Of a stretch of 64,000 nucleotides of DNA, positions 1-64,000 are shown in pieces (position 1 is the first letter of the stretch; the number at the start of each line of letters is the position of its first letter). The notes under the pieces are model-generated. The model was not told the DNA's origin. It searched no databases and was given only the letters and a program-made list of their open reading frames with translations. The stretch comes from Vibrio sp. SCSIO 43137 (lineage in GTDB: Bacteria; Pseudomonadota; Gammaproteobacteria; Enterobacterales; Vibrionaceae): assembly GCF_028201475.1 (NCBI RefSeq), contig NZ_CP116383.1:1364001-1428000 (forward strand). The letters run 5' to 3'. The position numbers and the translations under genes are program-made.

Positions 1-1409
1 GATTATTATCGGATTGTTCTGCGGATGCAGCATTTTTCTTATCGATTGCGAGTTTCAGAAGGTACTCACCAATCAAAATTGTGACCACAACACCAATGGC
101 GACCGGTGCACTGTATACCCAGTCAATCGTCATTGTGATTAGGTCAGGGAAGATAAACAGCACTACTGCCTGAGCGATGACCATAAAGCAGACAATACTC
201 AGAGCCCACTGCACACCCATACCACCCGGAACACGGAAAGGACGCTCTTTCTCTGGTTCTGAGATACGAAGTTTCAGGTATGAAGGGAACATAAACAGGT
301 ATGGCAGCAGGAATACACAGCTTGAGAATGCAAACACTGACCAGAATAGCTCGTCACTGTCTTGCGCAAATACTGCGTAAGCCAGAATAACGATAGTCGA
401 GATAATACCTGTGATGTTGTTTGCGCCGACAGGTGTGTCATATTTTTCAGACATTTTCGCTACAGCATCAGGTAGCTCGCCTTCGCTTGCTGCTTCAGCT
501 GCGGCACGGCTTGCACCCATAGTCCAGGTCACCATGTTACCGATAAAGGTAAGCAGAGCCATAACACCGATAGCGTTAACCATAAAGTTACCGAATGCGC
601 TGTCACCAAATAGTTTGTGCAGGGTATCGATAATACCGGCAACCAGACCGATATCTTCTACCGGTAGCGCCAGCAGGATACCAACAGTACCGAATACGTA
701 CAGGAAGGCAGTGATACCAGCTGCAAGGAAGATAGACTTAGGCATGTCGCGTACGTCTTTCATCTCTTTGGTCATAGTTGCAACCAGCTCAAAACCCATC
801 AGGTTGAATACTAGCGCTGGAAGGAAGGCAACACCGGTATCAAGGCTAGGCATCATGGCTGAAATTGAAAACTCATTTGCAACGCCGTTCTTAGCTGCAT
901 AGATAAAGCCACCAAAGCCCAGTACAGAGATAACAGTGATCTTCAGAATGGCACCGACATTGGTTACCCATACGCCGACATCAACGGAGACGTTACAGAT
1001 CCAGATAGTCAGCCATGTCAGCACAATACAGATAGCGATCTGGGCGAACATAGAGAGATCAGGGAAGAACAACTCAGCAAACATACCAGCGAACATGATA
1101 TATACTGCCGGCATCCATAAACCTACGTTAATCCAGTAGAACCAGGTTGTTCTGACGGCCCATTTGTAACCAAAGGCTTGTTTTACCCAGTCATAAATAC
1201 CACCGTCACCGGGATAAGTTGTACCTAATTCAGAGGTGATCAGGCCATAAGGGATAACAAAAATAATTAATGTTATTAGCCACCAACCGATAGAACTTAC
1301 ACCAATTGAAGCCGAGGCTGTTAATGTATCAACTACAATTACAGCACAAAGGCTAAATAAGGCGAGACTACCGACACCCATTTTTCCGCCAGAAGTTTGC
1401 GTTTCCATA
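1..1409 (-). CDS. APC-family amino acid/polyamine permease (3' end off window)
   Basis: Inner-membrane transporter of the amino acid-polyamine-organocation superfamily. About 469 residues are visible and the frame is still open at base 1, so the C-terminus is missing. The N-terminus has the glycine/serine-rich first helix typical of the family (GVGSLALFSLCAV), and roughly twelve hydrophobic segments follow. The ATG at 1409 is preceded by a GGAG box on the minus strand about 6 nt upstream. It is divergent from a TetR regulator and lies close to a putrescine carbamoyltransferase-like gene. From that context I infer an exchanger for a polyamine or amino acid, such as an agmatine/putrescine antiporter, but the substrate cannot be read from the sequence. 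Confidence 0.85.
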
Positions 1410-1895
1410 TTATTCTCCGTGTTTATTCACACGAGTAAGTTATTTACAAGTGAAGTTAATTTACAATTAGACGCTGTAAATATAATTAGTTTGATTAAAG
1501 TAGTTTGTTATTAGAATCACTTATCGGTGTTCATATATTAATTGGAGAGTAAGACGTGATACCGACCATAAATAAACCTAATTAACCTATCTCAGGCGAG
1601 AAAATTGATTCTGATCAATTTATGCAGTGGCAAGTTAAAGATAATTCTATCGGTAAAATGCAGAACACAATATCGAATAGCTATGCAGATATTGTGGTTA
1701 TTGCGTAAGTGCGGATGTTTTAAGCAGAGAGTAACAAAGCCGCTTATTTCATGAGCGATTAATTAAATCAATCGGTTACCTTCTCAGAGTTGAGGGAACT
1801 TGTGGTACATTAATATCTTAATGCCTGATACACTGCTGAATCAGCCTGTAACAGGGTGCTGGTATATAACTTAATTAGGGAGTTGGTGGTTTACT
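1410..1895. other. Divergent intergenic region, permease/TetR
   Basis: A 486-bp AT-rich gap between two divergent genes, with no convincing small gene. It should hold both promoters. A weak palindrome, CGATT N9 AATCG, sits at about 1756-1774. Part of it (ATTAAATCAAT) recurs as ATTAAATCGAT at about 2637-2647 in the leader of the downstream carbamoyltransferase gene, so it is a candidate but unproven TetR operator. Confidence 0.4.
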
Positions 1896-2501
1896 ATGAA
1901 AAAAGAGTCAACAGAACAAAGGCTTGAGAGAATACATAAAGCAGCAATTAGCCTTGCGTCCCAGCGAAATGTTAACTCAATCTCCATCTATGATGTAGCT
2001 AAAGAAGCGGCTATTGCAGCCTCTACGGTTTATCATCACTACCCAAATATAGAGTCTCTGATCTGCGAACTAATGAACGATGTGTTTTCCGACTTTCTCA
2101 ACGTTCTGGAAAGTGCTGTGGATGCGGAAAAGGTCCATCACTGGAGCGATATAAACCGCATGATCGAGCAGGGATATGTTAACTATTATATGTCGACACC
2201 CCTTGCGCAGCATACCTTGTTGGGCCAGCACACTTATGCGACGGTACGTCATGCTGATGCGCAAAATGACCTATTACTGGGGCAGAAGGTAGAGGAGATA
2301 TACCGTCAGTTCTTTGTACTGCCGGAGCTTCCGAAGGATGTGAATATTTTTGCAATTGCCCTGCAGGTAGCCGATAAAGTCTACTCAATGAATTACCGGG
2401 AAAATGGTGAGATTGCACCGGAAATGGCCCGGGAGGCGGTAATATTAACCGAGGCTTATTTAGGTGCTTATTTACCTAAATACATGCAGAGAGTTAATTA
2501 A
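1896..2501 (+). CDS. TetR/AcrR-family transcriptional regulator
   Basis: A 201-residue regulator. The N-terminal helix-turn-helix (about residues 8-55) carries the family pattern of an initial alpha helix, VAKEAAIAASTVYHHYPNI-type recognition segment, then a ligand-binding domain without recognisable homology to me. It stands between a permease on the other strand and a carbamoyltransferase gene downstream on the same strand, so it most likely represses one or both and senses a substrate of that pathway (inference). The start has only a distant GGGAG box, so translation may be weak. A rho-independent terminator directly follows the stop codon. Confidence 0.85.
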   Translation: MKKESTEQRLERIHKAAISLASQRNVNSISIYDVAKEAAIAASTVYHHYPNIESLICELMNDVFSDFLNVLESAVDAEKVHHWSDINRMIEQGYVNYYMSTPLAQHTLLGQHTYATVRHADAQNDLLLGQKVEEIYRQFFVLPELPKDVNIFAIALQVADKVYSMNYRENGEIAPEMAREAVILTEAYLGAYLPKYMQRVN

Positions 2502-2520
2502 AATAGTATTTTAAAATAGA

Positions 2521-2549
2521 GCGTCTGATTAATTCAGGCGTTTTTTTTA
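2521..2549 (+). terminator. Rho-independent terminator after TetR gene
   Basis: Stem CGTCTG (2522-2527) with CAGGCG (2535-2540), one G-U pair, followed by eight T. It separates the TetR transcript from the next gene. Confidence 0.8.
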
Positions 2550-2799
2550 TCTCCATTAAAATCAAATATCGAAAAAACTATCTTGGCCAAAAATTAGTTT
2601 GTGATTTGTGTCATGATAATTTTGTAACTCTCTCTGATTAAATCGATTAGTGATTCTGGTTTCAGAATTCAGCGCGGTTTTTCCTGATACTTGCTTCATC
2701 GGGATTGGTTACTTATTTAACTAATCTGTAAATAAAAATAGAGTCAGGATGTTACCTGCACTCTGACTTTAAAAATGATGTATAAAAGGAACAGAGAAT
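2550..2799 (+). promoter_or_regulatory. Leader of carbamoyltransferase gene with candidate CRP site
   Basis: A 250-bp AT-rich gap that must contain the promoter of the next gene. TGTGA (2600-2604), six bases, then TCATG (2611-2615) resembles a CRP site with a good left half and a poor right half. ATTAAATCGAT at about 2637-2647 repeats part of a motif upstream of the TetR gene. Neither is proven. Confidence 0.3.
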
Positions 2800-3846
2800 A
2801 TGAAACTGCCATCTTCTAGTGCAACTGAACTAAACAAAAAACATATGGAACATATGGTTTCAATGAAAGACTTCTCCGTAGAGGAGATGGACAACATGAT
2901 GGAACTGATGACCTATCTGAAACAAGCGCGCAGAGATAACGCTATCCCTCAGCTGTTCAAAGGTAAGTCTGTAGGTATGATTTTTGAAGCCGGTTCTACC
3001 CGTACCCGCGTTTCATTTGAAGTTGCGGCAACGCTGCTGGGCGGTCATGCGCTGTTCTTGTCTCCTAAAGATATCCATCTGGGTGGTAAAGAGTCTATCG
3101 ATGATACTTCACGTGTACTTTCCCGTATGTGTGACATCATTATGGCGCGTACTAACAGCCCTGAAACACTAGACGGCCTGCTTGAAATGTCTACGGTTCC
3201 TGTTATCAATGGTCTGGACACTCGTTTCCACCCGACTCAGATGCTGGCTGACCTTTACACCATCAGAGAGCACATCACAGACGGCCGTACTCTGTCTGAT
3301 ATGACGCTGGCCTTTATGGGTGACGCAACTGACGTATGTCGTTCACTAATGCTGACTTGTGCTAAGTACGGTATGGGCTTCAAGCAGATTGGTCCTAAGA
3401 AATATCAGATGGAACAAGAGTGGGTTGATCTGGCTGAATCATTCTGTAAAGAGTCTGGTGGTCATATTGAAATCACTGACGACGTTGAAAGAATCAGCGA
3501 GTGTGACGTGGTATACGGTGACAGCTTCTACTGGGTTACTCAGATGGATGAGAAAGAAGAGCGTCTGAACGCCTTTATGCCTGACTATGTAATCACTGAA
3601 GAGTTGATGGCGAAAGCTAAGCCGGGTGCAATGCTGCTACACTGCCTGCCTGCAAACGACAAAGAAGAAGTAACTCGTGGTGCGCTGGAAAGTGAATACT
3701 CAGTGGCATTTGATGAAGCAGAGAACCGCCTGACTGCACAGATGGCGATTCTGGTTTACTTTACTCATAAGCATATCCAGCAGCCGACAGAACAGAAACT
3801 GGCTGAGCACAAAGAGAAGATCGAAGGCTTTCTTGCAAAACTATAA
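2800..3846 (+). CDS. Putrescine carbamoyltransferase-like enzyme
   Basis: Cytosolic transcarbamylase of 348 residues. The carbamoyl-phosphate motifs are intact: STRTR (about residue 68), HPTQ (about 146) and HCLPA (about 279). Ornithine carbamoyltransferases carry a DxxxSMG loop that grips the ornithine amino acid end. Here the corresponding stretch reads GDSFYWVTQMDEKEER, without SMG, much as in the putrescine enzyme of the agmatine deiminase pathway. A C-terminal helix after the last core strand (residues about 325-348) also resembles that enzyme. The expected reaction is phosphorolysis of N-carbamoylputrescine to putrescine and carbamoyl phosphate, or its reverse. Agmatine deiminase and carbamate kinase are not in view, so an altered substrate remains possible. 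Confidence 0.75.
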   Translation: MKLPSSSATELNKKHMEHMVSMKDFSVEEMDNMMELMTYLKQARRDNAIPQLFKGKSVGMIFEAGSTRTRVSFEVAATLLGGHALFLSPKDIHLGGKESIDDTSRVLSRMCDIIMARTNSPETLDGLLEMSTVPVINGLDTRFHPTQMLADLYTIREHITDGRTLSDMTLAFMGDATDVCRSLMLTCAKYGMGFKQIGPKKYQMEQEWVDLAESFCKESGGHIEITDDVERISECDVVYGDSFYWVTQMDEKEERLNAFMPDYVITEELMAKAKPGAMLLHCLPANDKEEVTRGALESEYSVAFDEAENRLTAQMAILVYFTHKHIQQPTEQKLAEHKEKIEGFLAKL

Positions 3847-3887
3847 TAACTGATAGTGATAATAGATAATTTATCGATGCTCCATTT

Positions 3888-3916
3888 AGGTCTGGCTTAA
3901 CGCCAGACCTTTTTTA
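3888..3916. terminator. Bidirectional terminator between converging genes
   Basis: Perfect 9-bp stem AGGTCTGGC (3888-3896) with GCCAGACCT (3902-3910), 5-nt loop and T-run. It lies between the carbamoyltransferase gene and the converging TRAP operon and could serve both. Confidence 0.85.
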
Positions 3917-3930
3917 TGCCCGCCGATAAG

Positions 3931-5229
3931 TTATGAAATAACACTTGGCAGCCAGAGTGACAGGGGAGGCAATAGCAGCAGAAGCAGCAGCCTGACGATA
4001 TCAGCACACCAGTAAGGTGTCACACCTTTGAAAATGGTGCTGGTCTTTATATCTTTAACCACACTACTGAGCACAAAGATATTCAGCCCTACAGGCGGGG
4101 TAATTAAGCTAATCTCAGTCACCACCACAACCACAATACCGAACCAGACTAAGTCAAAACCAAGGCTGGCAACCAGCGGGTAGAAGATAGGTACCGTCAG
4201 CAGCAGCATTGAAAGGCTTTCAAACACTGTGCCCAGCAAGATATAAACGCCCATTATGGCCAGAATAACCAGCAAAGGTTCTGCGCCAAACGACTGCATC
4301 CAGACTACCAACTCGTTAGGCAAACCGGTGCGGTTAACAAAGTTGGAGTAGATAAGTGCGCCGATAATGACACCAAACAGCATGGTTGAAGTACGCGCGG
4401 TATCCAGCAAGATTTCGTGCAGGATCTTCCATGTCAGCGAACGGCGGTAAAGTGCGATAGCAAATGCACCTCCGGCACCAATTCCGGCCGCTTCAGTGGG
4501 AGTAAATACCCCAAGGTAAATACCGCCCATCACCACCATAAACAGGCCGAGGATGCCAGACACCGATTTAAGGGCTGCGCTCTTCTCTTCCTTCGACATT
4601 CTTCTGCCACTCGGGCCTGATTCAGGGTTACGCCAGACAACATAACGGGTTGCCAGCAGGTAGAAGGCAATGCCGAGAATACCGGGAATAAAACCGGCGG
4701 CGAACAGATCGCGGATACTCTGCTCAGTCAGTACACCGTAGATAATCAGAATCACACTTGGCGGAATAAGAATGCCCAGAGTACCACCCGCGGCAATAGA
4801 TGCCGCAGCAAGGCTGTCAGAATAACCGTACTTTCTCATCGGAGGCATAGCTACTTTTGCCATGGTGGCAGAAGTGGCAAGGCTTGAGCCGGAGATAGCA
4901 GAGAAACCACCGCATGCCGTGATGGTTGCCATTGCCAGCCCACCGCGATGGTGGCCGAGAAAGGCGTAACAAGCTTTATATAACTCTTGCGACATACCGG
5001 CGCGGGTGATCAGGTTACCCATAAGAATAAACATAGGGATTACCGATAGCCCATAATCCTGTGCCGTATCTATCAGACGTTTGGCACTTACGGTCAGTGC
5101 GCCGTTAAAGTTCCAGTCACTTAAGGCGGCGTAGCCGATAAAACCGACTACACCCATGGCAAAGGCTATAGGCATTCGCAGCAGTATCAATATCAGCAGA
5201 GCCGCAAAACCGATTAATGCGATATCCAT
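3931..5229 (-). CDS. TRAP transporter large permease, DctM family
   Basis: Large membrane subunit (432 residues, usual size for the family) of a tripartite ATP-independent periplasmic transporter. It carries the ion-coupled substrate path across the inner membrane. About twelve hydrophobic segments alternate with glycine/serine-rich stretches such as GFSAISGSSLATSATMAK and GTLGILIPPS, hallmarks of DctM proteins. It starts 1 nt after the stop of the small subunit gene and ends the three-gene operon. The substrate is set by the periplasmic protein. The divergent paaZ gene suggests an aromatic acid such as phenylacetate (inference). Confidence 0.9.
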   Translation of the reverse strand: MDIALIGFAALLILILLRMPIAFAMGVVGFIGYAALSDWNFNGALTVSAKRLIDTAQDYGLSVIPMFILMGNLITRAGMSQELYKACYAFLGHHRGGLAMATITACGGFSAISGSSLATSATMAKVAMPPMRKYGYSDSLAAASIAAGGTLGILIPPSVILIIYGVLTEQSIRDLFAAGFIPGILGIAFYLLATRYVVWRNPESGPSGRRMSKEEKSAALKSVSGILGLFMVVMGGIYLGVFTPTEAAGIGAGGAFAIALYRRSLTWKILHEILLDTARTSTMLFGVIIGALIYSNFVNRTGLPNELVVWMQSFGAEPLLVILAIMGVYILLGTVFESLSMLLLTVPIFYPLVASLGFDLVWFGIVVVVVTEISLITPPVGLNIFVLSSVVKDIKTSTIFKGVTPYWCADIVRLLLLLLLPPLSLWLPSVIS

Positions 5230-5230
5230 A

Positions 5231-5755
5231 TCAGTCCTTTTGATTGTTATATTCTTTGTTATACAGGCGGGTAATCACCAGTACCAAAGAGGTTAATGCC
5301 GTCAGCCAGCATGAAATAGCCAGAAAATAGACAAAGTAATAAGTGGGAATTTCAAGGTATTCCGTCATTTCACCGTAGCGAAATGCACGATCACCAAGAT
5401 CCCAGACTTTTACTCCGATAACAGACAAGCTGGCAGCAACGGCAATATCAAACCCCATATCCCTGATGTTTTTAATGCCGCGGGGAATAATGCTGTCAGT
5501 AAGGTCAACGCTGATATGCTCTTTGCGCCATGTCACAAGGGGCATGGTCAGAAACACCAGTGAGCCGAGCAGAATTTCCGTCAGCTCAACACTGCCGGTA
5601 ACGGGCTTGTCGAACAGATAGCGACCTGCTACATCAACACAGGTCAGCGTCATCATAAACATAAGGGCAGCGCTGGCGAACAGTTTGAGTGCGGTATCTA
5701 AGAGTTGGGCGCAATACTCCCAACTCTTAGTGAACCAGAGTACAGATGCTCTCAT
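5231..5755 (-). CDS. TRAP transporter small permease, DctQ family
   Basis: Small membrane subunit of 174 residues with four predicted membrane helices. It includes the family segment following the second helix (VFLTMPLVTWRKEHISVDL), where the WRxxxHIxVD pattern is typical of DctQ. It forms the membrane complex with the large subunit and lies 9 nt after the binding-protein gene, so all three are probably cotranscribed. Confidence 0.88.
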   Translation of the reverse strand: MRASVLWFTKSWEYCAQLLDTALKLFASAALMFMMTLTCVDVAGRYLFDKPVTGSVELTEILLGSLVFLTMPLVTWRKEHISVDLTDSIIPRGIKNIRDMGFDIAVAASLSVIGVKVWDLGDRAFRYGEMTEYLEIPTYYFVYFLAISCWLTALTSLVLVITRLYNKEYNNQKD

Positions 5756-5764
5756 GGTCAGTTC

Positions 5765-6799
5765 CTATAGTTCCAGAGGCTGGTAGTCACTAACGATTTT
5801 ACGGAACTCTGTCAGAGCGGCTTTTGAATCAACCTTGCGGGAAGAGACAGATTTCATCCACTTCTCATCCAGGCCTTTGGTCAGCTCATTAAAGTAGCTG
5901 ATGTCCTGCTGTGAAAGATCGGTAACCTGAGAACCTGATGCGATAATATCTGCTTCACCAATGGTATCTGCCTGATTCCAGTAGCGACCGGCGAGAGCAG
6001 AAAGCTTCTCGCCTGACACACTGCGGATAGCCTGACGATCCTGCTCTGACAACTTATCCATAAACTGCGGGCTGATAAAGATACCAAATGAACCCAGATA
6101 CAGGCCGGTAGGCAGTTTGTAGCTGTATGGTGCTACATCTTTAAAGCGGGCCGCTTTCATCATATCCATCTGCATAAACAGACCGTCAGCCACACCCTGA
6201 GACAGCATCTCATAAGCTTTAGTCGCCGGAGCACTTACACCGGATACTTCCAGCAGTTTGCCGACTTCTGTTGAGATACCGCCGCCTACACGCATTTTCT
6301 TGCCCTTCAGATCTTTAAGAGAGCTGATTGGCTCACGCATATGAACCTGACCCGGGCCGTGTACAAATACACCAGCCAGCTCAACACCTTCATATTCGAA
6401 AGAGTCTTTAAAGTACTTTTCATTTACCCGCCAGTGAGCAACAGAAGCCGCTTCAGCAGAGGCTTTGTTAGTCGGCAGCTCTGCGATTTGTGTCAGGCGG
6501 AAACGACCCGGCATATAACCGTGGAAGGTCCATGCTGCATCAACTGCACCATCTTCAACCAGTTCTATAAGGCTTTTAGGGTGGGCCAGATCGTACTCAA
6601 GTTTGATTTTGACGCGTCCTTCCGTTGCTTGCTCAATCCACTTTCCCCATGTAGGCAGTACATCTGCGTTCATGGTCTGCATCGGGCTTAACCAGGTTGC
6701 GACTTTTAGTTCCTGAACCTGAGCCAGTGCGCTCTGGCTAACCAAAAGGGTGGAGATGAGTAATCCGGACATGCTTTTCGCGACAGTTGATTTAAACAT
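5765..6799 (-). CDS. TRAP transporter substrate-binding protein, DctP family
   Basis: Periplasmic receptor of the TRAP system, 344 residues. I place the start at the ATG at 6799 rather than at an in-frame Met at 6853, because AAAGGA lies about 7 nt upstream and the protein then begins with a clean signal peptide (MFKSTVAKSMSGLLIST... cut after SALAQ). The DctP core follows, with VGGGISTEVGKLLEVSGVSA in the region that includes the ligand-binding arginine strand. The promoter region is shared with paaZ and contains a GCGTATCA motif also found before paaA, hinting at shared control by PaaX. Confidence 0.88.
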   Translation of the reverse strand: MFKSTVAKSMSGLLISTLLVSQSALAQVQELKVATWLSPMQTMNADVLPTWGKWIEQATEGRVKIKLEYDLAHPKSLIELVEDGAVDAAWTFHGYMPGRFRLTQIAELPTNKASAEAASVAHWRVNEKYFKDSFEYEGVELAGVFVHGPGQVHMREPISSLKDLKGKKMRVGGGISTEVGKLLEVSGVSAPATKAYEMLSQGVADGLFMQMDMMKAARFKDVAPYSYKLPTGLYLGSFGIFISPQFMDKLSEQDRQAIRSVSGEKLSALAGRYWNQADTIGEADIIASGSQVTDLSQQDISYFNELTKGLDEKWMKSVSSRKVDSKAALTEFRKIVSDYQPLEL

Positions 6800-6875
6800 A
6801 ACAATTCCTTTATCAATTCTCTGTAGTGAGTGAATCCATTCTTTAAATGACACGCATTAGCATCACATTGCAAAA

Positions 6876-6890
6876 TAAGCGTATCATTTA
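6876..6890 (-). promoter_or_regulatory. Candidate PaaX operator, TRAP/paaZ divergent region
   Basis: On the minus strand this reads TAAATGATACGCTTA. It shares TGATACGC with the better site before paaA and matches 10 of 14 specified positions of the E. coli PaaX consensus as I remember it (WWTRTGATTCGCGNT). It lies about 80 bp upstream of the TRAP binding-protein gene and 114 bp upstream of paaZ. Confidence 0.35.
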
Positions 6891-7003
6891 AAAATGGGTT
6901 TGTGTATATTAAATGTTAATAAAAAGTAATTTTTATTGATGAGTGTGATGATTCCATGCACTCAGAACAGCGATTCAGTGTTTGTTTAATGAGGGAAAAT
7001 AAA

Positions 7004-9055
7004 ATGGAAAATTTAGCCAGCTACGTAGCAGGGAAGTGGTATTTCGGCGGAGAGAAAGTGCGAACCGTTTCGAGTGCCATTAGCGGTGAACCTATGTGGC
7101 AAGTGAGTTCAGAAGGAATGAACACCCAGGAAGCATTGGAGTACGGCAGGGAGAAGGGAACCAAGGCGTTGTCAGCCATGACCTTTCTTGAACGAGCCAA
7201 TATGATGAAAGAGTTGGCCAAATACCTGCTGACCAGAAAAGAAGAGTTTTATCAATTATCAGCCCATACCGGTGCAACGCGGGTGGATTCATGGATAGAT
7301 ATAGAAGGGGGCGTTGCCACTCTGTTCAACTATTCCGGTGTCGCCAACCGTGAGCTGCCGAATGATCTTATCTGGCCGGAAGATGAGTTAATTCCCCTAT
7401 CTAAAGAGGGCGGCTTCGCTGCCCGCCACTTCCTCACCAGTAAAAAAGGTGTTGCGTTACATATCAATGCTTATAACTTCCCGTGCTGGGGGATGCTGGA
7501 GAAACTGGCTCCGACATGGCTGGCGGGGGTTGCGGCAATTGTAAAACCGGCAACGGATACCGCTTATCTTACTCAGGCCATGGTTAAGGCGATGGAAGAG
7601 AGCGGCCTGCTGCCTGAAGGGGCGATTCAGGTGGTCTGTGGCTCAGTGGGCGATATGTTTGATCACTTAGATTGTCAGGATGTGGTGACCTTTACCGGAT
7701 CAGCATCAACGGGGCAGATGCTAAAGTCGCACCCTAATATTATTGCTAAATCAGTGCCGTTTACAATGGAAGCTGACTCTCTGAACTGCGCCATTCTCGG
7801 CAGTGATGTCACCACAGATATGCCGGAATTTAAGCAGTTTATCCGTGAAGTTGTCAGGGAGATGACAGTGAAAGCCGGCCAGAAATGTACTGCTATCCGT
7901 CGTGTTATTGTGCCGGAAAATATGCTGGATGAAGTGGGTAAAGCTCTTGTCAGCAAGCTTGAGCAGGTAACCGTAGGTGATCCTTCTATTGAAGGCGTCA
8001 AGATGGGCGCTCTGGTTGGCCGTTCACAGGTTACCGATGTGGAAGAGAAGGTCACTACACTTTCAAACCATTGTGAAATTCTGACTGGTGGCAATAACGC
8101 GGAGCTTGATATTAAAGGCTCAGCGGAAGGTGCTTACTATCCGCCGACACTGCTTTGCTGCCGTAATCCTCTTGAGGTTGAAGAGGTTCACTCAGTGGAA
8201 GCCTTCGGCCCGGTAAGTACTTTGATGCCATATAGCGACCTGAGTCAGGCAGGAGAGATCGCTAAGATGGGACAAGGAAGTCTGGTGGCCAGTATTGTTA
8301 CTGCGTCGCCGGAAGTCGCCTCTGCGCTGGCTCTTGATATGGGGGCTTATCACGGCCGTTTACATGTGCTTAATGAGCAATCGTCTAAAGAGTCTACCGG
8401 ACACGGTTCACCACTGCCTATGCTGGTGCACGGCGGGCCGGGTCGCGCTGGTGGCGGCGAAGAGATGGGGGGTCTTCGTGGTGTGAAACACTATATGCAG
8501 CGTACCGCTATTCAGGGCTCTCCGACCATGCTGGCCAATATCGGCAGAGCGTGGGTGCGAGGGGCTGAGACCATCAGCGATGTGGTACATCCGTTTAAGA
8601 AGTACTTCGAAGAGCTGGCGATAGGTGAAACCCTGACAACCGCGAGAAGAACCATTACCGAAGCAGATATTGTTAATTTTGCCTGCCTGAGTGGCGACCA
8701 CTTCTATGCCCATATGGATGAAATAGCGGCGAAAGACTCCATGTTCGGAGAGCGGGTTGCCCACGGCTATTTTGTTATCTCTGCTGCGGCAGGGCTGTTT
8801 GTGGAAGCTGCTCCGGGGCCGGTACTGGCTAACTATGGTATGGAAGGGCTGCGCTTTATAGAGCCGGTTAAAGTAGGCGATACCATTCAGGTACACCTTA
8901 CTTGTAAGAACAAGATCAAGAAGCGTCAGAAGACGGTTGAAGATCAGGCTCAGGGGGTAGTGGCCTGGGATGTCGAAGTGACCAATCAGGAGGGGTCACC
9001 GGTAGCCTTGTACACCATTTTGACCTTGGTAGCGAGAAAGCACGGCGATTTTTAA
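7004..9055 (+). CDS. paaZ: PaaZ, bifunctional oxepin-CoA hydrolase / semialdehyde dehydrogenase
   Basis: Opens the oxepin-CoA ring with the C-terminal MaoC-like hydratase domain, then oxidises the resulting aldehyde to 3-oxo-5,6-dehydrosuberyl-CoA with the N-terminal NADP-dependent dehydrogenase domain. The protein has 683 residues, close to the 681 of E. coli. Glu256 and Cys295 fall exactly on the known dehydrogenase residues. The hydratase motif SGDHFYAH gives Asp565 and His570. I chose ATG 7004 because GAGGGA lies 7 nt upstream and the product aligns with E. coli MQQLASFLSG; an in-frame upstream Met at 6956 is not needed. Unlike in E. coli, the gene points the same way as paaABC. It is followed by its own terminator. 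Confidence 0.96.
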
Positions 9056-9087
9056 TTTTTATCATTAATTAGAAAACCCTAATTAAA

Positions 9088-9111
9088 ACAGAGCCTCCGG
9101 GCTCTGTTTTT
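9088..9111 (+). terminator. Rho-independent terminator after paaZ
   Basis: Perfect 8-bp stem ACAGAGCC (9088-9095) with GGCTCTGT (9100-9107), 4-nt loop, T-run. It makes paaZ a separate transcription unit from paaABCDE. Confidence 0.88.
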
Positions 9112-9211
9112 AGTTAATATATTACAAAGTCGAATATATTTTCATGTCAAATGTAAATATAATGTTGTCGGATGTTATTCTTATGATACAGTAATAATCA
9201 ATAAATAAAAA

Positions 9212-9226
9212 AATGCGTATCACATA
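9212..9226 (-). promoter_or_regulatory. Candidate PaaX operator upstream of paaA
   Basis: On the minus strand this reads TATGTGATACGCATT, matching 12 of the 14 specified positions of the E. coli PaaX consensus as I remember it (WWTRTGATTCGCGNT). It ends at the ribosome binding site of paaA, a position where a bound repressor could block the promoter or early transcript. PaaX is released by phenylacetyl-CoA in E. coli. Confidence 0.5.
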
Positions 9227-9236
9227 AGGAGGCGTG

Positions 9237-10166
9237 ATGTCTGTAGAGCAAACAATGTTCGATGGCAAGATAGCAGATGAAATTGCTGTAGAACCTAAGG
9301 ATTGGATGCCTGAGGGCTACCGGAAAACACTAATACGTCAGATTGGTCAGCATGCTCACTCAGAAGTAGTGGGAATGTTGCCGGAAGCAAACTGGCTGAC
9401 ACGGGCACCTTCGCTGCGCCGTAAAGCGGTTTTGCTGGCAAAGATTCAGGATGAAGCCGGCCACGGCATGTATCTGTATAGCGCGGCGGAAACACTGGGT
9501 GGTGAGCGCCATGAACTGTATCAGAAGATGCTGAGTGGTGAGATGAAGTACTCGTCCATCTTTAACTATCCGACACTGAACTGGGCGGATATCGGTGTTA
9601 TCGGCTGGCTGGTGGATGGCGCTGCTATCGTCAATCAGGTGGCACTATGCCGCACTTCATACGGCCCATATGCCAGAGCCATGGTTCGTATCTGTAAGGA
9701 AGAGAGCTTCCATCAGCGTCAGGGCTATGAGGCGTGCAGGGCGCTGGCTGACGGCAACGGAGAGCAGAAAGCCATGTTGCAGGATGCTATCAACCGCTGG
9801 TGGTGGCCGGCACTAATGATGTTCGGTCCTAACGATAACGACTCCCCGAATTCGGCAAAGAGCATGGCATGGAAAATCAAGCGTGTCAGCAACGACGACC
9901 TGCGTCAGAAATTTATCGATAACACAGTTCATCAGGTACATGCCCTAGGTATGACCATTCCTGATGAAGATCTGAAATGGGATGAAGAGAGTGGTCACTA
10001 TAAATTCGGCACTATCGACTGGGCTGAGTTTTATCAGGTGATTAATGGTTACGGCATGTGTAATGACGACCGTCTGAAAGCCAAGCGAGAGGCGTGGAAG
10101 TCAGGCGAGTGGGTGCGGGAAGCAGCACTGGCACATGCAAAGAAACAGGTGGATAGCGCGGCTTAG
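9237..10166 (+). CDS. paaA: PaaA, catalytic subunit of phenylacetyl-CoA 1,2-epoxidase
   Basis: Di-iron oxygenase subunit that inserts one oxygen atom into the aromatic ring of phenylacetyl-CoA. The carboxylate-bridged iron site is visible as [10 protein letters not shown] (about residue 70) and EESFHQRQG (about 160). The 309-residue protein is nearly collinear with E. coli PaaA from [19 protein letters not shown] to the C-terminus. TAAGGAGG ends 4 nt before ATG 9237; the GTG one codon earlier is too close to that box. It heads the long paa operon. Confidence 0.97.
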
Positions 10167-10241
10167 TTCGTTGTAACCAATGAGCGCGCAGTCATCAACG
10201 AGTTTATCGTAACCAAATAAAAAAGATTAAGGAGAATCAAG

Positions 10242-10529
10242 ATGAGTTCATTTAACTGGCCACTGTATGAAGTATTTGTCCGTAGCAAGCAGGGTTTAGA
10301 CCACAAACATGTAGGCAGCGTACGCGCCGCTGACGGACAAATGGCACTGGAAGCTGCCCGCGATTTATACACTCGCCGTAATGAAGGGTGTTCAATCTGG
10401 GTAGTACTGTCATCAGAAATCACCGCCTCTCAGCCGGGCGAGTCAGGGCCTTTCTTCGACCCTGCAGAAGATAAGGTGTACCGACACGCCAGCCACTACA
10501 TTATTCCGTCAGATATAAAGCACATGTAA
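10242..10529 (+). CDS. paaB: PaaB, structural subunit of phenylacetyl-CoA epoxidase
   Basis: Small 95-residue subunit that bridges PaaAC heterodimers in the epoxidase complex. The family block WPLYEVFVRSKQGLDHKHVG opens the protein, and the ARDLYTRRNEG segment follows at about residue 45. Strong AAGGAGA box upstream. A 75-nt gap separates it from paaA. Confidence 0.96.
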   Translation: MSSFNWPLYEVFVRSKQGLDHKHVGSVRAADGQMALEAARDLYTRRNEGCSIWVVLSSEITASQPGESGPFFDPAEDKVYRHASHYIIPSDIKHM

Positions 10530-10539
10530 GGGGATGGAA

Positions 10540-11298
10540 ATGGATTTACAACATCTCAAAGTGAACTATCTGCTGCAGCTTGCTGATACCAACCTTATTC
10601 TGAGCCACCGTCTGGCGGAGTGGTGTGGTGTGGCGCCTGAGCTGGAAATCGATATGGCGTGGGCAAATATCGGTCTGGATCTGCTGGGTGAAGCGCGCAA
10701 CTGTTATCAGTATGCAGCGGAACTGGAAGGTCAGGGCAAAACAGAAGATGACTACGCTTATCTGCGCGAAGAGCGTGAGTATAAAAACCTGCTGATTGCC
10801 GAGCGCCCTAACGAAGGGTTTGATGTGTCAGTGGTTCGTCAGTTCCTTTACGACCACTTCCATATTCTGCAGCTGCAGTCGCTACAACAGAGCAGTGATG
10901 AGCAGTTAGCGGCAATTGCCAAGAAATCCCTGAAAGAGGTCTCTTACCATCTGCGTTACACCTCTGGCTGGATTGAGCGTCTGGGCGACGGCACTGAACT
11001 GAGTAACCAGAAAATTCAGGCTGCTCTGGACAGCTTATGGAGCTTTACCGAAGAGATGTTTATTCCCGGCGCGGAAGAGCAGGCTCTCGCTGAGGCAGGT
11101 GTGATTGCAGATATGAGTCAGCTAAAAGCGCAATGGCTTGAGAACGTGCAGGCGGACTTAAGCAAATCCAACCTGACACTGCCGGAGCTGCGCTATGCGC
11201 ACACTGGCGGTAAAGAGGGCAAACACAGTGAGTATCTGGGCTTTGTTCTGGCTGAGCTTCAGTATATGCAGCGTACCTATCCGAATCAGCAATGGTAG
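10540..11298 (+). CDS. paaC: PaaC, structural subunit of phenylacetyl-CoA epoxidase
   Basis: Ferritin-like partner of PaaA, lacking a full iron site in the family. Family blocks include LSHRLAEWCGVAPELEIDMA and ANIGLDLLGEARN near the start, ExxYHLRYTSGWIERLGDGT in the middle and HTGGKEGKHSEYLG near the end. AAGGGG abuts the ATG at 10534 and is 6 nt from the ATG at 10540, so I chose the latter (252 residues). Confidence 0.95.
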   Translation: MDLQHLKVNYLLQLADTNLILSHRLAEWCGVAPELEIDMAWANIGLDLLGEARNCYQYAAELEGQGKTEDDYAYLREEREYKNLLIAERPNEGFDVSVVRQFLYDHFHILQLQSLQQSSDEQLAAIAKKSLKEVSYHLRYTSGWIERLGDGTELSNQKIQAALDSLWSFTEEMFIPGAEEQALAEAGVIADMSQLKAQWLENVQADLSKSNLTLPELRYAHTGGKEGKHSEYLGFVLAELQYMQRTYPNQQW

Positions 11299-11306
11299 GT
11301 GTTGCT

Positions 11307-11813
11307 ATGGTTAATCAAATCGTAGACACAGTATCCGATGCAGAAACCCATCAGGTATTGCAACTGGTGAGCGACATTCCTGACCCGGAGATCCCTGTTA
11401 TCACCATAGGCGAACTGGGAATGGTTCGTGGGGTAGAAAAAAACGGTGCCCAGTGGGTAGTGAAGTTTACCCCGACCTATTCCGGCTGTCCGGCAACGGA
11501 CATGCTGATGAGTGATATCTCAGAGGTACTGGCTAAGCAGGGCTATAACGATGTAGTGGTTGAGGTTCAGCTTGATCCGGCGTGGACCACTGACTGGATG
11601 CAGGAGTCGAGCAAGCAGAAACTGCGTGAGTTCGGCATCTCTCCTCCGGACAGAAAAGCCTGTATGCAGACGGCCATTAACCCTAACCCGCAATGTCCGT
11701 CTTGTGGCAGCAGCGACAGCAAACTGGTGAGCGAGTTCGGTTCAACGGCTTGTAAAGCTCACTATCAGTGCAGGGAATGCAAGGAACCATTTGATTACTT
11801 CAAATGCATATAA
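11307..11813 (+). CDS. paaD: PaaD, iron-sulfur maturation protein of the epoxidase
   Basis: Helps assemble the metal centre of the epoxidase system. The N-terminal MIP18/DUF59 domain shows DIPDPEIPVITIGELGMVR and TPTYSGCPATDML. The C-terminal half has two CxxC-type pairs (CPSCGS and CRECKEPF) suited to metal binding, and ends FDYFKCI as in E. coli. ATG 11307 (168 residues) gives a length close to the E. coli protein. An in-frame ATG at 11292 would overlap paaC by 7 nt and add five residues. Confidence 0.94.
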   Translation: MVNQIVDTVSDAETHQVLQLVSDIPDPEIPVITIGELGMVRGVEKNGAQWVVKFTPTYSGCPATDMLMSDISEVLAKQGYNDVVVEVQLDPAWTTDWMQESSKQKLREFGISPPDRKACMQTAINPNPQCPSCGSSDSKLVSEFGSTACKAHYQCRECKEPFDYFKCI

Positions 11814-11827
11814 AGTAAGGGATTACT

Positions 11828-12883
11828 ATGACAGATTTTTACACACTAACCGTGGCGGGTGTGAATAAACAAACAGACGATTCAGTAGTGGTGCTACTGG
11901 ATGTTCCGCCAGAAAAAGAGCAGCAGTTTAACTTTCATCCCGGTCAGCACTTAACCATTAAAGCCGAAGTGAACGGCGAAGAGTTAAGACGCTGCTACTC
12001 CATCTGTTCATCACCGCAGCAACAGCAGCTTGAGATCGGTATTAAGGCGATTCCGGAAGGGCGTTTTTCAAACTATGCGGTAAAAGAGTTGCAGGCTGGC
12101 GATCAACTGGAAGTGATGACGCCGCAGGGACACTTCGGTTTTACCCCTGAAGCAGGGCAGCAGAAAAACTACCTCGGTATCGCGGTCGGCTCAGGAATCA
12201 CGCCGGTTCTCTCCATGCTGAAAAGTGCTTTAGAGCAGGAACAGGACAGCACATTTACCCTGCTGTACGGCAACCGTAACGCCAACAGCATGATGTTCCG
12301 CAACGAACTGCTGGGTCTGAAAAACCGTTACCCTCAGCGCCTGCATATTAACTACTTCTTCTCGCGGGAAACCAATGATGTTCCGTTGTGGAACGGTCGC
12401 TTGGACGGCGCAAAACTGCGTGAACTAGGTAAAGGGCTGTTTGACTGGAGCCAGTTTGATGCCTGCTATATCTGTGGCCCTGAAGAGATCTTCGAAGATT
12501 GCTACACCGCACTGGTTGAAGGCGGGCTAAGTGAAGAGAACTACCACGCAGAGCGTTTTAACACCACCAGTAAGCCAAGGGAAAAATCCCTTAATCAGTC
12601 TGAAAATACGCTGGTAAAAATCAAACGCGATGGTCGTAAGATGACCATTGATATGACCTCTCAGGACGACAGCCTGCTGGATGCGGCACTTCGTCAGGGC
12701 GTCGATTTACCTTATGCCTGTAAAGGCGGTGTTTGTGCCACCTGTATCTGTAAAGTGAATTCAGGTGAGGTTGAAATGGCCACCAACTATAGCCTCGAAT
12801 CGGACCAAATCGATAACGGTTATGTACTGAGCTGTCAGACAGTACCGACAAGCAGTGAAATTGAAATCGATTTTGACGTTTAG
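11828..12883 (+). CDS. paaE: PaaE, reductase subunit of phenylacetyl-CoA epoxidase
   Basis: Transfers electrons from NADPH to the di-iron centre of PaaA. An N-terminal FAD domain has the RRCYSICSSP flavin motif (about residues 57-66). A nucleotide-binding domain has GSGITPVLSML (about 121) and CGPEEIF. A C-terminal plant-type [2Fe-2S] ferredoxin domain has CKGGVCATC and a last Cys in SCQT (about 339). 351 residues against 356 in E. coli. It closes the paaABCDE set. Confidence 0.96.
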   Translation: MTDFYTLTVAGVNKQTDDSVVVLLDVPPEKEQQFNFHPGQHLTIKAEVNGEELRRCYSICSSPQQQQLEIGIKAIPEGRFSNYAVKELQAGDQLEVMTPQGHFGFTPEAGQQKNYLGIAVGSGITPVLSMLKSALEQEQDSTFTLLYGNRNANSMMFRNELLGLKNRYPQRLHINYFFSRETNDVPLWNGRLDGAKLRELGKGLFDWSQFDACYICGPEEIFEDCYTALVEGGLSEENYHAERFNTTSKPREKSLNQSENTLVKIKRDGRKMTIDMTSQDDSLLDAALRQGVDLPYACKGGVCATCICKVNSGEVEMATNYSLESDQIDNGYVLSCQTVPTSSEIEIDFDV

Positions 12884-12907
12884 AGGCCTAGCTTAAAGAG
12901 TAAATGG

Positions 12908-13696
12908 ATGAAAGAGCAAATGGATGACGCTTACCTTCTCTGCGACCTGAATAACAACGGCGTTCTGACCCTGACACTGAATCGCCCTGAAAAGCGCAAT
13001 GCACTCAGCAATGATGTGCTGACGCAGATGGGTGATCTACTCAGTGAAGCCAACAGCAACCCTGATGTTAAAGCGGTTGTGGTTTACGGCGGAAAAACCA
13101 TTTTTGCCGCCGGTGCTGACTTGCAGGAGCTGTCGTCACAAAAAGCCGTTGAGACCTGGCTGAACCCAAGGCCTCAGTTGTGGCAGAGAATAAACCAGTT
13201 CGAAAAGCCGCTGATTGCTGCGGTAAATGGTTACGCGCTGGGTGCCGGTCTGGAACTGGTTCTACTTTGCGATGTGGTGGTTGCCGGAGATAACGGCCAG
13301 TTTGGTCTGCCTGAAATTACCTTAGGCTTAATGCCCGGTGCCGGCGGAACCCAGCGTCTGGCACGTACAGTCGGTAAGTCACTGGCAAACCAGATGGTGC
13401 TGACGGGCAAGCCTATCTCAGCCAGAAAAGCGCTGGAGTCAGGTCTGGTTAGTGAGATAACCCCGGCAGACAACACGTTAAATAAGGCACAGCAGATTGC
13501 TGCAACTATTGCCCGTCAGGCACCTCTGGCGGTTAAAGCAGCAAAAGCGTCCCTAAAATCAGTACCAGAAAACTCCCTTAGTCAGGGGCTGCTAATGGAA
13601 AGGCAGCTGTTCAGCTTACTGGCTGAAACGCAAGACAGAAAAGAAGGCATAGAGGCATTTTTCTCCAAGAGAAAGCCAATCTATAAAGGAAGATAG
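12908..13696 (+). CDS. paaF: PaaF, 2,3-dehydroadipyl-CoA hydratase
   Basis: Crotonase-fold enzyme that hydrates 2,3-dehydroadipyl-CoA to 3-hydroxyadipyl-CoA. Motifs follow the family: LNRPEKRNALS at the start, the oxyanion-hole stretches FAAGADLQEL and NGYALGAGLELVLLCD, and the catalytic loop GLPEITLGLMPGAGGTQRL containing the Glu of hydratases. 262 residues; start at 12908 has AAGAG 7 nt upstream, with an alternative Met at 12920. Only 2 nt separate it from paaG. Confidence 0.93.
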   Translation: MKEQMDDAYLLCDLNNNGVLTLTLNRPEKRNALSNDVLTQMGDLLSEANSNPDVKAVVVYGGKTIFAAGADLQELSSQKAVETWLNPRPQLWQRINQFEKPLIAAVNGYALGAGLELVLLCDVVVAGDNGQFGLPEITLGLMPGAGGTQRLARTVGKSLANQMVLTGKPISARKALESGLVSEITPADNTLNKAQQIAATIARQAPLAVKAAKASLKSVPENSLSQGLLMERQLFSLLAETQDRKEGIEAFFSKRKPIYKGR

Positions 13697-13698
13697 AC

Positions 13699-14487
13699 AT
13701 GGAAAGTCCGGTATTACTGACTATTGAGGCAGGTGTAGCCCTGATTACCCTCAATCGTCCTAAGCAGTTAAACAGTTTTAACCCAGAAATGCATAAAGCG
13801 CTGAAGTCAGCACTGAGACAGGCGGAGCAGGATGAATCTGTGCGCGCCGTCCTTCTGACTGGCAGCGGCCGTGGGTTCTGTGCCGGTCAGGATCTCAATG
13901 ACCGTAACGTAAGTGACGTATCTGAGCCGCCAAATTTGGGTGAAAGTATCGAGAAATACTATAACCCGCTGATTAAGCAGATCACCTCAATGCCGAAGCC
14001 GGTTATCGCCGCTGTCAACGGTGTAGCGGCAGGTGCAGGTTGTAATATCGCACTGGCGTGTGACCTTGTATTGGCGGCAGAGTCCGCCTCATTTATTCAG
14101 GCCTTCTGCAAAATCGGCCTTGTGCCTGATTCTGGTGGTACCTGGTTATTGCCACGCCTTGTGGGCAATGCCCGCGCCAAAGGGCTAATGATGATGGGCA
14201 ATAAGCTGCCTGCCCGTCAGGCTGAAGAGTGGGGCATGATCTGGCAGTGTGTCGCTGACGATAAGTTACTTGAAACCGCAACGACGCTGGCAAGTCAGCT
14301 AGCGGTTCAGCCAACCAAAGGGCTGAGCCTGATAAAACAAGCATTGGCGCACTCCAGCCATAACGATCTCTCTCAACAGCTAGAAGTTGAAAAGGATCTG
14401 CAAACCATCGCCGGTCGCACGGAAGACTACCGGGAAGGGGTACGCGCCTTTTTCGAAAAGCGCACGCCTGAGTTTAAAGGGAAGTAA
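13699..14487 (+). CDS. paaG: PaaG, 1,2-epoxyphenylacetyl-CoA isomerase
   Basis: Crotonase-fold isomerase that expands the epoxide ring to oxepin-CoA and also moves the double bond in later intermediates. Visible are GFCAGQDLNDRNV near residue 60, NGVAAGAGCNIALACD near 112 and the acidic catalytic stretch GLVPDSGGTWLLPRL (Asp in place of the hydratase Glu). It ends RTPEFKGK like its E. coli counterpart. AAGGAAG precedes the start. Confidence 0.94.
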   Translation: MESPVLLTIEAGVALITLNRPKQLNSFNPEMHKALKSALRQAEQDESVRAVLLTGSGRGFCAGQDLNDRNVSDVSEPPNLGESIEKYYNPLIKQITSMPKPVIAAVNGVAAGAGCNIALACDLVLAAESASFIQAFCKIGLVPDSGGTWLLPRLVGNARAKGLMMMGNKLPARQAEEWGMIWQCVADDKLLETATTLASQLAVQPTKGLSLIKQALAHSSHNDLSQQLEVEKDLQTIAGRTEDYREGVRAFFEKRTPEFKGK

Positions 14488-14490
14488 GCC

Positions 14491-15990
14491 ATGACAGAAT
14501 CGATACAGACCGTTGCCGTTATCGGCGCCGGTGCTATGGGCGCGGGCATTGCACAAGTTGCTGCCCAGTCGGGCTATCAGACCATTCTTTTTGATTTGGC
14601 GGAAGGTAAAGCCGAACAGGCAAAAGCTGAAATTGCCGCCCGTCTGGATAAGAAGGTTTCCCGCAATAAAATGTCCGCTGTTCAGCGTGATGAAATTGTG
14701 CAAAGCATCAAATGCAGCACGGAATTGCAGAGTGTCTCATCGGCTGACTTAGTGATTGAAGCCATCGTAGAAGACTTGCAGATAAAGCAGGGATTATTCC
14801 GCGATTTAGAAGCCATCTGCGCTGAAGAGTGCATGCTGGCTACCAACACCTCTTCCATCTCTGTCACCTCCATTGCCAGTGCCCTGAACAAGCCGGACAG
14901 ATTTGTCGGCCTGCACTTCTTTAACCCTGCGCCATTAATGGCGTTGGTTGAAGTAGTTCGCGGCATAGAAACCAGCGATGAAGTGTGCAGCAGAGCCAAA
15001 GGGTGGGCCGAATCATGCGGTAAGCGTGCAGTAGTCACCCGCTCATTACCGGGCTTTATTGTAAACCGTGTTGCTCGTCCGTTTTATGCTGAAGCCCTAC
15101 GTGCTTTGGAAGTGAACGTAGCGCCTATTCAGGATATCGATTACTGCCTGACTAAAACGGCTCAGTTCCGAATGGGACCGTTCGAGCTGATGGATCTTAT
15201 CGGCCATGACGTAAATTACGCTGTAACAAAAAGCGTTTACGACGCCTATTATCAGGACAGACGCTTTACTCCGTCACTTATCCAGAAAGAGCTGGTGGAT
15301 GCCGGCCTGCTGGGGCGCAAGTCAGGGCGTGGCTTCTACGACTACACTGGTGCCACTGAAAAGCCTGAACCGAATTTTGCTAAACCTTGCGCTTTAACTG
15401 ACAGCTGCTCTGTCACTCTGTATAGCGACGGAAATTTGATTTCAGATTTTGCTCAACTGACCGGACTCACAGCGGAAAAAGCCGATTCAGCCTATCTGGA
15501 TATTGACGGTGTTTATGTTGCTTTCACTCAGGGTATTACCGCATCACAGCTATCTGACCAACTGAAACAGCCGGTGGTGTTGATGGATTACTGTCAGAGC
15601 TATATGGACAGTGAAGTGATCATACTGGCCGCGGCTGATCAAAACAGCACTGAGCAGACAGAAAAAGCAGTGGCTTATTTTCAGTCCAAAGGTAAGCAGG
15701 TAATGCTGCTGGATGATTATCCGGGACTTATTGTCTGGCGTACCTGGTGCATGCTGATTAATGAAGCGCTGGATCTTGCTAACCAAAACGGTGCCTCCCT
15801 TGAAGATATCGATATCGCCATGAAAAGCGGTGTGAACTACCCGTTCGGGCCGGTAGAGCTGGGCGAAAGCCTTGGCTGGAACCGCGTTCTTACTACGCTC
15901 AATCATCTGCAGTCATTTTACGGTGAAGAGCGTTATCGTTCGTCGCCACTGCTGCGCCGTTTAAGCCTGAACAGTAAAAAAGGGAACTAA
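14491..15990 (+). CDS. paaH: PaaH, 3-hydroxyadipyl-CoA dehydrogenase
   Basis: NAD-dependent oxidation of 3-hydroxyadipyl-CoA to 3-oxoadipyl-CoA. The Rossmann motif GAGAMGAGIAQVAAQSGY is at about residues 12-29. The substrate-domain signature HFFNPAPLMALVEVV is at about 141. A second, shorter dehydrogenase C-terminal domain ends the protein (SGVNYPFGPVELGESLGW). 499 residues, somewhat longer than the 475 of E. coli; the extra length falls in the linker between the two C-terminal domains. Spacing to paaG and paaI is 3 and 2 nt. Confidence 0.93.
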   Translation: MTESIQTVAVIGAGAMGAGIAQVAAQSGYQTILFDLAEGKAEQAKAEIAARLDKKVSRNKMSAVQRDEIVQSIKCSTELQSVSSADLVIEAIVEDLQIKQGLFRDLEAICAEECMLATNTSSISVTSIASALNKPDRFVGLHFFNPAPLMALVEVVRGIETSDEVCSRAKGWAESCGKRAVVTRSLPGFIVNRVARPFYAEALRALEVNVAPIQDIDYCLTKTAQFRMGPFELMDLIGHDVNYAVTKSVYDAYYQDRRFTPSLIQKELVDAGLLGRKSGRGFYDYTGATEKPEPNFAKPCALTDSCSVTLYSDGNLISDFAQLTGLTAEKADSAYLDIDGVYVAFTQGITASQLSDQLKQPVVLMDYCQSYMDSEVIILAAADQNSTEQTEKAVAYFQSKGKQVMLLDDYPGLIVWRTWCMLINEALDLANQNGASLEDIDIAMKSGVNYPFGPVELGESLGWNRVLTTLNHLQSFYGEERYRSSPLLRRLSLNSKKGN

Positions 15991-15992
15991 GT

Positions 15993-16469
15993 ATGACAAT
16001 GACTTCAGAGCACCCAGCTACAGAATTGACGGAACAGCAGCTTATAGAAAGGCAGGTTGCAGAGAGAGCCGTTGCCGCCATGCTGGAGAACGACCACTGC
16101 ACTAAGGAAATGGGCATGGAAGTGCTTGATGTGGCAAAGGGTACAGCCACTGTCTGCATGCGCATTACCCAAGCCATGTTAAACGGCCACAGCAGTTGCC
16201 ACGGCGGCATGCTGTTCGCTCTTGGTGACAGTGCATTTGCTTTTGCCTGCAACAGCGAAAATCAGGCGGCAGTAGCAGCCGGATGCAGTATTGAATATAT
16301 CCGTCCGGCGTTTGAAGGTGATCTGCTGACGGCCGTTGCACAAGTTAAATCTCAGGGAAGAACTACGGGCACATACGACGTAGAGATCAGTAATCAGGAC
16401 AATAAATTAGTTGCGCTTTTCCGGGGCAAATCCCACCGGACAGGTAAACAACTTGTGGAGGAGAGTTAG
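15993..16469 (+). CDS. paaI: PaaI, hotdog-fold acyl-CoA thioesterase
   Basis: Hydrolyses hydroxyphenylacetyl-CoA and related dead-end thioesters, freeing CoA. The hotdog catalytic region reads NGHSSCHGGMLFALGDSAFAFA-like (around residues 64-85), with the Asp of the active site in GDSAF. 158 residues against 140 in E. coli, with the excess at the N-terminus. A second in-frame Met lies two codons downstream. The stop codon abuts the GTG start of paaJ. Confidence 0.92.
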   Translation: MTMTSEHPATELTEQQLIERQVAERAVAAMLENDHCTKEMGMEVLDVAKGTATVCMRITQAMLNGHSSCHGGMLFALGDSAFAFACNSENQAAVAAGCSIEYIRPAFEGDLLTAVAQVKSQGRTTGTYDVEISNQDNKLVALFRGKSHRTGKQLVEES

Positions 16470-17675
16470 GTGACCAATGCATATATTTGTGATGGCGTGA
16501 GAACGCCAATCGGCCGCTACGGCGGGGCTTTATCAGCAGTTCGTGCTGATGATTTAGGCGCAATTCCGCTAAAAGCACTTAAAGAGAGACATCCGGAAGT
16601 TGACTGGTCTCAGGTGGATGATGTGATTCTGGGTTGTGCCAATCAGGCCGGTGATGACAACCGTGATGTTGCCCGTATGTCTCTGCTGCTGGCAGGTATG
16701 CCGGTAGGAGTTTCTGGCACCACTATCAACCGTCTGTGCGGCTCAGGTATGGATGCCATCAGCCATGCAGCACGTTCCATTAAAGCGGGAGAAGCCTCTT
16801 TGATGGTAGCGGGCGGGGTTGAGTCTATGTCCCGTGCTCCGTATGTGATGGGCAAACCAGTAACCGGTTTTGACCGCAACTGTCAGATGTTTGATACCAC
16901 TATAGGCTGGCGCTTTATCAACCCTAAGATGAAAGCCGAATACGGCACAGACTCTATGCCTGAAACCGCTGAAAATGTGGCTAACCGTTTCAACATCAGC
17001 CGTGAAGATCAGGATGCTTATGCCCTGAGAAGTCAGCAGCGTACCCAACAGGCGAAAGAGAAGGGCATCCTTGCCGAAGAGATAGTGCCGGTCTCTATTC
17101 CACAGCGCAAAGGGGATGATTTGGTAGTGACAGAAGATGAGCATCCGCGCCCGCAAACTACCATGACTCAGCTGTCTGCCCTTAAAACGCCGTTTGCTGA
17201 ATCGGGTTCGGTAACCGCCGGTAACTCATCAGGTGTAAACGACGGCGCTGCGGCTCTGTTACTGGCTGGCGATGAAGCGGTTAAACAACACGGATTAACG
17301 CCAAAAGCTAAAGTACTGGCAACGGCAACCGTGGGTGTGGAACCTGCCATTATGGGCATCGGTCCTGCTCCTGCTGCGAAGAAGGTGCTGGAGATGACCG
17401 GGCTCTCCATCGACGATATGGACGTGATTGAACTGAACGAAGCCTTCGCTTCACAGGCTCTGGCGGTAATGCGTGAACTGGGGCTTCCCGATGATGCTCC
17501 CCACGTAAATGCCAACGGCGGCGCCATTGCACTTGGTCACCCGCTGGGTATGAGCGGGGCGCGAATTGTAATGGCCGCCTGTAATGAACTGAAAAGAAAG
17601 CAGGCCAAGTACGCCTTATGTTGTATGTGTGTCGGCGTCGGTCAGGGCATCGCCATGATTATAGAGAACGTATAA
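16470..17675 (+). CDS. paaJ: PaaJ, 3-oxoadipyl-CoA thiolase
   Basis: Cleaves 3-oxoadipyl-CoA and 3-oxo-5,6-dehydrosuberyl-CoA with CoA, releasing acetyl-CoA. Thiolase motifs: NRLCGSGMDA with the nucleophilic Cys (about residue 91), NVNGGAIALGHPLG-type His loop (about 352) and CCMCVGVGQG with the second Cys (about 389). Start is GTG at 16470: GGAGGAG lies 7 nt upstream and overlaps the end of paaI, and the protein then begins like known thiolases. 401 residues, as in E. coli. Confidence 0.95.
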   Translation: MTNAYICDGVRTPIGRYGGALSAVRADDLGAIPLKALKERHPEVDWSQVDDVILGCANQAGDDNRDVARMSLLLAGMPVGVSGTTINRLCGSGMDAISHAARSIKAGEASLMVAGGVESMSRAPYVMGKPVTGFDRNCQMFDTTIGWRFINPKMKAEYGTDSMPETAENVANRFNISREDQDAYALRSQQRTQQAKEKGILAEEIVPVSIPQRKGDDLVVTEDEHPRPQTTMTQLSALKTPFAESGSVTAGNSSGVNDGAAALLLAGDEAVKQHGLTPKAKVLATATVGVEPAIMGIGPAPAAKKVLEMTGLSIDDMDVIELNEAFASQALAVMRELGLPDDAPHVNANGGAIALGHPLGMSGARIVMAACNELKRKQAKYALCCMCVGVGQGIAMIIENV

Positions 17676-17690
17676 GTAAGACGTTTAAAT

Positions 17691-17726
17691 AGAGCGTGTA
17701 CAGAACAAAAACAGAAAACACGCTCT
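17691..17726 (+). other. Hairpin between paaJ and paaK
   Basis: Perfect 9-bp stem AGAGCGTGT (17691-17699) with ACACGCTCT (17718-17726), 18-nt loop and no T-run. It lies in the only sizeable gap (146 bp) of the paaF-K series and may be an attenuator, an mRNA processing site, or chance. Confidence 0.45.
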
Positions 17727-17821
17727 TAGCTAATTTGTTCTTAAGGAATACGAGATTAAAAATAACCACTTAGCCTAGTCAGCAGCCAAATTATTAAAAG
17801 GATTTATGAGGAGAAACAAGC

Positions 17822-19120
17822 ATGGTTAATTTTTCAAATACACTGGAAGGTATTGAAACGGCTTCAATAGAAGAGCTACGCGAGTTGCAGTTCAGACGTA
17901 TGAAGTGGACGCTGGAACATGCCTACAGAAACGCGCCAATGTACACCAGAAAGTTTGATGAGGCCGGTGTTCATCCGTCAGATTTTAAGTGTCTGGAAGA
18001 CATCAACAAGTTTCCGTACACCACTAAGCAGGATTTGCGTGACAACTATCCGTTCGGCACTTTTGCTGTGCCAATGCAAGATGTTGCCCGTGTTCACGCC
18101 TCTTCCGGTACCACGGGTAAACCTACCGTAGTTGGTTACACTCAGGGCGATATTGATACATGGTCAACCATCGTTGCTCGTTCTATCCGTGCAGCAGGCG
18201 GTAGCGCAAAGGATCTTATCCATATCTCTTACGGATACGGCCTGTTCACCGGTGGTCTGGGTGCCCACTATGGCGCTGAAAAGCTGGGTGCAACGGTTAT
18301 CCCTATGTCCGGCGGTCAGACAGAGAAACAGGTGCAGTTGATTAAAGACTTTGAGCCAACCATTATTATGGTGACGCCGTCTTACTGTCTGAACCTGCTT
18401 GATAAGCTGGAGAAAGAGTACCCGGATGGTGATGCATCAGGCTGTTCACTGAAGATTGGTATCTTTGGTGCTGAGCCTTGGTCGAACGAGATGCGTAAAG
18501 AGATTGAACAGCGTCTCGGCATTGTTGCCCTTGATATTTATGGCCTGTCTGAAGTGATGGGGCCGGGTGTGGCAATGGAGTGTGCGGAAACTCAGGACGG
18601 CCCGACCATCTGGGAAGATCACTTCTATCCGGAAGTTATCGACCCGAACACAGGCACAGTAATGCCGGATGGTGAACATGGTGAGCTGGTGTTTACCTCA
18701 CTGACTAAAGAGGCGATGCCGGTTATCCGTTACCGTACCCGCGACCTGACCCGTCTGCTACCGGGAACCGCAAGGCCAATGCGCCGTATGGACAAGATCA
18801 CCGGCCGCAGTGATGATATGCTGATTATCCGTGGTGTGAATGTGTTCCCGTCGCAAATTGAAGAGCAGATCCTCAAAATTGAGCAGCTTAGCCCTCACTA
18901 TCAGCTGGAAGTTATCCGTAAAGGTAACCTTGACCACCTGATGGTATTAGTGGAAGTGAAGGACAATATCTTCCTTGATCAAAATGTTCAGATTATCGGC
19001 CAGTTGCAGCATCAGATTAAATCTATGATTGGTATCTCTACCACCATAGAACTGCTGCCGATTGACGGTATTCCACGTTCGGAAGGTAAAGCCGTACGTG
19101 TAAGGGATCTACGCAAGTAG
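17822..19120 (+). CDS. paaK: PaaK, phenylacetate-CoA ligase
   Basis: First committed step: activates phenylacetate with ATP and CoA to phenylacetyl-CoA, the pathway inducer. The AMP-binding P-loop reads ASSGTTGKPTVVGY (about residues 91-104), then the DIYGLSEVMGPG motif (about 238) and the C-terminal hinge GRSDDMLIIRGVNVFPSQIE (about 327). 432 residues against 437 in E. coli. ATG 17822 is preceded by GAGGAGA. A terminator follows. Confidence 0.96.
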   Translation: MVNFSNTLEGIETASIEELRELQFRRMKWTLEHAYRNAPMYTRKFDEAGVHPSDFKCLEDINKFPYTTKQDLRDNYPFGTFAVPMQDVARVHASSGTTGKPTVVGYTQGDIDTWSTIVARSIRAAGGSAKDLIHISYGYGLFTGGLGAHYGAEKLGATVIPMSGGQTEKQVQLIKDFEPTIIMVTPSYCLNLLDKLEKEYPDGDASGCSLKIGIFGAEPWSNEMRKEIEQRLGIVALDIYGLSEVMGPGVAMECAETQDGPTIWEDHFYPEVIDPNTGTVMPDGEHGELVFTSLTKEAMPVIRYRTRDLTRLLPGTARPMRRMDKITGRSDDMLIIRGVNVFPSQIEEQILKIEQLSPHYQLEVIRKGNLDHLMVLVEVKDNIFLDQNVQIIGQLQHQIKSMIGISTTIELLPIDGIPRSEGKAVRVRDLRK

Positions 19121-19128
19121 TTGAATGT

Positions 19129-19160
19129 AATGCCTCCTTGGCGGGAGGCATTGTTTATTT
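19129..19160 (+). terminator. Terminator after paaK
   Basis: Stem AATGCCTCC (19129-19137) with GGAGGCATT (19144-19152), followed by GTTTATTTTT. It separates the catabolic operon from paaX. Confidence 0.8.
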
Positions 19161-19235
19161 TTAGTAGTTGACAATAAAAACCGAACTATCAATATTAACT
19201 GGTTGAATCAGTAGTTTGTTGTAACCGGAGTCGTC

Positions 19236-20159
19236 TTGAATAAAGAACTAGAGCAATTTTTTGACCAGATAAAGAGTCATCAGTCCATCAGTGGTACTTC
19301 GTTGATTATCTCTTTTTACGGTGACTATTTATGGACCTGCGGTGGCGGGATCTGGCTTGGTTCACTGATAAACCTGATGGATACATTAGGCTTTAATCAG
19401 AGGGTTGTCCGTTCTTCCGTATTCAGGCTGCATAAAGATGAGTGGCTTACCGTCTCCAAAGAGGGGCGTAAGAGTTACTACTATCTGGAGCCGGAAAGAT
19501 ACAACGAGATGCTCGGCGCCAACAAAAAAATTTATCACTCGCTGGAACATGAATGGAACAACCGCTGGAACCTGATCCACACCAATCTGGGGCCGACACA
19601 CAGCAACAAAGCGGAAGTACGTTTTATTCAGCACAAAGGTTTTGGCCTGTATGAGAAGGACTTCTTTATTCAGCCGGATCTTCAGCAGTTAACGCCGGAG
19701 ATAAAGCAGCAGATAGTAGCGAGAGTACCTTCTGCAAGGATATTCCAGCAGGCAGAGCTGTTTTCCAGTGACGGTGACACTTTACGGGAAATGGTCAGTC
19801 AGGCATGGGATCTGGAGCGTATAGAAGCCGAGTACCGCGATTTCTACACTCTGTTTGAACCTGTCAGTCAGGTACTGGAAAAGATGACCAGCAGCGATAT
19901 CAGTGAAGAAGAGGCCTTTAAATTGCGTCTGCTGGTGATTCACTTTTATCGCCGTATTATCGTCCGCGATCCCGATCTGCCTGTGGCACTGTTGCCGCAA
20001 GAGTGGCCGAGAAAACGGGCAGAACAAGTGGCGATTAATATTTATCACAAGGTTCATGCTAAGGCGATGGAATATCTGATGGCTCATGGCGAAACAGCAA
20101 ACGGAAAACTGCCAATGCCGTCACCTAACTACTACATTCGCTTTGGTGGTTTGAGTTAA
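19236..20159 (+). CDS. paaX: PaaX, phenylacetyl-CoA-responsive repressor
   Basis: GntR-like winged-helix repressor of the paa genes, released by phenylacetyl-CoA in E. coli. The N-terminal part (SGTSLIISFYGDYL, then VVRSSVFRLHKDEWLTVSKEGRKSYYYL) is the PaaX DNA-binding domain, and the C-terminal half retains LVIHFYRRIIVRDPDLPVALLP. 307 residues. The start is TTG at 19236 with CCGGAG 5 nt upstream; no better ATG exists before the conserved domain. It has its own promoter region after the paaK terminator and probably shares a transcript with paaY. Confidence 0.93.
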   Translation: MNKELEQFFDQIKSHQSISGTSLIISFYGDYLWTCGGGIWLGSLINLMDTLGFNQRVVRSSVFRLHKDEWLTVSKEGRKSYYYLEPERYNEMLGANKKIYHSLEHEWNNRWNLIHTNLGPTHSNKAEVRFIQHKGFGLYEKDFFIQPDLQQLTPEIKQQIVARVPSARIFQQAELFSSDGDTLREMVSQAWDLERIEAEYRDFYTLFEPVSQVLEKMTSSDISEEEAFKLRLLVIHFYRRIIVRDPDLPVALLPQEWPRKRAEQVAINIYHKVHAKAMEYLMAHGETANGKLPMPSPNYYIRFGGLS

Positions 20160-20249
20160 GTCAACAAGCAGGGACAAGTAGCCCCTGACAATAACAAGCT
20201 TCAGGGAAGGAGCTGGTTATTATCAGGAAGAAAATTCAAGGAAGGAACT

Positions 20250-20855
20250 ATGCCAGTCTACCGCTTTGCCAACGTCACACCTGTAATTCACCCCAGCGCT
20301 TACATCCACCCAAGTGCCGAAATCATCGGCGATGTGATTATTGAACAGAATGTCTATATCGGGCCTTTAGCCGTGCTAAGGGGTGATTTCGGCCGCCTGA
20401 TTATAAAAAGCGGCAGCAATGTTCAGGATAGCTGCGTTATGCACGGCTTCCCCGGTGAAGATACTGTACTGGAGAGAAACGTTCACGTCGGCCACGGCGC
20501 CATTGTGCACGGCTGTCATATTGAAGAGAACACTTTAATCGGTATGAATGCGGTGATTATGGATTTAGCCAGAATTGGCAAAGAGTCTATTGTCGGTGCC
20601 AACAGCTTTGTAAAAACCAAAAGCCAGTATGATGCGAGAAGCATGATTATCGGCAGCCCGGCAAGGGTGATCCGAAGCGTAAAAGACAACGAGTTGCAAT
20701 GGAAAGAGAATGGCACCTCTCTCTATCAGCGACTGGCACAACGCTGTCATAGCGAACTGGAACTAACAGAGCCGCTGCGCGAAGTTGAACCCGACCGCAA
20801 ACGGGTGTCATGGGATGTAACTCATGGCATTAAGGAGCCGGCTAAAGAAGTTTAA
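20250..20855 (+). CDS. paaY: PaaY, hexapeptide-repeat thioesterase
   Basis: Gamma-carbonic-anhydrase-like left-handed beta-helix protein of 201 residues. In E. coli it hydrolyses ring-hydroxylated CoA by-products of the pathway. Hexapeptide turns run from about residue 12 to 140 (for example HPSAEIIGDVIIEQNVYIGP and GHGAIVHGCHIEENTLIGMN), with His residues placed to bind a metal. It lies 90 nt after paaX, with GAAGGA before the start. It ends the paa region. Confidence 0.92.
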   Translation: MPVYRFANVTPVIHPSAYIHPSAEIIGDVIIEQNVYIGPLAVLRGDFGRLIIKSGSNVQDSCVMHGFPGEDTVLERNVHVGHGAIVHGCHIEENTLIGMNAVIMDLARIGKESIVGANSFVKTKSQYDARSMIIGSPARVIRSVKDNELQWKENGTSLYQRLAQRCHSELELTEPLREVEPDRKRVSWDVTHGIKEPAKEV

Positions 20856-20880
20856 AGATTTTTCCATTACCAGAATGGCG

Positions 20881-20919
20881 AAACCCCAGATGTTGGTAGC
20901 ATCTGGGGTTTCTAATTTT
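20881..20919. terminator. Bidirectional terminator between paaY and rplY
   Basis: Stem AACCCCAGATG (20882-20892) with CATCTGGGGTT (20900-20910), T-rich on the + side and A-rich on the other. It sits between converging genes. Confidence 0.85.
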
Positions 20920-20995
20920 TAGACTTTCCGGCTGGTAAGACCGTCAATCTTTATGCAAAAGGCTGGATTTATCCAACTAATTCCTTGGTAGGGAA

Positions 20996-21274
20996 TTAGA
21001 TGCGGATGAAGTCCATGTGCTCAACTTTTGGCTTGAACGCGTGACGTTGAACGTCTTGCGGCTTAACCTTAACTTCTGCGCCGTCGATCACTAGAGTGAT
21101 GCCTTCGTAGAATTCTGGCTTGTCCATTTGGTTGATCACGTCATCGTGGATAAGTGCAACAGAAACTGGTGCTGCTTCACCACCATAAACGATTGCTGGG
21201 AATTGACCAGCGTGACGTAGGCGGCGGCTCGCACCCTTACCTAGTTCAGTACGTACTACTGCTTCGAATTTCAT
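20996..21274 (-). CDS. rplY: Ribosomal protein L25
   Basis: 5S rRNA-binding protein of the large ribosomal subunit. The 92-residue product begins [20 protein letters not shown] and includes [10 protein letters not shown] and the C-terminal [20 protein letters not shown], all typical of the short gammaproteobacterial L25. ATG 21274 is chosen by family alignment; an upstream in-frame Met at 21337 would lie inside a structured leader RNA. In E. coli rplY directly follows radD, whereas here about 12 kb separates them. Confidence 0.96.
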
Positions 21275-21385
21275 AGTATTTACTCTCAAATTAGTAAAAA
21301 AATAGTGTGATTGTCTACATAGCGACCTAGCTGACAATGCTTAATCGCTTACCGGAACAAGCTTGTTACCTGTAAGCGAGCGCGG
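21275..21385 (-). ncRNA. Putative L25 ribosomal-protein leader RNA
   Basis: The 5' untranslated stretch of rplY folds into two stems on the minus strand. TCGCTTAC pairs with GTAAGCGA (outer arms at 21379-21372 and 21352-21345) with a near-palindromic interior. TTGTC (21337-21333) pairs with GACAA (21315-21311). Autoregulatory leaders for L25 have been described in gammaproteobacteria. I match the arrangement, not a covariance model. Confidence 0.5.
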
Positions 21386-21596
21386 ATACTATCATTCTCT
21401 CTGTTTAAGAGCAATAGAATCAGCCTGATATAGGCTGAAAAACAGCGATTAATTTGCCTTACGCTTTTGCTGTTTTGTAAACGGGCTCAGGCAACACTTA
21501 ATTAACCAAGATGAACAGAAAATTAATGCCGGTTTCAGCGGGGGTTAACTGCGGCTGAATTAGTCTGTAACCATTGAACAGACAAAGGATATTAAA

Positions 21597-22325
21597 ATGA
21601 GCAAGCCAGTAAGTATAGTGATTATTACCTTAAACGAAGAGAAGAATATCGGCCGGCTATTGGGTGACCTGAGTGAGCAGACCAATCAGAACTTTGAGGT
21701 GGTTCTGGTGGACTCAAATAGTGAAGACCGAACCATTGAAGTAGCGGCTGAGTACAGCGACATTCTGCCTAAACTGACCATACATAAAATGAAGAAACGC
21801 GGTGCCAGCTTAGGGCGCAATCAGGGCGCATTAATCGCCAAGAACCAACGCCTGCTGTTTCTAGATGCCGATGTACGTCTGGATAGTGAATTTCTGGAGA
21901 AAGCTGATCACGAACTGGAGAAGAGCGGGCTGGAAGTAGCTGGTGTTTATATGAATGGCAAAGGGCTATCGCCACTACATCGCGCAGGGTACAGCCTGTT
22001 TAATGCCGGCTTCTTTGTTACCCAGTTTATCTTCCCGACCGCAGTAGGTGCTTGTATTTTCTCCTCCAAGCGAGTACACAAAGCCATAGGTGGATTTGAT
22101 GAGAAGATCTATCTATGTGAAGACTGTGACTACGTAAAACGTGCCAGCAAAACATGGCGTTTCCGCTTCCTGCCATTAAGCTTCCGCTTTGACTCCCGCA
22201 GGCTGGATCAGGACGGTATCTTTAAAACCGCATTTGTCTATCTACGCGCCAACCTACACCGTATTTTTATCGGTGAACTAAGAGACAGCCAGATAGAGTA
22301 CCGGTTTGGGCATTACAGTCAGTAA
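21597..22325 (+). CDS. Family 2 glycosyltransferase
   Basis: GT-A fold transferase of 242 residues. It shows the nucleotide-binding start SIVIITLNEEKNIGRLLGDL, the VDSNSEDRT segment at about residue 38 and the DxD-type LFLDADVRL at about 87. A hydrophobic stretch at about 125-150 may sit on the membrane. AAAGGA precedes the start and a strong terminator follows, so it is a single-gene unit. The sugar and acceptor are unknown; similar proteins act on cell-surface polymers. Confidence 0.85.
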   Translation: MSKPVSIVIITLNEEKNIGRLLGDLSEQTNQNFEVVLVDSNSEDRTIEVAAEYSDILPKLTIHKMKKRGASLGRNQGALIAKNQRLLFLDADVRLDSEFLEKADHELEKSGLEVAGVYMNGKGLSPLHRAGYSLFNAGFFVTQFIFPTAVGACIFSSKRVHKAIGGFDEKIYLCEDCDYVKRASKTWRFRFLPLSFRFDSRRLDQDGIFKTAFVYLRANLHRIFIGELRDSQIEYRFGHYSQ

Positions 22326-22346
22326 TCCTAAGTTGAGTAATGATGG

Positions 22347-22378
22347 AAAGCTTTTTACTTTCGGGTAAAAGGCTTTTT
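22347..22378 (+). terminator. Terminator after glycosyltransferase gene
   Basis: 12-bp stem AAAGCTTTTTAC (22347-22358) with GTAAAAGGCTTT (22365-22376), one G-U pair, then T. It marks the end of the syntenic unit before the variable stretch. Confidence 0.85.
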
Positions 22379-22624
22379 GGTCTTTGGGAAATGGTAATGC
22401 ATACCGGACTAGTTTAATAAGTGCAGAGTCTGGAGATGTCGTAGCTTGCAGAACAAAAAGCAGGGAGTAGTACAGAAAGGGTCTTTGGCTTGTTTTCTTG
22501 CGATGGTGGAATAAGAAATAAGGCTAATATGCTTTATTTTTTAGATGGTTATGGTAGGTTGATTGAAAATTAGGAAGGCGAAAAAACGAGCCTGCCGGTT
22601 ATTAAGAACGTTAAGAGGCAAACC
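22379..22624. other. Intergenic stretch before the cassette array
   Basis: Apart from the direct-repeat copy, I see no gene here. GTTAAGA at 22610-22616 fits most of the GTTRRRY core used by integron recombination and may mark the left boundary of the first cassette. No full attI or attC can be drawn around it. Confidence 0.35.
22392..22451 (+). repeat. Left copy of diverged direct repeat
   Basis: Begins TGGTAATGCATACCGG and ends CTTGCAG. The same order of bases recurs at 31078-31138 with scattered changes (GTGCAGAGTC against GTGCAGAATC in the middle). The two copies lie near the two edges of the variable stretch between rplY and the two-component genes. Confidence 0.6.
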
Positions 22625-23113
22625 ATGATTACGCAGCAAGTCACAGCAATTGCATTAAGGCTTTTTTCAATCTGGCTTTTAATTCAGCTCATCTTGAATT
22701 TACCAAGCTTTGTAATGCTATTCGCCAGCGTCGGGCAATATCAGCAACAAGAAATGCCTATGGGTGTTTATGCTGGCCTCATCGGAGCATTTATCCTAGT
22801 TGGCCTCATTGCCGTATTCTTAATTAACAAAGCAGCCAATTCTGTATTGAGTCGTGCTACGTCTGATTCTCAGGCAACGTTGAGTAGCGACTCTCAAAAA
22901 GTATTGTTCCAGCTAGCGGGCTTGTATTTTGTCGTTAACGCCCTAGCTTATTTACCTCGCTCATTATCATTTCTACCAAACACTATAGAAATATCATTAT
23001 CAAGCGTTCTTTGGCCTGCTGGTTTGGTGTTCCAATTGGCTGTTGGATTATGGCTTGCTAGTGCATCAACTTTCTGGCTCAATTTGTTTAAAACGCTGCG
23101 AGGCCGTGCCTAA
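22625..23113 (+). CDS. Cassette 1: four-helix membrane protein, unknown function
   Basis: 162-residue protein I do not recognise. Four hydrophobic segments lie at about residues 8-35, 47-68, 98-115 and 125-155, joined by a polar loop rich in Ser, Asp and Gln (about 70-92). The protein has no signal motif, enzyme motif or cysteine cluster. Its stop codon is 4 nt before the first clear attC site, the arrangement of an integron cassette. No strong ribosome binding site is visible. Confidence 0.7.
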   Translation: MITQQVTAIALRLFSIWLLIQLILNLPSFVMLFASVGQYQQQEMPMGVYAGLIGAFILVGLIAVFLINKAANSVLSRATSDSQATLSSDSQKVLFQLAGLYFVVNALAYLPRSLSFLPNTIEISLSSVLWPAGLVFQLAVGLWLASASTFWLNLFKTLRGRA

Positions 23114-23117
23114 TGCC

Positions 23118-23198
23118 TTATAACAAATCAATCAATGTTGACCCTACGGGGCTGGACCTCAGCACTGCGTGCTCCTGTCCTTTATTGAGGTGTTATAA
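23118..23198 (+). repeat. attC1, integron recombination site
   Basis: 81-bp imperfect palindrome immediately after the cassette 1 gene. Outer arms TTATAAC (23118-23124) and GTTATAA (23192-23198) are exact complements; next inward, TCAAT faces ATTGA. A central AGCAC/GTGCT hairpin and GGAC/GTCC arms complete the site. Cleavage would fall after the G at 23192. Confidence 0.8.
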
Positions 23199-23201
23199 CT
23201 C

Positions 23202-23576
23202 ATGGGAGATTACGTGTTAGTTTGGGATGAAACGGATGTATTGGCTGTGCTTGAGGCTGAGCCAGAAGTTGAGGTCGATGGAATTTGGCACAAATACACC
23301 GTAACCAAAGGAAGCATTACGCTCGCCCTAACCATTTATCAATATGATGGCGATGTCAGGATTGAGCTGTTTAGCGAAGAAAGTGAGCGCGCCTTATTCT
23401 CAATGCTGCTAATCGATTGTGCTGGCGTAGCAAGAAAATATGAGCGGTCTCAAGAATATCTAGAGTTCGCTCCGGCAAAGTGTTTTGGCTCGAACAGATA
23501 TGACGGGGAATCATCTATTCCTTATGGTGTCCGGGTTTCAGTTAAGCCAAGTGTAAATGTGTCATTGTATGGGTGA
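23202..23576 (+). CDS. Cassette 2: acidic soluble protein, unknown function
   Basis: 124-residue protein with no signal peptide or membrane segment, rich in Glu and Asp. I do not recognise the family. The ATG at 23202 lies 3 nt after the attC1 core and has no ribosome binding site. An in-frame GTG at 23214 has GGGAG (23204-23208) 5 nt upstream and could be the true start. The gene fills the whole space between attC1 and attC2, the compact layout of a cassette. Confidence 0.7.
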   Translation: MGDYVLVWDETDVLAVLEAEPEVEVDGIWHKYTVTKGSITLALTIYQYDGDVRIELFSEESERALFSMLLIDCAGVARKYERSQEYLEFAPAKCFGSNRYDGESSIPYGVRVSVKPSVNVSLYG

Positions 23577-23579
23577 AGA

Positions 23580-23639
23580 TATAATAAGTTTAGGTATGCG
23601 ACGGCTACTCCGCAGCCGCACATGCTAAAGGTGTTACGT
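23580..23639 (+). repeat. attC2, integron recombination site
   Basis: 60-bp site. The 3' core is GTTACGT (23633-23639); the 5' side reads TATAATAAG, so one arm base is mismatched. Inner arms TTTAG and CTAAA pair, then ATG/CAT, and CGGCT/AGCCG forms the apex. The exact complement of its 3' core, ACGTAAC, opens attC3. Confidence 0.7.
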
Positions 23640-23648
23640 GTATAAATT

Positions 23649-24044
23649 ATGAATCCGGTGCTACATGAATTAATAGTGTTATTTCTTTCTAGAGTTAAAG
23701 AAGCGGAAGAAATAATGAAAGCACACTTTGAAATCGAAGAACCACGGTACTTCAGGCAAGAAGGAATCAGCAGGACTGGGAATTTTGATACTTATTCCTA
23801 TGCATTTCACGGAATTGGGTGCTGCTTTAGTTTCCACAACCTTACCGTAGATTACGACTATGCAGTTGATGGCCGTATTGATGGCTTTGATTTGTGGAGG
23901 CTTTCTCGATTTGGGGAACAATTTGATGAGTTTAAACATTATATTAAATCAAAGAAGATTGATTCTGATTTTGAGCTCGCTAAAAGAAATGAAGATATAG
24001 TCAGGTTCGAACAGGGAAATCTGTATTATGTTGCAACCACGTAA
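23649..24044 (+). CDS. Cassette 3: small protein, possibly DUF6896-like
   Basis: 131-residue soluble protein. Features are an N-terminal helix (HELIVLFLSRVKEAEEIMKAHF), an aromatic middle with GIGCCFSFHNLTVDYDYAVDG and DGFDLWRLSRFG, and a charged C-terminus. The middle reminds me of the DUF6896 family, a group of unknown function seen in polymorphic-toxin and immunity contexts, but I cannot confirm that. It lies 9 nt after attC2 and its stop overlaps the left arm of attC3. Confidence 0.65.
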   Translation: MNPVLHELIVLFLSRVKEAEEIMKAHFEIEEPRYFRQEGISRTGNFDTYSYAFHGIGCCFSFHNLTVDYDYAVDGRIDGFDLWRLSRFGEQFDEFKHYIKSKKIDSDFELAKRNEDIVRFEQGNLYYVATT

Positions 24045-24097
24045 CAAGTCCAGTCAGAGGGACGCAGAAAACTGAACCCCGATTGGCAGGTATTATG
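24039..24097 (+). repeat. attC3, degenerate integron recombination site
   Basis: The left arm ACGTAAC (24039-24045) is a good core, but the right arm reads GTATTAT (24090-24096) instead of GTTRRRY. The internal TCCAGTC and GATTGGC regions are partly complementary. It may be inactive or a recombinant between two sites. Confidence 0.5.
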
Positions 24098-24114
24098 AGT
24101 CGGAGTGAGTCTGA

Positions 24115-24594
24115 ATGAGAAACTATCTGGTACTAATCATTTTGTGTATTAGTGGGTGCTCGTCAATCGTTACAAATGAGCTCTATGCAAGCAATGTGGC
24201 TAATAAATGTTTCGAGGTGGTTGAGCCATTCGATATATATATGAGGGAAGATTACGCCTCAAAAGAGTACATCGTTGGCACCGATGAGAGCTACATTCGT
24301 ATGTGGGGGACATTTCGTGAGAAAAAGAGTGTTGTTACCACTTTGCCCGTTGGGGCTGAATTAAAGGTTATACGAATTCAGAGCTTTTCTCGTGGCTCAA
24401 CTGGCCGTTGTTGGCGTGTATATGCAAAATCCGAAGAGAACTTTAGTGAAGAGTTTGAGCTTCCGGCATGCTGGTCACTAACTTCAAATCCGTGGGTTTC
24501 ACCTGATTCACCTTGGGATCTTAAACAAGGAGGTCTTAACTTAGAAATGAATACAAAATATTTAGAAATAAAACATGCGTGTAAAAACTCATAA
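24115..24594 (+). CDS. Cassette 4: predicted lipoprotein, unknown function
   Basis: 159-residue protein with a short signal peptide ending in a lipobox (LCISGC, Cys at residue 15), so it should be exported and lipid-anchored. Mature Cys residues at about 29, 99, 119 and 156 could form disulfides. I do not recognise the fold; the segment VTTLPVGAELKVIRIQSF resembles small beta-barrel/SH3-like proteins. GGAG lies 9 nt before the ATG. Its stop codon is inside the left arm of attC4. Confidence 0.7.
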   Translation: MRNYLVLIILCISGCSSIVTNELYASNVANKCFEVVEPFDIYMREDYASKEYIVGTDESYIRMWGTFREKKSVVTTLPVGAELKVIRIQSFSRGSTGRCWRVYAKSEENFSEEFELPACWSLTSNPWVSPDSPWDLKQGGLNLEMNTKYLEIKHACKNS

Positions 24595-24669
24595 TAAGTC
24601 AATCAATGTCGCCCCTTTGAGGTTGAACATCCGCACTACGTGCTCCGGCCTGTGCTGGCGGCGTTATGC
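24589..24669 (+). repeat. attC4, integron recombination site
   Basis: 81-bp site of the same length and design as attC1. Right core is GTTATGC (24663-24669), left arm TCATAAT (24589-24595). It shares TCAATCAATG and the apex GCACTRCGTGCTC with attC1, showing that these two sites belong to one family. Confidence 0.75.
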
Positions 24670-24684
24670 ACTAGGAGTAAGCTA

Positions 24685-24981
24685 ATGCAGATCATAAATA
24701 TCACTAAAAAATGGAAAGGTGGTAATGATGCCAATTTCCCTATCACTCTATCGGTTAAGCTAGAAGAAAAGAAAGTGTTTGATGTCACCGAAGGGTATGG
24801 TTGGGGATTGAATGGAGGCTCATTTACTCTGCGCGAGTTGTTTGTTCGTGGTATCGCTGATACTTTCGATAGAGAAGAGTCTAAGGAGATCTATAACTTC
24901 TTATATGAATCGTTTCGAAAAGAAGAAGATGATTTAGTTGTAGCGAAACAGCTCATTGAGAAATTTAGTAAAAATGAATAA
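24685..24981 (+). CDS. Cassette 5: small AT-rich protein, unknown function
   Basis: 98-residue soluble protein that I do not recognise. It begins with a beta-rich part (IINITKKWKGG, ITLSVKLEEKKVFDVTEGYGWG) and ends with two charged helices. ATG 24685 is selected because AGGAG (24673-24677) lies 7 nt upstream; an upstream in-frame Met at 24640 falls inside attC4. Codon use is more AT-rich than in the surrounding core genes. Confidence 0.7.
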   Translation: MQIINITKKWKGGNDANFPITLSVKLEEKKVFDVTEGYGWGLNGGSFTLRELFVRGIADTFDREESKEIYNFLYESFRKEEDDLVVAKQLIEKFSKNE

Positions 24982-25030
24982 CAAGGTGTAATTCATCCTA
25001 ACACTCTGGTGTTTTGCTATCTAACGAACA
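24976..25030 (+). repeat. Possible truncated attC5
   Basis: TGAATAAC at the stop codon of cassette 5 resembles the left arm of an attC, and AAGGTGTAATTC follows with the usual spacing. No GTTRRRY right arm can be found downstream, so the site appears truncated and marks the right edge of the array. Confidence 0.35.
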
Positions 25031-25118
25031 CTAATTCATCTGCTCAGAATGCTTATAGTGGTTTAGCAAGGTAAGCAAAAACTGGAAATTTCACTACCTG
25101 CTGGTAAAAGGCTAATTA

Positions 25119-25736
25119 TTATAGCTGTACCCCCAATGATTTTAAGGCTTGTTCGCATTGGGTTGTATTTTTAAACTGAATTGCGGCAATACCAACAGAT
25201 TCTGCACCTTCGACGTTGTAAGGCATATCATCGATGAACACGGTTTCTGAAGCTTCTAAGTCATATTGCGAAAGTAATGACCGATAAATTTCCGCTTGAG
25301 GTTTTAACAAGCCAACCTCCGCAGATACAGTTGCACCGTCGAATAAGTTCCAGAATTTGTAGGTCTCTTTTAAGTGAGATACGATTTCGTGAACATTATC
25401 GGTTAAAGCAAAGACGTTATAGCCCGCTGACTTACAACGTTTAATTAGCTGTACAGACCCAAATATCAGAATCTGCGTTTGCTTTACATAGTAGAAAAGG
25501 CGCTCACACTCTAACTCAGTCAAACCAAGGTTTTTTTGGTACTGAGCTTTGGCATCGTCTGCAGAAATCACACCTTTATTCAAACTTAACCAAGTTTCAG
25601 ACTGAAATATTGCCTTTGCTTGTTCCTCAATAGGCTCGTTGTCGCCAAATGTAAGTTTGACAATTTCTAAGGGGCTCCATCGAACCACAACATTCCCGAT
25701 GTCAAAAACTATATTTTTGATGTTACCAGAACTCAT
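25119..25736 (-). CDS. HAD-superfamily phosphatase, YihX-like
   Basis: 205-residue haloacid dehalogenase-fold hydrolase. The first motif is VFDIGNVVV, in which the usual second Asp is Gly, as in the sugar-phosphatase YihX (FDLGNVIV). Later motifs are ALTDNVHEI (Thr/Asn motif II), KPQAEIYRSLL (Lys) and VFIDDMPYNVEGA (acidic motif IV). It probably removes phosphate from a small metabolite, identity unknown. It points against the cassette genes and no attC follows it, so I do not count it as a cassette. Confidence 0.82.
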   Translation of the reverse strand: MSSGNIKNIVFDIGNVVVRWSPLEIVKLTFGDNEPIEEQAKAIFQSETWLSLNKGVISADDAKAQYQKNLGLTELECERLFYYVKQTQILIFGSVQLIKRCKSAGYNVFALTDNVHEIVSHLKETYKFWNLFDGATVSAEVGLLKPQAEIYRSLLSQYDLEASETVFIDDMPYNVEGAESVGIAAIQFKNTTQCEQALKSLGVQL

Positions 25737-25867
25737 TCTCGCCCCTTTATATAACTGTTGTCAGGTTGTGGTTATCAATTTTTCAGTCTGTTTATTGTGC
25801 TCTCAGTTGGAAAGTAACTCAATCAGTATTAGTAAGTTAGCTTGAGTCTGTTCAGAATGGATAAACG

Positions 25868-26755
25868 CTACCAACGAGCCTCAGAAAAATACTCCGACAA
25901 ATAATCAATCAAAGCACAGACAGTGGGCGACATATATTTTCTGGAAGAATAGAGAACGTAAATAGTAAGGTCGTCCGGTTTCCAGTCCGGTAGCACCTGA
26001 TGAAGTTCTCCACTCTCAATATATTGATTGACCAGATAGGTTGGCTGAATGGCTAAGCCAGCGCCACACAATGCGGCATGTAACAAAGCGGTTGCTTCAT
26101 TGGCGGTGAGCTGGCAGTTTACCGCGACCGGTTGTTGCGAGCCGTCTTTTGTCAGATGCCAGATATGCTGTTGAAAATTTTTATAACCGAGGCAGGCGTG
26201 ATCGGCTAAATCCTCTGGTGTGGAGATGGTTTTGTTTCCCGCTAAGTACTGACGCGAAGCCACGATAACCGACTCACAAACTGATATAGGTTTGCCTATC
26301 AGGGATGGATCCGGTGATGAAGCAATGCGGATAGCCAGATCTATCTGCCTTTCTGTCAGATCGGCGACAGAGTCCTGCAAGTCGATATCGATATTTACTT
26401 TAGGGTGCTTTGCCATAAATGCCTGAATGGCCGGCACCAAATGAGAATACCCAAACGACATACTAGTGGCTAAGCGAACGTTGCCTGACAGTTCACCGCT
26501 ATTGTCGGCCAGAGCACTCAAACTTTCTGCCTGCTTTAGCCACTGCTTTACCTCTTCAAGGCAAGTTTCTCCCGCTGTGGTTAATGAGACTTTTCGTGTA
26601 GTGCGATGTAGCAGGCGGGTGTTCAGCCAGCCTTCCATTGCTTCGATATATCTGGTCACCATAGGGCGGGACATCTCCAGCCTGTCTGCCGTGGCAGTGA
26701 AACTGCCGCTGCTTGCAACGTCAACAAACACTTTTGCTGCGGTTAGCCTGTCCAT
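25868..26755 (-). CDS. LysR-family transcriptional regulator
   Basis: 295-residue regulator. The N-terminal winged HTH (TAAKVFVDVASSGSFTATADRLEMSRPMVTRYIEAME) is of the AaeR/CrgA-like LysR class, followed by a periplasmic-binding-like effector domain. It is divergent, with a 107-bp gap, from the MBL-fold and DsbA-like pair, which it most likely controls (inference from arrangement). The effector is unknown. Confidence 0.87.
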   Translation of the reverse strand: MDRLTAAKVFVDVASSGSFTATADRLEMSRPMVTRYIEAMEGWLNTRLLHRTTRKVSLTTAGETCLEEVKQWLKQAESLSALADNSGELSGNVRLATSMSFGYSHLVPAIQAFMAKHPKVNIDIDLQDSVADLTERQIDLAIRIASSPDPSLIGKPISVCESVIVASRQYLAGNKTISTPEDLADHACLGYKNFQQHIWHLTKDGSQQPVAVNCQLTANEATALLHAALCGAGLAIQPTYLVNQYIESGELHQVLPDWKPDDLTIYVLYSSRKYMSPTVCALIDYLSEYFSEARW

Positions 26756-26862
26756 TTATTTGCTCGATTTAAGAAATAATAATGCTCAGTTTGGTATGTT
26801 TTTCCGAGCATGTCAATTCTTTAATATTCTCTCCGTACCCAAACACAACAAAGGAGAAAGGT

Positions 26863-27729
26863 ATGAACAAGTTAACTCTTCTGGCTGCATCTGTATTACT
26901 GGCCGCAAACGCAACTGCTGCTGACAAAACACCACTGACGTTCGATGTTTATAACGCTGACAAAAACAGCTTTCACGTAAACTCAACTCTGGTTATGGGT
27001 GAGAGCGAAGTGATGGTGGTGGATACCGGTTTTACCAAAGCTGACGCCCTGCGCATTGCCGCCAAGGTTCTGGACAGCGGCAAAGAGCTGAAAACCATCT
27101 TTATCAGTCAGGCTGACCCTGATTATTACTTTGGTGCTGAAGCGTTGCATGCGCTGTTTCCTGATGCAAAAGTTCTGACCACTCCGGCAGTTAAAAAAGT
27201 TATTGAGAAAAAGCTTGCAGGTAAACTGGCGTTCTGGGGCCCGAAAATGGGCGGCAATGCTCCGGTAGAACCTTATCTTCCAAAGGCTATTGAGGCTGAC
27301 TTCCTGACCGTTGATGGACACAAGGTTGAAATTCGCGGCACTCAGGGAGAACTGGCTCATCGTCCTTACCTATGGATCCCTTCCAGTAAAGCGGTTCTGG
27401 GTAATGTTGCGGTATACGGTGATTTGCACCTTTGGATGGCAGATGCTCAGTCAGACAGTGCTCAGAAAGGCTGGGTTGATCAGTTAAATGAACTGAAGAG
27501 CCTTGACCCGAAGATTGTGATTCCGGGACATATGAAAGCCGGAACCAAGCTGGATGCAAGTACTATAAGTTATTCGTTGAACTATCTTTCAGATTTTAAG
27601 CAGGCTAAAGCCAGCAGTAAAAATAGTGCCGAACTGATCGACAAAATGTCAGCAAGCTATCCTGATGCACAATTACCTATGGTATTAAGTATTGGCGCTA
27701 AGGTACATACAGGTGAGATGAAATGGTAA
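26863..27729 (+). CDS. Exported metallo-beta-lactamase-fold protein with altered metal motif
   Basis: 288-residue protein with a signal peptide (cut after NATAA, about residue 20). The fold start MVVDTGFT (about 51-58) is normal for the MBL superfamily. The zinc motif HxHxDH is replaced by QADPDY (residues 83-88): Gln, Asp, Asp and Tyr where His, His, Asp and His are expected. A later PGH is kept (VIPGHMKAG). It may bind another metal, have lost catalysis, or belong to a Vibrio subfamily with a shifted site. ATG 26863 has AAGGAG 6 nt upstream. Its last 7 nt overlap the next gene. Confidence 0.82.
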   Translation: MNKLTLLAASVLLAANATAADKTPLTFDVYNADKNSFHVNSTLVMGESEVMVVDTGFTKADALRIAAKVLDSGKELKTIFISQADPDYYFGAEALHALFPDAKVLTTPAVKKVIEKKLAGKLAFWGPKMGGNAPVEPYLPKAIEADFLTVDGHKVEIRGTQGELAHRPYLWIPSSKAVLGNVAVYGDLHLWMADAQSDSAQKGWVDQLNELKSLDPKIVIPGHMKAGTKLDASTISYSLNYLSDFKQAKASSKNSAELIDKMSASYPDAQLPMVLSIGAKVHTGEMKW

Positions 27730-28343
27730 AAGTTCACTACTTCTTCGACCCGATGTGCGGTTGGTGTTACGGTGCGACTTCTTTGTTAGCTGCTATTGCA
27801 GCTAACTCTGAGATTACGTTAGAGCTTCATCCCGGCGGTATGATTGATAACAGAGCTATCGAACCGGATTTCCGTAACCATATTCTGGCCAGTGATCAAC
27901 GTATTGCCCAAATAACAGGCGCTGAGTTTGGTGAAGGATATATTCAGCGCGTAAAAAGCGGTGATGAAATGGTGCTGGATTCATTTATCACTGCCCGCGC
28001 CATTGTTACTGCGCAGCAACTTGGCGCTGCTCCGTTGGAAATGCTGAAAGCGATTCAGTCTGCTCATTACTTTGAAGGTAAGCAGGTTAATCGCCCTGAA
28101 GTTCTGCAGGAGCTTGCAGCCAGCTTAGGGTTAGACACAGCAGTGTGGAAAAAAGCGTTCACTGCCAATCAGAATATTAAACGGGCAGAAATCCACAAAA
28201 GCCATCAACTAATGCAACAGTTACAAGTTCAGGGCTATCCGACCCTGATTGTTGAAAAGGATACTGTGTTTACCGTACTTCCTCACAGCCGTTTTTATGG
28301 CAGGCCGAAAGCGTGGGAGTTGCTGTTGGCTAGCCATGTTTGA
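27723..28343 (+). CDS. DsbA-family thioredoxin-fold protein (cytosolic)
   Basis: 206-residue protein beginning VHYFFDPMCGWCYGATSLL with a CGWC redox motif at residues 12-15, no signal peptide, a helical insertion and a cis-proline region GYPTLIV (about 176). This matches the DsbA/FrnE-like group of disulfide or glutathione-linked oxidoreductases. The start overlaps the MBL-fold gene by 7 nt, so the two are translationally coupled, although one product is exported and this one is not. A strong bidirectional terminator follows. Confidence 0.85.
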   Translation: MVKVHYFFDPMCGWCYGATSLLAAIAANSEITLELHPGGMIDNRAIEPDFRNHILASDQRIAQITGAEFGEGYIQRVKSGDEMVLDSFITARAIVTAQQLGAAPLEMLKAIQSAHYFEGKQVNRPEVLQELAASLGLDTAVWKKAFTANQNIKRAEIHKSHQLMQQLQVQGYPTLIVEKDTVFTVLPHSRFYGRPKAWELLLASHV

Positions 28344-28390
28344 GACGGTGTTTAGTTGTAAGAAGAGAACTGTTAAACAGTGTAATAACA

Positions 28391-28428
28391 CGCAACACAC
28401 CATTGGTAATAATATCTGGTGTGTTGCT
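28391..28428. terminator. Bidirectional terminator between DsbA-like gene and sodN
   Basis: 10-bp stem GCAACACACC (28392-28401) with GGTGTGTTGC (28418-28427). The right part, CTGGTGTGTTGCTATCTG, resembles CTGGTGTTTTGCTATCTA at 25006-25023, so part of it may be repeated. Confidence 0.65.
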
Positions 28429-28451
28429 ATCTGACTTAGCTAAAAAATCTA

Positions 28452-28901
28452 TCAATGTTTATGTTCAGGGTAATACGGCAGCAGACTTTTAATGGCTTCT
28501 TCAAGCTTATCCACATAGTTTAGATCTGCCGTTTGTTTTACTTTCATGGCTGCAACGATTACAGCGTGGTGTTTTTTTAGCCTTTCTACATAATCTTTTT
28601 GAGATGCTTTTACACGTTGAGTCAGGAAATAATCACTTATTGTTGAGATGATTTTTTGAGCGTGTTGTTCTTTGTTCATCACCCAGCGGACGGACTGATT
28701 GGTAACCTGAATGCCGGATTGTTTTTCCAACGCTGACATCTCCATGACGGCTTTTCTAGTGATTTGGGCATCTTCAATCATAGCCTGAACCCGCGCATGA
28801 TCGTCATAAATGCCGCAAGGCACTTGGCAGTGGCTAAGGGCAAACGGTGATAAAACAAGCAGGCCTATTAATAGCAGAATGGTATTGGCTAATTTCTTCA
28901 T
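28452..28901 (-). CDS. sodN: Nickel superoxide dismutase with N-terminal export signal
   Basis: Converts superoxide to oxygen and hydrogen peroxide at a nickel centre. The nickel hook HCxxPCGxY is complete: residues 24-32 read HCQVPCGIY, with His24, Cys25 and Cys29 as ligands. The mature chain of about 126 residues is near the 117 of the Streptomyces enzyme and keeps the helical pattern. The 23 residues in front form a signal peptide (MKKLANTILLLIGLLVLSP then FALS) whose predicted cut, with Ala at -3 and Ser at -1, would expose His24 as the N-terminus, which the metal site needs. Periplasmic location is therefore likely. No sodX-like protease gene is nearby. Confidence 0.85.
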   Translation of the reverse strand: MKKLANTILLLIGLLVLSPFALSHCQVPCGIYDDHARVQAMIEDAQITRKAVMEMSALEKQSGIQVTNQSVRWVMNKEQHAQKIISTISDYFLTQRVKASQKDYVERLKKHHAVIVAAMKVKQTADLNYVDKLEEAIKSLLPYYPEHKH

Positions 28902-29000
28902 CTGGTGCTCTCCCTGTTGGACTCAGATATTAAGAAATAAGTATAGGTGATGGCTCAATCAATATTGATTTTGCTCTGGCTTAGATATGAGAATCCTTTC

Positions 29001-29249
29001 GTTATCCAGCCTATTCTTGTAGATTGTTCAATCAGTATCGGTGATTTTAAGAAAAACCCTATGGCAGTGGAGGAAGGTGCCGATGGTTTTCCAGTAGCAG
29101 TATTGAATCGGAATCAACCAGCTTTTTATTGCGTACCAGCAGAGGCTTGTTAGCTGTTAATGAAAAAGCTGGAAGATATCGAGCTTGCTCAAATCGTACG
29201 AGAACGTCAAAACTCGCCGGAGATAGAGGTGCCATTAGATGATTTATAA
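29001..29249 (+). pseudogene. Phd/YefM-family antitoxin pseudogene with internal amber codon
   Basis: The frame reads DCSISIGDFKKNPMAVEEG, AVLNRNQPAFYCVPAEA, then TAG at 29151-29153, then LLMKKLEDIELAQIVRERQ to LDDL and TAA at 29247-29249, all in one frame. This is the StbD/Phd-type antitoxin with a single nonsense codon where family members usually have Glu. The N-terminal Met region is also degraded, although an in-frame Met exists at 28947. Such modules are common in vibrio superintegrons. Confidence 0.75.
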
Positions 29250-29277
29250 ACTGACATTTGAACTAGAGCGATCCTGA
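29239..29277 (+). pseudogene. RelE/StbE-type toxin remnant
   Basis: The ATG at 29239 overlaps the antitoxin stop, as in intact modules, and reads MIYKLTFELERS before a stop at 29275-29277. MxYKLxFE is the start of StbE/RelE toxins; the remaining roughly 75 residues are absent. The toxin is therefore dead. Confidence 0.65.
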
Positions 29278-29292
29278 TTAACAGGTTTCATT

Positions 29293-29790
29293 ATGAATAT
29301 TCAAACAGAAAGGTTACTTCTCAGGCCATTTAGTGAAGAAGATAAATCAGAGATTATCTCTCTGCTAACGGATGCCGTTTTTATGGCCTATTCTCCAAAT
29401 GGCGCGATGACATACCCGGAAGCTGAAATCCGGTATCGTCAGTTTACAGGATATCAAGATAGTGAAATCGGAAAGCTTGCAGTTGTAGAAAAAATATCTG
29501 GAAGTTTGATTGGATACTGCGGTGTTGAGCCTTTTAATTATCATGGGGAAGCTCATATTGAACTTGGATATCGGCTGGCAGCGTCAGCCCGCGGCAATGG
29601 TTATGCGCTAGAAGCCAGTGAAGCAATACTTGAGAGCCTAAAACAGAAAGGTCATACATTAGTTCTGGCACTTACACATACAGATAACTTGGCTTCGCAC
29701 CATATTCTTCAGAAGCTCGGATTTAAGCAAAGAGATAAAGGTTCATTTCAGGGGATGCCAGTACAGTTCTATGAATTAGAATTGGCCTGA
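29293..29790 (+). CDS. GNAT N-acetyltransferase (RimJ/RimL type)
   Basis: 165-residue acetyltransferase. It opens with QTERLLLRPFSEEDKSEI, the usual start of the RimJ/RimL subgroup. The CoA loop is at ELGYRLAASARGNGYALEASEA (about residues 91-112), then NLASHHILQKLGF. The acceptor amine is unknown. It follows the broken toxin-antitoxin pair within 16 nt and belongs to the variable stretch. Confidence 0.85.
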   Translation: MNIQTERLLLRPFSEEDKSEIISLLTDAVFMAYSPNGAMTYPEAEIRYRQFTGYQDSEIGKLAVVEKISGSLIGYCGVEPFNYHGEAHIELGYRLAASARGNGYALEASEAILESLKQKGHTLVLALTHTDNLASHHILQKLGFKQRDKGSFQGMPVQFYELELA

Positions 29791-29834
29791 CGGTATGTTG
29801 AGATATATGTAATGTAGGTACAGGTAAAGCACAA

Positions 29835-30053
29835 ATGAAGCAATTTACTATTAGCCGTATACACACATCAAAAGGAATATTTCGTCTGTCGGGCATGGTG
29901 AGTGAGCACGTATCTATTTGCTATAGTTCGGCTGAATATATGGGTACTGATGGCTGGGTTGAACTGGATCTGGAGTTTACTCAAGCAAAGAAAATTCTAG
30001 CCGAGATAGAACAAGAGGTAGTCAGCCATATAAGGAATGAGCAAGATAACTAG
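29835..30053 (+). CDS. Small hypothetical protein, 72 residues
   Basis: Short soluble protein, beta-rich N-terminal half (SRIHTSKGIFRLSGMVSEHV) and a C-terminal helix (EFTQAKKILAEIEQEVVSHI). I do not recognise the family. A weak AGGTA/AAAG box precedes the ATG. It ends 8 nt before the converging DUF1428 gene. It is small enough that it could be spurious. Confidence 0.45.
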   Translation: MKQFTISRIHTSKGIFRLSGMVSEHVSICYSSAEYMGTDGWVELDLEFTQAKKILAEIEQEVVSHIRNEQDN

Positions 30054-30060
30054 CCTTCAA

Positions 30061-30414
30061 CTAGTTATCTAAAATAACGTTAAAGCCACCATAAATCAGC
30101 CTTTTACCGTCAAAAGGCATAGGGTTATTCTCAGGGTTCATTCTGGGATCATCCATCATTTTTTGCCAGCCTGCATCACGAACTTCTTTTGAAGGCCAGA
30201 CGACCCAGGAGAAAACGACAGTTTCTGTGCTGTCTGCTTTCACCGCCATTGGAAATGAAGTTACCTCTCCGTCAGGAACATCACTTCCCCATGTTTCTAC
30301 AACCTTTACTGCACCATACTCTTTGAACATTTCTGAAGCCATTTTTGCATGTTCAATATATTTTTCTTTGTTAGCGGTCGGGACTGCGGCAACAAAACCA
30401 TCTACATATGACAT
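30061..30414 (-). CDS. DUF1428 (YbaA-like) protein
   Basis: 117-residue protein of the dimeric alpha-beta barrel type. MSYVDGFVAAVPTANKEKYIEHAKMA, VVETWGSDVPDG and the C-terminal GKRLIYGGF match the YbaA/DUF1428 family, whose role is unknown. I set the start at 30414 because AGGAG lies 7 nt upstream on the minus strand and the domain begins there; an in-frame Met at 30507 adds an unrelated segment. Confidence 0.85.
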   Translation of the reverse strand: MSYVDGFVAAVPTANKEKYIEHAKMASEMFKEYGAVKVVETWGSDVPDGEVTSFPMAVKADSTETVVFSWVVWPSKEVRDAGWQKMMDDPRMNPENNPMPFDGKRLIYGGFNVILDN

Positions 30415-30527
30415 ATTTATACTCCTGTAGGCAGAGCTATAAACATAGGTCAGTTGCTGATAAACACAACTCAATACGTTATCAGTGATATGCTTGCAGT
30501 TTTCCATTCACAATATTGAGAAAAGTA

Positions 30528-31022
30528 ATGATACGGGAAGCGAAACCAACAGATTGCGTAGACCTTGCGGCATTGTCCATTCAAGTGTGGCTGCATACCT
30601 ACGCGACAGATGGAGTCAGAGAAAAAATTTCTCGTTATGTACTTAATAACTTTACCGAGCAACAATTTCTTAATTTTTTGAACAGGCCAGAAATTAAAGT
30701 ACTGGTTTATATTAAAGACGAGCATTTGGTGGGTTTTGTTACCGTAGATCTAACCTCTGAGTATGAGTCGGAAGGCAACGGCTATGAGATTAGTACTCTA
30801 TATGTTTCGGAACATTTTCACGGAATGGGTATTGGCCGACAGTTACTCTGTAAAGTTCAGGCTCAGTTCGGTTTACCATTTTGGCTTTCGACTTGGGAAG
30901 GAAATGTTAATGCTATTGGTTTTTACCATAAGTTAGGTTTTAAGATGATAGGTGAAGTGAATTTTGATCTAGATGGGGAATTTTATAACAATCATGTACT
31001 CCAGCTTTCAAAATCTCTTTAA
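30528..31022 (+). CDS. GNAT N-acetyltransferase
   Basis: 164-residue acetyltransferase starting MIREAKPTDCVDLAALSIQVW. The CoA-binding segment ISTLYVSEHFHGMGIGRQLL (about residues 85-104) has the R/QxxGxG/A-type loop, followed by WLSTWEGNVNAIGFYHKLGF. A TTG four codons upstream is also possible. Substrate unknown. It is divergent from the DUF1428 gene and closes the variable stretch. Confidence 0.83.
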   Translation: MIREAKPTDCVDLAALSIQVWLHTYATDGVREKISRYVLNNFTEQQFLNFLNRPEIKVLVYIKDEHLVGFVTVDLTSEYESEGNGYEISTLYVSEHFHGMGIGRQLLCKVQAQFGLPFWLSTWEGNVNAIGFYHKLGFKMIGEVNFDLDGEFYNNHVLQLSKSL

Positions 31023-31061
31023 ATAAGCTTTGACAGGCAGTGCATTAACTGTTTTGCACTC

Positions 31062-31219
31062 ATTACCACGGTTCCCGTGGTAATGCATACCGGGCTAGCT
31101 TTATTAGTGCAGAATCGTGCGAATGTTGGATCTTGCAGATCTGATAAGTCCGGTATGTGTTCCAACGCTAAGCATTGGAACAAGGGGAGAGGGTATAACC
31201 CCAGAAGTTTTTTCTGGGG
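31062..31219. repeat. Cluster of three perfect palindromes
   Basis: ATTACCACGG/CCGTGGTAAT (31062-31084), TGTTCCAA/TTGGAACA (31158-31182) and CCCCAGAA/TTCTGGGG (31199-31219) lie in series within 160 bp of non-coding DNA. The last could end the histidine kinase transcript. The first overlaps the right copy of the direct repeat. Confidence 0.6.
31078..31138 (+). repeat. Right copy of diverged direct repeat
   Basis: Begins TGGTAATGCATACCGG, as at 22392, and ends CTTGCAG. It is about 61 bp long with differences spread along it, so the duplication is old or the copies belong to a dispersed repeat family. Confidence 0.6.
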
Positions 31220-31233
31220 AATTCAGACATATA

Positions 31234-32583
31234 TCAACAAGGCAAAGTCAATATCACTTTTAGTCCGCCGCGTTGGCCGTGGGAGAGTTGGATACTGCCC
31301 TGATAGCTTTGAGCGATCTCCTGAACGATATTCAGGCCAAGGCCGGTTCCGGCTACTTTTTCATCCAGCCTTGCACCTCTCTTCAATACGGTCTGGAACT
31401 CTTGCTCATCAATGCCTTTGCCGTCATCTTCAATAATAAGCTTCAGTTGGTTATCGTCTGCTTGTTCTGAATATACCCGGATTAGAGAGTTCGCCCACTT
31501 ATAGGCGTTTTCCAGCAGGTTACCCAGCATTTCATCCAGATCGGCACTATCAACTTTTACTTCCAGATCATCATCCAGTTCATTGATAAGCAGTATTTCT
31601 CTTTCGGCATATACCTTATCAAAGGCGATATTGATGGCCTCAACCCGTTGAGAAGGTGAGGATTTTACTGAAAGTATGGTGTTAGAGCCAGCCACTCTTG
31701 CGCGGGTCAGATGGTAGTCAATATAGCGTTCAATACGGGAGACAGATTCCTGCATGTCGCTTTTTTGCTGCTCAGGTAACTGGTTGATTTGGTTTTTCAG
31801 GGCAGCCAGAGGGGTTTTCAGGGCGTGTGCCATATTTCCGGTATGGTTACGGGCACGGCGCAGTAAATCCTGATAATGGAACAGAAGATCGTTCAGGCTG
31901 CCTGCTAATGGAGCCAGCTCTTTTGGGTAGCGGTTCTCCAGCTTCTCGATATTGCCGGATTTCAGGTTGATTAGCTCGTTTTGCATTGAATTTATTGGCT
32001 TTAATGACCAGCGAACCTGTACGGCGACCAGTATCAGTACGCCAAAGAACAGGCAGGAGAGAATAAACCAGAGCACCCCTGTTAGTAGCTCTAAGCTCTC
32101 TTCCAGATCGTCATCATCAAAGGCGACCCAGATTTTAACCTTGCCGAACGGTTCAATATTTAGCTTATCGTGCACCATAACCAGTTTGTGACTGGAGAAT
32201 TCAGATTTATCGGAAAGATCTTTACCGTCAAGTGAGGGAGAACCATATAACCTGTCGTCAATTTCAATCAGCCAGAATCTATCCTGTTTTTTTTCATACA
32301 GCTTGCTGTTTGAAAGGGTAATGTTATTCAGGTTTTGAGCCGGGTTGGAACGAAGCAGCTCGGTAATTTCTTCAAGGGTAAAGTTAAGCTCAGACTTGGC
32401 ATTCTGTTCAAGCTGATAGCTCATCAGCAACGGGATTACTGTACCGGTAAGAGAGACAATTAAACTAAGCCAGAGTGCCGTAACCAGAATCAGTCGGTTA
32501 CGCACACTAAGGTTGGCCAGTTTTTGCTTAACCCTTGGTTGTAGCCAGTTGCGGCTCTCTTTAATCAGGGACTTAATCCGCAT
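31234..32583 (-). CDS. PhoQ-like sensor histidine kinase
   Basis: Inner-membrane kinase of 449 residues. Order: cytoplasmic N-terminus, TM1 (about 29-53), periplasmic sensor (about 54-165), TM2 (about 166-190), HAMP, HisKA with MAHALKTPLAAL (phosphoacceptor His253), and HATPase with NLLENAYKWA, DDGKGI and GTGLGLNIVQ. Just before TM2 the sensor carries FDDDDLEE, an acidic cluster like the one in PhoQ that binds divalent cations and cationic peptides at the membrane. I start at ATG 32583, which overlaps the regulator gene by 11 nt. Confidence 0.9.
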   Translation of the reverse strand: MRIKSLIKESRNWLQPRVKQKLANLSVRNRLILVTALWLSLIVSLTGTVIPLLMSYQLEQNAKSELNFTLEEITELLRSNPAQNLNNITLSNSKLYEKKQDRFWLIEIDDRLYGSPSLDGKDLSDKSEFSSHKLVMVHDKLNIEPFGKVKIWVAFDDDDLEESLELLTGVLWFILSCLFFGVLILVAVQVRWSLKPINSMQNELINLKSGNIEKLENRYPKELAPLAGSLNDLLFHYQDLLRRARNHTGNMAHALKTPLAALKNQINQLPEQQKSDMQESVSRIERYIDYHLTRARVAGSNTILSVKSSPSQRVEAINIAFDKVYAEREILLINELDDDLEVKVDSADLDEMLGNLLENAYKWANSLIRVYSEQADDNQLKLIIEDDGKGIDEQEFQTVLKRGARLDEKVAGTGLGLNIVQEIAQSYQGSIQLSHGQRGGLKVILTLPC

Positions 32584-33232
32584 TGAGCTGATACCCCAGA
32601 CCACGTACGGTTTTAATTTTTTCCGCCCCCAGCTTTTTGCGTAACCGACCGATAAACACTTCTATGGTGTTGGAGTCGCGGTCGAAATCCTGTTTGTAGA
32701 TATGCTCTACCAGCTCGGTGCGGGAGATAACCTTATCTTTGTTTCTGATAAAGTAAGACAGCACTTTGTACTCCAGTGCCGTCAAGGTTAAAGGTGTCCC
32801 GTTAAGGGAGATTTTTGAGGAAACCGTATCCAGTGAAAGGCAGCCGCTGCGGATAACTGGTGACGCGGTGCCGGATTGCCTGCGGATTTGAACCTGAAGG
32901 CGGGCTACCAGTTCAGCCATTTCAAAAGGCTTAGTTACATAGTCATCTGCGCCTTCGTTTAAACCCTCTATGCGTTGGGTAAGGGCATCCCGCGCACTAA
33001 GAATAATCACAGGAGCAGTGATGCCTTCATCACGGATACCTTTAAGTACTGCAATACCGTTTAGTTTAGGTAAGCCGAGATCCAGTATAATCGCATCCCA
33101 GCTCTCTGAAGTGGCGCGGTAGAGGGCATCTATGCCATCCGCGGAAATCTCCGTAGTCCAGCCTTCATTCTCCAGTGCGTCGCTAAGTTGTCCTGCAAGA
33201 ATTACATCATCTTCAACAATCAGTACTTTCAT
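32573..33232 (-). CDS. PhoP-like OmpR-family response regulator
   Basis: 219-residue partner of the kinase. The receiver domain has the acidic pair at 7-9, phosphoacceptor Asp51 (LDLGLPKLNG) and Lys101 (VTKPFE). The C-terminal winged helix ends FIGRLRKKLGAEKIKTVRGLGYQL. Sequence is of the PhoP/QseB subgroup. It precedes the kinase in the operon. Adjacent radD may be cotranscribed upstream (121-bp gap). Confidence 0.92.
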   Translation of the reverse strand: MKVLIVEDDVILAGQLSDALENEGWTTEISADGIDALYRATSESWDAIILDLGLPKLNGIAVLKGIRDEGITAPVIILSARDALTQRIEGLNEGADDYVTKPFEMAELVARLQVQIRRQSGTASPVIRSGCLSLDTVSSKISLNGTPLTLTALEYKVLSYFIRNKDKVISRTELVEHIYKQDFDRDSNTIEVFIGRLRKKLGAEKIKTVRGLGYQLNAD

Positions 33233-33353
33233 ATCTATATTCGCTAGTTACGTTTTTATCTTCGACAGAGCTTATCCTAGTGAGTATGAACAAAACCTGA
33301 ATAAGATAACAGATGCAAACAGGTTAATTGCGCTGCTGCGCATCTGATTGTGG

Positions 33354-35093
33354 TTATCGGCTTGTCAGTTCATCATCAAATATTTTGTCCCTGAGCTTCC
33401 AGAAGCGGCCTGATTTACGGGCGATAATAAATAGAGGAAGCCTGAATCTGTGCTGGTTGCTGACTACCTTAGTGGGAGAACTTTCTGTAAATGGTCTGTG
33501 ATGATCGGCTAGGTGAGGGCGGACAAACTTCTTCTCGAAAGCCAACTTCTGATTTTTGCTGCTTAGAGACCAAAACTCATGAACTTGCGCGTTATCGTCA
33601 CCAATATAAGTGACCCTAAGTTGGTTTTTGCCGGACTTATCTTTAATGGTGGACAGCTGCATATCGCGACACTCAAACACCAGTGCATCTTTCAGGTTGA
33701 GGGCTTCTTTTAACTTCTTATCCGGATCCACTAAGGTGGCATCACACTCGTGGCAGATTCGGGCGGCGATATCATTGTCTGCACCACAGTCGTTGCAATA
33801 TTTTGCCCTGAAGCGGTAGCCGCAATGTTCCCGCGTGCCGTCTTCTTCTTCAAAATAGCCCTGACAGCGGCGGCCAAAGTGTTCCAGCAGGAAGCCGTTG
33901 CTGTCCAGTTTTCCCCAGAAGTTATTGTTAAAGCCGCAGGCGGGGCAGGGAACCGTGACAATGTCACTATCGCTGTCCGGTTTCGGGTTGCCTACTTCCG
34001 GCTGATAAAGGTCGTAGTTGTTGCCGGCATAATCCAGCACCAGACAGTCGGTTTTCCCTTCCGACAGACGCAAACCACGGCCGACAATCTGCTGATACAG
34101 GCTGATGGATTCTGTCGGGCGCAGAATGGCAATCAGATCAACATGGGGGGCATCAAATCCGGTGGTGAGTACCGATACGTTAACCAGATAACGATATTCC
34201 CGCTGTTTAAATCGTTTGATAATTAAGTCCCGCTCCGGCCCCGGAGTATCGCCAATAACAATGGCGGACTCTTCTTGCGGAAGCAGGCTGAGAATTTCCT
34301 GAGCATGCCTGACGGTAGCGGCAAAGATCATTACTCCTTGTCGCTGTTTGCTCTGTTCAATTATCTGGCGGACGATTTGCGGTGTTGCTCGTTTCGACTG
34401 CTCAATCACCATATCCAGTTCCGACTCTTTATAACGTCCGGTATTGGCTGGTTTTAGCTGAGAGAAGTCATAGCTTAACGTGGGGGCATCAATCAGCTCT
34501 GCCGGAGTCAAAAAGCCTTCATCCAGCAGATAGCGGATTGGCAGCTCAAAAATACAGTCGCGGAAAAAGCGTTTCTCTTCTGTGCGCACTTGTCCCCTTG
34601 TGTGGTACTGATAAATCCAGCCCATTCCCAACCGGTAAGGTGTGGCGGTCAATCCAAGTACTTTAATTCCGGGGTTAAGCTCAGTCAGGTGGCTAATCAC
34701 TTTCTGATAGCTACTTTTCTTATCATCTGGCACACGGTGGCACTCATCGATAACCAGCAGGGAAAACTGATTAGCAAAGGCGTCCAGATTTCGCACTACC
34801 GACTGTACCGAGGCAAACACAACCTGCTGGTCGGTCTCTTTTCTGCCCAGACCCGCTGAGAATATCGAGCCTTTTAGTCCGTATCCTTCATATTTAGCAT
34901 GGTTCTGCTCTACCAGTTCTTTTACATGAGCCAGTACCAGCACCCGCCCTTTGGCTAAGCGCGCCAGTTCAGCGATAACAAGGCTTTTTCCTGCGCCGGT
35001 AGGCAGTACGATGACAGCAGGCGTACTCTGTTTGCGGAAGTAGTGAACCACCGCTTTTACGGAGTCGGCCTGGTAGGGTCTGAGTGTATACAT
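33354..35093 (-). CDS. radD: RadD (YejH), SF2 DNA repair ATPase
   Basis: 579-residue superfamily 2 helicase-like protein that helps recombination and double-strand break repair with RecA in E. coli. Motifs: Q-like TLRPYQADSV at the start, Walker A LPTGAGKS (about 34), DECH box VIDECHRV (about 126), GLTATPYRLG and motif VI QIVGRGLRLSEGK. Four cysteine pairs in the C-terminal third (CPACGF, CNDCGAD, CHECDATL and CQGYF) suggest a zinc domain, as in the E. coli protein. I prefer ATG 35093 to a Met nine codons earlier. Confidence 0.93.
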   Translation of the reverse strand: MYTLRPYQADSVKAVVHYFRKQSTPAVIVLPTGAGKSLVIAELARLAKGRVLVLAHVKELVEQNHAKYEGYGLKGSIFSAGLGRKETDQQVVFASVQSVVRNLDAFANQFSLLVIDECHRVPDDKKSSYQKVISHLTELNPGIKVLGLTATPYRLGMGWIYQYHTRGQVRTEEKRFFRDCIFELPIRYLLDEGFLTPAELIDAPTLSYDFSQLKPANTGRYKESELDMVIEQSKRATPQIVRQIIEQSKQRQGVMIFAATVRHAQEILSLLPQEESAIVIGDTPGPERDLIIKRFKQREYRYLVNVSVLTTGFDAPHVDLIAILRPTESISLYQQIVGRGLRLSEGKTDCLVLDYAGNNYDLYQPEVGNPKPDSDSDIVTVPCPACGFNNNFWGKLDSNGFLLEHFGRRCQGYFEEEDGTREHCGYRFRAKYCNDCGADNDIAARICHECDATLVDPDKKLKEALNLKDALVFECRDMQLSTIKDKSGKNQLRVTYIGDDNAQVHEFWSLSSKNQKLAFEKKFVRPHLADHHRPFTESSPTKVVSNQHRFRLPLFIIARKSGRFWKLRDKIFDDELTSR

Positions 35094-35172
35094 CTGAGTT
35101 AAAAGTGTGAAATAGCTCAACTAATAAAGGGAAAGCGATTATACTACCCCACTTGATAAAAAAGAGGTAATC

Positions 35173-35868
35173 ATGCGTCTGGATAAATTTTTGTGTGATG
35201 CGCTGGGGGCAACCCGTAAAGAAGCGACAAAGATCATTAAAAGTGGTGATGTCACCGTCAATGAGCAGGTACAGAAAAGCGGTTCTTATAAGGTGACCGA
35301 GAGCTGCATTGTTGAGTGGCAGGGCAGGGAAGTGGCTAAGCAGGGGCCAAGATATATTATGCTGTTTAAGCCGGAAGGTTTTGTCTGCTCTCACGAAGAT
35401 GGTTTTAATCACACAGCATTTGCTCTGCTGGATGAAGTGAAGATGGAAAAGCTCCACTTTGCAGGCCGGCTGGATGTGGATACCACAGGCCTTGTATTGA
35501 TTACCGATGACGGTAAATGGTCCCATAAGATCACCTCACCTAAACATAAATGCGAAAAGACCTACCGGGTATGGCTGGCTGATCCTGTTCAGGACAGTTA
35601 CGCAGAGCAGTTTAAAAACGGTATCGAGTTAAGAAACGAGCGCGAAGCCACTCTGCCTGCTGAACTAGAGATCATTGACGAGCATCAGGTGCTGTTGACC
35701 ATCACTGAAGGTAAGTACCATCAGGTAAAACGTATGTTTGCTGCGCTGGGCAACAAAGTAGAAGCTCTGCATCGTGAGCGCATCGGCGCCATTGAGCTGG
35801 ATGAAGAGCTTGAACCGGGCGAGTACCGCTATCTGACTGAAGAAGAAATTAACTCTGTTTGGGGCTGA
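35173..35868 (+). CDS. rsuA: RsuA, 16S rRNA pseudouridine-516 synthase
   Basis: Makes the single pseudouridine of 16S rRNA (position 516 in E. coli). 231 residues: S4 RNA-binding domain (MRLDKFLCDALGATRKEATKIIKSG), then the RsuA catalytic core with GRLDVDTTGLVLITDDG holding the catalytic Asp (about residue 102), and KYHQVKRMFAALGNKVEALHRERIG. It is divergent from radD with a 79-bp gap, as in E. coli. Confidence 0.95.
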   Translation: MRLDKFLCDALGATRKEATKIIKSGDVTVNEQVQKSGSYKVTESCIVEWQGREVAKQGPRYIMLFKPEGFVCSHEDGFNHTAFALLDEVKMEKLHFAGRLDVDTTGLVLITDDGKWSHKITSPKHKCEKTYRVWLADPVQDSYAEQFKNGIELRNEREATLPAELEIIDEHQVLLTITEGKYHQVKRMFAALGNKVEALHRERIGAIELDEELEPGEYRYLTEEEINSVWG

Positions 35869-35951
35869 TTTTTTGTAACATTTGTCAAACTAAAGATTAA
35901 GATGTTAAATAATTTTTTGCTTTTTAACATTCAACCCATTTCTGGAGGCGT

Positions 35952-37145
35952 ATGACTCAGAGTCAAACTACCCAACTCAGCCTGCTTGTTTTCTTAATAC
36001 TGGGCGCTATCAGTGCCCTGACTCCTCTGGCGATTGATATGTATCTGCCTGCAATGCCCAGCATTGCCCGTGAACTCGGCGTAGAGCCGGGTGCGGTTCA
36101 GATTACCCTGACCACTTATACCGCAGGTTTTGCTATCGGCCAGCTACTGCATGGGCCGTTATCCGACAGCTATGGCCGCCGGCCTGTTCTGCTGACGGGA
36201 ATACTGCTGTTTGCCGTCGGCTCCATTGTATGCGCCATCTCAACGGATATTGAGTCACTTACCTATATCCGTGCAGCTCAGGGTTTTGCCGGTGCCGCGG
36301 CAGCGGTCATTATTCAGGCTGTGGTCAGGGATATGTTTGACCGGGAAGACTTCGCCCGTACCATGTCTTTTATCACTCTGGTGATGATGGTTGCTCCACT
36401 GATTGCGCCTATGCTGGGCGGACATCTTGCTGAATGGTTTGGCTGGCGTTCTATTTTTTGGGTTCTGACTCTGTTCTCTGGTTTAGTTATTCTCTCTGTA
36501 TTGTGGAAGATCCCGGAAACGCTGGCCGCGGAGAACCGGCAGCCGCTGCGCTTCAAGACTACCATGCAGAATTACGCCCGCTTATGCACCAACCCTATTG
36601 CTATCGGGCTGATCTTTTCCGGCGCTTTCTCTTTTTCCGGTATGTTTGCTTTTCTGACGGCAGGTTCGTTTGTTTATATCGATATATACGGTGTAGACCC
36701 GTCGGATTTCGGTTATCTGTTCGGCCTTAATATTATCTGTCTGACTCTGATGACCACCATTAATGGCCGTATCGTTAAAAAGATGGGTTCGAAGTGGATG
36801 CTGGCATTCGGCATTTCTGTTCAGTTAATTGCCGGTATAGCGCTGTTTTTCGGCTGGATGGCAGACATAGGTTTATGGGGCATTGTGCCTTTTGTTATGC
36901 TTTATATCGGAACTATGTCCACAATCGGTAGTAACTCTATGGCGTTACTGCTATCTAATTATCCGGGCATGGCGGGTACGGCTTCATCACTGGCAGGAAC
37001 CCTGAGATTCGGTACCGGTTCTCTGGTTGGTGTTCTGGTGGCTATGTTACCGAGTAACAGTGCCTGGCCGATGATACTTGTAATGACAATGTGTGCTGTA
37101 TTATCAGCCTCACTCTATTGGTTTTTAGGAAGAAAGGTTTCATGA
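35952..37145 (+). CDS. bcr: Bcr/CflA-family multidrug efflux transporter
   Basis: Major facilitator exporter of 397 residues with twelve membrane helices. The family start is LGAISALTPLAIDMYLPAMPSIA, followed by motif A-like GPLSDSYGRRPVLLTG after TM2. Relatives expel bicyclomycin, sulfonamides and cysteine. Position next to rsuA agrees with E. coli bcr. Its stop overlaps the next start by 4 nt (ATGA). Confidence 0.9.
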   Translation: MTQSQTTQLSLLVFLILGAISALTPLAIDMYLPAMPSIARELGVEPGAVQITLTTYTAGFAIGQLLHGPLSDSYGRRPVLLTGILLFAVGSIVCAISTDIESLTYIRAAQGFAGAAAAVIIQAVVRDMFDREDFARTMSFITLVMMVAPLIAPMLGGHLAEWFGWRSIFWVLTLFSGLVILSVLWKIPETLAAENRQPLRFKTTMQNYARLCTNPIAIGLIFSGAFSFSGMFAFLTAGSFVYIDIYGVDPSDFGYLFGLNIICLTLMTTINGRIVKKMGSKWMLAFGISVQLIAGIALFFGWMADIGLWGIVPFVMLYIGTMSTIGSNSMALLLSNYPGMAGTASSLAGTLRFGTGSLVGVLVAMLPSNSAWPMILVMTMCAVLSASLYWFLGRKVS

Positions 37146-37792
37146 CCTGTTACTATATTGAAATACAAAATGTAGTGAATAGCGCGTTAAGCGAGATTCA
37201 GCAGCAACATAAAAAAGGCCGGTTGGTAAACTCTCCGGTCAGCAATACCCACTTTCTGGTTCGCTGGGTAAGTAAGCACCTTAAATCACAGACCTTTGAT
37301 CGCTGTGTTGTCGACGATTTAAAACGTTGGCAGAAAATGGGGCGTAGTAAGGGAACTCAGTCTGAGCTGATGTTTACCTTTGAAAATATCTCTCGTTTTT
37401 ATGGTCAGTTTTTACCAGTAGATGAAGCGCCAAAGCCGGTTCTGGACTCTCAGATTAATGAGTTTCTGGATCAGCTTTATGATAAAGGCTGGAGCTACTG
37501 TTCAGAATATGAAGTGACTGAAAAAGTGCAGGTTTATACCGAAGGGGATAACTCTCTGGTACTGTGTGCAAAGCAGTGCGACGACTGCTTTGAAGGCGGC
37601 AGTGAGCTGGTGAAACCAATGAGTTTTTACGTTCGTGGCAACCACGCTGAGTTTATTAAACTGGCCACGGATGCTGGCTTTTTGCTGCATAAGCGAACCA
37701 AGTATAAATCTCTGGTGAAATATCACGGCGAGTATCTGCTGTTTCCTAACAATGCCGGAAATCAGCTGGCTGAAATCCCAATCGGCTTTTAA
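37142..37792 (+). CDS. DUF2913-like protein
   Basis: 216-residue soluble protein. VNSALSEIQQQHKKGRLVNSP, SNTHFLVRWVSKHLK, DRCVVDDLKRWQKMGRSKG fit what I remember of DUF2913, a family found mostly in vibrios with no known function. The ATG at 37142 overlaps the bcr stop, suggesting coupled translation. It ends 1 nt before the converging SDR gene. Confidence 0.7.
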   Translation: MTCYYIEIQNVVNSALSEIQQQHKKGRLVNSPVSNTHFLVRWVSKHLKSQTFDRCVVDDLKRWQKMGRSKGTQSELMFTFENISRFYGQFLPVDEAPKPVLDSQINEFLDQLYDKGWSYCSEYEVTEKVQVYTEGDNSLVLCAKQCDDCFEGGSELVKPMSFYVRGNHAEFIKLATDAGFLLHKRTKYKSLVKYHGEYLLFPNNAGNQLAEIPIGF

Positions 37793-37793
37793 T

Positions 37794-39242
37794 TCAGGCT
37801 CTGTTTTTCAGGGCGGCGGCTTTACGGTCGATCGCCCTGACCATTCCTCGGAATATAAACAGGTGCGCAGGCATCATAGCGAACCAGTAGAGTAGTCCCC
37901 TGAATCCGGCAGGGTGCCACCACGCCCGCACATCCAACTCTCTGTAATCACCGTGATCTGTTATGGTGCATTCCAGTCGTCCTAAACCGGGCGCTTTCAT
38001 ACCGAATAGCAATGACAAGAACCGATTCTTTTTGCAGCGGATCACTTTCCATGAGTCGATATGGTCACCGATTTTAAGTTCCGGCCCGGCCGGAGAGCGC
38101 CTTTTGGGCAGGCCTCCGCCAAAAAAGATATCCAGCCACTCCCGTGTACGCCATAGTGAGTTGGCAAAGAAGTAGCCTTCTTTCTTGCTGCCTATCTGTT
38201 TAACTACCTGCCATAACTCTTCGCTACTCAACTGGGTTTTTATAGAAGAACCGGCGTTTTTGGCGTAATAGCCATAGCCGGGCTGCCAGCGTTTTAAGGC
38301 GGCAGAGTCGTAACCCCAGATATTGCTTCTTACAAACTCACCCTCTGAACGGATTGAACTGAATACCGCATCTTTATAGCGGATTAATATTTGCGGGTAT
38401 TTGGTTCTGATGGCTTGTGAGTCGGCAATATAGTCGTGTTCCAGTCCGGCAAGTAATGCTCTGCCGATATTGGACGGGACAGAAGTGACTAAGCCCAGCC
38501 AGTATGAGGCCATTTTAGGTGTCAGTAGTGAAGTCGAAACCAGCCTCAGCGGGCGGTTAACAGCCTCACAAATCACAGCAAACTGGTCACGGTAGCTAAG
38601 TACATCAGGGCCGCCCACTTCGTAGTAGAGATGCTCGGTCGGGGACTCTTCGAGCTGGGCAAGCAGATAATGATTAAGGTTTTCTAGTGCAATGGGGTTG
38701 GCTTTTGAATCCACCCATTTAGGTGCAATGAGTATCGGCAGGTTATAGGTAAAATCCTTCATGATCTCAAACGCGGCAGAACCGGGGCCGATAATCACAC
38801 CAGCACGAAGTTCGGTAACGGGAACACCAGCCTGACGAATGATCTCTCCGGTTTTTTTGCGGGCAATAAGGTGTTCTGAGTTGCCTGTCTGAGGCTGGAT
38901 AGCACTCAGGTAAACCACATGCTTTACCTCACTTTGAGCCAGTGCATCTCTGAAGTTATTGGCAAGAGAGATTTCATAGTCGAGAAAGTCATGGCCGTGA
39001 GCCATACCATGGACAAGAAAGAAGACTAAGTCATGCCCTAGTACAACCTTTTCGGTTTCCTCTTTATCAACCAGATCCAGATAGCAAATGGCCAGATTGT
39101 CATCGGGTTTTACCCGCGCTTTCAGATAATCGATGTTCCTTGAAGCCGCAGTGACCTTGTGTCCTTCAGATAGTAATAGGGGAATAAGCTGGGATCCGAC
39201 ATAACCGGAAGCACCAAGTACCAATATTTTTTTCTGTTCCAT
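37794..39242 (-). CDS. SDR-type NAD(P)-binding protein with DUF2867 domain
   Basis: 482 residues in two parts. The N-terminal half is an extended short-chain dehydrogenase/NmrA-like fold with the Rossmann motif VLGASGYVGSQLIPLLLSEGH (about residues 6-26) and a PVTELRAGVIIGPGS segment. The C-terminal third (from about 320) matches the DUF2867 domain seen in proteins of this build. No classical YxxxK is obvious, so it may bind rather than convert its ligand. Divergent from the MATE gene. Confidence 0.8.
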   Translation of the reverse strand: MEQKKILVLGASGYVGSQLIPLLLSEGHKVTAASRNIDYLKARVKPDDNLAICYLDLVDKEETEKVVLGHDLVFFLVHGMAHGHDFLDYEISLANNFRDALAQSEVKHVVYLSAIQPQTGNSEHLIARKKTGEIIRQAGVPVTELRAGVIIGPGSAAFEIMKDFTYNLPILIAPKWVDSKANPIALENLNHYLLAQLEESPTEHLYYEVGGPDVLSYRDQFAVICEAVNRPLRLVSTSLLTPKMASYWLGLVTSVPSNIGRALLAGLEHDYIADSQAIRTKYPQILIRYKDAVFSSIRSEGEFVRSNIWGYDSAALKRWQPGYGYYAKNAGSSIKTQLSSEELWQVVKQIGSKKEGYFFANSLWRTREWLDIFFGGGLPKRRSPAGPELKIGDHIDSWKVIRCKKNRFLSLLFGMKAPGLGRLECTITDHGDYRELDVRAWWHPAGFRGLLYWFAMMPAHLFIFRGMVRAIDRKAAALKNRA

Positions 39243-39339
39243 TTAAGACGAGTTCCTTTTTTATGGTGATTGATGCGTATTGGGCGTAGAATGCCATTTA
39301 ATCCCGTCCGGCAGCTTCTTTCCCTTCATTGAGGTCTTA

Positions 39340-40719
39340 ATGAACAATACCTTATCACTAGTTTACCAGCATACAAAAGGCGATTTTCTGCGTCGTCTGT
39401 TTGCTATTGCCCTGCCAATAGCACTGCAGAATATAATGTTCTCCAGCCGTGGTCTGGTGGATGTACTGATGCTGGGTCAGTTAGGTGAAGCAGATATTGC
39501 CGCTGTAGGGGTGGCCAGCCGGGCCATGTTTGTGACCACCATTATGCTGGTGGGGGTAAACACAGGCGGTGCTTTGTTAACGGCGCAGTACTGGGGGGCA
39601 GGTAACAGAGATGGCGTGCGCGCGAGTACCGCCCTGACCTGGGTAATTGCTAACCTGTTTGCCCTGTTAACGGTTGTCCTGTTTATGATGTTTCCTGAGC
39701 AGGTTATGGGGCTGGCAACGGATTCCGCAGAAGTAACTCAACTTGGCAGTGAATACATTGTTATCACCTCATTAAGTATGTTTGCCGTTGCTTGTGTCAG
39801 CAGTATGGCGGTTGGCTTAAGGGCCATGCATAAGCCGGGCATCAGTACCTTTTTTAGTGGTATCGGCATTCTTTCCAATGTGTTTCTTAACTGGGTTCTT
39901 ATTTTCGGTAATCTTGGTATGCCGGCGCTGGGCATTAAGGGCGCGGCTATTGCCACTGTGATGAGTGGTGCCATTGAGATTGTCTGTCTGTACTACTATC
40001 TCTACTCCAGAGATAATTTGCTCGCTTTCAGGTTATGCGATATCCGTGTCGCTATGCAGGGTACTAAGGTTTATCGCTTTCTGAAACTCTCTCTTCCCAC
40101 CACCTTTAACTTCTTTATCTGGGCTGCCGGTATGTTTACTTATCATGCCATTATGGGCCAGACAGGGGTGCAGGGTTTGACTGCGCTCTCTGTTATGACG
40201 CCGGTAGACTCTATTGCCTTAAGCCTGCTAATAGGAACCTCTAATGCCGCCGCAGTATTAACGGGAAATCAGATCGGGGCAAAACGTTATGATGCCGTCT
40301 ATTACCAGTCAGTCGGTTTGCTGTTTTTAAGCATCGGCCTTGGTTTTTGTGTCGCTATTCTGCTTTATCTGGTGCAGATACCCATTCTGGACTCGTTCAG
40401 CGCCCTGACTGCTGAAACCCGCCAACTGGCGGATAAATTTATGTTGGTACTTTGTGTTGCTATGGTTATTCGTTCGATTCCCCTTACCTTGGTTGTCGGG
40501 GTATTAAGAGCGGGAGGCGATGTTAAGTACTGTTTGTATCAGGATATGATCACTCAGTGGTTTATCGGTATTCCCGTTGCGGCGGCCGCAGCGATTTACT
40601 TCGGTATCCGGCCTGAATGGGTATACGCTCTATTTTTGCTTGAAGAGGTGATTAAGTGCTTTACCGCCATCGCCCGGCTAAGAAGTAAAAAGTGGATTCG
40701 CAACCTTATTGAGCATTAA
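39340..40719 (+). CDS. MATE-family efflux transporter
   Basis: Na+ or H+-driven exporter of 459 residues with twelve membrane helices in two related halves. RRLFAIALPIALQNIMFSSRGLVDVLMLGQLGEADIAAVG is the typical first half start; LKLSLPTTFNFFIWAAG begins the second. I use ATG 39340 (GAGG upstream, and the family start) rather than an in-frame start at 39280. Confidence 0.88.
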   Translation: MNNTLSLVYQHTKGDFLRRLFAIALPIALQNIMFSSRGLVDVLMLGQLGEADIAAVGVASRAMFVTTIMLVGVNTGGALLTAQYWGAGNRDGVRASTALTWVIANLFALLTVVLFMMFPEQVMGLATDSAEVTQLGSEYIVITSLSMFAVACVSSMAVGLRAMHKPGISTFFSGIGILSNVFLNWVLIFGNLGMPALGIKGAAIATVMSGAIEIVCLYYYLYSRDNLLAFRLCDIRVAMQGTKVYRFLKLSLPTTFNFFIWAAGMFTYHAIMGQTGVQGLTALSVMTPVDSIALSLLIGTSNAAAVLTGNQIGAKRYDAVYYQSVGLLFLSIGLGFCVAILLYLVQIPILDSFSALTAETRQLADKFMLVLCVAMVIRSIPLTLVVGVLRAGGDVKYCLYQDMITQWFIGIPVAAAAAIYFGIRPEWVYALFLLEEVIKCFTAIARLRSKKWIRNLIEH

Positions 40720-40917
40720 CTCTTTACCTGTCGGCGATTTGAGCAGAAAGGTGCTATTTTTTTCGTTTTGCAAAAAAAATTAGTCAAAATAGGACACGAA
40801 TCGTTCAGTTTTTCATATTCAATTTAAATAGTGTGATCAGCTATTCAAAACACTTTGAGATTGTGCGGTTTTAGTGTAGATTCACATACCCAATTTGGAA
40901 TTGTTGAGAGTGATTTA

Positions 40918-41589
40918 ATGCTTAAACTTGTCAACCTGAGTAAAGGTTATGTTGATGGAGGTGAGTTCCATCCTGTACTTCAGGGCGCAGACTTAGTATT
41001 AAATCAGGGTGACCAACTGGCACTGATGGGAGAGAGCGGTTCAGGCAAAAGTACTCTGCTCAACCTGATTGCCGGTCTGGATGTCGCTGACAGCGGTGAT
41101 ATCACCTTTCCTGACTTCGATATGAATGACAGTTCTGAAGTAAAAAAGACCGCCTACCGCCGCAATAATATCGGCCATATCTTCCAGCAATATAACCTGC
41201 TACCGACTCTTAACATTGCCGACAATATTCGTTTCTGCCGCCAGCTTAAAGGTTTGCCGGAAGATAAAGGTTTATGGCGTCAGATCCTCTCTTCTCTTGA
41301 TCTTATGGCTCTGTTGGGACGTTACCCTGAAGAGGTGTCCGGTGGCCAGCAACAGCGCGCAGCGATCGCAAGGGCGCTTTATATGGAGCCGAAGCTTCTG
41401 CTGGCTGATGAGCCAACTGGTAGCTTAGATGAACGAAATGCCGAAGCGGTAATGCGCCTTCTGACCTCGCTGGCCAAGCAACTTAACACGACGCTGCTTC
41501 TGGTCACTCACAGTGAAAAAGTGGCGCAACATATGAACGGCTGCATCCGCCTTCAGGGAGGGCAGTTGCATGTTATGGCCCGTAGTTAA
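40918..41589 (+). CDS. ABC transporter ATPase (LolD/AttE type)
   Basis: 223-residue ATPase. Walker A GESGSGKST (about residue 39), Q-loop IFQQYNLLP, signature VSGGQQQRAAIARAL (about 138) and Walker B LLLADEPTGSLD. This is the MacB/LolD subgroup that works with FtsX-like permeases. The frame begins at ATG 40918. It overlaps the permease gene by 20 nt. Confidence 0.9.
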   Translation: MLKLVNLSKGYVDGGEFHPVLQGADLVLNQGDQLALMGESGSGKSTLLNLIAGLDVADSGDITFPDFDMNDSSEVKKTAYRRNNIGHIFQQYNLLPTLNIADNIRFCRQLKGLPEDKGLWRQILSSLDLMALLGRYPEEVSGGQQQRAAIARALYMEPKLLLADEPTGSLDERNAEAVMRLLTSLAKQLNTTLLLVTHSEKVAQHMNGCIRLQGGQLHVMARS

Positions 41590-44050
41590 AGCGCTACTTG
41601 GCCACTACCGTCGTCATCCCCTGCAACTTCTATTGGTTCTGTTTGGCCTGACACTCGGTGTCTCTATCTTTGTCGGTGTAACGGCGATAAACCATCACGC
41701 TAAAGAGAGCTATAAAGACGGGGAAAAGTTTTTCTCTAATCCTCTGCCTTACCGGATAACACCTAAGTTTAATGCCAATAAAATTCCGCAGGGTTTCTAT
41801 ATTCAGCTGCGTCGTGATGGTTTTCATCAGTGTGTGCCGTTTGATACGGTGCAGATAGAAACCGAAAAAGGGCAGGATATCTCTCTGGTGGGCATAGATC
41901 CTGTTGCTATGATTGAGCTCGGGTTATCAGTCGGTTCAAACCAGCTTTCTCACTTTCAGTTAATGCAGCAGGGCTCGCCGGTTCTGCTAAGTCAGGAGCT
42001 GGCATCTCATCTGAGAAAACAGGCCGGTGATCAAATTGAGCTTAAGAATGGCATCTCTCTTGGCCCGGTTATTATCGATAATAACAAGCTGCTGGACGGT
42101 ACTCTGATTGTTGCCGATATGTCGCTGGTTCGCTCTTTAAAGAGGCAGGGTGGGTTCTCATCTATTGCCTGCGCCAATATGCCGGAACAGAAGCTGAAAA
42201 GACTGAAGGGCATGATTCCTAACGGAATGGAGTTCTCTAAAAACTCTAAGGCGGAACTTGAGTCTATTACTCAGGCATTTCATATGAACCTGACGGCTAT
42301 GGGGATGCTCTCCTTTGTGGTCGGTCTTTTTATCTTCTACCAGGCGATTTCACTCTCTTTTATTCAGCGTCAGCCTATGGTGGGAATTCTGCGTCAGGCT
42401 GGTGTTTCAGGCTGGCAACTTGCCAAAGCTCTGATTCTTGAACTGGTAATATTGATTCTATCCGGCTGGATCTACGGCAATGTATTCGGCTTAATGCTGG
42501 CCAATAAACTGATGCCGGCCGTATCGACCACGTTATCGGATTTATACAATGCTAACGTAAGCCTTACCATCGACTGGGACTGGATGTCGATGGTGCAGAG
42601 CCTTGGAATGGCGGTTTTCGGTACCGTACTGGCCTGTACCTGGCCTATGATTCGTCTGCTGCGCTCTCAGCCTATCCGCCTGACAGCCCGGTTATCTTTG
42701 GTTCGTTTTGCCGGGCGAGAGTTCTCATGGCAGGCGTTTGTTGCCTGCGTACTTTGTGTGATTGCTGCTGCTTTGTATCAGGTGTCTGACAGCCCTCAGG
42801 TGGGCTTTGTTATTGTGGCGCTTCTGCTGATCAGCGTTGCCCTGTTTATGCCGTTCGTTATCTTCGAGCTGTTTACGGTTTTGTCGTTTTCACTTAAGTG
42901 GGTTAAAGCACGCTGGTTCTTTGCCGATGCGGCGGCAAGTATGAGCTTTCGTGGTGTGGCAGTGATGGCCTTTATGTTGGCTATGTCTGCGAACGTTGCG
43001 GTAGAAACCTTAGTTGGGAGCTTCCGCGAAACAACAGATAACTGGCTGAATCAAAAGCTAGCCGCTGATATGTATATTTATCCGACCAGCAGTTCTGTGT
43101 CGCGCATCAGCCGCTGGCTGGAAAATCAGCCGGAAGTCGATGATGTCTGGTGGCGCTGGGAGAAAGATGTCAGCACATCAAAAGGCATGCTGGAAGTGGT
43201 CAGTACGGGGCAGAGTCTGGCAGAAAGAAATGCGGTTACGGTGAAACTGGCTATCCCTAATTTCTGGTATCACCTGAACAGTTCCCGAGGCCTGATGGTC
43301 AGTGAGTCTATGGCTCTTAAGGATGGTATCCGTCCCGGTGATTATATTGCCCTCGGCAGTGCTGCAGACTCTTCAATAGCGAACAACCGTCCCGCAGATA
43401 AATGGCAGGTTGTTGGTGTCTATTACGATTACGGTAACCCATATCGTCAGGTGCTGCTATCACACAATAACTGGATGAGGCTGTTTGACGGCAAGGGCAA
43501 TGTTGGGCTTGGTGTTGTGCTAAAACCTGATGCAGAACATGCCGCTCTGACCGATAAGTTGCAGGCCTCTTTCCGTATGTCGGCGGAAAGAATCTTTAAC
43601 AACAAGGATATTCATAGTCAGGCGATGAGAGTGTTCGACCGGACATTCGTTATTGCCGACACCTTGGGTAACCTGACTTTGATTATTGCGGTTTGTGGTA
43701 TCTTCTTTGCTACCATCGCCGGTGAAATCTCTAAACAGAGAAATATTGCCTTACTCAGATGCTTTGGTATGTCCGGTAAAGAACTGGTGTTTTTGAGTTG
43801 TTTGCAGCTGTTTGTCTTTGGGGTGATTTCTGCGTTGGTGGCCATGCCGCTGGGACTGGCTCTGGCTCAGATAATGGTGGAAGTGGTGCTGAAAGAGTCT
43901 TTCGGCTGGACAATGCATCTATACGTAATACCCTGGAAATACTTTAATACCTTTATGTGGGCTATGATCGCTCTGGTGATAGCGGGGGCGATTCCTGTGG
44001 TGGGTATGGTAAAACGAACGCCGATGAAGTCCTTAAGGGATGCGTTGTAA
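41570..44050 (+). CDS. FtsX-like ABC permease
   Basis: 826-residue membrane protein with one helix at the N-terminus, a large periplasmic part (about 45-235), a group of three to four helices, a second periplasmic region (about 480-690) and a last group of three. The C-terminal FtsX block (DTLGNLTLIIAVCGIFFATIAGEISKQRNIALLRCFGMSG) is clear. Such permeases move lipids, lipoproteins or peptides at the membrane by mechanotransmission. It is followed after 1 nt by the AttH-like gene. Confidence 0.87.
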   Translation: MLWPVVKALLGHYRRHPLQLLLVLFGLTLGVSIFVGVTAINHHAKESYKDGEKFFSNPLPYRITPKFNANKIPQGFYIQLRRDGFHQCVPFDTVQIETEKGQDISLVGIDPVAMIELGLSVGSNQLSHFQLMQQGSPVLLSQELASHLRKQAGDQIELKNGISLGPVIIDNNKLLDGTLIVADMSLVRSLKRQGGFSSIACANMPEQKLKRLKGMIPNGMEFSKNSKAELESITQAFHMNLTAMGMLSFVVGLFIFYQAISLSFIQRQPMVGILRQAGVSGWQLAKALILELVILILSGWIYGNVFGLMLANKLMPAVSTTLSDLYNANVSLTIDWDWMSMVQSLGMAVFGTVLACTWPMIRLLRSQPIRLTARLSLVRFAGREFSWQAFVACVLCVIAAALYQVSDSPQVGFVIVALLLISVALFMPFVIFELFTVLSFSLKWVKARWFFADAAASMSFRGVAVMAFMLAMSANVAVETLVGSFRETTDNWLNQKLAADMYIYPTSSSVSRISRWLENQPEVDDVWWRWEKDVSTSKGMLEVVSTGQSLAERNAVTVKLAIPNFWYHLNSSRGLMVSESMALKDGIRPGDYIALGSAADSSIANNRPADKWQVVGVYYDYGNPYRQVLLSHNNWMRLFDGKGNVGLGVVLKPDAEHAALTDKLQASFRMSAERIFNNKDIHSQAMRVFDRTFVIADTLGNLTLIIAVCGIFFATIAGEISKQRNIALLRCFGMSGKELVFLSCLQLFVFGVISALVAMPLGLALAQIMVEVVLKESFGWTMHLYVIPWKYFNTFMWAMIALVIAGAIPVVGMVKRTPMKSLRDAL

Positions 44051-44051
44051 T

Positions 44052-45158
44052 ATGAAGCTTAAAGGGGTTCTCAACAGCGCATTATTCGTTATTGTGGTAG
44101 CCGGAATAGCCTTTTACTTTTCTGCTTTTCAACAGCAGCCGGGCGAAAGTGTGTCTGTTAAATTACACAGCACCTATGGGGTAAACCCAGCTGCCACCTT
44201 TGATCCTGTTCTTCCTGACTCAACCGTTACATTTCCACAAGATTTTGCCTTTCACCCCGGCTTTCAGAATGAAACCTGGCACTATTCAGCGCATCTGACC
44301 GACACAAAAAATAATCGTTACTCGGTGCACTGGAACTATCAGAGAGTCTCCCGTGATGAGGATATCTCAGGTGGATGGAAAAGCTCCCAGCTCTATATTG
44401 CCCAGATTATTGTCAGTTCCGACAAAGGTGTCTGGCGCCAGCAGCGCCTTGCAAGGGGAGGGCTGGGGCAGGCAGGATTAAGAACCCGTCCATTCAGACT
44501 CTGGATTGATAACTGGTTGTGGCGCTCTGCAAGTGCTTCTCCTCTGCCCGGTATTCTGGATGTCGCAACGGATAGCTTCTCGTTGTCATTAAAATCTCTG
44601 GCGCAATCACCTTATATACCAGAAGGAGTGTCAGGTTATGTTGAACAGCATAATTTACTACCTGTTGCTTCCTACGGTTTTCAGGTTCCCTTTATCCGCG
44701 TTATCGGAAATTTGCTGCTGGACGGAAAACTGATTGCTGTTGAGGGCAGGGCAACACTGGATAAAGAGTGGCATAGTGACTCAGCGATTATGCAGGTACA
44801 GAAGCAGGCAGAGTTCGTTGTTAACCTTGACGACGGCAGGCTTGTCTCTATTCGGCACAACCGTATCAAGTCACTGCCAAGCTATAGTTTTGGCTCTGTT
44901 ACCGACCGGCAAGGTCACCGTATTTTGTTACAAGACAGCGATATTGAAATAACCCCATTACAGTTGTCGCAACTATACAATGGTAAATCCCTTCCTCTTA
45001 ACTGGGTAGTTTCAATCCCCAAGCTGGATGTTAAGTTCACCGTAAGCGCACTGAAGAAAGAGATGTGGCACGCCTTTATTGAACCATACTGGCAGGGGCC
45101 AGTGGCAGTACTGGGCAATAGCAAAGGAAGCGGCTCATTACGGCTATCCGGTTACTGA
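44052..45158 (+). CDS. AttH-like lipocalin/carotenoid hydratase-like protein
   Basis: 368 residues with an N-terminal membrane anchor or signal (about 7-24), then two lipocalin-like beta domains with the family pattern DFAFHPGFQNETWHYSAHL, LWIDNWLWRS and LDKEWHSD. The AttH/CrtC-like family is known beside ABC exporters of the LolD-FtsX kind. It likely binds a hydrophobic ligand at the periplasmic side. ATG 44052 is chosen over a start at 44040 that overlaps the permease. Confidence 0.8.
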   Translation: MKLKGVLNSALFVIVVAGIAFYFSAFQQQPGESVSVKLHSTYGVNPAATFDPVLPDSTVTFPQDFAFHPGFQNETWHYSAHLTDTKNNRYSVHWNYQRVSRDEDISGGWKSSQLYIAQIIVSSDKGVWRQQRLARGGLGQAGLRTRPFRLWIDNWLWRSASASPLPGILDVATDSFSLSLKSLAQSPYIPEGVSGYVEQHNLLPVASYGFQVPFIRVIGNLLLDGKLIAVEGRATLDKEWHSDSAIMQVQKQAEFVVNLDDGRLVSIRHNRIKSLPSYSFGSVTDRQGHRILLQDSDIEITPLQLSQLYNGKSLPLNWVVSIPKLDVKFTVSALKKEMWHAFIEPYWQGPVAVLGNSKGSGSLRLSGY

Positions 45159-45459
45159 TCTCTGTTTTAAATCCAATTAACTCCTTGTCACTTCACAGAA
45201 ATTGATTGCCAAACAAGTGAAACTGTGTGCATGCGCAATCAAGATATCAGCTAAAAATATTCTAACTGACAGAAATTGTTCTACTATTTTATACAGTATT
45301 TGCGAATACTGGTTATAAATGTTGTTAGCATGTTAAAAATTCGGTATTTCCGAACTATTATCTCTGAAGAATCGATTATTCCTGTCTTTATTGAGGCTTT
45401 AAACTGCGCATTACTCGTTATGAAACAAAACTCGAATAAAAATAACAGTGAGGTGAACT
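45159..45459. other. Intergenic region before nhaA
   Basis: 301 bp, AT-rich, with no RNA gene or clear operator that I can name. A 63-residue frame starting at 45276 overlaps the nhaA start and has no family look, so I do not call it. Confidence 0.4.
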
Positions 45460-46635
45460 TTGACTGATATCATTCGTGACTTTTTAAAAATGGAGTCTGC
45501 CGGCGGTATTCTGCTGGTGATTGCTGCTGCGGTCGCCATGGTTGTTGCCAACTCAGCACTGGGTGAGACCTATTATGCCGTGTTGCATACTTATGTTTTC
45601 GGTCTGTCTATTCTGCACTGGATTAATGATGCCCTTATGGCTGTCTTCTTCCTGCTGATTGGCCTTGAAGTGAAACGAGAGCTGATGGAAGGGGCGTTAA
45701 AGTCAAGAGAAACAGCCATCTTTCCTGCTATTGCAGCGGTAGGTGGTATGCTGGCACCGGCTTTAATTTACTCGGTATTTAACTTCTCTGATCCCGATGC
45801 CATTCAGGGCTGGGCGATTCCTGCTGCAACAGATATTGCATTTGCATTAGGTATTATGGCTCTGCTGGGCTCCCGTGTTCCTATCAGCCTGAAGGTGTTC
45901 CTGCTGGCGCTGGCGATCATCGATGACCTTGGCGTTGTTGTGATTATTGCCCTGTTCTACAGCAGTGATCTCTCTACCTGGGCACTGGCGATAGGGTTTG
46001 TTATGACTGCGGTTCTGTTTATCATGAACTCGCGTCATGTGATTAACCTGACCTGGTATTTGATAGCCGGTACCATTTTGTGGATAGCGGTTCTTAAGTC
46101 CGGTGTGCACGCAACTCTGGCGGGTGTTGTTATCGGATTCTCCATTCCCCTTGACGGAGATAAAGGGTCAGAGTATTCGCCCCTTAAACATCTGGAACAT
46201 GCATTACACCCTTATGTTGCCTTTATTATTCTGCCGATATTTGCTTTTGCCAATGCGGGTATATCTCTGGAAGGGGTTTCAATGTCGGGACTTACCTCTA
46301 TGGTACCACTGGGAATCGGGCTTGGATTGTTGATTGGTAAGCCTCTGGGTATATTCACTTTCAGTTGGGTTGCAGTGAAAATGGGCGTGGCAAAACTTCC
46401 GGACGGGATTAAGTTAAGGCATATATTTGCGGTTTCGGTTTTGTGTGGTATCGGATTTACCATGTCAATATTTATTTCGTCTCTAGCGTTCGTAGGCGTA
46501 AGCCCTGAGTTTGATACTTATGCGCGACTGGGAATCTTGATGGGATCAACTTGCGCAGCAGTAATAGGCTTTGTTCTTTTGCGTGTAACTCTGCCAGACA
46601 AGAAACCGGAAGCAGTAGAAAGTCAGAATTTGTAA
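45460..46635 (+). CDS. nhaA: NhaA, Na+/H+ antiporter
   Basis: Expels Na+ or Li+ in exchange for protons and keeps internal pH and Na+ low, important in sea water. 391 residues. The ion-binding pair is kept as [15 protein letters not shown] (Asp155, Asp156), and [11 protein letters not shown] gives the conserved Asp125. Start is TTG at 45460 with GAGGTG upstream, giving [20 protein letters not shown], like known vibrio NhaA; an ATG at 45490 would shorten it by ten residues. Confidence 0.95.
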
Positions 46636-46651
46636 AGCCAGATAAAAAAAG

Positions 46652-46679
46652 AGCCCAATCCATTCCGGATTGGGCTTTA
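46652..46679 (+). terminator. Terminator after nhaA
   Basis: Perfect 10-bp stem AGCCCAATCC (46652-46661) with GGATTGGGCT (46667-46676), 5-nt loop, short T-run, A-tract before. Confidence 0.88.
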
Positions 46680-47045
46680 CAAATATAGGAGTTAATAAGA
46701 AAAAAAGCAGCATGTTCGCTTTCAACAGTGTGAAATCAAGGATGACCTGCAAAGCCCCCTTTCCGAATGCTCTGTTTACTTACCTAATATCAGACTTGCC
46801 TATGTGCAAACAGTTCAATTAATTTTTAATTAATTTAGAATAAATTATTAGCTTCCTCTTATGAGCACGGATATTTGCTGCTTATTCATTGATATTTATA
46901 GTTTTTCCATTTCCGGTAACAAATAAGTTTTTCAGAAAATTTTTCATTTACTTTATGTGAAAAGCATAAATGTGATGTTGCGTACTTGTTAATATTGTTT
47001 TGCGGATGTATATTTTCAAACAGTTGTTTGATACGGTTGATTGAA
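46680..47045. other. Intergenic region nhaA-psrA
   Basis: 366 bp, strongly AT-rich. Besides the PsrA-type palindrome I find no gene or further motif. Confidence 0.4.
47016..47031 (+). promoter_or_regulatory. PsrA-type operator
   Basis: TCAAACAGTTGTTTGA: CAAAC, four bases, GTTTG, exactly the palindrome described for PsrA in Pseudomonas. It lies 15 bp before the psrA start, as expected for autorepression. A half site CAAACAGTT also occurs near 46808. Confidence 0.7.
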
Positions 47046-47672
47046 ATGGTTCAGAAGAACAAAACAAAAGACAAAATTTTAGATGTGGCAGAGAGCCTGT
47101 TTGCAGAGCAGGGCTTTAACGATACCTCATTGCGGGCGATCACCAGCAAAGCGGGAGTGAATCTGGCTTCTGTGAATTATCATTTCGGTGATAAGAAAAC
47201 CTTAGTAAGGGCGGTTTTAGACCGTTATCTGGAAGCGTTTATGCCTGCCGTTGGTGATGCATTAATAACTCTGAACCAAAGACAAGACTACAGCATGGAA
47301 GAGGTGTTTGAGACCCTCAGGGAACCTCTGCTTAAGCTGGACGAAATGAGACCAAACGGAGCCAGCCGGTTTATGTTGCTGGTGGGTAGGGGATATACCG
47401 ATGTTCAGGGTCACCTGCGCTGGTTTATTACTACCAGATACAGCGAAGTACTTCGCCATTTTACTGAATCTATTATTAAAGCGGGTCCGGCTCTTAGTCC
47501 GGAAACCCTGTTCTGGCGGCTTCACTTCACTTTAGGTACTTGCGTTTTCACTATGGCTTCAAGTCAGGCGTTAGCGGAAATCGCTTTTAACGATTATGGT
47601 CAGGCGGTTGATTCTACAGTGGTCATTAACCAGCTGATTCCATTTTTAGCAGCAGGCGTTGCTGCGAAATAA
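47046..47672 (+). CDS. psrA: PsrA-like TetR regulator of fatty-acid genes
   Basis: 208-residue repressor. The HTH region KDKILDVAESLFAEQGFNDTSLRAITSKAGVNLASVNYHFG-type is very close to Pseudomonas PsrA, which is released by long-chain acyl-CoA such as oleoyl-CoA. Neighbouring fadE and the palindrome in its own promoter support that role. I start at ATG 47046, where the TetR domain begins. The ribosome binding site is poor. Confidence 0.82.
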   Translation: MVQKNKTKDKILDVAESLFAEQGFNDTSLRAITSKAGVNLASVNYHFGDKKTLVRAVLDRYLEAFMPAVGDALITLNQRQDYSMEEVFETLREPLLKLDEMRPNGASRFMLLVGRGYTDVQGHLRWFITTRYSEVLRHFTESIIKAGPALSPETLFWRLHFTLGTCVFTMASSQALAEIAFNDYGQAVDSTVVINQLIPFLAAGVAAK

Positions 47673-47728
47673 CATCAACATTCAAAAATTAAAGCAATAA
47701 TATCGAATAGAACAAAAGGATCTGAACT

Positions 47729-50011
47729 ATGTGCTCTCTACGTAGAAAATGGGTTAGTGACCCGGCATTTAAGATGTTTAAAAAAGTACTCCCCCCTTTG
47801 TCCAGTACGGAAAAAGAGGCAATGGAAGCTGGGAGTGTCTGGTGGGACGGTGAACTGTTTTCCGGTGCTCCTGACTGGCAGAAGCTGCATCATTACCCAA
47901 AACCAAGCTTAACCGCTGAAGAGCAGTCGTTTATTGATAATGAAGTGGAAACGCTTCTTGAAATGATTGATGACCATAAGATTGTGAAAGAGGACAGAGA
48001 CCTTCCGAAAGAGGTCTGGGACTATATCCTTAAAGAGCGGTTCTTCTCTCTGATCATTTCTAAAAAATATGGGGGCCGTGAGTTCTCCTCTCATGCGAAC
48101 TCAACCATCGTTTCTAAAATCGCTACCCGCAGTAATAGTGTTGCGGTCAGTGTGATGGTTCCTAACTCTTTAGGCCCGGGTGAGTTGATTACCCATTACG
48201 GTACACAGGAACAGAAAGATTACTGGCTGCCGCGTCTGGCTGACGGAACCGATATTCCTTGTTTTGCCCTGACAGGGCCGGAAGCGGGTTCTGATGCCGG
48301 CGGTATTCCTGATACTGGTGTTGTCTGTAAAGGCATGCATGAGGGTAAAGAAGTTCTTGGTATGCGTATCAGCTGGAACAAGCGTTATATCACGCTGGCT
48401 CCGGTTGCAACGGTTCTGGGACTGGCCTTTAAACTGCAGGATCCGGACGGGCTTCTGGGTGGCGGGGTTGATTTGGGTATAACCTGTGCTTTGATCCCAT
48501 CTGACCATAATGGCGTTGAAATAGGTGAACGTCATGACCCGCTGGGGCTTGCCTTTATGAATGGCCCGACCCGCGGTGAAGATGTGTTTATTCCTATGGA
48601 TTGGGTTATCGGCGGACAGGACTACGTAGGTAAAGGCTGGCGTATGCTGGTAGAGTGTTTGTCTGCAGGTCGTGGTATTTCACTGCCGGCAATGGGGGCA
48701 GCAGTGGGCCACCTGACTACCCGTACTACTGGTGCTTACGCTTATGTACGTAAGCAGTTTGGCCTGCCAATCGGTAAGTTTGAAGGTGTTGCAGAAGCTT
48801 TGGGACGTATTGGTGGTTTAACTTATTTGCTTGAAGCGACCCGCACCCTGACAACGACGTCACTGGATATGAAAGAGAAGCCAGGCATTGTTACTGCCAT
48901 TGCTAAGTACCATATGACTGAGATGGCAAGAACTGTGCTGGATGACTCGATGGATATCCATGCCGGTCGTGGTATTCAGCAGGGGCCGATGAACTATCTG
49001 GCCAACTTCTATATTGGTGCTCCGGTTGCCATTACTGTAGAAGGCGCCAACATTCTTACCCGTAACCTGATGATCTTCGGACAAGGTGCAACACGTTGTC
49101 ACCCTTATGTACTGAAAGAGATGGAAGCAGCGGCAAACCCGGATCAGGGGCAGGGTGCTAAAGAGTTTGATGAACTGCTATTTAAACATATTAAACATGG
49201 CGCGAAGAACACCTTTGGATCGCTGTTTGCCGCTTTGACTGGCTCTAAGTTTATCAAGGCAAGCATGAGCGGGCCGACCAAGGTTTACTATAAAGATTTG
49301 ACCCGAATCAGCCGTGCGCTGGCGTTGAGTTCCGATGTTGCCATGGCGACGCTGGGGGGCGATCTGAAGCGTAAAGAGATGATCTCTGCCCGCCTTGGTG
49401 ATGCATTGAGTTTCCTCTATATGGCATCGGCAGTGCTGAAGAAGTATGAAGATGACGGCCGTCAGCAGAGTGATCTGGATTATGTTCACTACTCGATTCA
49501 GCACTGTCTGTATAACGCGGCGAAATCTCTGCAGGAAGCTTATACTAACTTCCCTAACAAGGTTGCCGGTCGCTTATTGAAGCTTCTGGTATTCCCGCTG
49601 GGTAACCACTTTAATAAGCCTGAAGATAACCTTTCTGTGCGTATTGCGGAAAGCATTATGACTCCGGGTGCACATCGTGACCGTCTGACTCATCTTTGTT
49701 ATATCGGTAATGATCCAGATGATGCGGTTGGTCTGATGGAAACCGCCTTTATTAAGATGTATGAGATTCGTAGCCTTGAGCGTAAGCTGGTTCAGGCAGC
49801 GAAAGAGGGCAAAGTAGCCCGTAAAGGTATCCTGAAAGAGAGACTTAAGCAGGCCTTTGATGCTGGCGTACTGACCGATCAGGAAGTGAAGCAGATCCTT
49901 GAGGCAGAAGCGATACGAATTAAAGCGGTACAGGTGGATCACTTCAGTCATGACTTCTCGGAGACTCTGACTCATAAGCAGTCAACACCTAAGCTAAATA
50001 GCGTCGCGTAG
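47729..50011 (+). CDS. fadE: FadE, acyl-CoA dehydrogenase
   Basis: First step of beta-oxidation: FAD-dependent dehydrogenation of acyl-CoA to trans-2-enoyl-CoA. 760 residues in the large FadE class: start region FKKVLPPLSSTEKEAMEAGSVWW, FAD-binding FALTGPEAGSDAG (about 178), IHAGRGIQQGPMNYL (about 417), and a long C-terminal domain. E. coli FadE has about 50 more N-terminal residues with a membrane segment, which are missing here. AAAGGA precedes ATG 47729. A terminator follows. Confidence 0.92.
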   Translation: MCSLRRKWVSDPAFKMFKKVLPPLSSTEKEAMEAGSVWWDGELFSGAPDWQKLHHYPKPSLTAEEQSFIDNEVETLLEMIDDHKIVKEDRDLPKEVWDYILKERFFSLIISKKYGGREFSSHANSTIVSKIATRSNSVAVSVMVPNSLGPGELITHYGTQEQKDYWLPRLADGTDIPCFALTGPEAGSDAGGIPDTGVVCKGMHEGKEVLGMRISWNKRYITLAPVATVLGLAFKLQDPDGLLGGGVDLGITCALIPSDHNGVEIGERHDPLGLAFMNGPTRGEDVFIPMDWVIGGQDYVGKGWRMLVECLSAGRGISLPAMGAAVGHLTTRTTGAYAYVRKQFGLPIGKFEGVAEALGRIGGLTYLLEATRTLTTTSLDMKEKPGIVTAIAKYHMTEMARTVLDDSMDIHAGRGIQQGPMNYLANFYIGAPVAITVEGANILTRNLMIFGQGATRCHPYVLKEMEAAANPDQGQGAKEFDELLFKHIKHGAKNTFGSLFAALTGSKFIKASMSGPTKVYYKDLTRISRALALSSDVAMATLGGDLKRKEMISARLGDALSFLYMASAVLKKYEDDGRQQSDLDYVHYSIQHCLYNAAKSLQEAYTNFPNKVAGRLLKLLVFPLGNHFNKPEDNLSVRIAESIMTPGAHRDRLTHLCYIGNDPDDAVGLMETAFIKMYEIRSLERKLVQAAKEGKVARKGILKERLKQAFDAGVLTDQEVKQILEAEAIRIKAVQVDHFSHDFSETLTHKQSTPKLNSVA

Positions 50012-50031
50012 AATATTCACTGACGTAACTG

Positions 50032-50058
50032 AGGCACCTCATCCGGGGTGCCTTTTTC
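50032..50058 (+). terminator. Terminator after fadE
   Basis: Stem AGGCACC (50032-50038) with GGTGCCT (50047-50053), T-run. Confidence 0.8.
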
Positions 50059-50204
50059 GTCTCAACAACTCCAACCACTTCAAAATAAACGGCTAATTGG
50101 CAGAAAAAAGATGCGAATTTGCGGCTAAACTTTTATCCTAGCGGGAATCTAAAAGGTGACGCAGCAAAAACAGTGCGAACCTCACTTATTAAAGGACGTT
50201 GAAA

Positions 50205-51407
50205 ATGATCATTAAACCCCGTATCCGTGGATTTATTTGTACAACAACACACCCTGTAGGCTGTGAAGCTAATGTAAAAGAGCAGATTGAATACACAAAA
50301 GCTCAGGGCGAAATCAAAAATGCACCTAAGCGGGTGCTGGTTGTAGGTTCATCAAGTGGTTATGGACTATCTTCACGTATCGCAGCTGCATTCGGTGGCG
50401 GTGCATCAACAATCGGTGTTTTCTTTGAGAAAGCGGGTACAGAGAGAAAGCCGGGCACAGCCGGTTTCTATAACGCTGCCGCATTCGACAAGCTGGCTCA
50501 CGAAGAAGGTCTGTACGCTAAGAGCCTGAACGGTGATGCGTTCTCTAACGAAGCGAAGCAAAAAACCATTGATTTGATTAAAGAAGACCTTGGTCAGATC
50601 GATATGGTGGTTTACTCACTGGCTTCTCCGGTACGTAAGCTTCCGGAAACGGGTGAAGTGATTCGTTCTGCCCTGAAACCAATTGGTGACACTTATACTT
50701 CTACCGCTGTTGATACTAACAAAGACGTTATTATTGAAGCGAGTGTAGAGCCGGCAACAGAGCAGGAAATCAAAGATACGGTTACTGTTATGGGCGGCGA
50801 AGACTGGGAGCTGTGGATCAACGCGCTTTCTGAAGCTGGCGTACTGGCTGATGGTTGTAAGACAGTGGCATACAGTTATATCGGTACAGAACTGACATGG
50901 CCAATCTACTGGGATGGTGCGCTGGGTCAGGCTAAGATGGATCTGGACAGAGCCGCTGATGCCCTGAACAGCAAGCTTGCTGAAACTGGCGGTAGCGCTA
51001 ACGTTGCAGTACTGAAATCTGTAGTCACTCAGGCAAGTTCAGCTATTCCTGTAATGCCTCTGTATATTGCAATGGTATTTAAGAAGATGCGTGAAGAGAA
51101 TGTTCATGAAGGTTGTATGGAACAGATCTACCGCATGTTCAGTCAGCGCCTGTATAAAGAAGACGGTAGCGCAGCAGAAGTTGATGATAAGAATCGTCTG
51201 CGTCTGGATGACTGGGAACTGCGTGATGATATCCAGCAGCACTGTCGTGAGCTATGGCCTCAGATCACGACTGAAAACCTGAAGGAACTGACAGATTACG
51301 TTGAGTATAAAGAAGAGTTCCTGAAACTGTTCGGCTTTGGTGTTGAAGGCGTGGATTATGAAGCTGACGTTAACCCGGCTGTAGATTTCGATATTATTGA
51401 TATCTAA
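50205..51407 (+). CDS. fabV: FabV, enoyl-[ACP] reductase
   Basis: Last step of fatty-acid elongation, reducing trans-2-enoyl-ACP with NADH; naturally insensitive to triclosan in known cases. 400 residues beginning [20 protein letters not shown] as in V. cholerae FabV. The NAD motif is [16 protein letters not shown] (about 46-61). The active-site pair with the long Y-x8-K spacing is Tyr235 and Lys244. AAAGGA lies 8 nt before ATG 50205. Confidence 0.96.
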
Positions 51408-51428
51408 ATATCCCGAACTCAGGTTAAA

Positions 51429-51466
51429 TAAAAAGCCGCTAACATATTGATGTTAGCAGCTTTTTC
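51429..51466. terminator. Bidirectional terminator fabV/grxA
   Basis: GCTAACAT (51438-51445) pairs with ATGTTAGC (51450-51457), extended by AAAAGC/GCTTTT arms with T-runs on both strands, between converging genes. Confidence 0.85.
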
Positions 51467-51491
51467 AATCTCTATTCTAATTATCTGCTAA

Positions 51492-51752
51492 TTAGTACAG
51501 CTCTAAGTTCTCTTTTGCGTACGCTTCAAACTCAGTACAGCCACCTACGTGGTCTTGGTCGATAAAGATCTGAGGTACAGTTTCTACTGGTTTACCTACT
51601 GTCTTTTCCAGATCGGCTTTGCTGATGCCTTCCGCATGAATATCTACATAACGGTAGTTGAAGTCATCACGTTTTTCTTTAAGGGTTTCTGCAATATCCT
51701 TTGCTCTTACACAGTATGGGCAACCCGGGCGACCAAAAATAACTACAAACAT
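51492..51752 (-). CDS. grxA: Glutaredoxin 1
   Basis: Glutathione-dependent disulfide reductase, 86 residues, for example for ribonucleotide reductase. Active site CPYC at residues 11-14, TVPQIFID cis-proline region and GGCTEFEAY glutathione site. The single-domain length and the start VVIFGRPGCPYC match GrxA. Confidence 0.95.
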   Translation of the reverse strand: MFVVIFGRPGCPYCVRAKDIAETLKEKRDDFNYRYVDIHAEGISKADLEKTVGKPVETVPQIFIDQDHVGGCTEFEAYAKENLELY

Positions 51753-52101
51753 CTGCTTTCTCCTGATTTATCTATATTTTTCTGATGGGCTAACTATGCC
51801 TTAAGCGATTTAGAAAATAAAGCTTGAATAACCTCTGGATCTGATAGGTAAAATCGATTGACGGCAAAGTAACCTGTGACCAAGTCCGATACTATCTTAA
51901 TTTGTTGATTCCTCCTTGGTGTGAACCATTGCAAACTTTTGCTCATGAGTTGAAAAGAATTATGTGGACTTGAACTAAATCAATAAGTTGCATTGAGAAC
52001 AGGCGCACTCTGATATCAGTATACCCAAGTCGTTTTCCGGTTATGTTCAGTTAGGGGTGTAAAGAGACAACTTGGGTATACTAAATTTATCAGGGATACG
52101 T
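51753..52101. other. Intergenic region grxA-adh
   Basis: 349 bp with divergent promoters. Apart from the inverted-repeat element at 52018-52082 I see nothing recognisable. Confidence 0.4.
52018..52082. repeat. 65-bp element with perfect 13-bp inverted repeats
   Basis: AGTATACCCAAGT (52018-52030) and ACTTGGGTATACT (52070-52082) are perfect complements around a 39-nt core. The ends share TATACCCAAG with the larger element at 54359-54624, which suggests a short relative of that family. It lies directly in front of the adh start and could act on its expression. Confidence 0.7.
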
Positions 52102-53349
52102 ATGTTCCAGTTTATGACATCTTCAAAGATAGTATTTGGCGAAGGTTCGCTGAATGCTTCCCTTTCTATGCTAAATCAGTATGGATACAGTGTACTCTTA
52201 GTCACAGGGCAGAATACTCAACGTGCTGAAAAGGTTATCCGTTATATCAACTCGCAAAACATGCGCTACCAGCATGTATCTATTTCCGGTGAACCTTATA
52301 TCACCATGATTGAAGAGACCGCTGTAATTGGCAGGCGCTTTAAGCCTGATATGGTGGTGGCCGTCGGTGGCGGCAGCGCTATTGATATGGGTAAAGCACT
52401 TGCCGCAATTATTCCCAATCAGGGCGATGTCTATGATTATGTGGAAGTTGTCGGCCGTAGTGTGCCCCTGAAAACCAAGCCTCTGCCATTTATAGCAGTT
52501 CCCACTACGGCCAGTACCGGCGCAGAGGTGACTAATAAAGCGGTGCTGAGATCTGGTCAGGATAAGGTGAAAGTGAGTTTACGTTCTGCTGATATCTTCC
52601 CTGATGTGGCGATCGTCGATCCCGATTTAACCATTGATACCCCGTCAGATATTGTCAGTCGCGGGGCGATGGAGACCTTTACTCATTTGATGGAAGCCTA
52701 TGTCTGTGGGGCGCCGAACCCATTAACGGATATGGTGTGTGAAGAAGGGTTAAGGCGGCTGGTCAGAGCCACTGAAGGCCTGAAGAAGGGCTATGATCAA
52801 GCGGTTCGTTCCGATCTGGCTTTTGCTGCTATGCTTGGCGGAATGGCTATCTCAAATGCCAAACTTGGCGCAGCGCACGGTCTGGCTTCTTCTTTAGGGG
52901 GAAAACTGACAGCACCTCATAGCGTGATTACTGCAAGGTTGGCACCTTTTGTTATGCAGGAGAATATTCAGGCTGCTGAAGAGGCTGGTAGGAGTGATAT
53001 CCTCAGTCGCTATAAGACGATTGCTGAAATAGTCACCGCTCGCCCGGATGCAGAGTATGGAGATTCAGTCGTCTGGACTCAGCAAGTATTAGAGGCACTA
53101 TCTCTGCCAAATCTGGCGGAATTCGGTATCTGTATGACAAGTTTTGAGAAAGTTGCTCAGGACGGAATGCACTCGGTATCAATCAAAGGTAATCCGATAC
53201 CCCTGACACAGGAACGACTTGTGCATATTCTTGAGCAGGTTTGTGACTGTCATGAACAAACGGACAGCGAAATGCCGGAACAGCAGAAGGTCAGCGTGAA
53301 AGTGAACAGGTTCGGTTATGCTGTAGATGAAAAGCAGACCTCTGAATAA
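52102..53349 (+). CDS. Iron-containing alcohol dehydrogenase
   Basis: 415-residue group III alcohol dehydrogenase that interconverts an alcohol and an aldehyde or ketone with NAD(P). NAD motif VVAVGGGSAIDMGKALA (about residues 85-101), second motif FIAVPTTASTGAEVTNKAV, and metal-binding His in ETFTHLMEAYV and AAHGLASSLGGKLTAPH. ATG 52102 has CAGGGA 5 nt upstream. The substrate is unknown. Confidence 0.88.
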   Translation: MFQFMTSSKIVFGEGSLNASLSMLNQYGYSVLLVTGQNTQRAEKVIRYINSQNMRYQHVSISGEPYITMIEETAVIGRRFKPDMVVAVGGGSAIDMGKALAAIIPNQGDVYDYVEVVGRSVPLKTKPLPFIAVPTTASTGAEVTNKAVLRSGQDKVKVSLRSADIFPDVAIVDPDLTIDTPSDIVSRGAMETFTHLMEAYVCGAPNPLTDMVCEEGLRRLVRATEGLKKGYDQAVRSDLAFAAMLGGMAISNAKLGAAHGLASSLGGKLTAPHSVITARLAPFVMQENIQAAEEAGRSDILSRYKTIAEIVTARPDAEYGDSVVWTQQVLEALSLPNLAEFGICMTSFEKVAQDGMHSVSIKGNPIPLTQERLVHILEQVCDCHEQTDSEMPEQQKVSVKVNRFGYAVDEKQTSE

Positions 53350-53378
53350 AAAACGGAGCAAATATTGCTCCGTTTTTA
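53349..53378. terminator. Bidirectional terminator adh/hexR
   Basis: ACGGAGCAA (53353-53361) with TTGCTCCGT (53365-53373), 3-nt loop, A-run before and T-run after, between converging genes. Confidence 0.87.
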
Positions 53379-53406
53379 AAGTTTTTTACTGCACTAAAAC
53401 CAATGA

Positions 53407-54261
53407 TCAGAAATTGGTGATTTTATCGTAGCGGGAATCTTTTAGTGCATCTTTAACCCGTTTCAGGTTATCCCTGAAGCCTGAACCACGGCGTAAGGTA
53501 AAGCCGGTTGCCAGGACATCAATAACCGTCATCTGTACAACTCTGCTGGCCATCGGCATATAAACATCGGTATCTTCAGGCACATCCAGCGTGATAGAAA
53601 GAGAAGCGGCTTTATCCAGCGGCGAATCTTTAGCGGTAATGGCAATAACCGTTGCGCCATTCTCCCTGCCAAGATTTGCTACCTCTACCATGCTCTTAGT
53701 TCTGCCGGTATGAGAGATAAGTACAATAACATCGTTATCTGTACAGTTAATGCAACTCATGCGCTGCATAACAATATCTTCAAAACAGGCGATAGGAATA
53801 TTAAATCGGATAAATTTGTTTTGTGCGTCTTTAGCTACTGCTGAAGATGCACCAAGTCCGAAGAAAGAGATTCGTTTAGCCTGTGTTAACAGATCAACGG
53901 CGCGGTTGATTTGCATTGAGTCCAGACTATTTTTCGCCACGTCAAGGCAAGCCATTGTGGACTCGAAAATCTTGTGCGTATAAGCATCAGGTCCGTCATC
54001 TTCTTCAACATTGCGGTTCACATAAGGCGTGCCGTTAGCAAGGCTCTGCGCAAGGTGAAGTTTAAAGTCCGGGAAGCCTTTGGTGTCTAAACGACGACAA
54101 AATCGGTTAACAGTCGGCTCACTGACATCGGCCATTTTGGCCAGTGTTGCAATACTGGAGTGAATGGCAGTCTGGGGGGAGGCCATTATTACTTCAGCAA
54201 CCTTTCTTTCGGATTTGCTGAAGTTTTCCAGATTTTTCTGAATTTTTTCTAATGTATTCAT
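53407..54261 (-). CDS. hexR: HexR, RpiR-family regulator of central carbon metabolism
   Basis: 284 residues: N-terminal HTH (SKSERKVAEVIMASPQTAIH then VSEPTVNRFCRRLDTKGFPDFK) and a C-terminal SIS sugar-phosphate domain (FFGLGASSAVAKDAQNKFIRF, VLISHTGRTKSMVEV). It is almost collinear with E. coli HexR, which senses 2-keto-3-deoxy-6-phosphogluconate and controls Entner-Doudoroff and gluconeogenic genes. Confidence 0.94.
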   Translation of the reverse strand: MNTLEKIQKNLENFSKSERKVAEVIMASPQTAIHSSIATLAKMADVSEPTVNRFCRRLDTKGFPDFKLHLAQSLANGTPYVNRNVEEDDGPDAYTHKIFESTMACLDVAKNSLDSMQINRAVDLLTQAKRISFFGLGASSAVAKDAQNKFIRFNIPIACFEDIVMQRMSCINCTDNDVIVLISHTGRTKSMVEVANLGRENGATVIAITAKDSPLDKAASLSITLDVPEDTDVYMPMASRVVQMTVIDVLATGFTLRRGSGFRDNLKRVKDALKDSRYDKITNF

Positions 54262-54844
54262 AATTACTACTAATAAGTTAGTATCAAAAACGGGTTCATA
54301 TACTATTGCTCAGACGCCATTTAATTATGGTCTTGTAGAATTAGGCAATAATTGAACTTATACCCAAGGTGACCTCAAGATGCACTTTCAGCGAGAATAT
54401 ATTGGCTTCTGATCAAGGCACTGATTTGAAGCCATAGTCATTCTACGGTGAGAATCAGTAACACAGAGCAGGAGCCAATATAACTCGCCCTCGGGGAGCT
54501 CATCAAGGTGTCCATTTCTGTGTCAGGCAACTTTGAAAGGGATTACCATTCCTACAGTTACCTTCCTTGAACTGAACACCTTGATGCAGCTCTGAATCCT
54601 GCATTTTGAGATCACTTGAGTATATAACTCTGAATCAGTATAAACCCATCTCTGTTCAGGAAAGAAACAAAAGAGGATCAAAATTGCAATTTAATGGCAA
54701 TAACATGACAAAGTTCAAACTAAATTTCAGTTTAGAAACTTAAGCCTGAATCATCTTTGAAATTTAACGTTTTCCTAAGGGTTAAATGATGATTAAGTTA
54801 CAAAATTAAGAAAGAAAGTTTCAGTTTTGCAAACATTACTTTCC
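54262..54844. other. Intergenic region hexR-panP
   Basis: 583 bp. It holds the MITE-like element and, on the panP side (54625-54844), AT-rich DNA without a clear hairpin or gene. The hexR promoter must lie within the first 100 bp. Confidence 0.45.
54359..54624. mobile_element. MITE-like element, 266 bp, nested inverted repeats
   Basis: The left end starts TATACCCAAGGTGACCTCAA (54359) and the right end is its imperfect complement TTGAGATCACTTGAGTATA (to 54624), with ATGCA/TGCAT at the inner edge: about 25 bp on each side. Inside lies a second inverted repeat, GAGCTCATCAAGGTGT (54496-54511) with ACACCTTGATGCAGCTC (54576-54592). No open frame of note. This is the build of a non-autonomous transposon or palindromic repeat element. 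Confidence 0.7.
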
Positions 54845-56485
54845 CTAATTAGAAATAACTTTCCGGCTGTAACTTTCTATTTCATTTATAAGAGAACCGC
54901 TGTTTGTGGCAATTTCCCGCTGCTCTTTAAGAACCGATTGTAATATCTGTTCACTGGTCAACGGATTGGCAAGTACCACCCTGAAAACAATGGTGTCATG
55001 TTTATCCCATTGCAGTGGATTAAGGCGTGTTCTTGAAACAAATGATTTACCGGTTTCACGCTGTTTCTTCTGAACATATTTGGTGAGATCATTCAGAAGC
55101 TTAAGAAGCTTTCTCTTTTGCGCAGGGTTAGCGGCAGCAAGAGCTTGCTGAGTAATAACCGGAACATATCGATAGGTAAGCAGGCATAACTCAGGCTCAG
55201 TAATAAGCTCAAAGTCTTGCTGCTCTTTAATCAGTGAAGAGAAGTACTTGGCTTTGTCGATACTTTGATCGATCAACAGCTCATAGCCGGGACGGCTGAT
55301 AATATGCATGCTGGAATATACCAGCATGGCCATTCCGGAGCGTGAACCTTCAAGGGTGTGACTGCCCAAATCTTTTGAGCCTTTACGCAGAATATATTCA
55401 GCATGATGCTCGACCGCTCTCATATCGTCCGGATTGCGGAACAGCACCATTCCGGCTCCCATAGGGATATACAGCTGTTTGTGGGCATCAATGGTGACAG
55501 AGTCTGCCAGTTCGATACCGTCCAGAAGGTGACGATAATTGTTGGACATCAGTGTGGCGCCCCCCCATGCCGCATCGACATGGAAATGGCAGCCTTCGCG
55601 CTGGCTGATTTCGGCTATTTTTCTGATCGGGTCTATGCTGCCTGTCTCGGTTGTGCCGGCAACACCGACAATAGCAAAAGGCTTAATGTTTTTTGCCTTA
55701 AGCTGGCTGATTTTCTGTTCCAGATCCTCAGTACAGATACGGTTATGGTCATCAGTTTTTATCGCCACCAGTGAACTCTGGCCTATACCCAGAACATTGG
55801 CTGCTTTTTTCAGCGAGTAGTGGCCTCGTTCTGATACCAGAATCGCCAGACCTTCGTAGCCATAATGACGCATGGCACTGAACAGCCCTTCGTTCTGTAC
55901 ACCGGTGAAGTCGCCGTCCGCTTTTAGTGCGTTGTTTCGTGCTACCCAAAGTGCAGTGATGTTGGCGATGGTTCCGCCGGAACAGAATGCCCCCAGAGAG
56001 TGTTTGGCACTGTGCATCCACTGATTGTAAAAGTCATCTGACTCTCCATAGATCAGCTTATGCAGCATACCGAGCACCTGACGCTCCAGCGGTGTAAACG
56101 CTTTAGAGGTTTCAATCTTTACCAGATTCTGATTCAGGGCAATCATAATCTTGGACAGAGGCATCAGAAAGTAGGGCAGTGCTGAGGTCATATGGCCGAT
56201 AAAGCTCGGCGCAGAGGTATGCACGGAGTGAGAAACAAGAGTGTCCAGCAGATGCTGGGTATGCTCGGAAACAAATGCCGGAGTTTCCGGAATAACAGCG
56301 TCAGAAAAGTCTTTCTCGATCTCTCTTAATGGCTTTTCTTCAGCAACAATATGTTCCCTAAGAAATTCGTTCAGGTTCTGAGAAAGGCGTGCTTCTATTT
56401 TGGTCAGTGCGGAATCTGCTGCTTCCGGAATGGTGAAGATTCGCAATAGGCTTTCGAAGCTGGCTTCTGCTGTTCTGTTTTCCAT
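54845..56485 (-). CDS. panP: PanP, PLP-dependent aspartate 1-decarboxylase
   Basis: Group II amino acid decarboxylase of 546 residues, the length of Vibrio PanP, which makes beta-alanine for pantothenate in place of PanD. The cofactor lysine lies in TIDAHKQLYIPMGAGMVLF (about residue 345), with HVDAAWGGA about 35 residues earlier. Older annotations call such proteins glutamate decarboxylase; both reactions use the same fold. Confidence 0.88.
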   Translation of the reverse strand: MENRTAEASFESLLRIFTIPEAADSALTKIEARLSQNLNEFLREHIVAEEKPLREIEKDFSDAVIPETPAFVSEHTQHLLDTLVSHSVHTSAPSFIGHMTSALPYFLMPLSKIMIALNQNLVKIETSKAFTPLERQVLGMLHKLIYGESDDFYNQWMHSAKHSLGAFCSGGTIANITALWVARNNALKADGDFTGVQNEGLFSAMRHYGYEGLAILVSERGHYSLKKAANVLGIGQSSLVAIKTDDHNRICTEDLEQKISQLKAKNIKPFAIVGVAGTTETGSIDPIRKIAEISQREGCHFHVDAAWGGATLMSNNYRHLLDGIELADSVTIDAHKQLYIPMGAGMVLFRNPDDMRAVEHHAEYILRKGSKDLGSHTLEGSRSGMAMLVYSSMHIISRPGYELLIDQSIDKAKYFSSLIKEQQDFELITEPELCLLTYRYVPVITQQALAAANPAQKRKLLKLLNDLTKYVQKKQRETGKSFVSRTRLNPLQWDKHDTIVFRVVLANPLTSEQILQSVLKEQREIATNSGSLINEIESYSRKVISN

Positions 56486-56538
56486 AACGACAAATACTTT
56501 TGTAACTATCTCTGATTTCGAGGAGCTAAATCTAAACG

Positions 56539-56562
56539 AAAACGGGACTGATGTCCCGTTTT
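56539..56562 (-). terminator. Terminator after the 56619-57131 gene
   Basis: AAAACGGGAC (56539-56548) with GTCCCGTTTT (56553-56562), 4-nt loop. On the minus strand it ends in a T-run downstream of the small secreted protein gene. Confidence 0.8.
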
Positions 56563-56618
56563 AATTGCGCAATCTGATTTTCGATAACTCGATGATCGAC
56601 ATTAAGCGTCTGATATGG

Positions 56619-57131
56619 TTACTGGCACGTAATGCCTTCAGCTGCTGAAATTGACTGGTTATATTTGCTTAGGGCAGTATCAATTTTATTGGGATGGCTA
56701 AGTAAATCAGCAAATGCCGATCTTAGCTCGTAGTTTTTCGGGTGAGGCTTAGACTGGCGATCAGCGAAAGACTTAGCAGCAATTGTGCCTAACTCATCGG
56801 AACGTTCTGCCAACTGTTTAATGTCTTTTTGTTCAAGTTTTAGCCACGCTTCTACCGGTTTTTCTGTAGCGACTTTGGCCATATCGTTTTGCAGATAATA
56901 GTGAACGGCTGTGCGGTTGAGCTCAAAGTGATTCTGTCTTCCGTTATAAAACCAGTCGCCAACCTCTTTAAGGTCAGGGTACTGCTCTGTTGTTAGTGAA
57001 AGCAGATCTTTATACCAATTTAGAGATGCGTCGATATAACTATCGTATTTACCGGACAAACATTGAGTGTCAGCAGCAAATGATGTTGAAGTAGCACTGC
57101 ATAGCAGCAGTGTCAGGGCAAGGCGCTTCAT
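56619..57131 (-). CDS. Small secreted helical protein, unknown function
   Basis: 170 residues with a clear signal peptide (MKRLALTLLLCSATSTSFAA), so periplasmic or secreted. The mature part begins DTQCLSGKYDSYIDASLNWY and ends ITCQ, so two Cys near the ends may form a disulfide. The rest is mainly helical and rich in Lys, Glu and Asn. I do not recognise the family. Confidence 0.75.
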   Translation of the reverse strand: MKRLALTLLLCSATSTSFAADTQCLSGKYDSYIDASLNWYKDLLSLTTEQYPDLKEVGDWFYNGRQNHFELNRTAVHYYLQNDMAKVATEKPVEAWLKLEQKDIKQLAERSDELGTIAAKSFADRQSKPHPKNYELRSAFADLLSHPNKIDTALSKYNQSISAAEGITCQ

Positions 57132-57304
57132 TTTTCTTCCTTTACTATATAATTATGTTTTTATTGTCATATGCACTCTGAAAAAACCTTTTTGTAGCCA
57201 GCCTTTCAGGGCATTTGGATCTTATAATTTGCCAGATGGTAACAAGTTATTAACCGGTATGCTGAGAGCCGTGTAACAGACTTATACTTAATCTATTAAC
57301 TAAC

Positions 57305-58210
57305 TCAGGCGGTTAGAGAAACGAAAAACAGCATAAACACCGGAACCAACAGGCTGAGAATAAAGCCGCTGACTATTGCTATCGGAACACATCTGACACC
57401 TCCGGTAGTTTGTATTACCGGAAGGGTGAAGTCCATAGCGGTCGCTCCGGCATAGCCGATAGCACTGCATGGCTTTTTACTGATAAGCATGGGGATCATT
57501 ACCAGCGCAACCAGTTCGCGTAGCAGCTCTATCATAAAGGACGCCCCGCCGAAAACCGGCCCGAAAGCGTCTCCCATTAAAATACCCGCCAGTGAATACC
57601 AGCCGAAACCTGAAGCCATAGCCAGACCTTTGGTCAGTGGTATATCCAGCACTAATGCTGCCAGTATGCCGCCGCACCATGAAGTGATAATAATAGCGAC
57701 AGCGATTAGCATACCGTGTTTGTTAAGCAGGATCTGTTTTAGGGTCAGGCCACTGTTTCTGAGCTGAATGCCGATAAGAAACAGCAGAATAAACAGGATC
57801 CATTCGCTAGCAGTATCTACCCAGCTAAGGTCTAAGGGCAATACAAGGCCGATAAGTAAACCCGCACCTACAACAAAGATCAGTTTCAATGATTCCGCCG
57901 CCATAGCGGAAAGGGGGAGATTTTGCCTTAGTTGCTCAGTTTTCAGGGGAAATAGTTTGTCCAGAATAGGAAGGACAGCCAGGTTACAGCCACCGATAAG
58001 AATAAAAAAGGTGGCGGTATAAGTCAGAATGGTCTGAATATTGGAACCGAGGTTGTCCAGTGCAGCCAAGCTCAGTCCCATCAGTGATAAAATCACATAG
58101 ACAAGATAAGAGGTGTATCGGTTTATCTTGTCTAATAGGTTTTTATTTGAAAGCGAAAAAAGATAACCCACAACCAGTGGGGTAAAAATAAAGATCATCC
58201 CTGAAAACAT
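57305..58210 (-). CDS. lysO: LysO-family lysine exporter
   Basis: 301-residue inner-membrane protein of the DUF340/LysO family (E. coli YbjE), which exports L-lysine and confers resistance to thialysine. Start MFSGMIFIFTPLVVGYLFSL, then ILFLLGIQLRNSGLTLKQIL-like block, MASGFGWYSLAGIL and GATAMDFTLPVIQ are close to E. coli. It lies 32 nt after the HDOD gene and may be cotranscribed. Confidence 0.9.
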   Translation of the reverse strand: MFSGMIFIFTPLVVGYLFSLSNKNLLDKINRYTSYLVYVILSLMGLSLAALDNLGSNIQTILTYTATFFILIGGCNLAVLPILDKLFPLKTEQLRQNLPLSAMAAESLKLIFVVGAGLLIGLVLPLDLSWVDTASEWILFILLFLIGIQLRNSGLTLKQILLNKHGMLIAVAIIITSWCGGILAALVLDIPLTKGLAMASGFGWYSLAGILMGDAFGPVFGGASFMIELLRELVALVMIPMLISKKPCSAIGYAGATAMDFTLPVIQTTGGVRCVPIAIVSGFILSLLVPVFMLFFVSLTA

Positions 58211-58242
58211 GTTAAAGCCTGTATTGAACGGGCTTTACATAG

Positions 58243-59163
58243 TTAGAGCCCGGTTGCGGTTATGACATCTCCGATGCGTGACTTAAATTCTCTCTCATTG
58301 AGATTGCTCAGTTGATAAAGTGCTTCCGCACCTGCAAGGTTAATCTCTACATGGTGCTCATCGATGTTTTCGTCATCGCGTCTGAACATCAGCAGGTGAT
58401 TAGCCATTCTGGCAATATCTAAGTATGAGATTTCTTTGCGATTGTCATCTATTTCTTGATTCTTGGCAACTTCTATAAAGTCAGTGTCAAACTGCCAATG
58501 TTTCAGTACCAGTTCGCTGGTTGCGGGACAACGGGAGTTAAAAATCTGCAGTGCCAGTTTGCTGTCAAGGTAATTGCCCCTGTCCAGGTAAATATGGTAT
58601 TCGTTCACCAGACAGTACAAACCAATATCCGCAAGAAGACCGACCAGCAGAGCTTTCTCAACTTCCAGATAATCATATTCATCAGCGGAGTGCTCCAGTA
58701 ACTCGTTGGTCACCAGAACCATAGTGGCGGCAAACTCTTTAGAGCTGGCGGCACTTTTCACCAAAATAGAGCTGCACTCTTTACCAAGGTTTGCGGTATG
58801 TTTGAGTTGCTCTATGGCCTGAGCAGTAACAATATCCCTGACTCGCATAATGCCCAGCCGTGATACTGCAGTCTGGATATCAGTACAGGTGATATTACGG
58901 CGGTTAAAAATAACGGAATTTGCTACACGAATAACAACGGCGGCAAGACTCGGATCTTCAATAAGACACTCAGTAATTTCCGCAATGCCTGTTTCTTCCT
59001 GAATACAGAGCTGCTGAATTTTCAGAACAACATCCGGAATGGGTGGTAGGGTAATTCGCCCGGAAGCAATAGATTGCTCTACAAGTTGGGCAAATTCAGA
59101 TTCCAGACTCTCGACTAACTCTTGTCGGTTTTCTGAAAGCCAAAAAAATGATAAGTGATTCAT
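58243..59163 (-). CDS. HDOD-domain protein
   Basis: 306 residues. The HDOD region (from about 30 to 220) has LPPIPDVVLKIQQLC, IEDPSLAAVVIRVANSVIFN and LLADIGLYCLV. HDOD is a degenerate HD domain without phosphodiesterase residues, used in signalling, often near c-di-GMP or motility systems. I start at 59163, where AGGA is 9 nt upstream; an in-frame Met lies 12 codons earlier. Confidence 0.84.
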   Translation of the reverse strand: MNHLSFFWLSENRQELVESLESEFAQLVEQSIASGRITLPPIPDVVLKIQQLCIQEETGIAEITECLIEDPSLAAVVIRVANSVIFNRRNITCTDIQTAVSRLGIMRVRDIVTAQAIEQLKHTANLGKECSSILVKSAASSKEFAATMVLVTNELLEHSADEYDYLEVEKALLVGLLADIGLYCLVNEYHIYLDRGNYLDSKLALQIFNSRCPATSELVLKHWQFDTDFIEVAKNQEIDDNRKEISYLDIARMANHLLMFRRDDENIDEHHVEINLAGAEALYQLSNLNEREFKSRIGDVITATGL

Positions 59164-59547
59164 ATAGTTTGTCCTAGTCTTCAGAACGATATAGTACATC
59201 TAGGGTTTTGAAAGTACCAACATAAATTTGTCGTTGTTTTTGGTCTGTTTTCAAACATTTATTTTGTTAAAATTGTAACAAAATACAACGATGTGACTTT
59301 TAACTAATTGATATTTAACTGGTTGTTATATAAGCGAACAAAGAAATAATAGCTCAAGTGGAACTTGGCTAGTTTCACCATATTTTTTAATCATTCTCAC
59401 TCAAGTATTATAGCCATATTGTGTATATGCAATAAAAATCCTAAGCCAGTCTTTAGACACAATCTTAACATTAATACTTTTCACAACAATTCACTGGGTA
59501 AAATTAAACGCGTTCTTGGTCTGTTTTACAAAAAAGTGAAGGGTGAA
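59164..59547. other. Intergenic region, HDOD/tfoX
   Basis: 384 bp, AT-rich, with divergent promoters. I looked for the c-di-GMP riboswitch known before V. cholerae tfoY and found none of its conserved parts. The leader is long enough for small-RNA control, as described for tfoX and TfoR. Confidence 0.4.
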
Positions 59548-60138
59548 ATGACTATGACTAAGATGTTTTATCGCTATATTGAAAAGTTTGGTTGTTTTCA
59601 AAAGCGTTCAATGTTTGGTGGGATAGGCTTGTTTGTTGAGAACGCTATGTACGCATTGATTGTTGATGAAAAGTATTTTATTCGTGGTGGGGAGGGGCTT
59701 GATGAGTGTTTTATCAGGCTAAATTGCGACAAATACCTCCATAGAAAAAGACAGTCTACTGCTTTGGTGAACTATTATAATGTGACTGCTCTCTTTTATT
59801 CCGGTAGCAGGGAGTTGGATCATTTGATAAGGCGTTCCATACAGTGCGCTATTGAACATAAAAAGTACAAGAGCTCCTTTGAAAGCCGGCGACTAAGGGA
59901 TCTGCCAAACCTAAATCTTACTCTGGAACGAATGCTGAAACGTTCCGGTATTGCCGATGTAGCTACATTTTTCGATTATGGCGCAGAGAAAACCTTTGTG
60001 TTGGTTAAAGACAAACACGGGCCGCACATTAACGAGCAACTGCTGTGGAAGTTTGCCGGGGCAATAGACGGTGTGCATTGGATGCTTTTGCCGGAGTCGA
60101 GGAAAAAGGGTTTACTGGAAGCTTGTAAATTGAACTAA
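59548..60138 (+). CDS. tfoX: TfoX/Sxy-family competence regulator
   Basis: 196-residue activator of natural competence genes in concert with CRP. The N-terminal TfoX domain shows KRSMFGGIGLFVENAMYALI and KYFIRGG; the C-terminal domain shows LRDLPNLNLTLERMLKRSGI. The length and the absence of a GEMM riboswitch favour TfoX over TfoY. Start at ATG 59548 (AAGGG 4 nt upstream) or 59554. A terminator follows. Confidence 0.88.
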   Translation: MTMTKMFYRYIEKFGCFQKRSMFGGIGLFVENAMYALIVDEKYFIRGGEGLDECFIRLNCDKYLHRKRQSTALVNYYNVTALFYSGSRELDHLIRRSIQCAIEHKKYKSSFESRRLRDLPNLNLTLERMLKRSGIADVATFFDYGAEKTFVLVKDKHGPHINEQLLWKFAGAIDGVHWMLLPESRKKGLLEACKLN

Positions 60139-60158
60139 AAAATAAACTCACCTATGAA

Positions 60159-60187
60159 AAAGCCTGATTAATCATCAGGCTTTGTGC
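60159..60187 (+). terminator. Terminator after tfoX
   Basis: AAAGCCTGAT (60159-60168) with ATCAGGCTTT (60174-60183), 5-nt loop. Confidence 0.85.
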
Positions 60188-60314
60188 TTTTTACGCATAA
60201 AAGTGGCTGTTTTACTGGCATTTATATAGATAATAAATATATGATTAACTAAGATTAATTTGTTACAAGAATGTTGTAACCGGAGCAACCAAAGGACTTG
60301 GAGACTCTTTCTTA

Positions 60315-61343
60315 GTGCTAGATTATTTTTTACGCAGGATGGCGTTAGTTATACCGACTTTTATCGGCATCACCATTCTTATCTTTGCTATTACCAGATT
60401 AGTGCCGGGCGGGCCGGTAGAGAGAATTTTGTCCAGCATGCAGTTTAGTAGTGAAGAAACTGCAGCGGTATCCAATGAAGTCGGTGCAAGCACAGCACTT
60501 TCTGATGATCAAATTGCTCAGCTAAATGCTTTTTACGGGCTGGATAAACCGGTTACTCAGGCTTACTGGGAGTGGCTGAAAAAGTTGCTGGTACTGGATT
60601 TCGGAGAATCTACCCGCTACTACGAACCCGTTACGGATATGATTGCCGAACGTTTGCCCATCTCGTTGTTCTATGGCGGAATGACCTTTTTTATCGCTTA
60701 TTTTATTTCCATTCCCCTAGGTTACTTTAAAGCCCTTAAGCACGGTTCCCTGTTCGACTCTGCTTCGTCTGTACTGATTTTTATCGGCTACGCTCTGCCG
60801 GGTTATGTGGTGGGGGTTTTGCTGATTACCTGGTTTGCCTACAACCTTGAATGGTTTCCTATGGGAGGCTTTACCAGTGATGAGTTTGAAGATTATGAAT
60901 CGGTGCTGTTGCAGGTAAAAGACATTATGTGGCATGCGGTACTGCCGCTTATCTGCTACCTGATAGGGGATTTTGCCACCCTGACCATGACCATGAAAAA
61001 TAATTTGATGGAGAATCTATCAGCTGACTATATTCGTACTGCCATCGCCAAGGGGTTGCCGTTTCGTCAGGCGGTGCGCAAACATGCGTTACGTAATAGC
61101 CTTATTCCCATTGCCAGCCATTTTGGCAACTCACTGCTGTTCTTTATGACCGGCTCATTTTTAATTGAGGTAATTTTTGATATCGACGGAATAGGTCTGC
61201 TTGGTTATGAATCCATTGTTGAACGTGATTACCCCGTAGTGATGGGCATTGTGGCTATTAATGCCCTTATGCTGCTGATTGGCAATATTGTCTCTGATAT
61301 CTGTGTTGCGCTGGTTGATCCGCGCGTTAAGTTCGGAGGGTAA
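60315..61343 (+). CDS. yejB: YejB-like peptide ABC permease
   Basis: 342-residue permease of the DppB/YejB family. It has the N-terminal YFLRRMALVIPTFIGITILIFAITRLVPGGPVE and the EAA loop region AIAKGLPFRQAVRKHALRNSLIP (about 250). Six membrane helices. Start GTG at 60315. In E. coli the Yej system imports oligopeptides and microcin C. The next gene starts 2 nt downstream. Confidence 0.88.
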   Translation: MLDYFLRRMALVIPTFIGITILIFAITRLVPGGPVERILSSMQFSSEETAAVSNEVGASTALSDDQIAQLNAFYGLDKPVTQAYWEWLKKLLVLDFGESTRYYEPVTDMIAERLPISLFYGGMTFFIAYFISIPLGYFKALKHGSLFDSASSVLIFIGYALPGYVVGVLLITWFAYNLEWFPMGGFTSDEFEDYESVLLQVKDIMWHAVLPLICYLIGDFATLTMTMKNNLMENLSADYIRTAIAKGLPFRQAVRKHALRNSLIPIASHFGNSLLFFMTGSFLIEVIFDIDGIGLLGYESIVERDYPVVMGIVAINALMLLIGNIVSDICVALVDPRVKFGG

Positions 61344-61345
61344 AG

Positions 61346-62389
61346 ATGATGACACTTGATCCTTTGACGGCAAAGAAAATAAAACGGTTTAAGTCAATTA
61401 AGCGCGGCTATTGGTCTTTTATTTTACTTAGCGTGTTACTGCTGTTTTCCGTGGTTGCTGAGCTGTTTATTAACAGTAAAGCCTTAGTGGTTCGTTATCA
61501 GGGCGAATACAGCTTTCCGATTTTTACCGATGTAAGAAGAGGGGACGAGTTTGGTCTTGGCTATGCGGCAGAGGCGAACTACCGTGAGCTTTCAGCAAAG
61601 CTTTCAGAGCAAGGCAACGGTGATTTCGTCATTATGCCCCTTGTGCCGTGGAACCCATATGAGCAGGACTTTAGTGGCGATTACCCGCCTGTCGCTCCTG
61701 ATTTTGCCGCCGAACATTATCTTGGTACCGATGTTATTGGCCGGGACATTCTGGCAAGGCTGGTTTATGGCTTCAGAATTGCCATGGGTTTCGCCCTGAT
61801 CACCATGTCTATCTCCTACGCAATAGGTACTGTGGTGGGCTGCGCTATGGGGTTCTGGGGCGGAAAGTTCGACCTTATTGTCCAGAGACTGATTGAAATC
61901 TGGTCTATGGTTCCGTTCCTGTACGTGATTATGATTCTGGTCTCTATTATCCAGCCAACCTTTATGCTGTTTGTCTTTATAAACGTGCTGTTTGGCTGGA
62001 TGGGGATGACCTGGTATATGAGAACCATGACTTACAAAGAGTCAGCGCGAGAATATGTGCTGGCAGCAAGAGCAATAGGGGCGTCGACCTCACGAATTCT
62101 TTTAAAGCATATATTGCCCAATACCATGGTGATGATTGTGACGTTGGCGCCTTTTACCATTGCCGCCAATATCACCGCCCTGACCGCACTGGATTATCTC
62201 GGTTTAGGGCTTATGCCGCCGACGCCAAGCTGGGGTGAGTTATTACAGCAAGGAAAGTCAAACCTTGATTCTCCATGGATAGCAACCTCTGTGGTCACCG
62301 CCATTGTCTCTGTTCTGGTAATGGTGACCTTTATCGGAGAGGCGGTCCGGGCAGCGTTCGATCCCAAGAAGTTTACCCGCTATAGCTGA
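61346..62389 (+). CDS. yejE: YejE-like peptide ABC permease
   Basis: 347 residues, second permease of the system. It has a long periplasmic part after TM1 (about 40-125, including DYPPVAPDFAAEHYLGTDVIGRDILARLVYGFRIA) and the EAA loop YVLAARAIGASTSRILLKHILPN (about 230). This extra periplasmic part separates YejE from shorter DppC proteins. Confidence 0.89.
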   Translation: MMTLDPLTAKKIKRFKSIKRGYWSFILLSVLLLFSVVAELFINSKALVVRYQGEYSFPIFTDVRRGDEFGLGYAAEANYRELSAKLSEQGNGDFVIMPLVPWNPYEQDFSGDYPPVAPDFAAEHYLGTDVIGRDILARLVYGFRIAMGFALITMSISYAIGTVVGCAMGFWGGKFDLIVQRLIEIWSMVPFLYVIMILVSIIQPTFMLFVFINVLFGWMGMTWYMRTMTYKESAREYVLAARAIGASTSRILLKHILPNTMVMIVTLAPFTIAANITALTALDYLGLGLMPPTPSWGELLQQGKSNLDSPWIATSVVTAIVSVLVMVTFIGEAVRAAFDPKKFTRYS

Positions 62390-62411
62390 GTACCAGTATA
62401 AGGAAGAGAAT

Positions 62412-64000
62412 ATGAAAATGAATAAAATGATGACCAGTCTGATACTGACCACTTTTCCCCTGTTTTCCTTAGCGGCCAATAAGCTACCGGAGAACCTTGA
62501 CTGGCAGACAAATCTGGATGAGCCACTTTTTGCCTCGGATCAGGCTCAGTTTGGCGGAACATTCCGTACTTATATCAGTAGTTTTCCGCAAACCTTCCGT
62601 ATCGTAGGGCCGGATGCCAATGGGTCGTTCCGCACATGGCTGCTCGATGCCCACCCAAGCTTGCTCAGTAAGCACCCTGAAACAGGCAACTGGATTCCGG
62701 ATCTGGCCACTGACTGGGCGTTTGGCGAAGATAATAAAACCGTTTACTACAAAATTAACCCTAAAGCGAAATGGTCTGACGGTAAGCCTGTTACTGCCGA
62801 TGACTTTACTTTTGTGCTAACCCTGATGCGCTCCAAAGATATTGTTGCGCCATGGTATAACACCTACTACACCAAGGTGCTCAAGGACATTACTAAGTAT
62901 GACTCCCATACTATTTCTGTCAGCTTATCTGAGCCGAAAGATAAGAAGGATCTGCTTAGCTCAACTTCCCTTAGTCCGCGGCCTAAGCATTTTTATAAAC
63001 CGGGCGTAGATAAGAACAGTGACGGTATTGATGACAACTTTGTCCGTAAATACAACTTTAAAGCTGAACCGACAACCTGGGCGTATAAAGTCGATAAAGT
63101 GAAGAAAGGGCGTTCTGTTACCATGAAACACGTGGGTAAAGAGTGGTGGGGATACAGCAACCCTTATTATAAAAATCGTTACAACGTTGAGAAGATCCGT
63201 GTTCAGGTGATCCGAGATAACGATATTGCCAGAAAATACTTTGAGAAAGGCGATCTGGATGCTTACGCCCTAGTGTTGCCTGAGCTCTGGCATGATAAAT
63301 CTGATACCAAGCCTTACCAGAATGGCTATATCCATAAGTTCTGGGGCTTTAACCAGACGCCTCAGGGCGCCGGCGGTATGTGGCTGAACACAGCTAAAGA
63401 TAAGCTGAGTGATATCAATGTCAGAAAAGGCCTTAGCTACGCCACCGATTTTGACGGCATGATAGACAATGTACTCCGCGGAGACTATGTCAGAAAGCCA
63501 AACGGAATGGGAGTTGGTCAGGATAGCTTCACTAACACTTCAGTGACAGCCCCTGAGTTTGATCCAAATAAAGCGGCAGAATTTTTTGCCAAAGCCGGAT
63601 ATGACCAGTTTGGCTCAGATGGCATCAGAATGAATGCGCAAGGTGACAGGCTGTCATTTGCTATCACTTACTCAGCCCGCCATCACACACCACGTATTGC
63701 TTATCTGAAAGAGCAGGCTAAAAAAGCCGGATTAGAGTTCAGCCTTAATCTGATTGATGGCTCTTCAGCGTTTAAGTATGTCAGCGAGAAGAAACACGAT
63801 ATCTCTTTCCATACCATGGGCGGCGGTGATGTACCTCAATACTGGGAGTATCTGCACTCATCTAATGCCAATAAACCGCAAACCAACAACTTTACCAACT
63901 ACAGCTCACCGGAAATGGATGAGCTGGTGATGCAGTACCGCACAGAGTTCAGCCGTGATAAAAGAGAGAAGCTGTCCCGCCAGATTCAGCAGATAGTGGC
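62412..64000 (+). CDS. YejA-like peptide substrate-binding protein (3' end off window)
   Basis: Periplasmic family 5 solute-binding protein; 529 residues visible, frame open at the window end. Signal peptide cut near FSLAANK (about 20). The SBP_bac_5 signature appears at WIPDLATDWAF and INPKAKWSDGKPVTADDFTF. Gene order here is B-E-A, whereas E. coli has A-B-E-F. The ATPase gene may follow outside the window. Confidence 0.85.
   Translation, partial: MKMNKMMTSLILTTFPLFSLAANKLPENLDWQTNLDEPLFASDQAQFGGTFRTYISSFPQTFRIVGPDANGSFRTWLLDAHPSLLSKHPETGNWIPDLATDWAFGEDNKTVYYKINPKAKWSDGKPVTADDFTFVLTLMRSKDIVAPWYNTYYTKVLKDITKYDSHTISVSLSEPKDKKDLLSSTSLSPRPKHFYKPGVDKNSDGIDDNFVRKYNFKAEPTTWAYKVDKVKKGRSVTMKHVGKEWWGYSNPYYKNRYNVEKIRVQVIRDNDIARKYFEKGDLDAYALVLPELWHDKSDTKPYQNGYIHKFWGFNQTPQGAGGMWLNTAKDKLSDINVRKGLSYATDFDGMIDNVLRGDYVRKPNGMGVGQDSFTNTSVTAPEFDPNKAAEFFAKAGYDQFGSDGIRMNAQGDRLSFAITYSARHHTPRIAYLKEQAKKAGLEFSLNLIDGSSAFKYVSEKKHDISFHTMGGGDVPQYWEYLHSSNANKPQTNNFTNYSSPEMDELVMQYRTEFSRDKREKLSRQIQQIV

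Follow-up and report, generated by a model that had tools for sequence, protein, structure and literature searches.

The origin of integron cassette clusters that lack an integrase is debated, the options being decay, insertion at stray sites, or transfer; insertion at ordinary genomic sites (attG type) is one route to stray cassettes. Such clusters are common, as reported for Shewanella (PMC9229058), and in that paper and PMC9892861 the term CALIN denotes several attC cassettes without an integrase. The array from Vibrio sp. SCSIO 43137 described here likewise combines several attC-bearing cassettes with the lack of an integrase; the term as explained in those papers does not include an attI, whereas this array is headed by one that contains a promoter-like stretch. 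A CALIN in the Shewanella prophage M16-3 is, as PMC9892861 presents it, an integrase-less array headed by an attI copy of related layout, but it is a single case, and the prophage carries a complete integron as well, whereas copies of the present type occur in at least 52 of 329 Vibrionaceae genomes, and nine genomes that we checked hold copies and no integrase.

The nearest named integrase to those found beside copies of this attI is IntI2 of the class 2 integron (61% identity), whose attI2 has a similar layout; our array differs in having no integrase, no known link to Tn7 and cassettes of unassigned function. The sedentary chromosomal (super)integrons of Vibrio share with the array the host genus and the cassette principle, but ten of their integrases are 42-46% identical to the attI-linked ones, and the attC sites of the array are mostly of another type. 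Delta-attI-type gene cassettes also have attI pieces away from intI, active with IntI1 in the account of PMC12901181, where these pieces replace attC at the cassette end, whereas the present array has a long attI at its head. Strand-biased circularizing integrative elements (SE), also from Vibrio, have defined ends and are moved by tyrosine recombinases; as described in PMC9345347 and PMC10782965 they carry intA/intB and no attI or attC, whereas the unit annotated on pVgang holds an integron integrase and cassette genes only. We conclude, with a probability of about 0.87, that the present locus is an integrase-less integron remnant, consisting of an IntI2-like attI followed by five gene cassettes.

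The attI element and its cassettes

For the window (the whole stretch of 64,000 nucleotides that was analysed), the original prediction was of five short same-strand genes in a cassette array without an integrase; the five co-directional open reading frames (ORFs) are confirmed, and the lack of an integrase extends from the window to the genome as a whole (Table 1).

Table 1. Features of the cassette array (window coordinates)
Feature	Position	Strand	Basis or content
attI of IntI2-like integron, integrase absent	22486..22613	+	blastn and profile homology
Promoter-like stretch in attI (candidate Pc, facing the cassettes)	22528..22555	+	hexamers assigned by eye
Cassette 1	22611..23192	+	ORF 22625-23113, 162 aa; hydrophobic product, probably with several membrane helices (by eye)
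attC site 1, complete	23115..23198	+	covariance model E 5.8e-4; fold z -3.07
Cassette 2	23193..23633	+	ORF 23202-23576, 124 aa
attC site 2, R'' degenerate	23578..23639	+	covariance model E 1; fold z -1.98; closure test
Cassette 3	23634..24092	+	ORF 23649-24044, 131 aa, DUF6896
attC site 3	24037..24098	+	outer stem only with own cassette start; closure test
Cassette 4	24093..24663	+	ORF 24115-24594, 159 aa; signal resembling that of a lipoprotein (by eye)
attC site 4, resembles site 1 in sequence (by eye)	24588..24669	+	closure test
Cassette 5, truncated at end	24664..24985	+	ORF 24685-24981, 98 aa
attC site 5 remnant	24975..24985	+	R'' alone; cut after first box

The 128 bp upstream of the cassettes are homologous to the interval that separates intI from the cassettes of complete integrons, with an identical crossover (G^TTA, here at 22610/22611), which is where cassette 1 begins; judged by this homology and junction, the element is probably an attI adjoining its first cassette, with a putative role in recombination. 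In blastn its identity runs up to 83% with the copies that other Vibrio genomes carry, and one on the genome's own second contig is 85% identical; it matches the attI profile with E 3.8e-30, the window copy being itself one of the 36 sequences in model R1 and in the attI HMM. Homologous elements immediately precede intI in V. chagasii (two places) and V. gangliei (three places), next to an intact gene and hence in the position expected of an attI, and the layout resembles those of the class 2 site and of the Shewanella attI that PMC9892861 shows. The head of the array at 22486-22613 had been overlooked at first reading.

The promoter-like stretch comprises a -35-like TATGCT, a 16-base spacer and a -10-like TATGGT, and the columns TTATG.TA are invariant across the 36 aligned attI copies; in a sigma-70 consensus scan at the attI no promoter passed, this stretch included. 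An attI at the head of a cluster suggests expression from a promoter that it bears, and the stretch should drive the first cassettes.

The base before TT marks the cassette boundaries (22610, 23192, 23633, 24092 and 24663). Within each cassette the start box and the terminal R'' box are complementary, with matches summing to 36 of 45, a value reached by the true pairing alone among the 120 possible pairings of start boxes and R'' boxes. Of the five attC-like sites of 60-81 bp proposed, four are complete (about 62-84 bp) and the fifth is reduced to its R''. In single-stranded DNA folding, only site 1 clearly beats its shuffles (z -2.74 on repetition) and site 2 reaches a z of about -2, in a setting where one of three control stretches within genes gave -1.95. 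Taken by themselves, sites 3 and 4 show no advantage over their shuffles (z +0.57 and +1.07); closed on their own cassette starts they gain the outer stem (for site 3 the energy goes from -3.5 to -8.3), with z values of still only -1.68 and -0.39.

A covariance model built on attC sites from the superintegrons in other genomes found site 1 as its best match (23117-23198) and site 2 as its second best, the latter not significant alone, and left sites 3-5 unmatched. With one of the four complete sites significant under model R2, the attC sites of the array are mostly not of the superintegron (VCR-like) type, and blastn of these sites against superintegron arrays returned chance-level matches only. 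As a cluster of at least two attC sites without an integrase the array is a CALIN, its four complete sites being recognized by anatomy and closure and one of them being significant by covariance model. A simple scanner pairing R and L boxes, which gave no window sites and one false place, was dropped, known arrays having yielded similar counts on both strands.

Integrase lineage and copies across the Vibrionaceae

No tyrosine recombinase lies in the window, all 16 PF00589 places of the genome being elsewhere, and no integron integrase was found in the genome by TIGR02249 (none over the cut-off, none at E<=1e-20). No intI stands beside the window attI, and no remnant of it was found upstream by tblastn. 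The family assignment comes from homology to attI elements that lie beside IntI2-like integrases: in a phylogenetic tree these integrases form one group (support 100/100), with class 2 IntI2 and Shewanella as its neighbours, and the ten superintegron integrases fall apart from it.

The attI element is widespread in the Vibrionaceae, its 52 genomes including our own and the counts being lower bounds, since the search scored 10 candidates per genome. Window positions 22520-22625 matched in 24 of 148 genomes of the genus (own included) at 57 places, three of them in our genome, and most of the 57 end at or near the crossover. Our genome holds five matches to the attI model, including the window copy (four clear, one weak). 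A deeper search of 14 genomes gave 132 matches (up to 35 in one genome), of which six adjoin an integrase or integrase fragment, and nine of the genomes hold 101 matches and no integrase; these counts are not typical, because most of the 14 were chosen for high copy number. With more than 100 attI sites, most without an adjacent integrase, the question of origin becomes testable, and widespread integrase-less attI may help account for the origin of stray integron gene clusters.

The copies are followed by cassette-like genes. In a set of 50 (eight of the 57 places left out, and own copy L046_6823 added by local blastn), an ORF of at least 100 aa starts within 70 bp of the crossover in 44, against 0.20 at random offsets. 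Two copies have no ORF nearby; in 36 of the remaining 48, the start box of the first cassette matches the box after its gene in at least 8 of 10 positions, against a mean of 6.0 and a maximum of 11 in 500 shuffles. PADLOC matched two of 46 first-cassette proteins, with no sign of defence enrichment.

Origin of the array

We favour the integrase-less remnant over a superintegron fragment because the array has its own IntI2-like attI, the genome has no integron integrase, and six relatives lack the array at this place. The upstream pair of rplY and a glycosyltransferase gene is kept in six of eight relatives fetched, and in all six another gene (418-435 aa) begins within ~25 bp after the glycosyltransferase gene, leaving no room for cassettes; the array genes are thus not fixed here in all related species. 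An attI at the head is a diagnostic mark that separates a platform without its integrase from cassettes dropped at random. Against the remnant reading, only one of the four complete sites has strong support from folding and the covariance model, and the sigma-70 scan passed no promoter at the attI.

The exact junction and the closure of the cassettes suggest that an IntI2-like integrase inserted them at the attI crossover. With the integrase gene and the left and right ends of the unit absent, the array would now be an inactive, fixed expression cluster; a same-lineage integrase brought in by, for instance, a plasmid like pVgang could end this state, and it could find many acceptor sites ready at the same time. 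Neither the TGYCC left end nor the right-end module of such units was found around the window array, and as an integrase remnant is also missing there, we infer its descent from a complete unit from its relatives.

Among 16 aligned left arms (17 sought, L081 missing), eight carry the same intI-start stump, 86-88 bp from a shared kind of left end, a share that applies to these arms only, since they were chosen for a visible left end; the eight come from six genomes, and three of the eight arms are from V. ostreicida. The left end of a complete unit matches seven of the 16 arms at E<=0.5, an uneven homology: the best match (L078, E 4e-9) is not among the eight, of which only L159 (0.001), L093 (0.028) and L102 (0.20) match. 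The shared stump and left end suggest that integrase-less mini-integrons spread as units. We tentatively propose, at somewhat less than even odds, that they constitute a distinct mobile class (attI, promoter and cassettes, bounded by short core sites of the same direction ending in TGYCC), which arose when a complete IntI2-like integron unit lost intI from its interior and which some recombinase has spread non-autonomously through the Vibrionaceae; many CALINs would then be products of such units instead of decayed integrons, and the window copy would have lost both ends.

The core pattern YTRACTCRNNNNTGYCC as written is no strong marker, since in 10 genomes it occurs at 38 sites and its reversed control at 16. 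Inverted ends (TGCCCC/GGGGCA, from one copy) were dropped, other right ends being bounded by ..TGTCC. Nearby phage-type integrases as movers of the unit are a proposal based on only two V. chagasii neighbours, named from their sequence by eye. An empty site for one V. gangliei unit was sought and is not demonstrable, because its flanks are an annotated IS256 element and a group II intron.

Alternatively, the window array may have arrived already integrase-less, as an intI-deleted mini-integron unit, instead of losing the gene in place. Units of this kind seem to exist, to judge from the stump-bearing arms and from units of ~0.8 kb in head-to-tail tandem in G306 (a genome listed with 5% contamination), and own copy L045 retains the right-end module; but both ends are lost in the window copy, and L075_4817, among its nearest attI relatives, has an intI stump upstream, so that we regard such an arrival as a serious minority reading. 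A piece cut off from a Vibrio superintegron and moved, the origin first suggested, is very improbable: it has in its favour the host genus, the model match of site 1 and the superintegron-type attC in some other attI arrays (for example G105:C10:1496532 and G021:C3:551600), but the array has its own attI from a different lineage, sites 2-4 lack a significant match, and our genome has no superintegron by integrase profile and attC model, with six model matches in all against 125 in the superintegron-bearing genome G034. Least credible of all is insertion at an attG-type site by an integrase acting in trans, with the upstream stretch a mere repeat, for although PMC12901181 lists attG sites among the substrates of IntI and the genome now lacks an integrase, the cassettes follow a stretch with attI homology and the same crossover, a similar attI layout recurs in Shewanella and class 2, and a gene directly follows the element in the 44 of 50 copies noted above.

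Cassette products

The products of cassettes 1, 2 and 4 have no family match in Pfam, NCBIfam and PADLOC, and PADLOC and NCBIfam returned nothing for any of the five; a DNA search of the cassettes against plasmids gave no match. The ORF of cassette 3 matches DUF6896 (PF21837, E 2.8e-28); a comparison of its protein with solved structures gave no match, and at the DNA level it has a 71% homologue with the same start box in a genome from another family of the order.

An attI site heads the cassette array

A genome search with the array region recovered the sequence directly upstream of cassette 1 on the second contig of the same genome, where a different gene begins at the same base as cassette 1 does in the window. 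Among the matches listed, the element occupies 57 places in 24 of the 148 genus genomes (own included); 50 copies were aligned (49 fetched from these places and one additional own copy), most of which finish ...GTTATTAAGAATGTTA, an exact junction beyond which the sequences diverge. In V. chagasii two copies sit between an intact integron integrase and the cassettes, i.e. in the attI position, and in V. gangliei (G292) three copies adjoin the integron integrase, directly upstream of it. The core, AAAACGAGCCGGCCTGTTATTAAGAATGTT, has the layout of the Shewanella attI AAACGCGCATGCGCACTAATAAAATGTT (given in the available text of PMC9892861, and also seen in two Shewanella records), and resembles in layout AAAACGAGCATGCTTACTAATAAAATGTT from the upstream region of a class 2 integrase gene. 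The integrase beside the element shares 61% identity with class 2 IntI2 and likewise with a Shewanella plasmid integrase. A 19-row tree places the integrases of this element in one group (100/100) beside class 2 IntI2 and Shewanella; ten superintegron integrases stand apart, the V. chagasii integrase being 42-46% identical to them. Place beside intI, core layout, and integrase identity and phylogeny thus identify the element, by sequence comparison, as the attI of an IntI2-like lineage.

In 44 of the 50 copies the crossover is followed within 70 bp by the start of an ORF of 100 aa or more (rate 0.20 at random offsets in the same loci). The cassette start agrees with the box after the gene at 8/10 matches or better in 36 of the 48 copies having a near ORF, against 6.0 on average and 11 at most when start boxes were shuffled among copies 500 times. 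The most conserved attI columns include TTATG.TA, a -10-like stretch and the core; as a sigma-70 consensus scan called no promoter at attI, it is from conservation only that we infer a promoter function. A repeat containing GGTAATGCATACCGG.CTAG precedes attI and recurs ~8.7 kb further on (81% identical).

In the open-access literature we found no paper on orphan or solo attI sites in Vibrio integrons; an earlier report may exist in subscription papers or preprints. The nearest precedent found is in a Shewanella prophage, where a single integrase-less array carries an attI of its own (available text of PMC9892861); Shewanella CALINs and single orphan cassettes are described in PMC9229058, the available text of which leaves attI unmentioned.

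Cassettes and attC sites

The five short co-directional genes of the original prediction are present as ORFs, and a complete attC site follows each of the first four; the fifth attC breaks off behind its R''. The start box of a cassette pairs with the R'' at its own end because both make up one attC in the circular form, a mark of gene cassettes that is independent of folding. The window cassettes close in this way, with 36 of 45 matches summed over the five, a score reached by the true pairing alone among the 120 possible pairings of window start boxes and R''. A covariance model trained on attC sites from other Vibrio superintegrons agreed with the prediction in part: site 1 was the best match (E 5.8e-4), but site 2, the second, was not significant (E 1), and sites 3 and 4 were not detected. 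The folding test gave good support for site 1, modest support for site 2 and none for sites 3 and 4 as found in the array; when each is closed on the start of its own cassette, these two form an outer stem, with z only -1.68 and -0.39.

Cassette 3 alone of the five products has a family match (DUF6896). First-cassette proteins from 46 copies include, among the families listed (25), acetyltransferases, methyltransferases, glyoxalase-like and SUKH proteins and many unknowns, and by these families are the usual cassette fare. A defence-model match was obtained for two of the 46; on the own second contig, one attI array has a match to UzuA of the Uzume defence (E 2.1e-57) and another attI array region to candidate-defence PDC-S31 (E 2.9e-26). 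The sole Rfam gathering-level match in the window is a VrrA small RNA.

Locations of features in the window and at compared loci
Feature	Position	Remark
Cassette boundaries	22610, 23192, 23633, 24092, 24663	window
ORFs of the five cassettes	22625-24981	window
Repeat before attI	22392-22452, ~31078	window
VrrA small RNA	46645-46782 (-)	window; RF01456, 55.3 bits
UzuA match	10815-11618	L045, own second contig
PDC-S31 match	10735-11886	L046, own second contig
Cassette 3 homologue	within G167:C9:1-3000	L196
Tandem attI-cassette units	within G306:C2:1205500-1225400	L183
V. chagasii phage-type-integrase-like neighbours	L167 6928-7962; C10 left flank	by eye

Integrase absence and spread of the attI

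The predicted lack of an integrase holds genome-wide: in the own genome (two contigs, 4.94 Mb, 99.98% complete, window at 1364001-1428000 of contig 1) TIGR02249 matches nothing over cut-off, nor anything at E<=1e-20; 89 of the 148 genus genomes have a match over cut-off. A sequence-only profile built from 36 copies found the attI in 3 of 13 genera of Vibrionaceae and in at least 52 of 329 genomes of the family, counting the own one. A deeper search of 14 genomes, most chosen for many copies, gave 132 matches (G306 35, G020 17, G295 12, G305 10, G094 9, G065 and G015 7 each, G127 and G121 6 each, G000, G021 and G066 5 each, G105 and G073 4 each), the weak ones being a single match out of the own five (E 1.6e-5) and a few elsewhere. 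Six of the 132 have an integrase or integrase fragment no more than 600 bp away (two each in G105, V. chagasii LC2-408, and G295, one each in G073 and G066), and 101 belong to nine genomes with no integrase at E<=1e-20 (G000, G305, G306, G020, G094, G065, G015, G021 and G121). Among the 50 copies, tblastn detected smaller intI stumps upstream at L074 (the G066 fragment already among the six), L097, L075_4817, L067, L089, L090, L083_14071 (E 2e-4) and L091 (E 6e-4), and beyond the 50 at L147.

The rplY-glycosyltransferase pair is kept in six of eight relatives with the rplY region fetched, and each of the six has a gene of 418-435 aa starting ~25 bp or less beyond the glycosyltransferase, so the array is not fixed at this site in the genus; in the window, attI and cassettes take that place, with an unrelated HAD gene behind them. 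Identity among the four own attI copies in the alignment is 51-75%; three of them have their nearest kin in other species, and for the window copy two other-species copies and one own copy are about equally near. The nearest relative lies within the same genome for 12 of the 50 copies (shuffled mean 2.2, maximum 8). These identities and counts suggest repeated acquisition of attI copies with some local amplification.

A putative mobile unit and the history of the array

Two copies on pVgang of V. gangliei have 1392 bp in common (99.6%), from TGCCCC beyond the intI end to the attI crossover, and a further 69 bp (100%) terminating ..TTTTTGTCC. At 15 distinct loci (one weak), the own L045 among them, attI is followed on its strand by this right-end module; the module was not found in the window. 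Left junctions approximate YTAACTCA-N4-TGYCC and right ends CTGACNNNGTTY-TGTCC, so that, by eye, both ends appear to carry a similar short core in the same direction. Among the data examined, no recombinase moving the unit was identified. A DNA homologue of cassette 3 (71%, same start box) in a genome from a different family within the order (L196) stands behind a different attI-like site, ~365 bp after CTAACTCAGTTCTGCCCC; the left-end motif may hence be older than this attI family.

Were one deletion common to several species, the integrase-less form itself would have spread. Sixteen integrase-less arms, chosen for a visible left end, were aligned from that end to attI. An intI-start stump (ATG GTA AGT AAA or near, by eye) lies 86-88 bp from the left end in eight of them, from six genomes, followed in four of the eight by a full LexA-like box, CTGT-N8-ACAG. 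The attI-side 330 bp of the complete unit aligns to 16/16 arms and its left 110 bp to only 7/16 at E<=0.5, the strongest match (E 4e-9) being with L078, an arm without the stump. In G306, units of ~0.8 kb stand head to tail. From these unit data it is credible that the window array arrived already without an integrase, rather than losing it in place. Folded cassettes would once have been inserted at 22610/22611 by an IntI2-like integrase, transcription out of attI would run into them, and, lacking an integrase, the array would now be frozen.

In the G306 tandem (L183; 35 attI matches in the genome, no integrase), two consecutive units carry nearly the same gene, and different genes are followed by R'' and a nearly identical ~160 bp tail (ACACATATGAGCC...). 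In the annotation of pVgang (L190), the unit right end at ~8811 directly abuts a group II intron, and an IS256 element forms the left flank. Near both integron units of V. chagasii, at ~160 bp to 2.4 kb, stand genes that are alike and, by eye, resemble phage-type integrases. At L072, L073, L085, L089 and L104, a common short attC-like sequence (AATAAGGAT.AGTGTCGCCC...) just after ORF 1 leads into further common sequence, possibly an insertion targeting attC.
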